A stretch of DNA of 42,318 bases from a virus. A program made the position numbers and the translations under genes. The notes beneath the pieces are model-generated. The model saw only the letters and a list, made by a program, of their open reading frames with translations. It did no database searches and was not told the DNA's origin. Positions 1 through 42,318 of the stretch are shown piece by piece (within the stretch, counting starts at the first letter, position 1; the number at the start of each line of letters is the position of its first letter). The stretch is from the IMG/VR virus record IMGVR_UViG_3300000736_000002, positions 1-42,318 of that record; one strand, 5' to 3'.

Positions 1-214
1 GAGCCGTTACCTTGCTTGTTGCTGTATCACAGCTATGCCTTGCCCGGAATGACTTACGGGCTGCATCGCTATAATTATGGCCGTATCCTTCGGCTCCGTA
101 GTGAATCAGCTTCTCCTTGCCGCCTTCACACCCTTTGACCATACGCTTCTTCCCTGGCTTGGTGGATGGCCTTGGCTTATTGCAAGGCATTTGAGCTTTA
201 TCAACACGTTTCAT
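1..214 (-). CDS. Small basic phage protein, 3' end cut by window
   Basis: The reading frame starts with ATG at 214-212 and stays open to base 1, so only the first 71 residues are visible. It overlaps the stop of the acidic gene upstream by ATGA, which supports this start. The product is rich in Lys, Arg and Gly, with a central GKEKLIHYGAEGYGHNYSD stretch and then SFRARHSCD. I recall the FRARHxC signature from small, often virion-associated proteins of Bacteroidota and other phages; the usual family continues with more Cys and Trp residues beyond this window. No enzymatic function can be assigned. Confidence 0.75.
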   Translation of the reverse strand, partial: MKRVDKAQMPCNKPRPSTKPGKKRMVKGCEGGKEKLIHYGAEGYGHNYSDAARKSFRARHSCDTATSKVTA

Positions 215-429
215 GAGCCGCAATTTAAGCACTCGTCCGGATTCTCTATATTGCAAGAAGGAACCTTCATGTTCTCAAGTTGCTCAAACCATTCCTTGTC
301 AATAGCGTCAAAATCATCCTCTTCCTCCTCTTGCTCAATGAGGTCTAGCTCTTCGGGCAACAAGTCGTCTTCTTCGTTAAACATAGTTTGGTGTTTAGTC
401 AATACAATAACCAAAATAGGTTCAGTCAA
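211..429 (-). CDS. Very acidic small protein of unknown function
   Basis: The frame encodes 72 residues from 429, but the second Met (ATG at 384-382, giving 57 residues starting MFNEEDDLLPEE) is an equally good start and gives a more typical N-terminus. The protein is dominated by Glu and Asp, with an EQEEEEDDFD run, and ends with a cluster of three Cys residues (C-x8-C-x2-C), which could bind metal. Its stop overlaps the next gene by ATGA and it follows the endolysin by 7 bases, so it belongs to the lysis/late unit. Function not recognised. Confidence 0.6.
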   Translation of the reverse strand: MTEPILVIVLTKHQTMFNEEDDLLPEELDLIEQEEEEDDFDAIDKEWFEQLENMKVPSCNIENPDECLNCGS

Positions 430-436
430 GTTCCCG

Positions 437-1027
437 TTAGGATAACTCGATCTTGTACCTTGTGGTCAAAACGGACCGTTCCTCCAGTCCCTTGATGCCA
501 CCATTGACCTTCTTTGTCACAGCAAAGATAGTGGACTTATTTACCCCCTTGTCACAGATTTCGTTTAAGTCGTTGACATCCCAAAACCAGGCCGCTGATA
601 GCAAAGGGTGCTTAGTTGCTACCAAGTCTGGGTTAAGCACGATGTCATCGTCCACGAACTTGTCAAAGGTCTTGTAGTTGTTCTTCCCGGTCAGTTGGAT
701 GTAGCCCCGGCCTCTGAATCGGAATCCATCTCCGGAGGCTTCATTGCCATTCCCCATCCGGTTAGCGTAGACAAGATTGGCAATCTTCTCAGGGTTACGG
801 GCGTACTTGGAGATGTCTTTGTCCTTGAAGTACTTGCTGAAGCGTTTCTTCAGCCCTACATCGGAGTAGTTGGTGTTCTCCGTGGTGAACTTGAATCCAC
901 CGCTTTCGTGGTGGCATTGCCCGAGGAAGTGTGCTAATCGCTCGGGTGTATTGATGCCGAACTTGGACATTACGTACCAAAGTTCGGCTTTTACCTTGTC
1001 GGGTATGCTTAGGTCGTCTAGGTTCAT
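437..1027 (-). CDS. Endolysin, glycoside hydrolase family 19 (chitinase-like)
   Basis: The 196-residue protein is a single GH19 domain that would cleave the glycan backbone of peptidoglycan at the end of infection. Diagnostic features are AHFLGQCHHESGGF with catalytic acid Glu41, the second acidic residue Glu50 in TTENTNYSD, the substrate-cleft motif GRGYIQLTGKNNY near residues 105-117 and KKVNGG near the C-terminus. There is no signal peptide, so it should depend on a holin for release. It overlaps the coiled-coil membrane protein upstream by ATGA (1024-1027), which fits a lysis cassette. The family call is secure; the exact bond cleaved is inferred from relatives. Confidence 0.92.
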   Translation of the reverse strand: MNLDDLSIPDKVKAELWYVMSKFGINTPERLAHFLGQCHHESGGFKFTTENTNYSDVGLKKRFSKYFKDKDISKYARNPEKIANLVYANRMGNGNEASGDGFRFRGRGYIQLTGKNNYKTFDKFVDDDIVLNPDLVATKHPLLSAAWFWDVNDLNEICDKGVNKSTIFAVTKKVNGGIKGLEERSVLTTRYKIELS

Positions 1028-1296
1028 TTATTGAGCAATCTTTTCAACTCAATGTTTTCTGATTCAATCTTTCGGACATGGGTTTCCATTTCGTCAAGTT
1101 TCTCTCGAAGTGCTTGTATTTCCCTTCTCATTGCCTCTATTTCCAGCTTTTGGGCTTCTGCTGTTTCTTGCCACATGGCAAGAACTGCTTTGGCGTTTTG
1201 TATCTCTGCAGATTCCTTTTGGATTTTACCGCCGGTGAGCCATCCAATGACTCCCGCAATGACTGCGGTTACTGATTCGGAAATCGGGAAGTCCAT
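1024..1296 (-). CDS. Holin-like membrane protein with coiled coil
   Basis: This 90-residue protein has one hydrophobic segment at residues 8-22 (VTAVIAGVIGWLTGG) followed by a long charged helix from about residue 25 to the end with heptad-like Leu/Ile/Met spacing, predicted coiled coil. Such a short membrane anchor plus coiled coil directly ahead of the endolysin gene, with a 4-base overlap, suggests a holin or another lysis accessory protein such as an i-spanin. There is no sequence motif proving holin activity, so the functional call is by context. Confidence 0.6.
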   Translation of the reverse strand: MDFPISESVTAVIAGVIGWLTGGKIQKESAEIQNAKAVLAMWQETAEAQKLEIEAMRREIQALREKLDEMETHVRKIESENIELKRLLNK

Positions 1297-1308
1297 TTTG
1301 TCTTTGTT

Positions 1309-2631
1309 TTATAAAGTAGTTAGCGCTTGGAGTTGGTCGTTGGTTAAGCGAGTGGTGTAGAGGGCAGCAGCACGGATGAAGTCGTTGAGTGAACCGTAGT
1401 TTGCATTTGACACAACGGCTTGAGTTAAAGAACCCGTCGGATAATCGGTTGCATTCGCGCTTGTTCCTCTTGACACTCCATTGATGTAAAGAGCGTAATC
1501 TCCACTTTTATAACCTAAGGCCAGTTTATAGATACCAACCGCATTTGTCGTTGTTGTAATGATGTTGACTGCTGAAGTTGATGTTTTCTTGATACTCACC
1601 CTAAAAGCCCCTGTTGCGAGTTTTGAGATTGCGATGTATTCGCCCGTTCCACCAACGTCTAAAACAAAGACGCTCCCAAGAATCAACCTTTGCATATCCA
1701 CCTCCACATAAATCGTCCCCTCGGTCTGCCCGATGCAACCGCTGACTGCACCTGATAGGGTTATCACGTCTGCGTTGCGTGTTCCCGATGCGGTTGTTGT
1801 GGGGATGTAGGAGGTGGCTACGGAGCCTGTTTCGGTCTGCGCTCCCCATCCGTAAAGGACATCCGTTATGGTTCCAGCAAAGGGTTGCGCACGAGGATCA
1901 CCACTTGCGGTTATTAAAACAGCGGTGAATCCATTTTCAGTGCCATTGCTTGTGCAAGTAGCCGTAAAACTACACCGATACCAACCGTTGCCATAATTTT
2001 CAATTCTTGCGGCCCTATTGGTGTCTGCCGTGCCACCACTTGCAACGACTGCACCTGCTTGTAAATCAAAATTCGCAAAACCATTTTGCGAAAACCTTGC
2101 CACTGGGTAAGTTAATTGAACGTACCTTCCAGCATTACCTGTTCCTTGCTTAAAAAAAGCACTTGCTGTATAGACCGTACTGCCTGTAAAACTTGCAGAA
2201 TTCTCGCTACCAACCTTTAGGTGTGTTGCGCTCCCGCTCGTTGGACTGATTGCATTGGCCGTGTATGTTCCTAAGGGGTCAATCGTTCCTGTGGTCGCTG
2301 TTACCGTTGTAACGTTTGCCGTTGCGTCATCACGCCAACCATTTGCAAGCCAGTTTTGGCTTTGAACGATTAAATTCGTTCCACTCGGCTCCACCAAGAG
2401 AGCAGGGCATCCAGCCGTTCCACCGCTGGTGTAGTAGTCTAAACGAGGCACGCCACTTGCAACACTCTCAATCAGGCCGTTCGCATTAAACCTTGTTGCC
2501 GTAGTTGCACGAGTAACATTGAAGTCCCCCGATGAACCGAGAACAACGCCAGCCGAAGTTGTAGCGATTTGGGTGTAGAGTTTGCCCGTCTTAAATCGAG
2601 CAGGCACAAGGATAAGCGATGGTGTGGGCAT
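1309..2631 (-). CDS. Tail fibre / receptor-binding protein with lectin-like C-terminus
   Basis: The 440-residue protein is rich in Thr, Ser, Gly and Ala and of low charge, as in fibre proteins. It opens with a segment (about residues 1-90) containing GSSGDFNVTRATTATRFNANG and ending in LLVEPSGTNLI, a pattern I associate with phage head-spike and fibre proteins. A middle jelly-roll-like region follows (about 95-270, including YGNGWYRCSF). The final 150 residues resemble a LamG/concanavalin-A-like lectin domain (GTIYVEVDMQR, ALGYKSGDYALYINGV, FIRAAALYTTRLTNDQL). It probably recognises host surface glycans. The lysis genes lie immediately downstream. Confidence 0.75.
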   Translation of the reverse strand: MPTPSLILVPARFKTGKLYTQIATTSAGVVLGSSGDFNVTRATTATRFNANGLIESVASGVPRLDYYTSGGTAGCPALLVEPSGTNLIVQSQNWLANGWRDDATANVTTVTATTGTIDPLGTYTANAISPTSGSATHLKVGSENSASFTGSTVYTASAFFKQGTGNAGRYVQLTYPVARFSQNGFANFDLQAGAVVASGGTADTNRAARIENYGNGWYRCSFTATCTSNGTENGFTAVLITASGDPRAQPFAGTITDVLYGWGAQTETGSVATSYIPTTTASGTRNADVITLSGAVSGCIGQTEGTIYVEVDMQRLILGSVFVLDVGGTGEYIAISKLATGAFRVSIKKTSTSAVNIITTTTNAVGIYKLALGYKSGDYALYINGVSRGTSANATDYPTGSLTQAVVSNANYGSLNDFIRAAALYTTRLTNDQLQALTTL

Positions 2632-2633
2632 TC

Positions 2634-2837
2634 TTAGAAGTTGTAGATTGCAGCAAAGCGGGTGAACAGACAGTCATTTACGGCTGATTCTGGGTCAAGT
2701 GCTCCATCAGCCGTCGCACGGGCATTGAAGTCGTTCCACGCCTGCTGCGCAGGACTTATGAGCAACGCAAAGGTTGTGTGCGCTCTACGACCCCTTAGAG
2801 CCCTGCCATTGATATTCCCATTAACCCTCGTAGGCAT
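2634..2837 (-). CDS. Small protein between virion genes, unknown function
   Basis: The 67-residue frame overlaps the start region of the upstream virion gene's 3' end by 17 bases and ends 2 bases before the tail-fibre start, so it sits in a translationally coupled set. It is basic at the N-terminus (RVNGNINGRALRGRR) and has an alpha-helical looking centre (SPAQQAWNDFNARATADGALDPESAVND). No family is recognised; position suggests a tail-fibre accessory or other minor virion protein. Confidence 0.6.
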   Translation of the reverse strand: MPTRVNGNINGRALRGRRAHTTFALLISPAQQAWNDFNARATADGALDPESAVNDCLFTRFAAIYNF

Positions 2838-3378
2838 CGGTCATTAACTCAATCTGAAACTGCTGACTATCAATTGGCGTAAAAGCACCTAAAGACTCAA
2901 GGATACCAACCAAAGTGCCCGTTAAAGGAAACTCTTGGCGAATTCCCGGACCGGGTGCTCCTGAAACCACAGGCGCCAAAGACCGCTGAAAACAAAGCCT
3001 AGCCGTGTCAACAATACTTAATGATCCACTAGCCGTGTTAATCCAGGTTGTGAAGTTGATGTACCCAACATATTTAGCGGCATCTGCGTAGGCAATGACC
3101 ATGGGAGCATTATCCCCCACCGTGGTACCCGCAGATAGGGTTTCGCCCGAAGCAAGGGTGTACAAGTGCAACCTAAGACCCGAAGATATGCCCGAGGCGT
3201 TGGTGTTTGTGAAAATCTTCGCCTTGGTGACATAGCCATTTCCAAACATGGTTTCGGCAAGTCCCAAAAACACAGACCCTGTATTGGTAGTACCAGTGGT
3301 CGTTGTAATCCGGTCGTTGGCCGAATAAGCCGTTGTTCCAGTTGGCCTTGTAATCGTGACCGTAGAAATGCGAATCAT
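2821..3378 (-). CDS. Putative minor virion protein
   Basis: The 185-residue product is Thr/Gly/Ser-rich with few charges and appears to be all beta. Its N-terminus (ITRPTGTTAYSANDRI) resembles proteins found next to tail fibres in environmental podoviruses. It is the first gene after a strong terminator-like structure (3446-3512), so it begins a separate transcription unit that continues through the fibre and lysis genes. The role is inferred from composition and place only. Confidence 0.6.
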   Translation of the reverse strand: MIRISTVTITRPTGTTAYSANDRITTTTGTTNTGSVFLGLAETMFGNGYVTKAKIFTNTNASGISSGLRLHLYTLASGETLSAGTTVGDNAPMVIAYADAAKYVGYINFTTWINTASGSLSIVDTARLCFQRSLAPVVSGAPGPGIRQEFPLTGTLVGILESLGAFTPIDSQQFQIELMTDAYEG

Positions 3379-3445
3379 AATGAGTTATTTAATCACTCAT
3401 TCAACAAAAAAGCAGACTATGCCGTTCGCAAGTCCCAAAAGCAAA

Positions 3446-3512
3446 AGCCCCCACCCATCAAGACCCCGACTGAAAACGAAACCAAAAAGGTCGGGACTGA
3501 AAGGCAGGGGCT
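3446..3512 (-). terminator. Nested stem-loop terminator after the glycosyltransferase gene
   Basis: On the minus strand an outer stem AGCCCC...GGGGCT (3507-3512 with 3446-3451) encloses an inner stem of CCCGAC (3465-3470) with GTCGGG (3490-3495), and is followed by TTTTGCTTTT. It sits in the 170-base gap between the glycosyltransferase stop (3549) and the virion gene start (3378). It most likely ends the replication-side transcript, with the virion/lysis genes transcribed separately. Confidence 0.6.
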
Positions 3513-3548
3513 GAATATCCGTGCTACTGATGCAAATATAATACTGCT

Positions 3549-4646
3549 TTATGCAGTTTTGGACTTGTTTTGACAAATATTTTTGTAAATCTCTACCCTT
3601 TTAGGGAATACTTTCTTGTAGTCAAAGTCCCTCATGATTGTTTTATGGAGGTTCTTGGCCAACTCATCACGCATGTCCTTGTCGTTGATCAGCATCTTGG
3701 TGTACCGGTACCAGGCATTGGACTCCTTCTCGCCAACAAGTAATCCGTTGACATTGTGCTTGATAACATCTTCGTACTGAGGTATCTTGGAACAAATCAG
3801 AGGTTTATGCATATAACCTGCCTCAACGCACTTTAACTCAGAACGATAATGGTTGAATTTGTCACCTCTAAGTGGGGCATAACACACGTCCACCTCGTTA
3901 TACCCATAGGCGTACTCATAAACGCTCATAGCGTTAATTCTAGCATAGTTGCTATTTCGGTAACCATTGGTAAAAACATTCTCGTAAGCCTGGTAGGCCG
4001 GGTTGTCGTTCCAGCCAGCGCATACGATTAGATACCGGTCATTAAGCGACCGATCCCGGTACAGCGACTTCATGGACTCAGCCATAAGGGCAACGTCCGG
4101 GATGTGCTGTGCACCCCCGAACCAACCGAACCGAACCTTCTCAGACTCCGTAGGACGGGCTACAAACGCATCAATGCCCTCCGGGTAGGGGACATTGGAC
4201 ACGATGCTCACATTCGCGTTGATAGGCTTTATACGCTCTTGGAGGTATGAGGTGGTACAGAACACGTGGTCAACACACTCAATGCTCTTAGCGAGCTTGT
4301 GGGGCAGATTCTGGGTCTTGTAGGACTGATACATATGGTGGTCCGATGGGAGCACCCAGTAGTCGTCATAGTCCAAGATAACCTTGGCACCATGGGATCG
4401 CAAAGTGTTATAGAAGTCTTCTATCTCCTTGTCGGTCCCCAAGACGAGGTTCCTGGACGCTAGGAAGATGTCTACCGTTTGGACATGCTCGTCCTCAAGG
4501 CTTGGTATCTGCTTGAAGTTCGTCAGCAGAAAGTCCTTCTCGTGTTCCTTCTGGAGCCACAGGTTGGGCATCGCTAGACGATACAAACTCGCCCCCGTCT
4601 CCTCCTGGCTGAATATCGTCCCCAGGTGTATCTTTCCGTCCTTCAT
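3549..4646 (-). CDS. GT-B type glycosyltransferase (GT4-like)
   Basis: The 365-residue protein has the two-domain organisation of GT-B glycosyltransferases. The N-terminal half starts LGTIFSQEETGASLYRLAMP, typical of the acceptor domain opening, and includes VILDYDDYW and DHVFCTTSYL. The C-terminal half has the nucleotide-sugar side: RFGWFGGAQHIPDV, RYLIVCAGW, VDVCYAPLRGDKFNHYRSELKCVEAGYMHKPLICS with the conserved E-x-G segment, and VNGLLVGEKESNAWY. It would transfer a sugar to phage DNA, a virion protein or a host glycan; the acceptor cannot be read from sequence. Its first 152 bases overlap the preceding gene in another frame. Confidence 0.82.
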   Translation of the reverse strand: MKDGKIHLGTIFSQEETGASLYRLAMPNLWLQKEHEKDFLLTNFKQIPSLEDEHVQTVDIFLASRNLVLGTDKEIEDFYNTLRSHGAKVILDYDDYWVLPSDHHMYQSYKTQNLPHKLAKSIECVDHVFCTTSYLQERIKPINANVSIVSNVPYPEGIDAFVARPTESEKVRFGWFGGAQHIPDVALMAESMKSLYRDRSLNDRYLIVCAGWNDNPAYQAYENVFTNGYRNSNYARINAMSVYEYAYGYNEVDVCYAPLRGDKFNHYRSELKCVEAGYMHKPLICSKIPQYEDVIKHNVNGLLVGEKESNAWYRYTKMLINDKDMRDELAKNLHKTIMRDFDYKKVFPKRVEIYKNICQNKSKTA

Positions 4647-4896
4647 TTTTCTGAATCTGCCCCAATAACTCCAAAAACTTGTTTTGGTTCGGAGCGAGTT
4701 CAGACCATCCGGTCTTGATATACTTGTAGGCTTGCTTTACCAAGTTGTATCGCGTGGAGTACTTGCCCTGCTTGGGATCCTTCTTGCCCCTTAGATACTC
4801 CTTTATCAACTTGTTGGCAGAACGACGTTCCTCGTGGAACATGTCATAGGCCATTCCTTCGGGCCTTTTGTGCATTATGTTAAAATTTGTCTCCAT
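4495..4896 (-). CDS. Conserved-type phage protein with disordered tail, overlaps glycosyltransferase
   Basis: The 133-residue frame begins with HKRPEGMAYDMFHEERRSANKLIKEYL, a helical opening I recognise from hypothetical proteins of Bacteroidota phages. After about residue 85 it turns into a low-complexity tail rich in Gly, Asp, Glu and Pro. That tail is the part encoded across the start of the glycosyltransferase gene (4495-4646). It overlaps the primase-helicase stop by 17 bases. Function unknown; it might be a replication accessory protein by position. Confidence 0.65.
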   Translation of the reverse strand: METNFNIMHKRPEGMAYDMFHEERRSANKLIKEYLRGKKDPKQGKYSTRYNLVKQAYKYIKTGWSELAPNQNKFLELLGQIQKNEGRKDTPGDDIQPGGDGGEFVSSSDAQPVAPEGTREGLSADELQADTKP

Positions 4897-6745
4897 TTAG
4901 GTATTTATTTTTTACTTTGAACTCTAATGTTGCTGGTTCTAGTCCGGAAGATTCCATCATCAACGTGTTGCTATCAAAGTTATAAACTACATTGATAGTT
5001 TCTCCCGAATCTCTTTTATCAAATAACCTTAGGTAACCCAAATCGTTCCTATAAACAATATCGTCACCATTGGTTCTTTCGTTGTCAACAATCAGACTGC
5101 ACGAAATAAAGATATCTGCGTTGTCATAAATCTTACCACTACCCCGTAAGTAGGGAGTCAGATCCCTCGTGTGCTTGGGGACATCCTTAGTTACGTGGAC
5201 CAAGGCGATAATGGGAATGTTCATCTCGTTGGCCAAGTACTTCAGCTCACGGGTATGCTTTTCCGCAGAGTCCTTCTCCCCTCCCGTGTCCATCATCATA
5301 GAAAGACCATCAACGACAAGCATATCAATGCTGCCATAGGCGTTCTCCACCTGCTCAATGATGCTACGGTAGTGCCCCGAATTAGCGGCCAACTTGTAAT
5401 CCACGATGATGCGCTTACTGAAATCGTCCTTCAGCATCTCTTGGACCTTCCTAGTCGCCTCCTCTTGGTCTAAGGCGTAGAGTTCCTTGAACTCATCCCA
5501 AAGTTTTCTAGATGCAAATCCCGATCGGTACATATTAACACTCCGCTTGAGGAACTGCGTCTTGGACATCTCTTGGTTGTTGTAGATACCCCTCATGCCC
5601 ATGCGAGCATTGTTGAAGAGAATCTCTTGGGCGTAGATGGATTTCTTGGTTCCGCCCTGACCGGCAACGACAATCAACTTGCCCTTTAGGTCACCACGAA
5701 TCAACTCGTTGAACTCATTGAACACCAAGTCGTAGTTGCCACTCTTCTCGTCCAAAGCATTAAGGATGTCGGGGATTTGCTCATGGAGAGCAAACCAAGT
5801 CTTTACGCCCGTGTCTGCCGTTGCTTTGGCTTTAGTGCGGCTCTGAGCAGAACGAACTAGGTTGTAGAGCTCTTTGTCATCCAATGGAGTACCGGTGGCG
5901 ATGTTGATGCCCGACACGATTCTTAGGATGTCCTGAAACTTGAGTTCGCTCTTGTCAAACAAGGCACAAGCCTGCTTAAATAGGGAGTTGTTTCTCTCCC
6001 CGGCTGAAGGCACGGAGAAGAGCCCTTCCTTGTCCATTGGCTTGCGATCGGAAATCTCGTGGCTGAAGTCATCCACATAGCTGGAGTACTCCCAAGCCTC
6101 CACCAAGTTCTTGTTGGGCCTTGCGGAGCTAATCTCCGCATCAAAGCGGAAAATAGGACTGGGAGACTCGGCATAGAAGGAAATCTCCTCAATGCTCTGC
6201 ACGATGAAGTCCTCGTACTTGACGCCGCTCTTGTACAAACCGCTGTCCGGATGGCGAGAGTTGATAGCACGGAAAGCCCTGTTGGGGTTGTATATGCCGT
6301 GGTCAACGCTTGAGATGCCCTCCGTAAGGGTAAAGACGAGCTTTTTAATCTTGTCCGGCAAGTCTGCCGATGGCTTAAAGCCACCGAACAGGTTGGAATG
6401 CAGTCCTACGTGGAAGCCTTTCTTCCCGGAGAAGCAGATGTAAATCTGCTTGGGATCGACAAGGTACTCCGATATGAGCCTTTTGACGAAAGCCTTGGAC
6501 TGATTGAATGCTTCTTCAACATCGACGTTGTCAATGTCCACCCAAAGGATGTTCATGTAAAACTCACCTCGGTAGCCCTTTACAGAGCCATTGACCGAAA
6601 AGTGGTTCCGGATAGACTCCCCGTACTGAAACAGGGATGTGTAGCGTTCGTGGTCGCAGGATTCGTACCCTATGTCCTCAAGATGAACAATTTGGGCGTT
6701 CTTGTTTCGGCTCTGAATAGAGCCATCGATTAGTTCTGTGTACAT
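4880..6745 (-). CDS. Bifunctional AEP primase and RecA/DnaB-like helicase
   Basis: The 621-residue protein joins two replication activities. The N-terminal half is an archaeo-eukaryotic-type primase: the metal-binding DxD of LWVDIDN (about residue 70), the SGKKGFHVGLH motif (about 105-115) and the conserved block SVDHGIYNPNRAFRAINSRHP. The C-terminal half is a RecA-fold motor: a P-loop AGQGGTKKS near residue 362, NNQEMS, Walker B VVDGLSMM, and a downstream ALVHVTKD segment as in DnaB-type helicases. The P-loop has Lys where the usual Gly precedes the catalytic Lys. It probably primes and unwinds phage DNA. The -7 like box TATCTTTG lies at 6761-6768. Confidence 0.85.
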   Translation of the reverse strand: MYTELIDGSIQSRNKNAQIVHLEDIGYESCDHERYTSLFQYGESIRNHFSVNGSVKGYRGEFYMNILWVDIDNVDVEEAFNQSKAFVKRLISEYLVDPKQIYICFSGKKGFHVGLHSNLFGGFKPSADLPDKIKKLVFTLTEGISSVDHGIYNPNRAFRAINSRHPDSGLYKSGVKYEDFIVQSIEEISFYAESPSPIFRFDAEISSARPNKNLVEAWEYSSYVDDFSHEISDRKPMDKEGLFSVPSAGERNNSLFKQACALFDKSELKFQDILRIVSGINIATGTPLDDKELYNLVRSAQSRTKAKATADTGVKTWFALHEQIPDILNALDEKSGNYDLVFNEFNELIRGDLKGKLIVVAGQGGTKKSIYAQEILFNNARMGMRGIYNNQEMSKTQFLKRSVNMYRSGFASRKLWDEFKELYALDQEEATRKVQEMLKDDFSKRIIVDYKLAANSGHYRSIIEQVENAYGSIDMLVVDGLSMMMDTGGEKDSAEKHTRELKYLANEMNIPIIALVHVTKDVPKHTRDLTPYLRGSGKIYDNADIFISCSLIVDNERTNGDDIVYRNDLGYLRLFDKRDSGETINVVYNFDSNTLMMESSGLEPATLEFKVKNKYLNGDKF

Positions 6746-6769
6746 TTGGTTTCGTTTTCACAAAGATAA

Positions 6770-7681
6770 TCAATAAGGACGAGTGCAGGCGTAAAAATCG
6801 GAAATAATGGAAACTCGGTCTGAGCTAGGGGAGCCTTTCTTTTTATCCTGAATTCGCTGAACGGATAAGTCCATCCAATAACCTCCCAGGGGCTTAGGTT
6901 GCCTACCACGTTCCACGTGGAACCCTCCGACTCCACCATCCCATTCCTCCTTGTAGGTCGCAGTCCTCACTTGGTTCACATAGCGCTGCAGGATCAACTT
7001 GTTTCGAACGTCAAAGCGATGAACGACATTGACGTGGTGATACAACTCATGAACGTGCCCTTGCCAAGTGCAATCATAGCCCTCGACACTTGCGAGTATC
7101 CGTTGATCTGAAATTACTCCGCGTGTGACGGGGCCTCCCCCACCGGCTCCATGATAATAATGCATAACGAAGCAAGTCGTCTTGGGCTTTGTCTGCGACC
7201 TGTACTGCATTGATACGGAGACAACACCACCATAGCCGCCCACCTGCATGTTGGAGCCGTAAACATGGTTGGACATGTCAACAAAGCGCCGAAGGATGTC
7301 GGTTTCTTGGTGCTTGATAATGCCGGTTTCGTGGTTCCCATAGCCAATCAAAGCGATGTTGTGGACATACGGCGCAAACCACTCTACAGCTGTTTCCACG
7401 ATGGAGTCTAGGTACCGGGCGTTGTTGTGCTCCGGACGGATGTCGTCCTTACTCCTGCGTGGATCTCCCTTTCCTTGCATGCAGCACAGCATATCTCCGT
7501 TGATAATGATGATGGCGTTTCTTTTGACGGCTTCATCCAAGTGGTTCTTCAGTAAATCCCTATCGCAATGTGGGTTGTCCCAGTGAAGGTCGGAGATTAG
7601 GAGGAATTTCTCGGATGCGCCGACATTAATTGAGTGCACGTTTCTGCCGTGCCTTACGATGTCAATCTTTTTCTTTTCCAT
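6770..7681 (-). CDS. Calcineurin-like metallophosphoesterase
   Basis: The 303-residue protein carries the complete metal ligand set of the metallophosphoesterase superfamily: D31-x-H33 (ISDLHWDN), GD at 62-63 (NGDMLC), GNHE near residue 115 and GHVH near residue 213. The nearest functional comparison is SbcD/Mre11-type nucleases or phosphodiesterases encoded in phage replication blocks; substrate unknown. It lies between SSB and primase-helicase genes, which suggests a role in DNA processing. A Gly-rich loop (YYHGAGGGGPVTRG) between motifs is unusual. Confidence 0.82.
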   Translation of the reverse strand: MEKKKIDIVRHGRNVHSINVGASEKFLLISDLHWDNPHCDRDLLKNHLDEAVKRNAIIIINGDMLCCMQGKGDPRRSKDDIRPEHNNARYLDSIVETAVEWFAPYVHNIALIGYGNHETGIIKHQETDILRRFVDMSNHVYGSNMQVGGYGGVVSVSMQYRSQTKPKTTCFVMHYYHGAGGGGPVTRGVISDQRILASVEGYDCTWQGHVHELYHHVNVVHRFDVRNKLILQRYVNQVRTATYKEEWDGGVGGFHVERGRQPKPLGGYWMDLSVQRIQDKKKGSPSSDRVSIISDFYACTRPY

Positions 7682-7683
7682 TT

Positions 7684-8061
7684 TTATTGGTTGAATTTGT
7701 CTGAATAAGGATCTATTTGTGATGACAATCTATGGGTCATGCTTTGCTCATACATATCGGATACATATGTATTGTTTGATGGGGATTGATTAAGTTTAAT
7801 CCAGTGATTGACGATGACTCTGACACCTGCATACGATGGCAAAATAACCGTGTCAAGAATCCCCTCAAGCCAAACATGATCGTTTATTCTGCATTCTTTT
7901 GCGAAATCAGTAGCCGGAACTCCAAAGACGGCCACCTTGACATAATTTAGTTTGTTCTTTGATGTCACCCATGCCAACGTAAAAAACACACAGCCACTTT
8001 TTAGGGCAACTTGGTCCACAATGTTTCCTTTAATGGAAACATGGTTTGTAAATATACTCAT
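7684..8061 (-). CDS. Single-stranded DNA-binding protein, OB fold, without acidic tip
   Basis: The 125-residue protein fits the SSB pattern: SIFTNHVSIKGNIV opening strand, CVFFTLAWVTSKNKLNYVKVAVFG, then ATDFAKECRINDHVWLEGILD and YAGVRVIVNHWIKL. It would coat single-stranded phage DNA during replication and annealing. The C-terminus ends SDKFNQ and lacks the DDDIPF-like tip used by bacterial SSB to recruit partners; a separate small gene at 16609-16884 does carry such a tip. It abuts the next gene by ATGA-type overlap (8058-8061). Confidence 0.72.
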   Translation of the reverse strand: MSIFTNHVSIKGNIVDQVALKSGCVFFTLAWVTSKNKLNYVKVAVFGVPATDFAKECRINDHVWLEGILDTVILPSYAGVRVIVNHWIKLNQSPSNNTYVSDMYEQSMTHRLSSQIDPYSDKFNQ

Positions 8062-8363
8062 CCGAATAGACCTTTATCTTCTTTGGTAGCTGGCTGTTCG
8101 CCGTGATACAAATGGATTGGTTTGTCCTTGCCAACACTAGCGCAAAACCAATTAACCCAATCCTCGTATTGAGGAAGATGCTTATACCAAGATAGGTATT
8201 TGGGAGTCTTTTTATGAACGCGATAGTACCCTAAAACCATATCCTTAAATTGATCAGGAATGAGCATAATAATGAACTTTTCAGAAGAGTAAATTTTCTT
8301 CTTAGGCAAATTCTTGTTGGGATTTCCAACATCTATGTACATATTGTAATGCTGATTGCTCAT
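8058..8363 (-). CDS. Small basic protein of unknown function between SSB and sigma factor
   Basis: 101 residues, Lys- and Tyr-rich, with a cluster of aromatic residues (YYRVHKKTPKYLSWYKHLPQYEDWVNWF). It overlaps both neighbours by four bases, so it is translated with the sigma factor and SSB. No recognised domain. The coupling suggests a role in transcription switching or replication, but that is inference. Confidence 0.65.
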   Translation of the reverse strand: MSNQHYNMYIDVGNPNKNLPKKKIYSSEKFIIMLIPDQFKDMVLGYYRVHKKTPKYLSWYKHLPQYEDWVNWFCASVGKDKPIHLYHGEQPATKEDKGLFG

Positions 8364-8950
8364 TGATTTGGTTTTTTTCTATTTGACTTTTTCTTGACAT
8401 AATCTATGCCGTAACTCTTTGCTCTACTCATAAGTTTATCTCTGAGTATTCCCCTCGCCCTAAAAAGCCTTGACTTAATCGTCCCCTCCGGTATTGACTT
8501 AAATTCTGCAACCTCACGGTAATTGTAACCGTATATGTCAATGAGTATCACGATGTTTTTGTACTCAAGATCCAAAGACTCAATGGCTACAACAAGTTCT
8601 TCACTTAACCCGCTATGATCCTCCGGGCTAGTGTTTGTGAATAGGTCCGTTTCTTCTGAGGCGAAGGCATCAATGGATGAGTCGCTGATATCATCAATTA
8701 ATGTTTCTGAATTTTTTGACTTTTTTCTGTAATTGTTTATGAACGTGTTCTTGGTTATTCTAACGAGCCACCCTTTCATATTGGTTCCACCAACAAAACT
8801 ATCATGAAAGCGCATTGCTTTGATGAAGACATCTTGCCTCAAGTCGTCTGCATCAGATCGATCAGGACAAAGCCTAAGACAGCAATTCAAGAGGAATTGG
8901 GAATTACTAACCAATTCATCAAGAAACTGCTGACTAGGCGCTTTATCCAT
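8360..8950 (-). CDS. Phage-encoded ECF-type RNA polymerase sigma factor
   Basis: The 196-residue protein has the two-domain build of ECF sigma factors. Region 2 spans about residues 20-78 with DADDLRQDVFIKAMRF and the DNA-melting part NMKGWLVRITKNTFINNYRKK. An acidic linker (about 80-120) is followed by region 4 with YKNIVILIDIYGYNYREVAEF and the recognition helix IPEGTIKSRLFRARGIL, typical of Bacteroidota ECF factors. It would redirect host RNA polymerase to phage promoters. No anti-sigma gene is adjacent. Its target promoters are not identified; see findings. Confidence 0.88.
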   Translation of the reverse strand: MDKAPSQQFLDELVSNSQFLLNCCLRLCPDRSDADDLRQDVFIKAMRFHDSFVGGTNMKGWLVRITKNTFINNYRKKSKNSETLIDDISDSSIDAFASEETDLFTNTSPEDHSGLSEELVVAIESLDLEYKNIVILIDIYGYNYREVAEFKSIPEGTIKSRLFRARGILRDKLMSRAKSYGIDYVKKKSNRKKPNQ

Positions 8951-8958
8951 TGTGGTCT

Positions 8959-9759
8959 TTAGGCGTTTGAGGGATTAGGGATTGAAAAGCGGCCCATCAA
9001 TTCATCAATAATTTGTGAGGCCCTTATCTTGGTTATTCCTCCCTTAATCTCTTTGATTACATTCAACTTATCGTCCGAAGATGGCATAACTTTTACGAGA
9101 TCTCTAAGCGTATTTATCTGATCCGGTGTAGCCATGCCGTCATCCTTCTTCGTTACGATATTAGACGATTTCGCCGTAGCAACTGCTTTGGATAGGGCTT
9201 TATTTGAGCCCACATCCCCAGAAGGCTTACCGCTCTGAAATCGTACCTCGCCATCCTGATCTTTGGCGATTAGGTTGTAAATCTTTAGGTCCGTACCACG
9301 CTCAATGGTCCAAGTCCAATCACGCAACTTTAGGTTGTAAGTCTGTTGAGCACGGCCATCGGCGCGGACCTCAAACTCATTGGGCTTCAGTTTGACCTGG
9401 ATTAAGGGGAAGTCGTAGAGCTCACGACCAATACCCCAGGCGAATCCGGCTCTCTTCTGAGCGTCTGATGCTTGGCCTTTCTCTTTCTCGGTGTTGCTCT
9501 CTACGCCCACATCCCACTTCCATACCCACTGTTGAAGAGTTTCCACATAGACACCAATGCCGCAGTACAGGTTGCCATCAATGATCTTGTAATCTTTCTG
9601 CCATAGCCCAACACCTGCGACTTCGTCTAGGATACGCATATCGTATCGAGCATCCTTGTAGGCCAAGATGGTGGCGTATCCGCCCTTGTTAATGGATTGA
9701 ACCCGGAAGTCAATGTCTTGAGCGTTCACGGGTTGGTTGAGGTTGGTTAAGTTTTGCAT
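8959..9759 (-). CDS. Rad52-type single-strand annealing protein
   Basis: The 266-residue product matches the Rad52/Rad22 (Sak-type) annealing family in its first 125 residues: LDEVAGVGLWQKDYKIIDGNLYCGIGVY, then VGVESNTEKEKGQASDAQKRAGFAWGIGRELYD, where the ESN...KGQASDA.KRA..WGIGRELY block is the family hallmark. The C-terminal 100 residues are a lower-complexity linker and a helical end (ATPDQINTLRDLVKVMP). It anneals complementary strands and pairs functionally with the RecE-like nuclease at 10690-11529 and the SSB. A -7 like box TACATTTG lies at 9780-9787. Confidence 0.85.
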   Translation of the reverse strand: MQNLTNLNQPVNAQDIDFRVQSINKGGYATILAYKDARYDMRILDEVAGVGLWQKDYKIIDGNLYCGIGVYVETLQQWVWKWDVGVESNTEKEKGQASDAQKRAGFAWGIGRELYDFPLIQVKLKPNEFEVRADGRAQQTYNLKLRDWTWTIERGTDLKIYNLIAKDQDGEVRFQSGKPSGDVGSNKALSKAVATAKSSNIVTKKDDGMATPDQINTLRDLVKVMPSSDDKLNVIKEIKGGITKIRASQIIDELMGRFSIPNPSNA

Positions 9760-9800
9760 GGTTTTTTGGTTTTGTTTTACAAATGTAGTGATGTTTTCGG

Positions 9801-10028
9801 TTAATCGGTTAATATTTCTAAAGAAATCTCAACAAGCTTGTATCGCAGTTCCTCCTTGGGGCCATCGGTGGACTCCACTTTTAAATTTGATATAGCGTTT
9901 TCTATGGTGGCTCTATCCACGGAGAACGGCAGCAGCATCGGTATGGGAGATATCATCAGTTGACCGGTGCCAATTCCAATCCAACTCTCCCCATCCTCGG
10001 TCATAAGGGCTTTGTAGTGCTTTTTCAT
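9801..10028 (-). CDS. Small protein of unknown function
   Basis: I place the start at ATG 10028-10026, which overlaps the methyltransferase stop as ATGA; a longer frame to 10061 is less likely. The 75-residue product starts MKKHYKALMTEDGESWIGIG and ends with a helical acidic stretch (DGPKEELRYKLVEISLEILTD). No family recognised. Confidence 0.6.
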   Translation of the reverse strand: MKKHYKALMTEDGESWIGIGTGQLMISPIPMLLPFSVDRATIENAISNLKVESTDGPKEELRYKLVEISLEILTD

Positions 10029-10699
10029 TGCTGCTGATTTATGAATGGGTTGTCGGACCACTTATCCAACTGGTCTGGACCAATGATGTTTAAAGTCTCT
10101 TCCCTATTGTTAAAAAACACCTTGTACTCAAAGAAGGTGTTTTGGTGCTTTATAGCAGGAGCATCCAAGGGCGTTTCCCTTTTCTTTAGGATACCAACAC
10201 CCTCGTCAATACTCAAAGTGCAAGCGTCAATGTCAAGTCTGTTAGCCCTAGCGTGATAAAAAGCCTTCCATACAGTTCCATTCCAATTCTGCCCCCAATA
10301 GTCCTCAACAAGTCTCGCGATATTGTTTTCAAAAAGGAAAGGGTCGCAATCGTGCATCACCACAAACCCTCCTGGAGCCAAATGTTCCAATGAGTTGTTG
10401 ATATCGCGATACACTTGTTCTGCTAAGTGAAGGCCATCAATAAAGATGACATCCCACTCGTAGTGAGCAGGAAGCTTGAGCTTCTTCCGATTTAGTGAAG
10501 AGAAAAAGTCATCCGATGTCATTTTGAATTCGGCCATATTTACTTGGGCCTCTAGGCCAGGATCAACGGAGTGCTTTGTTTGACATTTAATTCTGTCAAA
10601 ACAATCCTCAACATTCCTTACGCCTATCTCTAGGTATTTTTTGAATCCAAACTTTTGAATCAAAAAATTAATCGTGTCTATTCTGCTTTTTATTTCCAT
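10025..10699 (-). CDS. Class I SAM-dependent methyltransferase (Methyltransf_24 type)
   Basis: The 224-residue protein shows the Rossmann-type SAM-binding plan: motif I KYLEIGVRN near residue 20, an acidic end of strand 2 at HSVDPG, motif post-II WDVIFIDGLHLAEQVYRDI near residues 82-100 and LAPGGFVVMHDCDP. This Methyltransf_24-like family often modifies sugars or small molecules rather than DNA. In this phage it could work with the glycosyltransferase on a surface or capsule glycan, although it lies inside the recombination block. Substrate not inferable. Confidence 0.8.
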   Translation of the reverse strand: MEIKSRIDTINFLIQKFGFKKYLEIGVRNVEDCFDRIKCQTKHSVDPGLEAQVNMAEFKMTSDDFFSSLNRKKLKLPAHYEWDVIFIDGLHLAEQVYRDINNSLEHLAPGGFVVMHDCDPFLFENNIARLVEDYWGQNWNGTVWKAFYHARANRLDIDACTLSIDEGVGILKKRETPLDAPAIKHQNTFFEYKVFFNNREETLNIIGPDQLDKWSDNPFINQQQ

Positions 10700-11529
10700 T
10701 TGTTTTCAAGTATTATCATTCCGTTTTCGTCCATTTGCTGTCCCGGTATTTGGTAACCATTGTAGATTTCACCGGCCTTAATCCTCTTGATGTTCTGAAG
10801 CCCCAATTGGTAGAGCTCTCTGCCAGACTCAATGAGGTGATCAGGAACCCGGTAGAACTCATGGTTGAATGGCGGTGTATTGGATACCGCTAAGATACAC
10901 GAAGCCTCAATTGGTATGCCATACTTATGCATGATGTCTACCGCAACAGCCCTTTGGATATGGTATTTGTACTTCAGGAACTCGTACCAAAATCCTTTCG
11001 GGTCAGCGGCCTTGGTGCTCTTTACGTCAACATCCATAACGCCAAAGTAAGCATCCGGCCTGCACTTTACGGCAATGCCTTCAAAGAAGTTGTCGTCGTA
11101 AAAGGAAACCTCTTTGTAAGCCGGAGCCACAAAGTCCGTGAACCGGTTGTCGTAGATGAGCCTCTCTCCAACGATTTGGATAGCGTTCCAGTCATCCTCC
11201 TCAAGGAGTAACTTACCAGCATGGAGTTCAACCAAGGCTAATTTCTTGTCCTTGTTGACCTTGACAACCCAAGAGGAAGACGGATCCTCCTTGTCGGAAT
11301 CGCTCAGGCACCAATAGGTGTTGTCAAACTTCTCCGGCTCAAGTATCGCCATGTGTAGCGCTGTACCAAAGCTTTGAGACTTGGTGTTGCCCTTGTTGGC
11401 CTTCTTGAACCACACATAGTCGTTGTCTGACTCAATGGCTAGCTTGATGGTGGACGCACTTTCGTAGTGCGTCTTTGACAGGTACTCCTCATGGGAGTCC
11501 TGTATTCGGGTTATTTGGTTCTTTTTCAT
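10690..11529 (-). CDS. RecE-like PD-(D/E)XK exonuclease
   Basis: The 279-residue protein belongs to the exodeoxyribonuclease VIII-like group. Visible signs are FGTALHMAILEPEKF near residue 55, the catalytic Asp in AVKCRPDAYF, the D-x-D-x-K element MDVDVKSTKAADPKGF near residue 168 and the helix YHIQRAVAVDI carrying the conserved Gln-Arg. It would resect double-stranded DNA ends to give single strands for the Rad52-type annealing protein encoded next but one. A plausible promoter upstream is TTGA-N19-TAAATTTG (11534-11564). Confidence 0.85.
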   Translation of the reverse strand: MKKNQITRIQDSHEEYLSKTHYESASTIKLAIESDNDYVWFKKANKGNTKSQSFGTALHMAILEPEKFDNTYWCLSDSDKEDPSSSWVVKVNKDKKLALVELHAGKLLLEEDDWNAIQIVGERLIYDNRFTDFVAPAYKEVSFYDDNFFEGIAVKCRPDAYFGVMDVDVKSTKAADPKGFWYEFLKYKYHIQRAVAVDIMHKYGIPIEASCILAVSNTPPFNHEFYRVPDHLIESGRELYQLGLQNIKRIKAGEIYNGYQIPGQQMDENGMIILENKWK

Positions 11530-11533
11530 TTTG

Positions 11534-11564
11534 CAAATTTAAGTGGTTTTATCGTGAAAATCAA
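11534..11564 (-). promoter_or_regulatory. Possible Bacteroidota-type promoter for the recombination block
   Basis: The minus strand reads TTGA, 19 bases, then TAAATTTG, with the -7 box 5 bases before the nuclease start codon at 11529. Spacing fits the host consensus but the -33 box is imperfect and the leader would be nearly absent, so this is tentative. Confidence 0.35.
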
Positions 11565-11625
11565 GCGCAATCTTGGCTATTTCACGAAAACTGGTAGCAT
11601 TTGGGTGGTGTCAACGAAATGGTCT

Positions 11626-11829
11626 TTACGCATGGGTTCGTGTTTCCGAATCCCAAATCTCGGTCCAATTGAAATCCTTCCAGTTATCTTTCCATAAAAG
11701 TTTAAACTTTTCTTTGATTTTTGATTCAAAACTTTTAGCCTCTTCCAAGGTGTCAAAGTCCTCCTGAAAATCATTCATCCCACCATAGGGATAATAGCAA
11801 TCACCGGCAAACACTAAAAATCGTCTCAT
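11626..11829 (-). CDS. Small acidic protein of unknown function
   Basis: The 67-residue product starts MRRFLVFAGDCYYPYGGMND, continues with an acidic helix (FQEDFDTLEEAKSFESKIKEK) and a Trp-rich end (LLWKDNWKDFNWTEIWDS). I recall similar short proteins in phages, without known function. Its leader is almost identical to that of the lipoprotein gene 330 bases away, which suggests shared control or a recent duplication of the control segment. Confidence 0.7.
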   Translation of the reverse strand: MRRFLVFAGDCYYPYGGMNDFQEDFDTLEEAKSFESKIKEKFKLLWKDNWKDFNWTEIWDSETRTHA

Positions 11830-11869
11830 GGGTTTGGGGTTTGGTTGGTAAGGTTATAGGCTGACGATT
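11827..11869 (-). repeat. Leader repeat, copy 1
   Basis: About 40 bases immediately ahead of the start at 11829 match the segment ahead of the start at 12163 (12161-12203) with only a few differences; both include TAGGCTGACGATT and GTTTGGGGTTTGGTTGGT on the plus strand. A partial third copy of TAGGCTGACG lies near 12224. Confidence 0.8.
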
Positions 11870-11887
11870 TGTTCACAAATAAGTAAG

Positions 11888-12163
11888 TTAGCGGTAATGC
11901 TGAAAACACAGCGTATCACCAGCATTGAACCTACCAATACTATCCACAAACCAAGTATGACTCATATTCAAATCCATTTTTCCAATAGGCTCAACCAAGT
12001 AAATACTTGTTCCTTTTGTTTTGTTAGGTTCAATTCTTGTTACTACAAATTTTGATTTACTGTTAGGGTATATAGTTTCTTCACCACAAGAAGAAAGCAC
12101 TACCGCTAACAACAAGACGGTAAAAGCGATGGTGAATCGGTTAATTGAAAATTTGTGTTTCAT
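11888..12163 (-). CDS. Predicted phage lipoprotein
   Basis: The 91-residue precursor has a clear lipoprotein signal: basic MKHKFSINRF, hydrophobic TIAFTVLLLAVVL and lipobox LSSC with Cys26 as the modified residue. The mature part begins CGEETIYPN and has about 65 residues with no recognised fold. The acidic residues right after Cys could favour surface export in Bacteroidota, but this is speculative. Phage lipoproteins of this size can block receptors against superinfection (as Llp of T5) or act as outer-membrane spanins. It is not beside the endolysin, so exclusion or another host-modifying role is more likely. Confidence 0.78.
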   Translation of the reverse strand: MKHKFSINRFTIAFTVLLLAVVLSSCGEETIYPNSKSKFVVTRIEPNKTKGTSIYLVEPIGKMDLNMSHTWFVDSIGRFNAGDTLCFQHYR

Positions 12164-12203
12164 CGGTTTGGGGTTTGGTTGGTCAGTTTATAGGCTGACG
12201 ATT
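12161..12203 (-). repeat. Leader repeat, copy 2
   Basis: Second copy of the leader described at 11827-11869, directly before the lipoprotein start codon. The identical placement relative to two start codons implies a shared regulatory or translational element. Confidence 0.8.
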
Positions 12204-12240
12204 GGGGAGGTTTTGTAAGCGTGTAGGCTGACGGATTTAT

Positions 12241-12286
12241 CATTCATTATATGCGATAATGGTCATTCATTATATGCGATAATGGC
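12241..12286. repeat. Two tandem 23-base repeats with inverted-repeat core
   Basis: The unit begins CATTCATTATATGCGATAAT and occurs at 12241-12263 and 12264-12286, differing at one base. Each contains ATTAT-ATGCG-ATAAT, a 5-base inverted repeat. A further TTATCATTCATT lies on both sides (from 12237 and 12301). It sits between the lipoprotein and membrane-peptide genes and could be an operator pair. Confidence 0.7.
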
Positions 12287-12311
12287 ACTTATTGAACGAT
12301 TTATCATTCAT

Positions 12312-12413
12312 TCATAGTGTCCAAATTAATGTAAGCATGATTAAAATAAAGAGCGCAGTGGCTATTCCCTTGCCGATTTCAATTAGCAATTCGAGTACGT
12401 TTCCGATGTTCAT
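12312..12413 (-). CDS. 33-residue transmembrane micropeptide
   Basis: The frame begins at ATG 12413, overlapping the stop of the 60-residue membrane protein as ATGA, and ends at TGA 12312. The product is MNIGNVLELLIEIGKG followed by a single hydrophobic helix (IATALFILIMLTLIWTL). The exact 4-base overlap, common throughout this genome, supports it as a real gene. Together with the neighbouring membrane protein it could form a holin/antiholin-like or membrane-modifying pair. Confidence 0.55.
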   Translation of the reverse strand: MNIGNVLELLIEIGKGIATALFILIMLTLIWTL

Positions 12414-12592
12414 ATTGCGATACCAAGTAACCCACAAAGGAAAAGAGCCACCTTGTAGCCAATAATGCAGGCAATAGCCGTAATGACAGTCGCACTGGTT
12501 AGCACAAGTGTAAGCATAACGAGGAACTCTATTGATCGTTTGATATCTTGTAGGTTTACAAGGATTACGTCTTTGATGTGCTTTAGGTTCAT
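12410..12592 (-). CDS. Small membrane protein
   Basis: 60 residues with a short charged N-terminus (MNLKHIKDVILVNLQDIKRS) and a hydrophobic remainder that can form two closely spaced membrane helices (IEFLVMLTLVLTSATVITAIACIIGY and KVALFLCGLLGIAI). It is translationally coupled to the micropeptide downstream. No specific family recognised. Confidence 0.65.
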   Translation of the reverse strand: MNLKHIKDVILVNLQDIKRSIEFLVMLTLVLTSATVITAIACIIGYKVALFLCGLLGIAI

Positions 12593-12612
12593 TTGTTTTG
12601 TTTGAAAAAAAA

Positions 12613-12933
12613 TTATTCCTCCGGATTTAGACCAATGAACAGTTCATCCCTATACCCTTCCTCTTCTTCTATGTCAAGAATTGACATTCTATTGGACTTG
12701 AACGACTCTTTGTAGTATTCCGGATTGGGAACTAAAGCCTTCATGCCGGCCTCAAAGGCCGCATGAATGGCCCTAGATTCTCTGTTCAATAAGATCTGAG
12801 CCTTCTTAATGAATGAATCCCTCATGTTCTTCGTCGGGAAATCCTCTGCCCAATGGTGAATAAACAACAGCATCTCGTACATAGGGCTCGTACCAGGAGT
12901 GTTGAACATAACGTTGTTTTCTGTCTTTTCCAT
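12613..12933 (-). CDS. Hypothetical protein
   Basis: 106 residues, mainly helical, with FIHHWAEDFPTKNMRDSFIKKAQILLNRESRAIHAAFEAGM at the centre and an acidic tail (DIEEEEGYRDELFIGLNPEE). A -7 like box TATATTTG lies at 12938-12945, five bases from the start codon, without a convincing -33 partner. Function unknown. Confidence 0.7.
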   Translation of the reverse strand: MEKTENNVMFNTPGTSPMYEMLLFIHHWAEDFPTKNMRDSFIKKAQILLNRESRAIHAAFEAGMKALVPNPEYYKESFKSNRMSILDIEEEEGYRDELFIGLNPEE

Positions 12934-12971
12934 GTTGCAAATATAGTTATCATTAAGTTGAATCCGCCCCC

Positions 12972-13199
12972 TTATTGGTTTAGAATTTTAAATTGAATGC
13001 CATCAACCACGTATCTCCGGAGGCGGATCACGAAACCAATAAAGGGGTTCCGAAGGCGTTCGCTGAGGGACTTAATTTGCCTGATCCAAGCACTGGGGTG
13101 GTGCAAGTTTGGCTGTTTTTGGCAATCAGACACAGCAGAACTGAACTCTCCTATATTTTCTGCAAATCTATAACCGTGTTTTTCGTTTTTGTATACCAT
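12972..13199 (-). CDS. Small basic protein of unknown function
   Basis: I choose the start at ATG 13199-13197 (MVYKNEKHGYRFAENIGEF), which leaves 16 bases after the upstream stop; an upstream Met at 13247 would overlap the previous gene by 32 bases. The 75 residues are rich in Arg, Ser and aromatic residues. No domain recognised. Confidence 0.5.
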   Translation of the reverse strand: MVYKNEKHGYRFAENIGEFSSAVSDCQKQPNLHHPSAWIRQIKSLSERLRNPFIGFVIRLRRYVVDGIQFKILNQ

Positions 13200-13215
13200 A
13201 GTTCCCGAGTAAGGC

Positions 13216-13446
13216 TTAAAAAATCTTTTTATACACAATATTGGCATACTTAAAATTGGGTGTTTTTATCCCTACATCCGCACAAACGGACTTTATGTAT
13301 GGTTTTCCGTCCTTGTATTTGTGAATAACTTTTGTCTCCATCTGTCCGTCTACGAAGTCGGTTTTAATAAGTGGAGAGCACGAACATTTGCAAATTGAGT
13401 GGTTTTCGCTTATGTCATCAAGGGGGATCATATGAACTATTCGCAT
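13216..13446 (-). CDS. Small Cys-containing phage protein
   Basis: 76 residues starting MRIVHMIPLDDISENHSICKCSCSPLI. The HMIPLxD opening followed by a Cys-x-Cys-x-Cys-Pro cluster resembles short phage proteins described as hypothetical in many genomes; the Cys set could bind a metal. Its start codon is only 20 bases from the start of the oppositely oriented gene at 13467. Confidence 0.65.
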   Translation of the reverse strand: MRIVHMIPLDDISENHSICKCSCSPLIKTDFVDGQMETKVIHKYKDGKPYIKSVCADVGIKTPNFKYANIVYKKIF

Positions 13447-13466
13447 CTAGGGGAGTTAATTGGTTT

Positions 13467-13718
13467 ATGGAACAAGATACTACTTATGGCAAGGCAGATG
13501 TCGTTTATAGCCTAAATCCGGATTTTTCTGTGGAAGAATCCGTGATTGAAGAGATTAGGAAGAGGAGCCAAGTTGGATTCAAGAAATACGGCAAAACCAT
13601 GACACGGACCGACCTTTCGGTCCGGGAATGGCTACAGCATGCCCTTGAAGAATCCCTAGACCTGTCGGTATACCTGAAGCGCGTAATCATGGAAATGGAT
13701 GGCAAGATTAAGCCTTGA
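13467..13718 (+). CDS. MazG-like nucleotide pyrophosphohydrolase family protein (tentative)
   Basis: The 83-residue protein is all-helical. The segment EEIRKRSQVGFKKYGKTMTR plus EWLQHALEESLDLSVYLKR matches the pattern of short MazG-like proteins (G..KYG...WLQHA.EE.LD..VYL), which hydrolyse nucleoside triphosphates or bind nucleotides. ATG at 13467 is chosen over an upstream GTG that would run across the divergent gene. It is one of only two plus-strand genes within 26 kb of minus-strand genes, so it must have its own promoter, which I could not identify. Confidence 0.5.
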   Translation: MEQDTTYGKADVVYSLNPDFSVEESVIEEIRKRSQVGFKKYGKTMTRTDLSVREWLQHALEESLDLSVYLKRVIMEMDGKIKP

Positions 13719-13989
13719 ACTATGCCAAAAGGCGTCCTATCCATTGGTGTCCATAAAAGACTACATATCAATTTACAAGGAAAAATACCAAGCATGGCTT
13801 AAAGAAAGTCAAGTAAGATCCCTTATAAAAAACGACAAGATTGATTATGTGAAACACAATGACCGCATATACGTGGTCATTAATCAAAGGTCTATGGAAG
13901 GCTTGATTACGCCGAAAAATGCTCGAATTCGCATCAAGAAATCGCTGAAAGAGAAGACTCGCTGGGGCTTAACGGATCGCAGGATGTAG
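13699..13989 (+). CDS. Small HTH-like protein, convergent with next gene
   Basis: The frame gives 96 residues from ATG 13699, overlapping the previous gene by 20 bases, but GTG at 13747 (SIKDYISIYKEKYQAWLK) is an attractive alternative start. The core DYISIYKEKYQAWLKESQVRSLI...YVKHNDRIYVVI resembles an excisionase/MerR-type winged helix. The C-terminus is strongly basic. Its last 106 bases overlap the end of the convergent gene on the minus strand. Confidence 0.55.
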   Translation: MARLSLELCQKASYPLVSIKDYISIYKEKYQAWLKESQVRSLIKNDKIDYVKHNDRIYVVINQRSMEGLITPKNARIRIKKSLKEKTRWGLTDRRM

Positions 13990-14441
13990 ATATCCTGTGG
14001 AGATGCGGGGATGCCTCCAAAGTAAACCTTCAGCATGTAGGTCACAAAGGGTATCCGAACCTTGAATGTGGTGCAAACGCCGTTTATGCAAACTGAAGCG
14101 TTGTTGCCTTGGTTTGAAATCAAGCAGTCAACCACATCCCCCGGCTTTACGATAGTGGACTTTCTTATCTCCCGAACGCCATTCACATACGAAGTGGCGT
14201 AGAGCTGAATGGCCTTGCCATTCTCCGTCGGTAGCCAACAGACGCGAACAGAGTTCCGTTTGTGGTACGGCATACCGGATATCCCCCAAAGCTTGTTGAT
14301 TCCATAACTGTACCCCTCAGTGGGGTACAAGCAACTTTGTGTGAAAACAAAGGAACGCTTCCATATTGTCCCCATTGTAGGGAGCATGGGGTCGTTCAAT
14401 GGCCAGTTCTGACCCTTCTTTATGACGATTACTTTTTGCAT
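13884..14441 (-). CDS. Beta-rich protein of unknown function
   Basis: 185 residues. Regular beta pattern with many aromatic residues: PTMGTIWKRSFVFTQSCLY, YGINKLWGISGMPYHKRNSVRV, IQLYATSYVNGVREI. The combination GIS...HHK/HKRNSVRV..W...G.I.LYAY.Y..G.R is one I recall from hypothetical proteins of Bacteroidota phages and genomes, possibly a sandwich/lectin-like fold. The last 35 residues are encoded opposite the plus-strand HTH-like gene. Confidence 0.7.
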   Translation of the reverse strand: MQKVIVIKKGQNWPLNDPMLPTMGTIWKRSFVFTQSCLYPTEGYSYGINKLWGISGMPYHKRNSVRVCWLPTENGKAIQLYATSYVNGVREIRKSTIVKPGDVVDCLISNQGNNASVCINGVCTTFKVRIPFVTYMLKVYFGGIPASPQDIYILRSVKPQRVFSFSDFLMRIRAFFGVIKPSIDL

Positions 14442-14488
14442 AGGATGTTGTCTAATTAGTTAACAAAATTGGGGAATTGAGTGTTGCA

Positions 14489-14932
14489 CTACCGGTGGAT
14501 GATGATTGGTATCGCCTTTCCAATTGGTTGTTTGACAACGGACTGCTCGTCCTTGTAAAGACCATGGCAGACTCTACCGTCAAAGAAGGTGTAGTACACA
14601 ATGCGTTTGTGGGATAAAAGATCCGGAAGCAGAGTTGACTCTATCTTGATAATCGTCCTGGATATTCTACTGTCAACATCGCTGAGGCTTGAAATAGTAT
14701 TATAGGCATGCATGGCAGAAACGTGGTCCGATAGGCCAAACTCCTCGGATATTTTTTGGTAGCCAATTTCCAAATGTTTTCGGCATAGGTACATTGCTAT
14801 GTGCCTGGGCTCTACGTTGCACCTCTTCTTGCCGGACCTAGCGTTCATAACTTCGGGATCGCATCCGTACTTTTCGCATACGGCTTTCTTTACTTTATTT
14901 ATAAGTTCTACAATTTCTTCGTATCGTGGCAT
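14489..14932 (-). CDS. DnaA domain IV-like DNA-binding protein
   Basis: I place the start at ATG 14932 (MPRYEEIVELINKV), 5 bases after the methyltransferase stop. The 147-residue protein contains a helix-turn-helix block RHIAMYLCRKHLEIGYQKISEEFGLSDHVSAMHAYNTI (residues about 42-80) that follows the DnaA C-terminal domain (R-x-IAMYL-x-R, FG-x-x-DH-x-x-x-x-HA). There is no AAA+ domain. It could bind DnaA boxes, either to recruit or to compete with host DnaA. The C-terminal 60 residues are unrecognised. Confidence 0.75.
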   Translation of the reverse strand: MPRYEEIVELINKVKKAVCEKYGCDPEVMNARSGKKRCNVEPRHIAMYLCRKHLEIGYQKISEEFGLSDHVSAMHAYNTISSLSDVDSRISRTIIKIESTLLPDLLSHKRIVYYTFFDGRVCHGLYKDEQSVVKQPIGKAIPIIIHR

Positions 14933-14937
14933 ATTGC

Positions 14938-16521
14938 TTATTCGTTTATTATTTTTTCTATCAGTTGAATCCGTTGACCAATCCAACGCATCACCGGCAC
15001 CGCCATTGAGTTACCGCAAGCCTTGTACCTTGGCCCATCGGGGCATTGGTCGGCATCCTTGTTGCGGTAAGGAACCTTGGTCCAATCGTCGGGGAATCCC
15101 TGCAAGCGTTCGCATTCCTTGGGGGTCAGCCTTCGTATAGCCATAGGTGGCTGATGAACGCCCGTAGTGTAATTCAGCGAATAACCACCGCTCTCTTTGC
15201 TTTGCAGCGTACCGGCTATTTGTTCTTCGTTGTAACGATTGTTTCTAAAATCAATTGAGTGCATAACCGCAGGGGTTTGGCATCGTTGCAACTGCGTCTT
15301 TTCTTGCAGATTCATTCCTCTCATATCTCCACCTGATTGCCAATCAAAGGCCATCGGTTGCCCGACCAAATGGTCAGTTTCATTATATGAAGCCCATCCC
15401 GATGAACCTTGCATTTTTGCGGTTAATGTTGGGCAAGGCTCTTTGAAGGCTATCGGTTGGGCAACTGCTAATTGATTATCTCCCGGCTCTGACCTTAATG
15501 TTGGGGATGTGCCATTATCCGAATACCCATACCCAAGCCTTTGCATCTTGCCCGGTTCAAAGGCTATCGGTTGCAACACGGCTCCAATATGCTCCGTATC
15601 GGATTGTGAGCGAATGGTTTGCGTGGTGTGGTCGTTCGTGGTGTAATTGTAGGTGTCAACGGCTATCGGTTGGGCAACAACATTCGTGCTTCGTACATCT
15701 CCAACATCAAAGCAATTTATCGTATTGGCCGTTTCATCCTTCTCCCAGGTTTCAAAGTCGCTATCGCTTTGCGCTCTTCTTACTTTACGAAATGGTTGCT
15801 GAAGTATAGCCCCAAAGTTATCCTTGTCCGGCATCCGTTGTGCGCCATTCGCATTCTGCTTGGTTAAGGTTCCTGCGACTTGGCTTCCATCCCACCAACT
15901 GCCTGCCTCTCCAACGCTTCCTTCAACATCGGAGGCAACTTCTTCCCTCTTTTTTCTGCTCGGTTTAGTATTCCCTTGCAGGCTTTCTCGCTCAAATAGA
16001 ACCGCTGCGGCAACTCTCCAATCTCCAAGGTATCCGACAACAAACACTCTTCTGCGTCTTTGGGCGACTCCGAAGTGTTGAGCGTCAAGAACTCTGTATG
16101 CGAACCCATACCCGAGCTCCCCCAACGCCCCGAGGAAGGTACCAAAATCTTTTCCTCCGTTGGACGACAATACACCGGGGACATTTTCCCAGACGATCCA
16201 CTTGGGACGGAGTTTATCAGCGATTGAAAGAAAGGTAAGCATGAGGTTCCCTCGTGGGTCATCAAGTCCCTTGCGAAGTCCTGCGACGGAGAAGGATTGG
16301 CATGGGGTTCCCCCCACGAGAAGGTCAATTGGTCGTTCATCTGCGATTGGGTTTTGGTTAATGGTTGTCATATCTCCCAAGTTAGGAACCGTTGGGAACC
16401 GGTGTTTCAGCACATCCGAAGGGAATTGTTCAATCTCTGAGAACCATTGCGGCTCCCACCCGAGGTTGTGCCAAGCGACTGTAGCCGCTTCAATGCCTGA
16501 GCAAACTGATCCGTATTTCAT
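14938..16521 (-). CDS. C5-cytosine DNA methyltransferase with internal repeats
   Basis: The 527-residue protein has all main C5-MTase motifs: I (GSVCSGIEAATVAW, residues 4-17), IV with catalytic Cys (GGTPCQSFSVAG, near 71-82), VI (WENVPG), VIII (QRRRRVFVVG), IX (RRLTPKECERLQGFPDDW) and X (YKACGNSMAVPV). Between VIII and IX lies a target-recognition region of about 280 residues with four copies of QPIAF/QPMAF/QPIAV and PTL/TTL-like steps, encoded by imperfect repeats (15349, 15448, 15562, 15661). It probably protects phage DNA from restriction; specificity unknown. A second long frame is nested inside. Confidence 0.92.
   Translation of the reverse strand: MKYGSVCSGIEAATVAWHNLGWEPQWFSEIEQFPSDVLKHRFPTVPNLGDMTTINQNPIADERPIDLLVGGTPCQSFSVAGLRKGLDDPRGNLMLTFLSIADKLRPKWIVWENVPGVLSSNGGKDFGTFLGALGELGYGFAYRVLDAQHFGVAQRRRRVFVVGYLGDWRVAAAVLFERESLQGNTKPSRKKREEVASDVEGSVGEAGSWWDGSQVAGTLTKQNANGAQRMPDKDNFGAILQQPFRKVRRAQSDSDFETWEKDETANTINCFDVGDVRSTNVVAQPIAVDTYNYTTNDHTTQTIRSQSDTEHIGAVLQPIAFEPGKMQRLGYGYSDNGTSPTLRSEPGDNQLAVAQPIAFKEPCPTLTAKMQGSSGWASYNETDHLVGQPMAFDWQSGGDMRGMNLQEKTQLQRCQTPAVMHSIDFRNNRYNEEQIAGTLQSKESGGYSLNYTTGVHQPPMAIRRLTPKECERLQGFPDDWTKVPYRNKDADQCPDGPRYKACGNSMAVPVMRWIGQRIQLIEKIINE
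15349..15672 (-). repeat. Four in-frame repeats inside the DNA methyltransferase gene
   Basis: GGC(T/C)ATCGGTTG on the plus strand occurs at 15349, 15448, 15562 and 15661, with steps of 99, 114 and 99 bases, all multiples of three. The repeats encode the recurring QP(I/M)A(F/V) element in the target-recognition region, separated by TLRS/TIRS/TLTA-like segments. Confidence 0.75.
15864..16340 (-). CDS. Nested overlapping reading frame inside the methyltransferase gene
   Basis: A 158-codon ATG-initiated frame lies wholly inside the methyltransferase gene, same strand, shifted frame. The product has a non-random look: PSSGRWGSSGMGSHTEFLTLNTSESPKDAEECLLSDTLE, then LPQRFYLSEKACKGILNRAEKRGKKLPPMLKEALE. 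I recall proteins ending YLSxKACxGILRRAEKRGKxLPPxL as hypothetical entries in many phages, always associated with this methyltransferase type. It might be a real overprinted gene or a conserved shadow of motifs IV-VIII. Sequence alone does not prove translation. Confidence 0.45.
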   Translation of the reverse strand: MNDQLTFSWGEPHANPSPSQDFARDLMTHEGTSCLPFFQSLINSVPSGSSGKMSPVYCRPTEEKILVPSSGRWGSSGMGSHTEFLTLNTSESPKDAEECLLSDTLEIGELPQRFYLSEKACKGILNRAEKRGKKLPPMLKEALERQAVGGMEAKSQEP

Positions 16522-16556
16522 TTATTTGGTTGTTTGGTTAAATTTTCCATTAAATT

Positions 16557-16586
16557 AAAACGGGGAGATAATTTCCCCCCGTTTTT
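16557..16586. terminator. Bidirectional intrinsic terminator
   Basis: AAAACGGGG (16557-16565) pairs with CCCCGTTTT (16577-16585) around an 11-base loop. Both strands end the stem in a T run. It lies between the methyltransferase start (16521) and the stop of the DDDMPF-tailed gene (16609), so it would limit read-through from the upstream minus-strand genes into the methyltransferase. Confidence 0.8.
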
Positions 16587-16608
16587 AGCATAAAAAGCAG
16601 CCATTCCT

Positions 16609-16884
16609 TTAGAATGGCATGTCATCATCAACACTTTCCGCTTGAGATGGAGCCGATTTTTTGGTTGGAGTCCATTCATTAAGTGAGGCATTGTGAGTGT
16701 GTCCGTACTTGTCTGGCTGATCAAGTTCCCAGCAGTCAATGGTCACATACCCTTTCTCGTTCTTGTGGTTCTTGAGGAACTCAGAGAACTTGTCTGCTTG
16801 GATGTTCACGCTGAAGACAGACTTCGTGTTGATGATTTTGGCCCTTACTTTAAAGCCATCAGCAAATGTTTTTTGTGCTTTCAT
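16609..16884 (-). CDS. Small DNA-metabolism protein with SSB-like acidic tip
   Basis: 91 residues. The N-terminal part (KTFADGFKVRAKIINTKSVFSVNIQADKFSEFL, then GYVTIDCWELDQPDKYG) looks like a small beta-rich domain. The C-terminus ends ESVDDDMPF, closely matching the acidic tip by which bacterial SSB binds partner enzymes. I infer either an alternative ssDNA-binding protein or a decoy/recruiter for the host SSB interactome. A -7 like box TATATTTG lies at 16912-16919. Confidence 0.7.
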   Translation of the reverse strand: MKAQKTFADGFKVRAKIINTKSVFSVNIQADKFSEFLKNHKNEKGYVTIDCWELDQPDKYGHTHNASLNEWTPTKKSAPSQAESVDDDMPF

Positions 16885-16923
16885 TTTTTTGGATTTTGGG
16901 GTTTAGTTGTGCAAATATAATCA

Positions 16924-17205
16924 TTAATCTTTCTTCTTGTGCTTTATTGACAAATTAAAAAATCTCAAACACATATCATCAAATCTCAAAGGCTTTTTAA
17001 CCTCTTGCCCATTGTACCTAAATGTACAATCCCATACGTCTGTTTCCAATGCGTCAGGATCCTTGATTAGGTTGACGATTTCCTTCTCGCATTCAAGCAT
17101 AACTCCATCCTTGACATACATCCTCCTCCTAATGGATCCCTCCTTTTTTGATGAGACTAAATACTTGTACATATTATCGTGGTAACCTCTTGAGCCATCA
17201 TTCAT
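16924..17205 (-). CDS. Hypothetical protein
   Basis: 93 residues, mixed charge, with RRRMYVKDGVMLECEKEIVNLI and DVWDCTFRYNGQEVKKPLRF. Its start overlaps the stop of the 52-residue gene upstream as ATGA. No family recognised. Confidence 0.65.
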   Translation of the reverse strand: MNDGSRGYHDNMYKYLVSSKKEGSIRRRMYVKDGVMLECEKEIVNLIKDPDALETDVWDCTFRYNGQEVKKPLRFDDMCLRFFNLSIKHKKKD

Positions 17206-17360
17206 TTCTTCATTCTTTTAAGTCTTGAAAATAAAACAGATTCTTCAACGCACATCTTATACTTAATCATTAAGTATCTTCTTACGGCGTTCAGAGGCTT
17301 GCCTGATTTAGCGGCCACCTCTATGATCGAGTCAATTATGTCTTTGGTTTGCTTCATCAT
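17202..17360 (-). CDS. Small basic helical protein, 52 residues
   Basis: The frame starts at ATG ATG (17360 or 17357) behind an A/C-rich leader (AACCAAACAAA) and stops at 17202, overlapping the next start by ATGA. The product contains TKDIIDSIIEVAAKSGKPLN and AVRRYLMIKYKMCVEESVLF and ends RLKRMKK. The spacing of helices would suit a small helix-turn-helix, but no family is recognised. Confidence 0.6.
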   Translation of the reverse strand: MMKQTKDIIDSIIEVAAKSGKPLNAVRRYLMIKYKMCVEESVLFSRLKRMKK

Positions 17361-17370
17361 TTTGTTTGGT

Positions 17371-17589
17371 TTAATTGTCGGAAACGAATTGATCTAAAAG
17401 TAATTCAGTTACACCATCCGGTATGTCTTCAATTGATAATGGCGAGCCATTAACCTTGGCCTCTAAGATTTGAAAGCCACACTTTTGCATTCCGTAGATA
17501 GTCATACTCTCTGACTTTTTTATCACGATATCAAATTGAAGTCCATCCCATAGGACGTCAACTGAAAGTTTGTTGTTGTCTTTATTCAT
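17371..17589 (-). CDS. Hypothetical protein
   Basis: I choose ATG 17589 (MNKDNNKLSVDVLWDG), an 8-base overlap with the nuclease gene, over a Met at 17613. The 72-residue product alternates hydrophobic and charged residues (FDIVIKKSESMTIYGMQKCGFQILEAKVNG), suggesting a small beta sheet. Unknown function. Confidence 0.6.
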   Translation of the reverse strand: MNKDNNKLSVDVLWDGLQFDIVIKKSESMTIYGMQKCGFQILEAKVNGSPLSIEDIPDGVTELLLDQFVSDN

Positions 17590-17932
17590 TCTTGAAGAAT
17601 TTTGTTTTAACAAGGTGGGTCAATATTTTGTACCAATCATCCTTTTCTAGGCAGACAACCGATCCAAGTCTGTTTCTTTTGTGGAATACGGCTCTAATCT
17701 TATCCCTCGGCATATTGGATATCACTTGATGAACACCCGGGGACAATCTCTCAACGGCTTTGCATTGGATGTGATATGGCAATCCAACAAGGTCAACACC
17801 GGCATCGTCCATTCTCTTTGATTCATTCCTTGATGTAAATACATCCTTAAAACCTAAATCAATGTGATCGTTTTTGATGGACAATTCGTAGGTGTTACCC
17901 TTCGCTCTTGGTGACTTTATTTTCTTGGCCAT
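17582..17932 (-). CDS. PD-(D/E)XK nuclease, Hjc-like Holliday-junction resolvase candidate
   Basis: The 116-residue protein has the compact layout of Hjc/RecB-like nucleases: KGNTYELSIKNDH with an early Glu, DVFTSRNESKRMDDAGVDLVG carrying the catalytic Asp, and YHIQCKAVE carrying the Q-x-K. It would cut branched recombination or replication intermediates, complementing the RecE-like and Rad52-type proteins. The ATG and the preceding stop overlap by one base. Confidence 0.75.
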   Translation of the reverse strand: MAKKIKSPRAKGNTYELSIKNDHIDLGFKDVFTSRNESKRMDDAGVDLVGLPYHIQCKAVERLSPGVHQVISNMPRDKIRAVFHKRNRLGSVVCLEKDDWYKILTHLVKTKFFKNE

Positions 17933-18252
17933 TATAGAATCATTTTTAGAATCCTCTTAAACAATGAAACCGGAATCCATTCTCTTGATGAAACGCTGTA
18001 CATTTCTTTAGCGCCTCTAGACTTAGCGTATCTTTCGGCATCCGTTATTGACGCGAAGTGATTACCCCAAGTGACAATTGACTCATTGCCAAATGGCTCA
18101 AGTACGACACAGTTAAACTTGGTTCCTTGTAAGTCGGTTATAGCGTGGATCGAGCAGTAATTCAGAACCGGATACCCCCACTTGGCTGGCCCCCTTGTTT
18201 TTACCACGAATCCTCCATTAACCTTAACTCCATTTGATAGGTATGCTTTCAT
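17932..18252 (-). CDS. Hypothetical protein
   Basis: 106 residues, beta-rich in the first 70 residues (VKVNGGFVVKTRGPAKWGYPVLNY, FNCVVLEPFGNESIVTWGNHFASITDAERYAKSRG). No recognised family. It forms a one-base stop/start overlap with the nuclease gene downstream. Confidence 0.65.
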   Translation of the reverse strand: MKAYLSNGVKVNGGFVVKTRGPAKWGYPVLNYCSIHAITDLQGTKFNCVVLEPFGNESIVTWGNHFASITDAERYAKSRGAKEMYSVSSREWIPVSLFKRILKMIL

Positions 18253-18257
18253 TGTCC

Positions 18258-18548
18258 TTATGTTTTTTGAATGTCGGTTATGTTTATTGAGTCTAAAAGG
18301 TTGTCGTAAATCAACTCATCTTCGTGCGTATACAGCTCAATGGTTGGTCTTGGGAATGGCGGTTCGGGAAACAATTGCTCAAGGGTAAGGTGAAGATACT
18401 CTTCCTTTTTGCCAGAAAGTTTTGACGATGGTCCGCTAAGGGCATCAATCGCTTTTTGGTTGGCTTCCTCTTGGCTGTCGGCCTCAATAGAGAATCGGAC
18501 TCTAATCCAAACCTTGTATTGTTTGTCTGCGTAAAATGGGTGTTGCAT
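18258..18548 (-). CDS. Hypothetical protein, first gene after a promoter
   Basis: 96 residues. The start (KQYKVWIRVRFSIEADSQEEANQKAIDAL) has the strand-helix pattern of small DUF-type domains where a beta strand precedes an EEA.. helix. Function unknown. A host-type promoter with -7 box at 18568-18575 reads into it. Confidence 0.65.
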   Translation of the reverse strand: MQHPFYADKQYKVWIRVRFSIEADSQEEANQKAIDALSGPSSKLSGKKEEYLHLTLEQLFPEPPFPRPTIELYTHEDELIYDNLLDSINITDIQKT

Positions 18549-18557
18549 AGCTATGTT

Positions 18558-18755
18558 TTAATGTATACAAATATAGTCACTTTTCGCCATTGCACCAATA
18601 GCGTTTGCTGATACGGGATTGGGCTTAGACCGCCCAATTTTGAGCGAGTCATTCTCTTTTTCCAACTCTATTATTCTTTTTTCCATACATCTTATTCTTT
18701 CTCTTTGAAATTCAATTAGCGAAGTAGCGTGTGATCCTGTTGGGTACTTTGACAT
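18558..18755 (-). CDS. Short coiled-coil protein
   Basis: 65 residues with a central coiled-coil helix (SLIEFQRERIRCMEKRIIELEKENDSLK). Its last codons overlap the -7 box of the downstream promoter. Function unknown. Confidence 0.55.
   Translation of the reverse strand: MSKYPTGSHATSLIEFQRERIRCMEKRIIELEKENDSLKIGRSKPNPVSANAIGAMAKSDYICIH
18568..18598 (-). promoter_or_regulatory. Host-type promoter (extended -33, -7 TATATTTG)
   Basis: On the minus strand GCTATTGGT is followed, 19 bases after TTGG, by TATATTTG. The upstream part (GCTATTGGTGCAATG) closely matches the three promoters at 24.0, 25.7 and 27.0 kb, so this belongs to the same class, but no AGTATACTATAGTAGACT operator is beside it. Confidence 0.65.
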
Positions 18756-18766
18756 GGTTTGTTTAT

Positions 18767-18991
18767 TTAAAGGGTTACGAAATAAGCGGAGTTGACGACG
18801 TCACCGGCAGGGTTTATCTCAACGACCTGGGAGTATTCCTTCCAGGACTGAGCCTCTGCACCGAACTCATGTGTGTGTTCGCATTCCATAAATGCCGACA
18901 CAAAGGTGTCGCACATCTCGGACTGGTTACTCGCTTGGCCGTACTGAGACCAATTGATCGCGAAGAATTTGTTTTGTGTTTCGTTGTTCAT
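18767..18991 (-). CDS. Hypothetical protein
   Basis: 74 residues, neutral, including INWSQYGQASNQSEMCDTFVSAF and VVEINPAGDVVNSAYFVTL. Start and stop overlap with the gene upstream as ATGA (18988-18991). No family recognised. Confidence 0.65.
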   Translation of the reverse strand: MNNETQNKFFAINWSQYGQASNQSEMCDTFVSAFMECEHTHEFGAEAQSWKEYSQVVEINPAGDVVNSAYFVTL

Positions 18992-19176
18992 GGTTTAGCG
19001 TTTAGTTCCCTTGTAAGCCTATCAAGCAGAGGTTCAATTAAAGATATCTGAGCCTCAAAGCCCTCGTCAATACCTTCCTGAGTTGTAGTATCCCAATCGC
19101 CACTCAGAGCCATTTCAGCGTCTGTCTTGAGGCATCTGAGTACATGAATGGTTGCTTTTAAAAGTTCGTTGTTCAT
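18988..19176 (-). CDS. Small helical protein
   Basis: 62 residues, mainly helical (MNNELLKATIHVLRCLKTDAEM and FEAQISLIEPLLDRLTRELN), coupled by 4-base overlaps to both neighbours. Unknown function. Confidence 0.65.
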   Translation of the reverse strand: MNNELLKATIHVLRCLKTDAEMALSGDWDTTTQEGIDEGFEAQISLIEPLLDRLTRELNAKP

Positions 19177-19532
19177 TTTGTTTGGGTTGAAAGTTCAATT
19201 AGTTTTTTAAGACAGGCGAGTTCTGCTTCTTCGTGGGTGAGGCGGGCATTGATAATCAATCCATTTTTTAATAAGTTATACCCTAAATCAAGTTTCTTAT
19301 CATCAATTGGCTTAATTACTAAACACAAACCATACTTCTCTCTGAACCACCTGAACGCTTGTTGGTAGAGGGGTGCAGGCAAACACCATTCGCGCTCAAA
19401 TGGTTTTTCCAAATTAAAAGTGGGAGATTTAAGATTGAACGGGTCAATGCTGTAATAACCAAAACAAGGTTCATCAAACCCAAGTTCTTTGAGTGCAAGG
19501 GCTTGTTCGTAAGGGATAAAATCTTTTTTCAT
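19173..19532 (-). CDS. Conserved-type Bacteroidota phage protein
   Basis: 119 residues. DFIPYEQALALKELGFDEPCFGYY, then APLYQQAFRWFREKYGL and THEEAELACLKKLIEL form a pattern I have seen repeatedly in hypothetical proteins of Bacteroidota phages and integrated elements. Function is not known. Its recognisable conservation supports host assignment. Confidence 0.78.
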   Translation of the reverse strand: MKKDFIPYEQALALKELGFDEPCFGYYSIDPFNLKSPTFNLEKPFEREWCLPAPLYQQAFRWFREKYGLCLVIKPIDDKKLDLGYNLLKNGLIINARLTHEEAELACLKKLIELSTQTK

Positions 19533-19541
19533 TGGTTTAGG

Positions 19542-19733
19542 TTAAAACGGGTTAGGGGGTAGGGGCATCCAATGGCTTACTTCGATTAGGAACCAAGTTT
19601 GATGCTCGTAGTACCAACGGTTGTTCGATAGCCAAGCCATTGCTTGATACATATCGGTTGTGTAAATCAGCACCGGAGTGTCTTGCTCGGGCATCCGATC
19701 GGAACATTTGATCCATTTCGTTTCGTCGCTCAT
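19542..19733 (-). CDS. DUF551-domain protein
   Basis: The 63-residue protein is a short DUF551 domain: WIKCSDRMPEQDTPVLIY at the start and SHWMPLPPNPF at the end are the family signatures. The function of DUF551 is unknown; it is common in phages and prophages of many hosts. Confidence 0.85.
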   Translation of the reverse strand: MSDETKWIKCSDRMPEQDTPVLIYTTDMYQAMAWLSNNRWYYEHQTWFLIEVSHWMPLPPNPF

Positions 19734-19782
19734 AATTTATATTTAAAGGTCCTAAGTTAAGGAATAAAGTTCACATTTGCAA

Positions 19783-20094
19783 CTACTCAAAGGAATGAAA
19801 TGTAACATTGTTGTCTACTACTTTGTAGATTGTCATATGCGATTCCTCCTCGATCATCTGTACGATTCTTTGTGCAAACTCGTAGAGAGTTTCGTCGTCG
19901 TACAACTTGTCAACGGGCAGATGCATACCGGTCGGTAGTCCAAGCATGCTGAGAGGCAACTTGGTGCCGTATGATGAGTGTCCCGAATAAAGGATGTGCT
20001 TGATGGAGCCTTCTACTAGGTTGGTCAGTAGGGTCATCTCCTCCCTGGCAGGGGAGAAAAGTTGAATGTGAACGATTTTGGTGATGTCTTTCAT
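19783..20094 (-). CDS. Hypothetical protein
   Basis: 103 residues, starting with a strand (TKIVHIQLFSPAREEMTLLTNLV) and ending with a helix-strand unit (DDETLYEFAQRIVQMIEEESHMTIYKVVD). Leader is CCAAACCTTAAACCAAACC, typical for this region. Function unknown. Confidence 0.65.
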   Translation of the reverse strand: MKDITKIVHIQLFSPAREEMTLLTNLVEGSIKHILYSGHSSYGTKLPLSMLGLPTGMHLPVDKLYDDETLYEFAQRIVQMIEEESHMTIYKVVDNNVTFHSFE

Positions 20095-20118
20095 TGTTAG
20101 GTTTGGTTTAAGGTTTGG

Positions 20119-20787
20119 TTACGATATACGGACGATTTGACGCTGAAAGTCTTTGGAATTTTGCAACATTTCATCAAGCGATGAATAGGATGGATAATCT
20201 CCTTCGCATAGCCAATCGTGCAACGAGTATTGAGTGCCGTTAATTTTTAGCATACGATAATGGGTACCATCCTCTAGGACTATGGTTGCCCAATCAGCCT
20301 TCGGCGTAATGAACGCCTTGAAACACATTGCAGAGCCAACGTTTATTTTCTCAAACCCTGATTGGGTGTACTCAACTTTCTGAGTCTTTGTCTTGGAAAC
20401 AAAGTACGCCTTTATTTGCTTGGATTTAGTTGTGCTGGAAGAATGACGATGCTCTTTGTCCATCCAATCGTCTTTTAGTTCAAGCAACATTTGGTGGTTA
20501 CTCATGTTGGGATCTGCGTGTTCCCTGCAAAGTTTCACATCAATGACCGACCCGAACTCTTTGGTGAACTCCTTGACATCGGACAACACTTTCTCTCGGA
20601 ATAAAGAAAGCATGGCAGAGTTATGGATGTTTATGTTTTGAATAAACTCCTCCTTGTCATGTTCGCATTTGCGAACGCTTGCAAGGGTGAATCGTCCATC
20701 CGATTTCTTGGATGCGTCCTTCGCGTTGATGTCGTTGAACTCGCCAATGATTCCATCTACAAGTTCTTGTTGGGTTTTTGTTAGCAT
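20119..20787 (-). CDS. Hypothetical protein
   Basis: 222 residues, charged and mostly helical in the first half (TQQELVDGIIGEFNDINAKDASKKSDGR), beta-like in the second (ADWATIVLEDGTHYRMLKINGTQYSLHDW). No motif recognised. It lies in the run of early-type accessory genes. Confidence 0.65.
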   Translation of the reverse strand: MLTKTQQELVDGIIGEFNDINAKDASKKSDGRFTLASVRKCEHDKEEFIQNINIHNSAMLSLFREKVLSDVKEFTKEFGSVIDVKLCREHADPNMSNHQMLLELKDDWMDKEHRHSSSTTKSKQIKAYFVSKTKTQKVEYTQSGFEKINVGSAMCFKAFITPKADWATIVLEDGTHYRMLKINGTQYSLHDWLCEGDYPSYSSLDEMLQNSKDFQRQIVRIS

Positions 20788-20799
20788 AATTGTTTTGAT

Positions 20800-21396
20800 T
20801 TAAGGGTTAGTTGTTTTTGATTCTCTGAATTGTTGTAGGATGCTCTCTCTGTCTCTCTCACTCATAAAGTGGAGGTGCTTATCAATGAGCTCCTGCTCGG
20901 TAAGTTCGTCATTGATGGCCCACTCTATGATGGACTCTACCTCACACTGCATGTAGGCATCCGAATCCATGGCGTACTTGCCTTCGTGGTAATCCATCTG
21001 CACGTCTTCGCCAAGTTCTCCCGATGAGGCAGTCATCCAACCGGCAAAGTCAAATCCACACTCCTCGTACTCAAGCCGCACATCAACGCCGTACTTCTTG
21101 GACAAGGCAATGGCGAACGGAGCCGCAGGACTCCAAGCCGTATCAAAAAACACGGAGAACCCACCTGCATCGTCAATCGGATTGAGGACGTGTTCGTCAC
21201 CATTGATGTCCCACTTTGTGCCATAGGTAGCACAGTTGTGGTTGTACCAATCCTTCTCATCGAAGTTGGGGTTCCTCCCGATGAGTGACTCAAAGACCCT
21301 ATCGTTTGATGGGTCTGAGAATTTTTCAGCAATTAAGCTGAGTTTTTCTGGCGTACCTCCCGATACGACTAGAAAGTTTGAGCACCAATTTGGCAT
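20800..21396 (-). CDS. DUF1281/Api92-like ferredoxin-fold protein
   Basis: The start at ATG 21396 gives MPNWCSNFLVVSGG, the hallmark N-terminus of the DUF1281 (Api92-like) family; a longer frame to 21495 lacks support. The 198-residue length, the NHNCATYGTKWDI segment, FFDTAWSPAAPF and the acidic C-terminus agree with the family. These proteins are frequent in phages and plasmids; function unknown. An unusual leader (21404-21433) that recurs once at 24.5 kb lies just upstream. Confidence 0.85.
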   Translation of the reverse strand: MPNWCSNFLVVSGGTPEKLSLIAEKFSDPSNDRVFESLIGRNPNFDEKDWYNHNCATYGTKWDINGDEHVLNPIDDAGGFSVFFDTAWSPAAPFAIALSKKYGVDVRLEYEECGFDFAGWMTASSGELGEDVQMDYHEGKYAMDSDAYMQCEVESIIEWAINDELTEQELIDKHLHFMSERDRESILQQFRESKTTNP

Positions 21397-21403
21397 ATAA
21401 AAG

Positions 21404-21433
21404 TTGTTCGGTATATCTCCCGTCCCAGAGTTT
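21404..21433 (-). promoter_or_regulatory. Twin leader element, copy 1
   Basis: The minus strand carries GGGACGGGAGATATACC about 10 bases before the start at 21396. The same 30-base block with three changes is found at 24538-24567. GGGAG may act as a Shine-Dalgarno-like site, which is exceptional among the A/C-rich leaders of this phage. Confidence 0.6.
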
Positions 21434-22160
21434 AGTGTAGGTTGATTGTTACATTCTTCTTGCCCTTGCCCATCGTGCCGGAGCATAGGCCACATTTGTC
21501 ACAGGTTGATTTGTATCCCGCCTCCTTGGATGCAGGACATACGACCCCCGACACAGGGTCATCCGCTCCCTTGGATAGGAACGATCGGTAATCCAACTGC
21601 TCCGCCAAGGCGACCTCCGACTCGGTGTGCACGGATGCCATAAACCAAGAGCCGTACTCCTTGGCCCACGGCTTGGCCCATTGGTGGGTGTAGCCTGTCC
21701 ATACCTTGGCCACACGAGCCATTTGGGAGACCAAGGTTGCATCCATAAGGCTTGGCTCACCATAGGTGCCAAAGCGGACATACGATGCGTCACAGAGGCT
21801 TACAATGCGTCTACGCTTGTCGTCATCCAAGAGGGTTACATCTTGGGGTTTGATGTGGCGTAGCATGGATAGGAATCCCGTGTATTGCATGAACTTGTGG
21901 GTGTAGCATCCCTGCGTGAGGGATTTGTCTTTGGCTCGTTGGTTGCCTGAGAATGGGCAGTCAAGGCAACACGATGAGTCCAGGGCAAAGAACTCCTTCA
22001 TCGCGAACTTCTTCCCGGAATTGGCTAGCCGGTACTGCTCAAGGCTGAAGGTGTAGGTCTGCACGATGTCCGCATTGGAGCCGGTGATCTTCTTGTTGGA
22101 AGACGGGGACTTGGATACGACAAACAGGTTGCCGCCATCCACATATACTACTTTAGGCAT
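21432..22160 (-). CDS. Cys-rich phage protein, probable metal binding
   Basis: 242 residues. Two Cys clusters, DSSCCLDCPFSGNQRA (about 57-70) and CPASKEAGYKSTCDKCGLCSG near the end, look like Zn- or Fe-S-binding sites. The intervening part (VRFGTYGEPSLMDATLV, WTGYTHQW) has the RFGTYGEP pattern known from a hypothetical family of phages that I cannot name with certainty. Likely a nucleic-acid-related or radical chemistry role cannot be decided from sequence. Confidence 0.72.
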   Translation of the reverse strand: MPKVVYVDGGNLFVVSKSPSSNKKITGSNADIVQTYTFSLEQYRLANSGKKFAMKEFFALDSSCCLDCPFSGNQRAKDKSLTQGCYTHKFMQYTGFLSMLRHIKPQDVTLLDDDKRRRIVSLCDASYVRFGTYGEPSLMDATLVSQMARVAKVWTGYTHQWAKPWAKEYGSWFMASVHTESEVALAEQLDYRSFLSKGADDPVSGVVCPASKEAGYKSTCDKCGLCSGTMGKGKKNVTINLH

Positions 22161-22202
22161 AGGTTACTTGAGTTTATAGGGTTGATGGTAAAGAAAGAAA
22201 GA

Positions 22203-22227
22203 GGGGGGGGGATTGAATACCCCCCCC
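22203..22227 (-). terminator. G9/C8 hairpin, possible terminator
   Basis: Nine G (22203-22211) and eight C (22220-22227) flank ATTGAATA, forming a very stable hairpin between the stop of the repeat protein (22236) and the start of the Cys-rich gene (22160). Transcribed from the minus strand it is followed by CTCTTTCTTTC, a poor but possible terminator tail. Homopolymer length should be treated with care. Confidence 0.5.
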
Positions 22228-22235
22228 ATTGATTG

Positions 22236-23195
22236 TTATTCAGATGACTTCTTGGTTGGGATTAGCACCATCACGGGGCGACCGGATTCTGTTCCATCTT
22301 GTACAAGTTCCCAGTTGTAATGAGACGAAAGGTAGAACGATTGATGGTGCGTTTCTGGGTTGCAGCTATTATTCCTAACTTGAATGAATTCACGCCTAAG
22401 TCCCAGTGCTTCACAAACATCTTCCGAAACAACTCTGTTATCACATCGGTTAACAAACTCGGAAAAGTCAAAGTGCTTGCTATCCTCGGGGAAGCAGTCG
22501 GGGTGGTTCTTCTTGATGCGTGGTTTCCAGGTTGAACATGCCATATCGTGCAGTCCACGGATGGCTTCGTCGGTAGTCCTCCCATCTAACTTGAAGTGTT
22601 CTGTAAGGTATTCCTTCTGTGGGGTGGTAGCTGCTTCGTAGTACTCGTTGAGTAACTCACGGGAGATTTGGATTTGTTTTGTCATGGTTGTTTTGGTTTG
22701 GTTTGGGTTTGTTATTTGACGGAATTGTTCAAGGGTGATTTCTACTAAATGAGGGAATTGTTCAAGGCATTTCTTGACGTTGCCAATATGGTACTTGCTT
22801 GAGTCTTCTGGGTGATCGGACATTAAGGTTTCACCAACCCTAAACTCTCTGTAACGATAAGGTACCTCCTTCCTCCACCAAGCATAGAGTTCTTTAAAGT
22901 TCTCTTCCGTGGCTTCAATGCACCAATGTTCGGGATGTGGGTTGGTGATTTGACGGAATTGTTCAAGGGTGATTTTTTCGTAGGACGGGTAGTTCTCTTT
23001 GAAACCGCTCTCGGTTCCCGCATAATAATAGCTGTCATCGGTCGGGTGTTGCGAGAGCACGATAACGTTACGCCTTAGGACGAAGTTCGGGTTGCTTGTC
23101 CATTCGCTTTTTAAGGCTTGCTTTCGCCACCATGTTTGGAGTTCTGCGCGGTTCTCTTTGGTTACAGGGATGTACCATTTTTCTGGGTGTTTCAT
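22236..23195 (-). CDS. Two-repeat protein fused to a third segment (probable read-through of two genes)
   Basis: 319 codons. Residues 1-85 and about 86-163 are tandem repeats, each opening HPE(K/H)W.I..T.EN..EL..WWRK and closing ITLEQFRQITNP; the DNA of the closing part repeats exactly (22714-22741 and 22948-22975). The segment NPNQTKTTM that follows is encoded by AACCCAAACCAAACCAAAAC, i.e. a typical leader of this genome read in frame. The remaining 149 residues (MTKQIQISRELLNEYYEAATTPQKEYL...) could therefore start independently at ATG 22685. Repeat type is known from Bacteroidota phages; function unknown. Confidence 0.72.
   Translation of the reverse strand: MKHPEKWYIPVTKENRAELQTWWRKQALKSEWTSNPNFVLRRNVIVLSQHPTDDSYYYAGTESGFKENYPSYEKITLEQFRQITNPHPEHWCIEATEENFKELYAWWRKEVPYRYREFRVGETLMSDHPEDSSKYHIGNVKKCLEQFPHLVEITLEQFRQITNPNQTKTTMTKQIQISRELLNEYYEAATTPQKEYLTEHFKLDGRTTDEAIRGLHDMACSTWKPRIKKNHPDCFPEDSKHFDFSEFVNRCDNRVVSEDVCEALGLRREFIQVRNNSCNPETHHQSFYLSSHYNWELVQDGTESGRPVMVLIPTKKSSE
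22714..22975 (-). repeat. 28-base direct repeats, 234 bases apart
   Basis: ATTTGACGGAATTGTTCAAG plus GGTGATTT occurs at 22714-22741 and 22948-22975. The period (78 codons) matches the protein repeat. Confidence 0.85.
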
Positions 23196-23233
23196 TTGAT
23201 TTGGGTTTGGGGTTTAGGGTTTTGGGTTTAGGG

Positions 23234-23680
23234 TTAGATTATTCCTTCGCTTGCAAGGGATGTGTATCCGTTTGTGGTTAGGATGATGTGGTCATGCAGT
23301 TTGATGTCAAGCATTGCTAGTCCTTGCTTCACTTTCTTTGTCAAGTCTTTGTCCTCTTGCGATGGTTCTCTGTTTCCTGATGGGTGGTTGTGCACGAGGA
23401 TTACGCTAGCACACAGGTCATCCACCGCATACTTGGCGATGATTTTTGGGTCTGCTACCGTTCCCGATGTCCCACCTTGGGATATCTTGGCGTAGGATGT
23501 GACCATGCCGGCACGATTCAGCATCATTATGAACATGGACTCGTAGAGTTCAATGTCCTCGTGGTAGAATTGTCGGGCGAATCTTTCGGCATCGTCTGGG
23601 CTTTCTATCTTTACCCTCACAAAGGATGAAGGCTCGGATACACAGGTGATTTGGCGGGATTTTACATAGGTTGTTTTCAT
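23234..23680 (-). CDS. radC: RadC-family JAB/MPN-domain protein
   Basis: 148 residues covering the RadC JAB domain only. The metalloprotease-like motif is intact: Glu44/Glu47 region ELYESMFIMMLNRAG, H97-N-H99-PSG, then S-x-x-D in PSQEDKDLTKKV, followed by LDIKLHDHIIL. The helix-hairpin-helix domain of full-length RadC is missing, as in many mobile-element copies, sometimes linked with anti-restriction. The biochemical role of RadC is unsettled. Confidence 0.9.
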   Translation of the reverse strand: MKTTYVKSRQITCVSEPSSFVRVKIESPDDAERFARQFYHEDIELYESMFIMMLNRAGMVTSYAKISQGGTSGTVADPKIIAKYAVDDLCASVILVHNHPSGNREPSQEDKDLTKKVKQGLAMLDIKLHDHIILTTNGYTSLASEGII

Positions 23681-23703
23681 ATTGATGGGTTTAGGGTTGA
23701 TGG

Positions 23704-23943
23704 TTAAATTCTAGGGAGTTCGATATTGTGTTCTATCCATTCTTGGATTTCGTCCACCTCTTCGGGTGTGAAGGATTCGTACATGAGTTTTGGGTCGTCA
23801 AATTCTACCGATGAACAATTGAATGCAGGGATGTCCTCATTCGTGTATTTGCCCGAGATTTCATGGCCGTTCACATTAATGCAGAAACGGATGATCACTC
23901 TAACTTCGATAAAATCTTGGAATTCTTTGCTGATTTCTAACAT
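23704..23943 (-). CDS. Small acidic protein under operator control
   Basis: 79 residues, with a strand-rich start (VRVIIRFCINVNGHEISGKY) and an acidic helical end (TPEEVDEIQEWIEHNIELPRI). It is the first gene behind a host-type promoter (24026-24056) with an AGTATACTATAGTAGACT-type operator at 23981-23998. Function unknown; probably early. Confidence 0.65.
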   Translation of the reverse strand: MLEISKEFQDFIEVRVIIRFCINVNGHEISGKYTNEDIPAFNCSSVEFDDPKLMYESFTPEEVDEIQEWIEHNIELPRI

Positions 23944-23980
23944 ATTGATGGGGTTGAGTGGATGATGTTTGAATTGAAAA

Positions 23981-23998
23981 AGTACACTATAGTAGACT
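23981..23998. promoter_or_regulatory. 18-base near-palindromic operator, site 1
   Basis: AGTACACTATAGTAGACT, one base different from the main form. It lies about 20-25 bases downstream of the expected transcription start of the promoter at 24026-24056 and 38 bases before the start codon at 23943, a repressor-like placement. Confidence 0.65.
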
Positions 23999-24025
23999 TT
24001 TTATTTGTTGTTGAATTCATTAATA

Positions 24026-24056
24026 CAAAGGTACGGCTGATGTCTCATTGTACAAA
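24026..24056 (-). promoter_or_regulatory. Host-type promoter TTTG-N19-TACCTTTG
   Basis: Minus strand: GCTATTTGTACAATG, with 19 bases between TTTG and TACCTTTG. This is a full match to the Bacteroidota housekeeping promoter. The sequence ahead (GCTATTTGT) is shared with the promoters at 25.7 and 27.0 kb. Confidence 0.8.
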
Positions 24057-24062
24057 TAGCGT

Positions 24063-24527
24063 TTACCAAGATGATCGATAATAGAAGTCACATTGGTTTT
24101 CGGGTTCCTCTGCGAGGACTTTCTCCAACATTTCAGCGGTTTCTTTGATGTCTTGGAAATAGAACTCGTCGTAATCTGTTGACCCAAAAAAGAACCCTTC
24201 AGCTGTTGGGAGTACCTCCGATGAGTGATTGGGATTTGCGATTACTTGCCTGCATTCGTGCAGAAGGTCTCTAAGGTTGTCCCTTGACACAAAATACTCC
24301 TCGCAGTTATCCACTTCGCCTTGGACATTTTCTACAAACCACCGATGGATTTGGTTTGCTTTACGCCACGAGTGGATTTGCTCCTCAATGTAGGATACCC
24401 GTTCGGGCTTGATGTGTGGTACATCCACGCCACCACACTTGACGGTTACACTATGCCTCTCTTTGGGAGCCATATAGCTCCAATTTTGGACATAGGTTTT
24501 CTTGGATAGATACATGTCTAGTCCCAT
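24063..24527 (-). CDS. Conserved phage protein of MGLDMYL type
   Basis: I place the start at ATG 24527 (MGLDMYLSKKTYVQNW); the frame extends upstream but without support. The 154 residues follow a widely found phage family: MGLDMYL opening, WRKANQIHRWFVENVQ, VSRDNLRDLLHECRQVI, LPTAEGFFFGSTDYDEFY, then TAEMLEKVL. It has no known function. The twin leader element lies just upstream. Confidence 0.85.
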   Translation of the reverse strand: MGLDMYLSKKTYVQNWSYMAPKERHSVTVKCGGVDVPHIKPERVSYIEEQIHSWRKANQIHRWFVENVQGEVDNCEEYFVSRDNLRDLLHECRQVIANPNHSSEVLPTAEGFFFGSTDYDEFYFQDIKETAEMLEKVLAEEPENQCDFYYRSSW

Positions 24528-24537
24528 AGCAGTTTTT

Positions 24538-24567
24538 GTTTGGTATATCTCCCATCCCGGAGTTTGG
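24538..24567 (-). promoter_or_regulatory. Twin leader element, copy 2
   Basis: GGGATGGGAGATATACC on the minus strand, about 11 bases before the start at 24527; matches 21404-21433 in about 27 of 30 bases although the neighbouring genes are unrelated. Confidence 0.6.
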
Positions 24568-24573
24568 TTTTGT

Positions 24574-24915
24574 TTAAGGGTTTTGGTGAAGTTCTGGAAA
24601 TATAAATACTGTGCCTGGGTCGTACCATTCGGCATGCCATCCGTTCTTGGATAGCAGTTTCATAAACGACTTAAGGATTCCTCCGGAGTAATTCTTGGAT
24701 GATTGGTTGTAGTACACAAATGCGGTTCCGCCTTTGTAGGTGTATCCGCATTCTCCACATAGCCAAATGCCGTTCGTCCACCCTTCGGTTATGTCTTTGC
24801 CCCAAAAGTCCTCCGTGGTACGGATTAGGGGTTTGTGCCGGTCATTTGGGTCTGCGGTCTGCAGGGATTCGGCCAATATGGCCATCATCGCCTCTCTTGT
24901 TTTGTTTAGGCTCAT
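24574..24915 (-). CDS. Hypothetical protein with CxxC motif
   Basis: 113 residues. NGIWLCGECGYTYKGG contains a Cys-x2-Cys knuckle, and the rest (FMKLLSKNGWHAEWYDPGTVFIFPE) looks like a compact alpha/beta unit. Unknown function. Confidence 0.68.
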   Translation of the reverse strand: MSLNKTREAMMAILAESLQTADPNDRHKPLIRTTEDFWGKDITEGWTNGIWLCGECGYTYKGGTAFVYYNQSSKNYSGGILKSFMKLLSKNGWHAEWYDPGTVFIFPELHQNP

Positions 24916-24919
24916 AACT

Positions 24920-25027
24920 TTATGGATAAAGGGTTGTAAGGAATAGGAATGCTCGTGTTAATGCATACAAACCAAGGATGCCGAGTGCGGCAACAAACAA
25001 AGTCTTTAGGATTTCTCTAATTGGCAT
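24920..25027 (-). CDS. 35-residue transmembrane micropeptide
   Basis: ATG at 25027 to TAA at 24920. The product begins MPIREILKTLFVAALGILGL and ends YALTRAFLFLTTLYP, a single membrane helix. Its start overlaps the upstream gene's end by 22 bases and its stop is 5 bases before the next start, filling the gap exactly. Likely host-membrane directed, but unproven. Confidence 0.5.
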   Translation of the reverse strand: MPIREILKTLFVAALGILGLYALTRAFLFLTTLYP

Positions 25028-25278
25028 CTCTTTTCGGTTTTTAGTATTGAGTTGAGTTCCTTTTTGATTCGCCTTGCATCATCGCCTCGCCAAGTTTGTG
25101 CATTGCTCAAGAAATACAGGACAATAGAGTCTCCTGAGTCAAGGCCGTAGTCGTCATAAACTGAATTCAGACTACGCATTGCGTCAATGTATGGCACAGC
25201 ACCAAAATATGGGTTAGGCCAAGTTCTACGAATTTCTGCGGCTATTTCGTAGAGGGGTCTTTGGGATTGATTTGACAT
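25006..25278 (-). CDS. Conserved-type small phage protein
   Basis: 90 residues. RPLYEIAAEIRRTW..YFGAVPYIDAM..L....D.YG.DSGDSIVLYFLSNAQTWRGDDARRIKKEL is a pattern I recognise from short hypothetical phage proteins. Operator site 2 (25304-25321) lies 26 bases before the start. Function unknown. Confidence 0.75.
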   Translation of the reverse strand: MSNQSQRPLYEIAAEIRRTWPNPYFGAVPYIDAMRSLNSVYDDYGLDSGDSIVLYFLSNAQTWRGDDARRIKKELNSILKTEKRCQLEKS

Positions 25279-25303
25279 GGTTTTTGAGTTGGTTTAGTGA
25301 ATT

Positions 25304-25321
25304 AGTATACTATAGTAGACT
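25304..25321. promoter_or_regulatory. 18-base near-palindromic operator, site 2
   Basis: AGTATACTATAGTAGACT between the stop of the 70-residue gene and the start at 25278. No host-type promoter is visible directly upstream, so this site may act on read-through transcription or on an undetected promoter. Confidence 0.6.
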
Positions 25322-25325
25322 TTTA

Positions 25326-25538
25326 TCATTGAGAGACACGAATGAATTCTGATGTCTGATTGCTGAAGCGGTGTTTCCTACGCTCCTTCCTTGATGAAAC
25401 CCATTTAGGGTCTACCATTGGGATGGCCTCAAACAAAGCCTTTGGCTTTTGCCTCAAGTACTTTGTTTCGCCTCTTTGCAGATAATTTTCTGCAAGCCTT
25501 TTATCCTTTATGCAAGGATGGTCAACTAAATAAAACAT
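25326..25538 (-). CDS. Small basic protein, first gene of an operator-controlled unit
   Basis: 70 residues, Lys/Arg-rich (DPKWVSSRKERRKHRFSNQ). The N-terminus MFYLVDHPCIKDKRLAENYL looks like the opening of a short phage protein. It follows the promoter at 25650-25680 and operator site 3 and could be an early host-interaction factor, by position only. Confidence 0.6.
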   Translation of the reverse strand: MFYLVDHPCIKDKRLAENYLQRGETKYLRQKPKALFEAIPMVDPKWVSSRKERRKHRFSNQTSEFIRVSQ

Positions 25539-25593
25539 ATGTGGTGATTTTGTTTTTGCCTACTTGGTATTGGCATCGGCATTCCAAATGAAT

Positions 25594-25611
25594 AGTATAC
25601 TATAGTAGACT
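25594..25611. promoter_or_regulatory. 18-base near-palindromic operator, site 3
   Basis: AGTATACTATAGTAGACT, about 30 bases downstream of the expected transcription start of the promoter at 25650-25680. Confidence 0.65.
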
Positions 25612-25649
25612 TTTTTGATAGCATCTCTATGGTGTAGCATTCAATAATA

Positions 25650-25680
25650 CAAAGATAGGCAAGTTTTCCCATTTGACAAA
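25650..25680 (-). promoter_or_regulatory. Host-type promoter TTTG-N19-TATCTTTG
   Basis: Minus strand GCTATTTGTCAAATG with 19 bases between TTTG and TATCTTTG. Flanked by operator sites 3 (downstream) and 4 (upstream). Confidence 0.8.
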
Positions 25681-25745
25681 TAGCATTTACTGTTCAACGG
25701 AACGCGCCGCATTGGTTCGCCACTCCTTGCGAGATTTATTCAAAA

Positions 25746-25763
25746 AGTATACTATAGTAGACT
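25746..25763. promoter_or_regulatory. 18-base near-palindromic operator, site 4
   Basis: AGTATACTATAGTAGACT, about 65 bases upstream of the -33 box of the promoter at 25650-25680. Sites 3 and 4 bracket that promoter, an arrangement compatible with repression by looping. Confidence 0.6.
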
Positions 25764-25920
25764 TTCCCGGTTTTGTTTTGTTACGCTGCATCGCACCGCA
25801 TCGCATATGATAGTGATAGTGACTTTTTTTTCGTACTCGATCGAGTTTTGCAAATGAATGCCAGAGAACAACAATGTGTTATGAAGGCAATTAGTTCGTA
25901 TTGTGTTACGAAAGTATGGG
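25764..25920. other. Short non-coding stretch downstream of the terminator
   Basis: Between operator site 4 and the terminator of the HTH gene. It contains two TGTGTTA(T/C) sites (from 25875 and 25902) and no credible gene; a 64-codon minus-strand frame crosses both terminator and operator and was rejected. Confidence 0.5.
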
Positions 25921-25953
25921 CAAAAAAAAACCCCTTGCTTTCGCAAGGGGTCT
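25921..25953 (-). terminator. Strong intrinsic terminator of the HTH gene
   Basis: On the minus strand a perfect 9-base stem ACCCCTTGC / GCAAGGGGT with a GAAA tetraloop (25930-25951) is followed by nine T. It begins 11 bases after the stop of the gene at 25962 and isolates it from the early genes downstream. Confidence 0.92.
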
Positions 25954-25961
25954 GTAACACA

Positions 25962-26789
25962 TTATGCGTGATTTTTTATGCTTTGTGTTACGAGTTCTCG
26001 TTGAGGCTTTGTTAGTTTAATGTTACCATAGTCTGTAATCCACTTCTTGGACTTTGTGTCCAAATAATGTGTTACGCCAAATGGCTGATGCCTCTTTGCG
26101 TCCAACAGGATTGTAGGCATAACATTAATTACACTTTTCAAGAACTCTTGCAAGTCGGTTGGTTCAATGTTATGTAGTTCGGTAACATATCCACCCTTTT
26201 TATGTTTGGATATTGTTATACCTTGACCTTTGTATAACATATTAAACACAACCTCTTTGGCTTCATTCTCTTTTGCCTCTTGTTGTTGTTCCAATTGTCT
26301 ATCGTGAGACTCCAAAGCATCCGTAACATCAGACGAACTATCGTCGTCTTTTGGTTCGTTCTCTTTATTGTCTTTTGTTTTCCCACTACAAAAATCGTTA
26401 AAAGTAGTGGCGTCCATAACATATTCCGTAGGTGATTCTGCGTTCAATGTTATGAATTGACCTACTTTTTCGGGGTTATTCGTAACATATTTCCCCATAG
26501 TAGCAAGACGATAGAAATATGCTTTGCCCATATTAAATGTAACACTAATCACATCTTCCATCGTAACATCAATTTTCTTTTTCTTTCTTAACTCTTTGCA
26601 CTCGGCAGAATTAAAGTAAACACGGAAATCGTAACACAATTTGGATAATTCCACCAATTTTAAGAAACGATTGTGCCTAATGTTACGGAGTTCGGTTAGT
26701 AATTTTTTAACATCAGAAAATTTCACGATGTTACGAACCGAAGGTAAAGCAACAAACAAAGCGACGGCATTCAAAATTGACTTATTCAT
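25962..26789 (-). CDS. Putative HTH DNA-binding protein in the site array (initiator, partition or repressor candidate)
   Basis: 275 residues. Residues about 75-110 (VTMEDVISVTFNMGKAYFYRLATMGKYVTNNPEKV) fit a helix-turn-helix; a low-complexity acidic, Gln-rich linker (KTKDNKENEPKDDDSSSD... to QEAKENEAKE) follows, and a C-terminal domain (KGQGITISKHKKGGYVTELHN...) ends the protein. The coding DNA itself carries about 18 copies of TGTTA(T/C) or complement, giving an excess of Val-Thr pairs. It has its own promoter (27016-27046) and a perfect terminator. I do not recognise a family; function is inferred from context. Confidence 0.6.
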   Translation of the reverse strand: MNKSILNAVALFVALPSVRNIVKFSDVKKLLTELRNIRHNRFLKLVELSKLCYDFRVYFNSAECKELRKKKKIDVTMEDVISVTFNMGKAYFYRLATMGKYVTNNPEKVGQFITLNAESPTEYVMDATTFNDFCSGKTKDNKENEPKDDDSSSDVTDALESHDRQLEQQQEAKENEAKEVVFNMLYKGQGITISKHKKGGYVTELHNIEPTDLQEFLKSVINVMPTILLDAKRHQPFGVTHYLDTKSKKWITDYGNIKLTKPQRELVTQSIKNHA

Positions 26790-27015
26790 AACAATATATA
26801 TTTTGTGTTATGGTTTTGTGCAATGTTATGAGGATTTGCACATATCCGATTTATGCATTGTTATGGGAATGCATACCCAAAGCCAATCCGAAAAAAGTAT
26901 AACACAATTTTTTTGTGGGAACATTACCCACATTGTGTTATGTAGTTTTTCAATATGTCAGAGAACGAATCGTCGTAACACAATACGCATCCCTGCGACC
27001 TTTACTAACGATACC

Positions 27016-27046
27016 CAAAGATACAAAGAAAACCTCATATTACAAA
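27016..27046 (-). promoter_or_regulatory. Host-type promoter TTTG-N19-TATCTTTG for the HTH gene
   Basis: Minus strand GCTATTTGTAATATG with 19 bases between TTTG and TATCTTTG. The resulting leader of about 220 bases contains around seven TGTTA(T/C) half-sites, so autoregulation by a site-binding protein is plausible. Confidence 0.75.
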
Positions 27047-27132
27047 TAGCCCTACAATGCAATAAAGCCACATTTTGGCCGACAGTTTACCAACACGATG
27101 TGAGATGTGTTATGGATTTCCTACTTGATTTT

Positions 27133-27232
27133 AAAAGTATACTATAGTAGACTTTATGTAGAATGTGTTATGAAAATTGCCTATCAGCAAAGGTATACTA
27201 TAGTAGACTTTTTGTAGAATGTGTTATGAAAT
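27133..27232. repeat. Tandem pair combining operator and half-site (operator sites 5 and 6)
   Basis: Two copies of about 44 bases start at 27133 and 27189. Each has (A/G)GTATACTATAGTAGACT (27136-27153 and 27192-27209), then GTAGAATGTGTTATGAAA. They sit about 90-150 bases upstream of the HTH gene promoter. Confidence 0.8.
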
Positions 27233-28254
27233 GTAGCAAAACCCTGAATTTGCTATATGCCCACGATAGTGAATTTGTTGTTACAACAATGATTTATTTT
27301 TTCCGTATTACCTATAAGCACTAATAATTGTGTAATATGTTATAGAATAGTGTAGCAATAAAAAACTTTTGGTAATTTTTGGGTGTATCGTAACACATTG
27401 TTTTGCATTAGAGGTTTTGGTGGGTGTATCGTTTTGTTATAACAACATAAAATTCAGCCACATACACAAAATCATTTGTTACAAAAGTGATGTGTTATGA
27501 GTAATCCTGTTTTTCCAATAAAAATATTAGATGAAAAATCACAATGTGTTATGAATACACATGGACTCGGTACAAAGTCGTTTTGTTATAACACAACCAT
27601 TTGTAAAACAATATGGATTTGGTAAAAGATGTGTTATGAAAAGATGTGTTACACAATTAGATAAATGATGTGTTACACGAATAAGATAAAACTTGTGTTA
27701 CAAAACAAGACATCCTGTGCAATCATTGGTTTTGTTATAACACAACCACTTACCAAAAGAACGATTTTTACTTTTCATAACAATGCTAACCAAAATAATG
27801 TGTTATAACAATGCGAGTTAGTCGTCATTATTTTTGCTCAAAAATAAAAATAGGTTTGATATATTTTTAGTCATTAGAAAAATAATGTGTTGTAACAATG
27901 CTATGATAAACAATATGTTATAACACAACCACCTTTGTATCCAATAAATTTATTGTAGCAATTATTTGTAACATTGATTACAATTTTATCGTATCATTGA
28001 ACGAGCAATAGCATTGTTATATAACACATCATTGTTTTTTTATCATCATTTTTTTTGGAATAAAAATCAATCATTGTTACAACATTGCCTAATTGTGTTC
28101 ATTGTTGTAACAAATGATACACTAAATGTAGTAGAGCAAGACTAAATATATTGTTGTAACAACAGATTGACTAATGGATTGTTTATTCAATGTTACGAAT
28201 AGGGGGGATGACTTTCATTTTTGAAAATAAACTAGAAAAATTTGGGGTAAAGCC

Positions 28255-28342
28255 CAAAATTCCATCCATACAATGTTCAAAATTCCATCCACAGGGACCC
28301 CTATTTTGAATAGGGAGTGCTATATCTATATTATTATATAGA
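28255..28342. repeat. Repeats and hairpins upstream of repL
   Basis: AAAATTCCATCCA occurs at 28255 and 28279. CCCTATT-TTG-AATAGGG (28299-28315) is a perfect 7-base stem, and TCTATAT-TATT-ATATAGA (about 28325-28342) another. They could be operators or RNA structures in the repL leader. Confidence 0.6.
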
Positions 28343-28418
28343 GGGAAATTAGGGGGGTACTAAAAAAGTGCCCTAGCGATATCAAAAACAGCGTTTTTTA
28401 TTGACATGTAATTCACAA

Positions 28419-28456
28419 TGTGGCCAAATTCACCAAAAATGTGGCCAAATTCACCA
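28419..28456 (+). repeat. Tandem 21-base repeat just before repL
   Basis: TGTGGCCAAATTCACCA occurs at 28419 and 28440. A GTG within the first copy could start an extended RepL frame, but the repeated codons argue against translation of this part. Confidence 0.75.
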
Positions 28457-28500
28457 CATTTGTAGGAACATTTGGGGTAAAAAAGGGTTATTTTTGCGAC

Positions 28501-28953
28501 ATGGCAAAGTTTTTAAGGAAGAGGCAGCTTGTGGATACTCAGACGGGGGAGGAATTCCTTTCGGATGAGCGTATTAGTGTTTTAGGGAGGTCTGCGTGGG
28601 ACAGGGCGAGGTTTGTAAAGATGTTTATTCCCGGGTTGGAGGCTTTGGTTAGGCTAAAGCCATCGGAGATCGCCTTGGCTATGTACGTTATGACCAGGCT
28701 GAAGAGTGGTTCCAGGGTGGTTCAGGTGGAGTTTCAGGGGTATTGTGAGTGGGTGGAGCCTATTGTGGGGAAGAAGCCTGATCGATCTTCGTACCACAAG
28801 GCGGTTAAGGGTTTGGTTGGCGAGGGCTGGATGGTGAAGTCCGGAAAGGAGTGGTTGATTAACCACAACATGGCTTTTGTTGGCGATAGGGGGAGGCATT
28901 TGGTTTCAAGCACGGTCTCTTTGGTGCGATCAAACGAAACTATTGAGCCCTAG
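28501..28953 (+). CDS. repL: RepL-like plasmid-type replication initiator
   Basis: I take ATG 28501 (MAKFLRKRQLVDTQTGEEF), giving 150 residues. The body is a winged-helix domain: SEIALAMYVMTRLKSGSRVVQVEF, then SSYHKAVKGLVGEGWMVKSGKEWLINHNMAFVGDRGR. The last stretch corresponds to the RepL-type ending (kL...G.....YWINPN..F.GDR). RepL proteins start plasmid replication, and RepL homologues are known from crAss-like phages. The gene lies directly beside the AT-rich site array. Assignment is by pattern and context, not by search. Confidence 0.65.
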   Translation: MAKFLRKRQLVDTQTGEEFLSDERISVLGRSAWDRARFVKMFIPGLEALVRLKPSEIALAMYVMTRLKSGSRVVQVEFQGYCEWVEPIVGKKPDRSSYHKAVKGLVGEGWMVKSGKEWLINHNMAFVGDRGRHLVSSTVSLVRSNETIEP

Positions 28954-28968
28954 GGTGGTTATAGGGGC

Positions 28969-29208
28969 ATGAACATGAACATCGTTATGTCGTATCCGGG
29001 TATCATCGTGGAGATGATGGAGGATTACTACGAGTCCGGGAAGGATTTTGAGGAAATAAAGTACGATCATGCAAGGTATTTTATAGAGAAAAACTATTAT
29101 CTTTACAGAGACCTTGTATCAAAGGACTTGGCTTTTTATGAAAAAGCCTTTAACTTGATGACTACAAGGGGGGACTACAAAGACAAAATACTTACCAATG
29201 AAAGATGA
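28969..29208 (+). CDS. Small acidic helical protein
   Basis: 79 residues (Met at 28969 or 28975). Helical with many Tyr and acidic residues (PGIIVEMMEDYYESGKDFEEIKYDHARYFIEKNYYLYRDL). It overlaps the next gene by 11 bases. Unknown function. Confidence 0.6.
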   Translation: MNMNIVMSYPGIIVEMMEDYYESGKDFEEIKYDHARYFIEKNYYLYRDLVSKDLAFYEKAFNLMTTRGDYKDKILTNER

Positions 29209-29554
29209 ATCAATAGAGGGAAGAGTTTTAGAGCCATACGGTTTTGAATATGTAAATTCGTCCTGGATGAGTGACGAAGCGGATGGCCCGGGGTATTGGC
29301 GGAGTGCTACGCACAAAGTCATAAAGCACGAAGACGACCGGTACACGATCTTTCAATTTGGCGAAATCAGCGATTACGACGAAAAGAACAAGATTTTCAC
29401 GGTGTCGCACTTTGATGAGTTAGGTTTTGTGTGCTTTTTTGGGATGATTGATTGGGAGGACGAGGAGTTTTGCGACAAGTTGCTCACGATGGTTGGGGCG
29501 ATCATAGAGATTGATCACGACTTGGACGACGTCTTTGGGGAAGACGAGGAGTGA
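29198..29554 (+). CDS. Acidic hypothetical protein
   Basis: 118 residues, very acidic at the C-terminus (EIDHDLDDVFGEDEE). Middle part WRSATHKVIKHEDDRYTIFQFGE and FDELGFVCFFGMIDWEDEEFCDKLL suggests an alpha/beta unit. No family recognised. Confidence 0.65.
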   Translation: MKDESIEGRVLEPYGFEYVNSSWMSDEADGPGYWRSATHKVIKHEDDRYTIFQFGEISDYDEKNKIFTVSHFDELGFVCFFGMIDWEDEEFCDKLLTMVGAIIEIDHDLDDVFGEDEE

Positions 29555-29600
29555 ACAAAGCACAAAGCCGTATTGTTAATGATGCAGAACTAACAAAATT

Positions 29601-30314
29601 ATGGCAAGTGCAATTCGCTTTACCGAAGTAATTAACAACAACGGAACCGCTCTCACGGGGAATGCTCTTCGTGAAACGGCTATTTCTTCTGACGACTTTA
29701 AGTGGGCTTACTCTGGCCCTACTGGCACTAGCAACCGGTACGTAGAGTTCTACGACGCGCAGATTGGTGCCAATCGGGTAGCTACCATCACCACGGGATC
29801 TTACGCTAATTTAACGAGCGTCTCTGGGTGTTTGGCTCAAGTCACTTCCTCCGTTTCGGGGGTTGGAAAGATGGACGCCCCTGTTACAGGTGTTTCAACA
29901 GCTACTGGGGCCTTTATTTTAAATCTTGAGCATATTGCCGTAGCTTATTTGACAGCGGCAGGATCTTCCAATGTGGAGTACATTTTTAAGGGCACAAAGT
30001 ATGATTTTGCTGTCAATCGTACTCCAACCCAAATACAATCTTTGTCATTATCCGGAGCTAACGTGGTAAAAATGATGTGTGCTCCATTTCCGCTGTTATT
30101 TTTCAACGGAAACAGAATTTTAAATACAACGACTACTGGTGCATCTGGCTGCATCTTTGCCTTCTCAAAGCTGAAGTCTGCCGGAACCATTCTTGACGAT
30201 CGTCGCTACATTGACGCCGGCGTTACCGGTATGGTTACCGAGATTTACCTTGACACGCCAGACAATCTTGTTCTTGCCACAAATTCAGCCCTTTCAGCCG
30301 TTATTCCTATCTAA
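29601..30314 (+). CDS. Putative virion protein
   Basis: 237 residues, low charge, rich in Thr, Ser, Ala and Gly with repeated beta-type segments (NRYVEFYDAQIGANRVATITTGSYANLTSV). Its stop overlaps the next start by one base (TAATG). It precedes the packaging genes and resembles small capsid or tail surface proteins in composition; no family recognised. Confidence 0.62.
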   Translation: MASAIRFTEVINNNGTALTGNALRETAISSDDFKWAYSGPTGTSNRYVEFYDAQIGANRVATITTGSYANLTSVSGCLAQVTSSVSGVGKMDAPVTGVSTATGAFILNLEHIAVAYLTAAGSSNVEYIFKGTKYDFAVNRTPTQIQSLSLSGANVVKMMCAPFPLLFFNGNRILNTTTTGASGCIFAFSKLKSAGTILDDRRYIDAGVTGMVTEIYLDTPDNLVLATNSALSAVIPI

Positions 30315-31075
30315 TGAGTCAACTTTTTAACTTTTCATTTCAGACACTTGCTGGAGCCCCTGACTCTCCGGGCGCCATCAACAAAGACCAAGTGGTTTAT
30401 GCGTATGCCACGCAGTCCACAAAGACTTTGTTGGTATTTACGAATGGAGAATCACGCATCGCCAATAACACATTGGCATCGGTCAAGTCAACCTTTGGGT
30501 TGACATCCATTGGAACCCCAACAAACATAAATGGGCAAATCGTTTATTTGGGCGAGGTTTTGGTAAACCAAGACTATGTAACGCAAGTTTCTGACCGAAC
30601 ATCTACTCGTGTAATTGAAATGAACCAACCGGCGAGTGCGCCAGTAAATTTCACGACATCGCAATCGGTTACAGGAATTGTGTCAAATTGCGCTCTTGCC
30701 GAAAAGGGATACAAAGAGTGGGTAGGTGCAATTAGCGTAAACGGAACAAACGCGCCAACAGGGGCTACATTTTATAACACGATGGGCGTTGCTGCAACTT
30801 TTTCGGTGGTTACTGGAGGGAACATCAACGGGATTGCTTCAACTGCTTATTGGAAAATTGATTTTTCTGGGATTGTAACTTCGTCAAACATAGCTCAAAA
30901 TTCCGAATTAAGCATTGTTGCGTCAAACCAAACTACAGACAATAACACCGTCATAAGAGTTAGCCAAGGAACTATTGAAGAACCCAATAGCTTCGTAATT
31001 GCAGCATGGAATGCTAGCACTACAAATGTTGGAGTTACGAGCAGATTTATGATTTCCATTAAATTCTTTGCATAG
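30314..31075 (+). CDS. Putative virion protein
   Basis: 253 residues, neutral, Ser/Thr/Asn/Val-rich, mainly beta. The last 130 residues (KGYKEWVGAISVNGTN, VATFSVVTGG, AYWKIDFSGIVTSSN) look like a separate domain. Paired with the previous gene by a one-base overlap, which suggests a joint structural role. Confidence 0.62.
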   Translation: MSQLFNFSFQTLAGAPDSPGAINKDQVVYAYATQSTKTLLVFTNGESRIANNTLASVKSTFGLTSIGTPTNINGQIVYLGEVLVNQDYVTQVSDRTSTRVIEMNQPASAPVNFTTSQSVTGIVSNCALAEKGYKEWVGAISVNGTNAPTGATFYNTMGVAATFSVVTGGNINGIASTAYWKIDFSGIVTSSNIAQNSELSIVASNQTTDNNTVIRVSQGTIEEPNSFVIAAWNASTTNVGVTSRFMISIKFFA

Positions 31076-31106
31076 AACGAAGACGATAAGTCTTGGTTAA
31101 TAGCAC

Positions 31107-31589
31107 ATGCTGTTTAAAATAAGTCAAGAGGACGTCTTTGAGGACAATCCTCACTTGCTAATTCTTGCTGAATTTAAAGGAATAACCTCGGACGAGTTCA
31201 AGTTCGTGGCCTTATACGCGGATTGGAAATCCCCCTACAAGAACCTATCCCCCGAGGAGCGTTATCAGAAGGCTCTTTTAAATGTGTCTTCCATTCGGAA
31301 GGACAAGATCGGTAAGTACATTGAGGCTTACCACGACATGCAGGGCATTGGTTCGGAGAGAGAGTCCTTAGAAGCCCTGGAGGCAGCCTTGTCCGAGATA
31401 CGTAAGAGGCTCAAAGGTGCTCAAGGCTTAGAGGCTGACGAAATTAAGAAGCTTTCTGCATCGCTCATTGACCTAACCAAACAACGCAAGGCCATTGAGA
31501 TTATGATTAACACGGAGATGAACATGGACACACAAAAGGATTCTTCGGCCGAGGACGAGATGTCCGCTATTGACAGCTTTCACGCATGA
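31107..31589 (+). CDS. Candidate small terminase subunit
   Basis: 160 residues, helical. The opening LLILAEFKGITSDEFKFVALYADWKSPYKNLSPEERYQKALL and the coiled-coil second half (ERESLEALEAALSEIRKRLKG) resemble small proteins found before the large terminase gene in Bacteroidota phages. The 4-base overlap with terL supports a packaging role. DNA binding cannot be shown from sequence. Confidence 0.5.
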   Translation: MLFKISQEDVFEDNPHLLILAEFKGITSDEFKFVALYADWKSPYKNLSPEERYQKALLNVSSIRKDKIGKYIEAYHDMQGIGSERESLEALEAALSEIRKRLKGAQGLEADEIKKLSASLIDLTKQRKAIEIMINTEMNMDTQKDSSAEDEMSAIDSFHA

Positions 31590-33472
31590 AGCAAAGCCTA
31601 GTTGATTACCTTTTCAACAGCGCCTTTGACGTCAACGAGAGGGTCAGGTACTACTTGGACAAGATTGGACAAATACAGATGTCCACTTACAAGCCTAAAA
31701 AGATGATCATTCCTTCGTTTTCCAGCCGGACGGAACAGTCCAAGTGGGAGAACGAACAGATACGCAGGACGAGGTTTGGGCATGACGGCATCTGCGGAAT
31801 GATGTACATGTACACCTACTTCTGGAAGATGAAGTCCAAGAACGGGGGTCTTATCTCCCCGGAGTTTCGCAGGTGTAACGCGGAGTTCTTTAACCTTATT
31901 GAGTCTTGCCTGTACGGCGAGTCAAGCATCTACCCGGACAACACAGGCAACGGCGTCATCCTTGGTGGACGGCGCCGTTGGGGCAAGTCCTACAGCCTTG
32001 CCAACGCGATGTACTGCACGGCGATCCACAATCCCTATTCGGAGATTGGTTTCACATCCAAGTCCGAGGAGGACATGAAGAAGTTCATGAGCGACGTGCT
32101 AAAGACCGGTTACAACAACCTGCCGTCTTTCCTACGCGCTACATCCATGGCCGGCAACTCGGCATCGCGCCTAGAGTTCGCCAAGAAGATTCGCGACAAG
32201 GATGGCAACATCAAGAAGGTGGGTCTTAACTCGGTGATCTTTGGTCGTTCCCCTGAGCCGACGTCGTTTGAGGGATCCGGTATGCGCATGGTGGTGTACG
32301 AGGAGCCCGGCAAGTGGGACCCAGGACAGCTCAAGCAGAACTGGTCCTACACGGAACCTGCCTTGGCTGCGGATGATGGTATTACCCGGAAGGGCGTCCC
32401 CATCCTCGCTGGTACGGCGGGAGATGCTGCAGAAAATGGCGATGACTTCAAGGACTTTTGGTACAACGCGGAAGGCTATGGCCTCATTCGCTACTTTGCT
32501 GCCGGGTGGAGCGGCTTCATGATTGACAACGAGCTTGGCAACGAGAACGTCATTGAGGGGCTGAAATACATCCTTAGTGAGCGCGAGAAGAAGCGCAAGC
32601 AGTCCATGAAGCGGTATTACGACTTCATCGTTCAGTACCCCTTGGAGGCTGAGGAGATGTTCATCCAGGTGGGTGATTCGCCTTTTGACGTGGAGTTAAT
32701 TAACAACCGCATTGCCCATTTGGACACCCATCCCCCCAAGATGAAGAGGGGTCTGTTCCGTAAATCCAACGACAAGGTGGTATTCATTCCCAAGGAAGAC
32801 GGGGACGTCATCATGTTGGAGGAGCCCTCTGACGACGTTCAGTATGCCGCCGGGTGTGACCCGACGGATGGCGCCAAGAAAGAAGGCATTGGCTCAGACC
32901 TGTCGTTCTTTATCGCGAAAGGACTGCACTTGGGGGAAGAGGAGACGCACAGCGGTGGCGCTGTGTTGCAGTATACAGCCAAGCCCAAGGACATGAACGA
33001 GGCTTACGAGCAATGCGCCCTGGCGGTGGAGTACTACAGCAAGAAGAGCACCTGCACGGTCTTGATTGAAAGAAACAGGGCCCGGATGATATCCTACTTC
33101 CAGGATAGAGACTTAACGAAGTTTCTGGCGAAAAAGCCTCCGAAGATTGGCAAATTAGCCAGGCCTGGAAATGTCGTTGAATACGGCGTCTACATGGATG
33201 AAATGGTTAAGGATCAGATGATTGGCGTTATTGACGATGACTTGACATCCAACATTGAGCGCTACCATTACTCCGATTTGCTGTCGGATTTGGCCAATTA
33301 CAACCCAGAAAACAAAAAAAGAAAATATGACCGAGTAGATGCTTGGGGCCTTACCTTGATTAATTTACGAACGGTAGCCAAAAGTCGTTTGTTAAGAAAA
33401 GAGACAAGCAATGACCTATTCAAGGGATTTGACTATGTTTTCAGTAAGGAGGGAAAACTACAACGTAAATGA
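31586..33472 (+). CDS. terL: Terminase large subunit
   Basis: 628 residues with the ATPase and nuclease domains of TerL. Walker A GGRRRWGKS is near residues 125-133 and Walker B MRMVVYEEP near 233-241. Nuclease acidic residues are in AGCDPTDGAKK (about 422), VLIERNRA (about 495) and VDAWGL (about 584). It drives ATP-dependent packaging and cuts concatemers. It overlaps the portal start as ATGA. Confidence 0.93.
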   Translation: MKQSLVDYLFNSAFDVNERVRYYLDKIGQIQMSTYKPKKMIIPSFSSRTEQSKWENEQIRRTRFGHDGICGMMYMYTYFWKMKSKNGGLISPEFRRCNAEFFNLIESCLYGESSIYPDNTGNGVILGGRRRWGKSYSLANAMYCTAIHNPYSEIGFTSKSEEDMKKFMSDVLKTGYNNLPSFLRATSMAGNSASRLEFAKKIRDKDGNIKKVGLNSVIFGRSPEPTSFEGSGMRMVVYEEPGKWDPGQLKQNWSYTEPALAADDGITRKGVPILAGTAGDAAENGDDFKDFWYNAEGYGLIRYFAAGWSGFMIDNELGNENVIEGLKYILSEREKKRKQSMKRYYDFIVQYPLEAEEMFIQVGDSPFDVELINNRIAHLDTHPPKMKRGLFRKSNDKVVFIPKEDGDVIMLEEPSDDVQYAAGCDPTDGAKKEGIGSDLSFFIAKGLHLGEEETHSGGAVLQYTAKPKDMNEAYEQCALAVEYYSKKSTCTVLIERNRARMISYFQDRDLTKFLAKKPPKIGKLARPGNVVEYGVYMDEMVKDQMIGVIDDDLTSNIERYHYSDLLSDLANYNPENKKRKYDRVDAWGLTLINLRTVAKSRLLRKETSNDLFKGFDYVFSKEGKLQRK

Positions 33473-35694
33473 GCGCTACCGCAATACAAACAACTTTCCC
33501 CAATATGTGGGTCCAAGACTCGCAGAAGGGAGAGGATTATCACAAGCAAGCCATCTTGGCTATTCTTGGGCAGACGGTGGCGAACGGTTACATTCCCAAC
33601 CTTTACACAGCCATGGACCGGTCCATGAACTTCTACAATGGAGACTACGACCTTTCCAAGAAGTTTGACTTCCTGCAGAAGGATTACAATGGGCGGAGCC
33701 TTCCGGCATTGTGGATTAACTTCAACAAGATTCGCAACAAGGTCAACCTACTTGAAGGAGAGGTGGCTATTCAAAAGCTGGACGTATCGTGTAAGACACT
33801 AAATCGTGATGCTGTATCTAGGAAGATGAAGAAGAAATCTTCCATTGTAGCACAAAAGATTATGATGTCTGTCATTCCAAAGATTGATCCGACAGGCGAA
33901 CTTATCGAGATGAAAGAGCCGGATTTTATTCCGTACTCTGAAGAAGAATTGGACCTCTACATGCGCTCATCCTACAAGGAGCCCATTGAGCGTACGATGG
34001 ACTCCATTTTGCGCTACGAGATTGAAAGAGACAAGTATGTCCAAACAAGGCTTGCCTTTTGGAGGGATGTTCTTATTGTAGGAAGGGCGATTGGTAAGCA
34101 CGAGTTAAAGTATGGAAAGCCACACATTCGCCGTGTAGACCCTCGTTATGTCATTGTGGATCCTTATGTTTTTGATGACAGCTTTAGCACATCGGCATTT
34201 ATTGGCGAGTGGCGCTATGCTCCGGTAACAGAGGTCTGCGACACCTATGGCTTGACGCTTGAGGAGTTGAATACGATAAGGTACGACCAGGGTTCTTGGC
34301 TATGGGGCGGTTATTCGCAGAACGGAACGAACTTCTTGTTGCCTTACATTACCGTGAACAATCAGTTTATGTGCTTGGTGTTTTATGCGGAGTGGAGGGA
34401 CATTCGCCAGGTACGCGCCAAGGTAACCGTGGACCAATATGGCGGCGAGCACGTCAAGATCCTGGGGAAAGACGAAAAGCCCAAGTTGACGGAGAAGGAG
34501 AAGGAGAATGGAGGACGCATTGAAACAAGGAATGTTGAGACAATTCGCAAGGCGACCCTTGTGGGGTCTAGCATTGTGAAGGAATGGGGCGAGATGAATA
34601 ACATCGTTAGGGATAGCGTTGACAATCCGGTGAAAGCCGAGTACAGTTACACGATTATCTCCCCGCAGTACACCAACTTTAGGACTGTGTCCAAGGTTGA
34701 GGAGATGTCCGCTCTGCAAGAGTTTAAGGACCTAATTATGTACACCGTGCAACAAGAGATGTCCACGGCAGGACGTAAAGGTTTTGTCTACGATCTTCGC
34801 TACAAGCCAGACAACCTGCAATTGCAGGATGTGATGTACTACTTGAAGACATCCGGTATTGCCTTTACGAGTAGCGGACAGGAAGCGGTACCGCCCAATG
34901 GTAACCCATTCCCGAGCATTGACACGGGTATCTCCAATTCAATTAACCTATACCTCAACTTGGCGTCGTACATTGACATGGAAATTGACAAGATTTCTGG
35001 AATCAACGACGCTCGCCAAGGTTTTCAAAAAGGAGATTCTCTTGTTGGAGTGAATCAGATGGCGGTCATGCAAAGCAGTCTTATTACTCAGCCGTTGAAC
35101 AAAGCGTTTGAAATTTTTGAGAACGATTTGTTGCAGAAGTATGCCAACTACATCAAGACGATTTTCCCATTCTTAAAAGAGCAATATGAGCCAATTGTCT
35201 CGCAAATCGGCATTGACCTTATGGAGATTGATGAAGATGTACCTCTTCAGGATTATGGTATTTTTATCAAGGTTAACTCCGATGATATTATGAACAATAG
35301 GCCGAAGTTCGAGCAACTTGTTAGTTCCGCCGTACAGGCTAACAGCCTAAGTATTTCCGAGGCTATGGTTCTTTTATTCAATCCAGATACCAAAGAGGGC
35401 GTCAAGAAGTTCCTTGCACTCCAGGACCGAAAAGCATCTCAAGCGGAACAATCGCAAGAACAGCAAATGATGATGCAACAACAGATGGCTCAACAGCAAA
35501 TCATTGGAGATACTGAGAAACAAATTCAAGTTGACAGGGCTCGTTCCGAGAACAAAGGACAACTCCAAATGTTAAGGGAGGAGTTAAAGAATCGCACGAT
35601 GGAGCAACAAACTCAACTTGATATGCTCAAAAAAGAGCAAGAACAGAACTTCAACCTCATCATTGAGGCATTAAAAGAACAAAAAACCCAATAA
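33469..35694 (+). CDS. Portal protein
   Basis: 741 residues directly after terL. The layout agrees with crAss-like portals: an early YIPNLYTAMDRSMNFYNGDYDL segment, a core (YGKPHIRRVDPRYVIVDPYVFDD), a helical DMEIDKISGINDARQGFQKGDS region and a Gln/Met-rich coiled-coil C-terminus. It would form the dodecameric DNA gateway at one capsid vertex. Assigned by size, order and features rather than a single motif. Confidence 0.85.
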   Translation: MSATAIQTTFPNMWVQDSQKGEDYHKQAILAILGQTVANGYIPNLYTAMDRSMNFYNGDYDLSKKFDFLQKDYNGRSLPALWINFNKIRNKVNLLEGEVAIQKLDVSCKTLNRDAVSRKMKKKSSIVAQKIMMSVIPKIDPTGELIEMKEPDFIPYSEEELDLYMRSSYKEPIERTMDSILRYEIERDKYVQTRLAFWRDVLIVGRAIGKHELKYGKPHIRRVDPRYVIVDPYVFDDSFSTSAFIGEWRYAPVTEVCDTYGLTLEELNTIRYDQGSWLWGGYSQNGTNFLLPYITVNNQFMCLVFYAEWRDIRQVRAKVTVDQYGGEHVKILGKDEKPKLTEKEKENGGRIETRNVETIRKATLVGSSIVKEWGEMNNIVRDSVDNPVKAEYSYTIISPQYTNFRTVSKVEEMSALQEFKDLIMYTVQQEMSTAGRKGFVYDLRYKPDNLQLQDVMYYLKTSGIAFTSSGQEAVPPNGNPFPSIDTGISNSINLYLNLASYIDMEIDKISGINDARQGFQKGDSLVGVNQMAVMQSSLITQPLNKAFEIFENDLLQKYANYIKTIFPFLKEQYEPIVSQIGIDLMEIDEDVPLQDYGIFIKVNSDDIMNNRPKFEQLVSSAVQANSLSISEAMVLLFNPDTKEGVKKFLALQDRKASQAEQSQEQQMMMQQQMAQQQIIGDTEKQIQVDRARSENKGQLQMLREELKNRTMEQQTQLDMLKKEQEQNFNLIIEALKEQKTQ

Positions 35695-35696
35695 AC

Positions 35697-36833
35697 ATGT
35701 CAGAAGATTTAGATTTGCTAGCCCTTCAGAAACTGACGGGCGAGGCGGAATCTCATTCGCCCATAGGCGATGAGAACGAACAAGCGGCACTAAACGCCCT
35801 TAACGGTCAGCCAGAGGTTCCTCCACAGCCTGCGGCACAAGCTCCTGAAGTTCCTGCAGAAACTACCCAAGGATTGGAGGAAGAGGCAGATGCTGATGGT
35901 CCTGCAAACGAAACCGATACAGAAAATGTTAATGCAGATGAGAACCCTAACACGGACCTCAATTTCGACATTGATTTGGACGAAGGCGTTGAAGTACCTG
36001 CTGCGGATGATTTCGTAACAAAGTACAAAAACGAGTTTACGGACCTTGGACTTGAGGGAGTTAACAACTCCCAAGATTTTGTAGAAAAGTTCAAGAGCCT
36101 AAAACAGGAGTTGGAGGAAACGAAAGAATCCGCCAAGACCGTATTCGCCAGTGATATGATCCGAGAGGCGAATGAGATCATGAAGCAGGGAGGCGACTGG
36201 CTGAGTTATTTAGGCTTGTCTACTCTTGATTACGACTCAGTTCCAGATGTGGACCTTTTGTCGTATGAGCTTAAATCCGACTTTGATACAAAGGAGGAAC
36301 TTGATGAGTACATTGCCTCCCTTGACGAGACCCAAATTCGCCTTAATGCGAAGAGGATACGAAAGGACTTGAAGTTGCAGCAGGAAGTTCAGAAGCAACA
36401 GGTTGCTTTACAAGCGCAGGAGCATCAGCGTGTTTACGATGATAACCTTCGCAAGGCAATCAATAGCATCGAAAAGGTGGACAGGGTCAAGGTCAAAGAC
36501 CAAGACCGGGCAAGCATTCAAAAGATGCTCACCACTTACAACGATAAGGCTAAGGCAACTGAGTTCCAGATCAAGCACTTCCTGAAACCTAATGGAGAAC
36601 CGGATTTCCAAAAGATGGTGCAAAGCGCCTACAAATTGGAAATGTTCGACAAGGTACTTGAGTACGCTACTCGTAGCGCCAAGAATTCAGGAAAAGCCGC
36701 TGTGATTCAAAACCTGTCCAACGTAGAGAGACCGAAGGCAACAAATATCGCCGAGGCTACTCCACGAAAGGCTTTGTCTACTGTTGAATCCGAAGTTGAA
36801 AGGTTGAGAAAGGGTGAAAAACCTTTGTTCTAA
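35697..36833 (+). CDS. Scaffold-like acidic protein
   Basis: 378 residues. Residues 1-110 are acidic and Pro/Glu/Asn-rich, presumably disordered; 110-290 are helical with coiled-coil segments (FVEKFKSLKQELEETKESAK and LKLQQEVQKQQVALQAQEHQ). The basic C-terminus (PRKALSTVESEVERLRKGEK) could contact capsid subunits. Position between portal and capsid genes is that of a head scaffold. No protease motif seen. Confidence 0.75.
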   Translation: MSEDLDLLALQKLTGEAESHSPIGDENEQAALNALNGQPEVPPQPAAQAPEVPAETTQGLEEEADADGPANETDTENVNADENPNTDLNFDIDLDEGVEVPAADDFVTKYKNEFTDLGLEGVNNSQDFVEKFKSLKQELEETKESAKTVFASDMIREANEIMKQGGDWLSYLGLSTLDYDSVPDVDLLSYELKSDFDTKEELDEYIASLDETQIRLNAKRIRKDLKLQQEVQKQQVALQAQEHQRVYDDNLRKAINSIEKVDRVKVKDQDRASIQKMLTTYNDKAKATEFQIKHFLKPNGEPDFQKMVQSAYKLEMFDKVLEYATRSAKNSGKAAVIQNLSNVERPKATNIAEATPRKALSTVESEVERLRKGEKPLF

Positions 36834-36851
36834 ACTTAAACAAACAAAAAA

Positions 36852-38219
36852 ATGGCTTACATTAATACAGTCAATCCAAACAATGCTACCCCAAATACCA
36901 TCAGAACTGGTAATGTGGATAGCACCTACGTTTTTGGTGGAATCCAAAAACCCGATTTCAGCGACTATATCACGTATCGCTTCCCTCAGTACACCATTAC
37001 AACCCTCTTGAGCCGTATCGGTCGCAAGAACCCCGTTGTCGGCAACGATGTTTTCAACTGGTTTGAAAAAGGCAAATTCCGTCAATCGGTCACCGCGTCT
37101 GCCGCTACTGGTGCTTCTGGAGACACAACTGGAACAGTCACATACGCAACTGGTACCCAAGCTTCTTTCTTGGTCGGAGATGTAATTCGCTTTGAGAACA
37201 ATGCTTATGCAATTGTTACCGGTATCACTAGTGGTGGTGGAGGTAATGGAGCTTCTGGTACATTAGCGATTCAAGCCTTGGGCACCAACTTTGGTGTGTC
37301 AATTACTGGAACGCTGAAATTCGCTCACTTATACAACTTGCAGGCTGAATATTCTGATAGCCCATCCGGTCGTGTATGGCAAGAAAACCAGGTCAGCGAG
37401 TACCTAGGCATCATGCGTCGTTCTGTGGTCTGTTCCACAACTCAAGGGTCTAACCTCAAGTACGTAAAGAAGTCTGACAGCGAGTGGTCTTACTATTACA
37501 TCAACGAGATGGAAACCATGCAAGAGATGGCCATGGACCGCGAGATGTACATCTTGGCCGCAAAGTCAAACGGATCAGCTACAACTGGTAACGTAATGTC
37601 TGGCCGCCTTGGCGGTAATGGTATCTTGCCACGAGTTCTGACAGATGGTGTTGTTGGAACCTATTCTTCTGCTATTGCGGAAACAGACTTGGCCGAGCAA
37701 GTTCGCTTGATGTGCTTGAACAGTAGCGGAAGCGAGTTTACTGTACTTTGCGGTAGCTCTGCCTATGCTGACGCTCAGTTCGCGCTTCGCGACTACACCT
37801 TGAATGGTGGCATCAGCTTCGGTGTGTTCTCCGGCGATGGTCTTATGACCGGACTGAACATTACCAAGTACAAGTTTATGGACAAAATCTTGAACTTTGT
37901 TCTGTACTACCCATTCGCCAACGAGGCCCTGTTCCCTGCTCCTGCCACTTCAGGCATCAACTGGGACAAAGCCATGCTGTTCTTGAACATGGGTACCGAC
38001 GATCGTGGCAACCCACTCATCAACTTGCGCTACAAGCAAGACCTGTTGGGTCAGAGCCTTGAGTTCCGTCGAACCGTCCAAGAGGGTATCACTACCCCAG
38101 AGGCCGGTTCCGGAGCCGCTCGCTCTAACGGTAAAGATGGATTCACAGTAGACTTCTACTCTTCCATCGGTGTTGAATTGCGCGCAGCCAACAACCACGG
38201 TTTGTTGTACGCAGCGTAA
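36852..38219 (+). CDS. Major capsid protein
   Basis: 455 residues. The position after the scaffold, the length, the Ala/Gly/Thr-rich composition and the strong isolated terminator behind it all indicate the main head protein, presumably with an HK97 fold. It contains Gly-rich loops (TSGGGGNGASG) in an apparent insertion near residues 80-160, and the repeated aromatic/acidic segment SEWSYYYINEMETMQEMAMDREMYI. The leader AACTTAAACAAACAAAAAA is typical of a highly expressed Bacteroidota gene. Confidence 0.82.
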   Translation: MAYINTVNPNNATPNTIRTGNVDSTYVFGGIQKPDFSDYITYRFPQYTITTLLSRIGRKNPVVGNDVFNWFEKGKFRQSVTASAATGASGDTTGTVTYATGTQASFLVGDVIRFENNAYAIVTGITSGGGGNGASGTLAIQALGTNFGVSITGTLKFAHLYNLQAEYSDSPSGRVWQENQVSEYLGIMRRSVVCSTTQGSNLKYVKKSDSEWSYYYINEMETMQEMAMDREMYILAAKSNGSATTGNVMSGRLGGNGILPRVLTDGVVGTYSSAIAETDLAEQVRLMCLNSSGSEFTVLCGSSAYADAQFALRDYTLNGGISFGVFSGDGLMTGLNITKYKFMDKILNFVLYYPFANEALFPAPATSGINWDKAMLFLNMGTDDRGNPLINLRYKQDLLGQSLEFRRTVQEGITTPEAGSGAARSNGKDGFTVDFYSSIGVELRAANNHGLLYAA

Positions 38220-38240
38220 TCCCTCTTAACTGAGGAAACG

Positions 38241-38275
38241 AAGCCCTCGCCCACAAGGCGGGGGCTTTTGTTTTG
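38241..38275 (+). terminator. Strong intrinsic terminator after the capsid gene
   Basis: A 10-base stem AGCCCTCGCC (38242-38251) with GGCGGGGGCT (38257-38266), one G-T pair, loop CACAA, followed by TTTTGTTTT. It would shape high capsid transcript levels relative to the genes beyond. Confidence 0.92.
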
Positions 38276-38288
38276 GAACTGAACAAAA

Positions 38289-38310
38289 TTTTATGTGTTA
38301 TAGTGTCATA
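38289..38310. promoter_or_regulatory. Isolated TGTGTTAT site within an inverted repeat
   Basis: TGTGTTAT at 38294-38301 lies between TTTATG and CATAAA arms, just 20 bases before the start at 38322. It is the same half-site as in the central array and the only extended copy I saw in the virion block. Confidence 0.45.
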
Positions 38311-38321
38311 AATTTTTAAAA

Positions 38322-39125
38322 ATGCCAGTTAAACAAAGCGATTTTGAGTTCTTTCTTTTGCAGTCCGGCAATGGGAGCACTTTCCATTTTTCGGAATACA
38401 AGACCTTGGATGGTGTAGTCCATAGACTAACGGAAACGATTTTACCTGATGGCCGGACTCGTTATAAGCGGTTTCACTTTAATGTAGGTGAGCCTATGGT
38501 CGTGCATAAGTCAAACAAAGAGTTGCTTGATTTTTTGACAAATCATCCAAACAACCCGGAATCTCCATGGTTTAATGGAAACGCTTTATTCAAAAGGCTA
38601 CAGCCAGAAGTTGAGTCAAAGTTACGTATTGAGGACAAACTCCTAAATGCAAAGGCAATTACATTGGCCTCTGAACTGAAAGGAAGAAGGCTTCTTGAGG
38701 TCGCATCGCTATGTGGAATGTTCTACGACGAGGAAGATGAAATCATCGCATTTGAAAACGTTTTGACTTACGCAGAGCGCAATCCAAAACAGTTCCTAAA
38801 GATTTACGCAATTCCTAATCGTGAGGCCCGAATGCGTCACTTGGTCCGAACTGCCATTGGGCGAGGAGTTATCACAACAAACGATGGCGTCTATCGCTTT
38901 GGTAGCTACACATTGGGCGTTGACGAAGACTCAACCATTGGTAAGCTCGTCAACGAGAAGGAAGTCCTTGAGATGATTGAGAGCCGTCTTGGATTCTTGG
39001 AATCCGACAGGGAAGCGAAGGCTGAGAAGCCTGCCCCAAACGTTGCCCCGGAGCCTGCGCAGAAAGAGCCAGAGATCACGATGGCCGATATCAACAAGTA
39101 TGCCAAAAACAGGAAGCCCCAATAA
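38322..39125 (+). CDS. Virion-associated protein of unknown role
   Basis: 267 residues. N-terminal 90 residues contain beta strands (LDGVVHRLTETILPDGRTRYKRFHFNVGE); the rest is helical and acidic, ending with a flexible Pro/Glu/Ala-rich tail (KAEKPAPNVAPEPAQKEPE). A gene between the capsid and connectors usually encodes a head or head-tail protein. No family recognised. Confidence 0.68.
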   Translation: MPVKQSDFEFFLLQSGNGSTFHFSEYKTLDGVVHRLTETILPDGRTRYKRFHFNVGEPMVVHKSNKELLDFLTNHPNNPESPWFNGNALFKRLQPEVESKLRIEDKLLNAKAITLASELKGRRLLEVASLCGMFYDEEDEIIAFENVLTYAERNPKQFLKIYAIPNREARMRHLVRTAIGRGVITTNDGVYRFGSYTLGVDEDSTIGKLVNEKEVLEMIESRLGFLESDREAKAEKPAPNVAPEPAQKEPEITMADINKYAKNRKPQ

Positions 39126-39137
39126 GAAGCACAAGTA

Positions 39138-40046
39138 ATGCCATCAACATTTACGGATACAGAACTACGCATCTTGAGGTACCGAGAAAGGCACCCAGAT
39201 GCTAGTCCTGTTGAAATAGCCGCAAATATCGGATCTTCGTCTGATAGGGTAGCCACGTTTTTGGCCACTCAAACGTCACAAGCCCCTGTTCCGCAAATAC
39301 AACTTGATGAGATAGAGACGGCCTACATTGAGCAAAATGATTTGATTCTGCGATTTGTAAGCGGTCGATTGGTCAATGCTGGCAGAGTCGTTGGCAGCAA
39401 TGGTGCTACTGGGCCTGCGGGTCCAACCGGCGCATCCGGAAGCACGGGCTCAACAGGGCCAACAGGGCCAACAGGGCCAACGGGTCCCAGAGGGCCTATT
39501 GGAGTGTCATGGCAAGGGCCTTATGCTCCATCAACTGTTTATTATCGAAACGACACCATCAGTTATGGAGGAAGCAGCTGGATATGCGTTGTAGCACAAA
39601 CAACTGAGACACCGAACATACACTCAACTGACTGGCAATTATTGGCTTTGGTTGGCGATGTTGGGCCAACTGGGGAAACAGGTCAACCGGGGACACAAGG
39701 CGCTCAGGGTAATCCTGGGTCTCCTGGCGCTCCAGGGGTTCCAGGGATTCCTGGGGAACGAGGCCCAGCTGGAGAGGTAGGCCCACGAGGTCCTACAGGG
39801 CCAACAGGGGCACAAGGATTCCCAGGCGAATTGGGGCCTCCTGGTGAGGTAGGTCCTCCAGGCAATGAAGGCCCACGAGGTCCTACAGGGCCAACAGGAC
39901 CTGCGGGTCCTGGGTTCAGCAATGGAGATGCCAAGGGAGACATCAAGTACTGGGATGGGTCTTCCTGGAAGAACTTACCTATAGGAACAAATGGCCAAGT
40001 GTTGACCGTTGGCGAAAACGATGAGTTAGGGTGGACTGATAACTAA
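39138..40046 (+). CDS. Collagen-like virion protein with carbohydrate-binding insert
   Basis: 302 residues. Residues 1-45 include a small helix-turn-helix-like helical part ([23 protein letters not shown]). Two Gly-X-Y regions (about 87-120 and 175-265) form collagen-type triple helices with many Gly-Pro-Thr and Gly-Pro-Ala triplets. Between them lies [25 protein letters not shown], a pattern close to CBM5/12 chitin-binding modules. The end ([24 protein letters not shown]) is a typical fibre tip. Possibly a head fibre that binds glycans. Two 28-base DNA repeats occur at about 39781 and 39869. Confidence 0.8.
39781..39896 (+). repeat. Direct repeats within the collagen-like gene
   Basis: GGCCCACGAGGTCCTACAGG and following bases recur at 39781 and 39869. 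An earlier run of three AACAGGGCC units is near 39450-39480. Such repeats can change in copy number. Confidence 0.75.
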
Positions 40047-40067
40047 AAGATTTCCAGTTGGTTTGTT

Positions 40068-40095
40068 AAGGGAGCTTCGGCTCCCTTTTCTTTTG
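40068..40095 (+). terminator. Intrinsic terminator after the collagen-like gene
   Basis: A perfect 8-base stem AAGGGAGC / GCTCCCTT with a TTCG tetraloop (40068-40087), then TTCTTTT. It lies 22 bases after the stop at 40046. Confidence 0.93.
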
Positions 40096-40141
40096 AACCC
40101 GTGTGTTGGATTGTTTGTTAAATGAAAGATAGAGGTATAAA

Positions 40142-40882
40142 ATGACTACAACAGAACTAAGCGCAAGGTTTGATTTAATTTGCGATAAGGTGGGTTCTCC
40201 CTACTTTACTGCGGCAGAAAAAGCCGATTTCTTCAATACGGCTCAATTGAGCATTATTGACGAGATTATCTTTCCGACCAAAAAGCAGGACCGCAAGGAT
40301 GTTGACATTTTTGACTTCAGCCGGGAAGACGCTTTTCAACAAGGAATCGGAACTTTGGTAAGAACAGTCACAGTCGCAGGCGTTGGTGCAGGAACTAGGG
40401 AAATAGCGTTTTCTGTAATAAACACTTCTTTAGGAACTGGATCTACATCGCTTTACAAGGTCATTGACTTCCTCGTACAAGACGCAACCGGGTCTACAAC
40501 GAACTATAACAGCGCCAAAAGAGTTAGGACCATCAATGCTGCATCAAGGGTATATGGAAATCTTAGGACTTTTAACTCTTTCACAAACAACACGGGTAGG
40601 TCTGCGATTTACACGATATCGTCTTTTGCTACCGGGACAACCGGCACGACAAGCCAAGGAAAGATTGAGTTCTTCCCAGAGGCACCAGTATCGGGCAGCT
40701 CTTACTTGGTTGAGGTAGTCGTGTTCCCAAGGGCTATAAGCATATCGCCTGTTGTTAATCCCGAGATTGACGCCATGTTCCACAACGAGCTGCTGTTCCG
40801 GTCTCTTCAACTTGCCGGTATATCGATAAGGGAAAAGGAACTTTACGATGGGACTAACTTAGAACAAGCCAAAGAGCAATGA
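40142..40882 (+). CDS. Ring/connector protein (head-tail adaptor type)
   Basis: 246 residues. The start LSARFDLICDKVGSPYFTAAEKADFFNTAQLSIIDEII is helical and typical of the first ring protein in crAss-like phages, followed by a long beta insert (about 70-190) and a C-terminal helix (PEIDAMFHNELLFRSLQLAGISIREKE). It probably docks below the portal. Assignment rests on order and features. Confidence 0.68.
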   Translation: MTTTELSARFDLICDKVGSPYFTAAEKADFFNTAQLSIIDEIIFPTKKQDRKDVDIFDFSREDAFQQGIGTLVRTVTVAGVGAGTREIAFSVINTSLGTGSTSLYKVIDFLVQDATGSTTNYNSAKRVRTINAASRVYGNLRTFNSFTNNTGRSAIYTISSFATGTTGTTSQGKIEFFPEAPVSGSSYLVEVVVFPRAISISPVVNPEIDAMFHNELLFRSLQLAGISIREKELYDGTNLEQAKEQ

Positions 40883-41574
40883 TTAATACTGTAACAATCA
40901 ATCAGGTCATCAGCAACGCGATGATTGCCTTGGGCATGGAGAATGACCGCTACAGGGTCATCTTCTACGAATGGGCCTTCCAGGGTCTGAGGGATATCGG
41001 TTTGACGACCATAAGTCTCACGACATCGACTGGAACTATTACAACGGGCAATACTTTTCCTATACCGACGAACTGCGTTTACATAGACTCTATTGCCGTC
41101 AAGAACAGCACGGCAGGGAATGTGGCTTACCCCATGTTTGACTCCAACTATTGGTCTTCGGTCCCAGATGACGACCAAACGACCTACGATAAAGACTATG
41201 TGGTGAGTAAGCAAGGCTCGGACCTTGTGTTTAGCACGACGATTCGCGGCAACTCCTACGACCAAGTGATCATTCGGTACTACGGTATGCCTGTGGATTC
41301 CAACAATATACCGTTAATTCCAGAGTATTACTTGAGGGCTATTGTGGCTTACATTGAATACATGTTCGTGAAGAGAGAGCGTTACCGCAAGCGGAACGAG
41401 ATTCCAATGAGCGAGATTCAGACTTTGTACCAACAATGGGTAACCCTGAAGGCAGACGCTATGTCTAAGCGTAATCAGCCTCAAAAGCCAGAGATTGAAG
41501 CAGCTATTGCTACTTGGCTTACGATGCTGCCAAACCAAAAGAGATTGATGCGTACCCCCAAAAAGCCTAATTAA
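40879..41574 (+). CDS. Second ring/tail-tube connector protein
   Basis: 231 residues. Helical start (INQVISNAMIALGMENDRYRVIFYEWAFQGLRDIG), central beta part (GNTFPIPTNCVYIDSIAV) and a helical region (IPEYYLRAIVAYIEYMFVKRERYRKRNEIP) match the plan of podoviral tail connectors such as T7 gp11 and the second crAss ring protein. Overlaps both neighbours (ATGA and TAATG). Confidence 0.7.
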   Translation: MINTVTINQVISNAMIALGMENDRYRVIFYEWAFQGLRDIGLTTISLTTSTGTITTGNTFPIPTNCVYIDSIAVKNSTAGNVAYPMFDSNYWSSVPDDDQTTYDKDYVVSKQGSDLVFSTTIRGNSYDQVIIRYYGMPVDSNNIPLIPEYYLRAIVAYIEYMFVKRERYRKRNEIPMSEIQTLYQQWVTLKADAMSKRNQPQKPEIEAAIATWLTMLPNQKRLMRTPKKPN

Positions 41575-42318
41575 TGGAGATTAAAAAGGAAGGACAAGCC
41601 TTTTTTAAAGGGATGAACAAAGACTTTTCTCCGGCCTATCAGCCGGAAGGGACCTACCGTGATGCGCTTAATATGGAGCTCACGGGTGCCGGCGAGCAGA
41701 TGATCATCAACCAGATTAGGTCTTCAGAGCTTTTAAGAACTCAAGAGATTGCATCAGGATTCTCGGTCGATAATATCAATATTCTAGGATATACTGTTGC
41801 TAAAGCAGAAATCGGTGGAGTTGCAAGAGATGGGTTTGTTGTTTATTCGTATGTTGACGAAAACGGAGGGTCAAGCGTAAGAAATTGGATTCACTTTTTT
41901 GCTCAAGACTCAACGTACGCTGATGTAAGTGTTTACGAAATATGCTCGGCCTCTGGATTAAACTTTTCTCCAACAGGTAGTATTGACTCTTTCTTTACTG
42001 AAGACAGGGAAAACAAATCGGTTTACTTTACGGATTTTACCAATGCAATCCGAAAGATTGATATGGACAATTCGTTGTGGCCATATACATCTGCTTTCTC
42101 TTTAAGCCTTATATCAAAAGCGAGCACGGCCATGAGTTTGTCAATAACATCTATTGGCAACAATGGCGCCTTGCTTGCCGGAACATACCAATTTGCTTAC
42201 AGATTAAAGAAAACAACGACGCTTGAAACAACGAAGTGGTCAACGTTTACCAATCCGGTTCCTGCCATACCTCTTGCTTACACAAGTGGAACTACCGTCA
42301 ATTACTATGGCGGAGCAG
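41574..42318 (+). CDS. Large tail nozzle/stabilisation protein, cut by window end
   Basis: ATG at 41574 overlaps the previous stop by one base; the frame is open for 248 codons to the window edge. It starts MEIKKEGQAFFKGMNKDFSP and continues with QPEGTYRDALNMEL, the G.MNKD...PEGTYR.ALN pattern of the large tail protein called stabilisation or muzzle protein in crAss-like phages and of related podoviral nozzle proteins. The visible part is beta-rich, compatible with a propeller. The rest lies outside the window. Confidence 0.75.
   Translation, partial: MEIKKEGQAFFKGMNKDFSPAYQPEGTYRDALNMELTGAGEQMIINQIRSSELLRTQEIASGFSVDNINILGYTVAKAEIGGVARDGFVVYSYVDENGGSSVRNWIHFFAQDSTYADVSVYEICSASGLNFSPTGSIDSFFTEDRENKSVYFTDFTNAIRKIDMDNSLWPYTSAFSLSLISKASTAMSLSITSIGNNGALLAGTYQFAYRLKKTTTLETTKWSTFTNPVPAIPLAYTSGTTVNYYGGA

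Follow-up and report, generated by a model that had tools for sequence, protein, structure and literature searches.

A regularly spaced TGTTAY array running through a coding gene beside a Rep-like gene in an uncultured phage distantly related to crAss-like phages

The window studied here is a viral contig of 42,318 bases. The terminase it encodes is distantly related to crAss-like phage terminases (~20–25% identity), which makes a host among the Bacteroidota likely. Genes on the left are oriented leftward and those on the right rightward, and the divergent junction between the two blocks lies at 26.8–28.5 kb. The features at and around this junction are listed below in window coordinates.

25877–28191, no strand: TGTTAY array, ~60 half-sites in 53 clusters at even spacing
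25928–25953, minus strand: terminator-like hairpin directly 3' of the p275 gene; two array sites lie beyond the hairpin
25962–26789, minus strand: p275 gene, 275 codons, with 17 internal TGTTAY; its product is a candidate binder
26793–28191, no strand: non-coding half of the array, with ATGTGTTAYGAA singles on the p275 side and perfect TGTTATAACA / TTGTTRYAACAA palindromes on the rep side
27134–27155, no strand: 22-bp palindrome AAAGTMTACTATAGTAKACTTT upstream of p275, belonging to a second family of repeats
27190–27211, no strand: second copy of the 22-bp palindrome AAAGTMTACTATAGTAKACTTT, upstream of p275
28172–28185, plus strand: TAATGGATTGTTTA, 14 bp, the same in all lineages aligned and present once per genome
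28417–28458, plus strand: two imperfect palindromes, GTGG-N-CCA(C), in tandem ahead of rep, with lineage-specific inner bases
28501–28953, plus strand: gene for a Rep-like winged-helix protein (150 aa), the first of the rightward block

Elsewhere in the window, a stand-alone, phage-encoded protein resembling DnaA domain IV (PF08299, E = 5.7e-17) is encoded at 14489–14986 on the minus strand. Two genes on the plus strand (29601–30314 and 30314–31075) occupy the interval between rep and the terminase gene; they are fast-evolving, with ~70–78% identity among phages whose terminases are 98–99% identical. Copies of AAAGTMTACTATAGTAKACTTT lie at 23979, 25302, 25592, 25744, 27134 and 27190. They precede leftward genes and are kept in relatives, and one relative (L031) carries a differently centred version of the palindrome, AAAGTATAATGCATTATACTTT. 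This family looks like the operator of another phage regulator, and the GTGG-CCAC pair is a probable operator for Rep. Several lineages also have, before rep, a conserved inverted repeat, AAAAAC-AGC-GTTTTT, together with an AT-rich element, TATATAGAGGGAA (28300–28400 in the window; 2320–2410 in L027); these may form a promoter or leader for the genes on the right.

The sequence-only reading had reported about 59 TGTTA(T/C) half-sites in 2.3 kb at 25875–28190. We counted 58 TGTTAY in that interval and 59 (25.3 per kb) in 25871–28200; the locus was thus placed correctly, apart from its right end, which is at 28191. The density in the rest of the window was 0.5 per kb on the left and 0.9 per kb on the right. 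In dinucleotide-preserving shuffles of the array region (2.45 kb), TGTTAC was expected ~3.0 times and TGTTAT ~5.0 times, compared to 26 and 33 observed. About 8 TGTTAY were expected overall, giving an excess of ~7-fold over the local composition, while that over the remaining phage was ~30–40-fold. Chance or base composition was ruled out as the cause of the array by these shuffles. As claimed earlier, both strands are occupied: they are balanced in the gene, and the non-coding half has 24 sites on the plus strand and 14 on the minus strand.

Sites within the gene are all single (TGTTAYGa), and single sites read ATGTGTTAYGAA. The earlier description of isolated sites in the gene, palindromes in the non-coding DNA and the extended forms of both was correct. 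These forms are consistent with a symmetric site, many copies of which retain one strong half. From ~85 bp past the stop codon of the p275 gene to the opposite end, the sites lie ~45 bases apart over 2.3 kb, with intervals of 37–49 bp. The coefficient of variation of the spacing was 0.49 in the window, 0.14 in the non-coding part of L037 and 0.13 in L028, compared to ~0.9–0.97 for random placement. No helical (10.5-bp) phasing of the sites was seen in the window, and Rfam gave no match to a structured RNA. To our knowledge, phage binding-site arrays this large are rare. A wider DNA-pattern search of viral contigs found no comparable mixed coding/non-coding array beyond the known relatives; the other contigs returned showed genes for repetitive proteins, small clusters at one place or no more than background.

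Five close relatives (the window, L041, L023, L025 and L020) were compared, and 57 of 63 sites were common to all five. Among intergenic columns, 0 of 195 within cores were variable, compared to 136 of the 1216 remaining columns (p = 8e-10). Of the third-codon positions of p275, 1 of 33 was variable in the cores, compared to 95 of 243 outside them (p = 8e-6). This near freezing of synonymous positions inside the sites points to strong selection at the DNA level within a coding gene. The 17 TGTTAY of the p275 gene dropped to 6.5 (own codons) or 3.4 (phage codons) after synonymous recoding, and the 16 in-gene sites of L037 to 5.6 or 2.8; L075 has 15 in-gene sites, likewise above synonymous recoding. 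In 29 other genes of the window, there were 0–3 TGTTAY each. A protein-level repeat was rejected as the source of the in-gene sites, because these occupy all three frames and both strands and are lost by recoding. The L037 p275 is 35–38% identical to that of the window; five of its sites are at identical positions, and the other 11 of its 16 lie elsewhere. In-gene sites thus turn over while their density is maintained. Conservation, recoding and spacing strongly support the earlier proposal that the array functions in protein binding irrespective of gene boundaries, and we regard it as practically certain that the array is maintained by selection for protein binding.

Every relative covering the locus shows the same order. 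The leftward gene comes first and is followed by the TGTTAY array; next come TAATGGATTGTTTA, always on or close to the right-hand boundary of the array, the tandem GTGG-CCAC palindromes and the rightward Rep-like gene. The array is retained wherever a relative retains the genes on either side, so that the sequence-only reading withstood this comparison as well as the clear excess over the shuffles. Array size ranges from 8 to 60 sites. In L037 and the window group, p275 occupies the leftward position and is crossed by the array, which has ~45–60 sites. In L027, L031, L040 and L045, the leftward gene encodes a different protein of 287–314 aa, and the 8–21 sites are intergenic only; it is solely in the p275 lineages that the array reaches into the gene. 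L028, whose contig is truncated on that side, carries 18 intergenic sites. The TGTTAY core is unchanged across lineages whose neighbouring phage proteins have no detectable relationship. The cassette is exchanged as a unit between phages, since the terminases of L027 and L028 are 99% identical to that of the window, but their Rep proteins are 41–42% identical and there is no nucleotide similarity left of window position 29260.

In the predicted structure of p275, the N-terminal half is all-helical and confident, while the linker and the α/β C-terminal part are of low confidence. The protein matched no Pfam or other family and no repressor family, and the model matched no solved structure, DNA-binding folds included; it resembles a few uncharacterised viral proteins. 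Searches with p275, Rep and the HTH-like proteins against annotated phages gave no match. Given this model and the position of its gene, adjoining and within the array, p275 is the best candidate for the binder, and we lean slightly towards p275 or its positional equivalent as the protein that recognises TGTTAY. The binder is probably a protein other than Rep, because Rep has its own candidate operator in the GTGG-CCAC pair. Comparison of p275 with the HTH-like gene of the other lineages by hhalign gave P ≈ 0.004, but control phage proteins scored as high, and homology between the position equivalents is not claimed. The argument for p275 as the binder is therefore weakened, and the presence of the same motif core beside non-homologous proteins could mean that the binder comes from the host or is some other protein of the phage. 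A host factor and the DnaA domain IV-like protein of the phage are possible alternatives, the latter being less likely because the DnaA-type CACA is lost at many sites.

The divergent junction, the Rep-like gene, the AT-rich non-coding DNA and the even, iterated inverted-repeat sites together suggest a replication or maintenance locus. The sequence-only reading had listed an iteron-type origin and a partition centromere among its candidates. An origin- or centromere-like role is the best fit, since in every lineage the array adjoins a Rep-like gene that has tandem palindromes to itself; classical partition is weakened, no ParA or TubZ partner having been detected. Our leading interpretation, which we give close to an even chance, is that the array serves as a nucleoprotein platform, either controlling a plasmid-like replicon or holding its copies together. 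A single sequence-specific DNA-binding protein would recognise all of the sites, either as the two-fold-symmetric TGTTRYAACA or as a half-site, TGTTAY(R)A, whose partner half is degenerate. With sites ~37–49 bp apart, this protein would coat the entire 2.3 kb in one nucleoprotein complex. Most likely it would be p275, or the product of the gene at the same position elsewhere, and p275 would then bind inside its own gene, with autoregulation as a by-product. Situated between the two divergent gene blocks and beside a Rep-like initiator gene that has separate palindromes, the complex may load or restrain initiation at an adjacent origin, keep genome copies together for inheritance, or both.

The origin of phage lambda lies inside its O gene. 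Iteron origins, including that of lambda O, resemble the present locus in that sites for the initiator recur next to or within a replication protein gene, and multiple short sites are found beside the initiator gene in every lineage covering the locus. However, the array has far more sites, spaced at 37–49 bp instead of ~20, and the Rep-like protein has its separate tandem palindromes. The GC skew does not switch at the array in the three contigs considered; the cumulative minimum is located ~8–10 kb inside the leftward block, which argues against a simple origin at the array, and the minimum itself is a possible alternative origin position. (The minima are at ~18 kb in the window, ~22 kb in G001, ~59 kb in G004 and ~45 kb in G003.) No DnaA boxes were found near the array; TTWTNCACA occurs twice in the window, fewer than by chance, both times at ~13.2–13.3 kb. 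The Rep-like protein had no relatives in bacterial genomes, and its matches to plasmids were weak (E of 0.02 or worse). Being short and winged-helix-like, in a phage with a distantly crAss-like terminase, it recalls the RepL initiators of phage-plasmids and crAss-like phages, and repL has been reported in p-crAssphage (PMC10136315). Unlike these, it did not match RepL (PF05732) in any of the eight records tested, whereas the control matched.

Plasmid and phage-plasmid centromeres such as F sopC, those of N15, pSM19035 parS and R1/pSK41 parC likewise consist of clustered short inverted or direct repeats for one binder, near replication genes and often overlapping promoters. Sites of the sopC type are short inverted repeats within longer iterons, and iterated inverted-repeat centromeres that overlap promoters are established (PMC5016525). 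That the array resembles sopC or parC in function and segregates a plasmid prophage, through a motor or a single-protein Par system, is rather improbable, although regular inverted-repeat sites at 37–49 bp at one locus, beside a divergent Rep-like gene, are what such a centromere would look like. Here, ~60 sites in 2.3 kb run through a whole coding gene with no detectable motor NTPase: there was no ParA/CbiA (PF13614, PF01656), ParB_N or tubulin (TubZ; PF00091) match over the cut-off in the records tested, which may be incomplete but include a 71-kb contig that, judging from its genes and their arrangement, is probably a permuted genome close to complete. In the search for StbA_N, the control itself gave no match. 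There is no sign of a plasmid prophage state. In pSK1-type Par-rep modules, an array of repeats and the gene for a candidate DNA-binding protein are divergent from rep, the same arrangement as seen here, but no homology was detected and p275 matches no Pfam family. The Par protein of pSK1 is cited as a single-protein Par system and described with a DUF536 domain (PMC11500499).

If p275 were instead a repressor, the many sites could block both divergent operons, forming a clustered counterpart of the stoperators of L5/Cluster A phages, in which a single phage repressor has numerous copies of a short site, most of them facing the same way. The position of the array between the two blocks and over the p275 gene, the predominance of one orientation among the non-coding sites and the swapping of the cassette between otherwise near-identical phages, as happens with immunity regions, are all compatible with silencing. 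We nevertheless consider it unlikely. Stoperators number up to ~30 and are dispersed over the genome (PMC6550527, PMC9283540), whereas the ~60 sites here are confined to a single locus, with background density and no excess at other promoters; the stoperator interpretation offered earlier is disfavoured for this reason. A different dispersed palindrome, AAAGTMTACTATAGTAKACTTT, precedes several leftward genes, and no integrase was found. Moreover, stoperator motifs diverge together with their repressors (PMC6550527), unlike the TGTTAY core, which is constant despite differing neighbour proteins. This constancy would be expected if the array titrated a DNA-binding protein of the host, as a sponge, or gave it a place to dock, but a sponge would not require even spacing or a constant place beside the Rep-like gene, and the array enters the gene only in the p275 lineages; we hold this to be quite improbable. 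An ECF-type sigma factor gene (Sigma70_r2 and r4_2) is indeed present at 8360–8950 on the minus strand, and GTTAC/GTAAC occurs within about half of the sites, in keeping with the suggestion that these are GTAAC-type −35 elements for this factor. However, TGTTAT is as common as TGTTAC, and the sites are not oriented upstream of genes. Because they are on both strands, within a gene in all frames, evenly spaced and partly perfect palindromes, and are absent elsewhere, a role as −35 elements is extremely improbable.

The array works like an iteron or centromere array, yet it is not a member of any named system, since it departs from each named family in features that were tested. We propose, tentatively and with less confidence than for a platform as such, that the whole p275 coding sequence (~830 bp) doubles as part of an evenly spaced loading platform for its own product, with protein and DNA roles selected together, and nucleates an undescribed kind of replication or inheritance complex with ~60 sites and no motor NTPase. 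If p275 is the binder, the locus would represent a new replication or maintenance module in uncultured phages distantly related to crAss-like ones.
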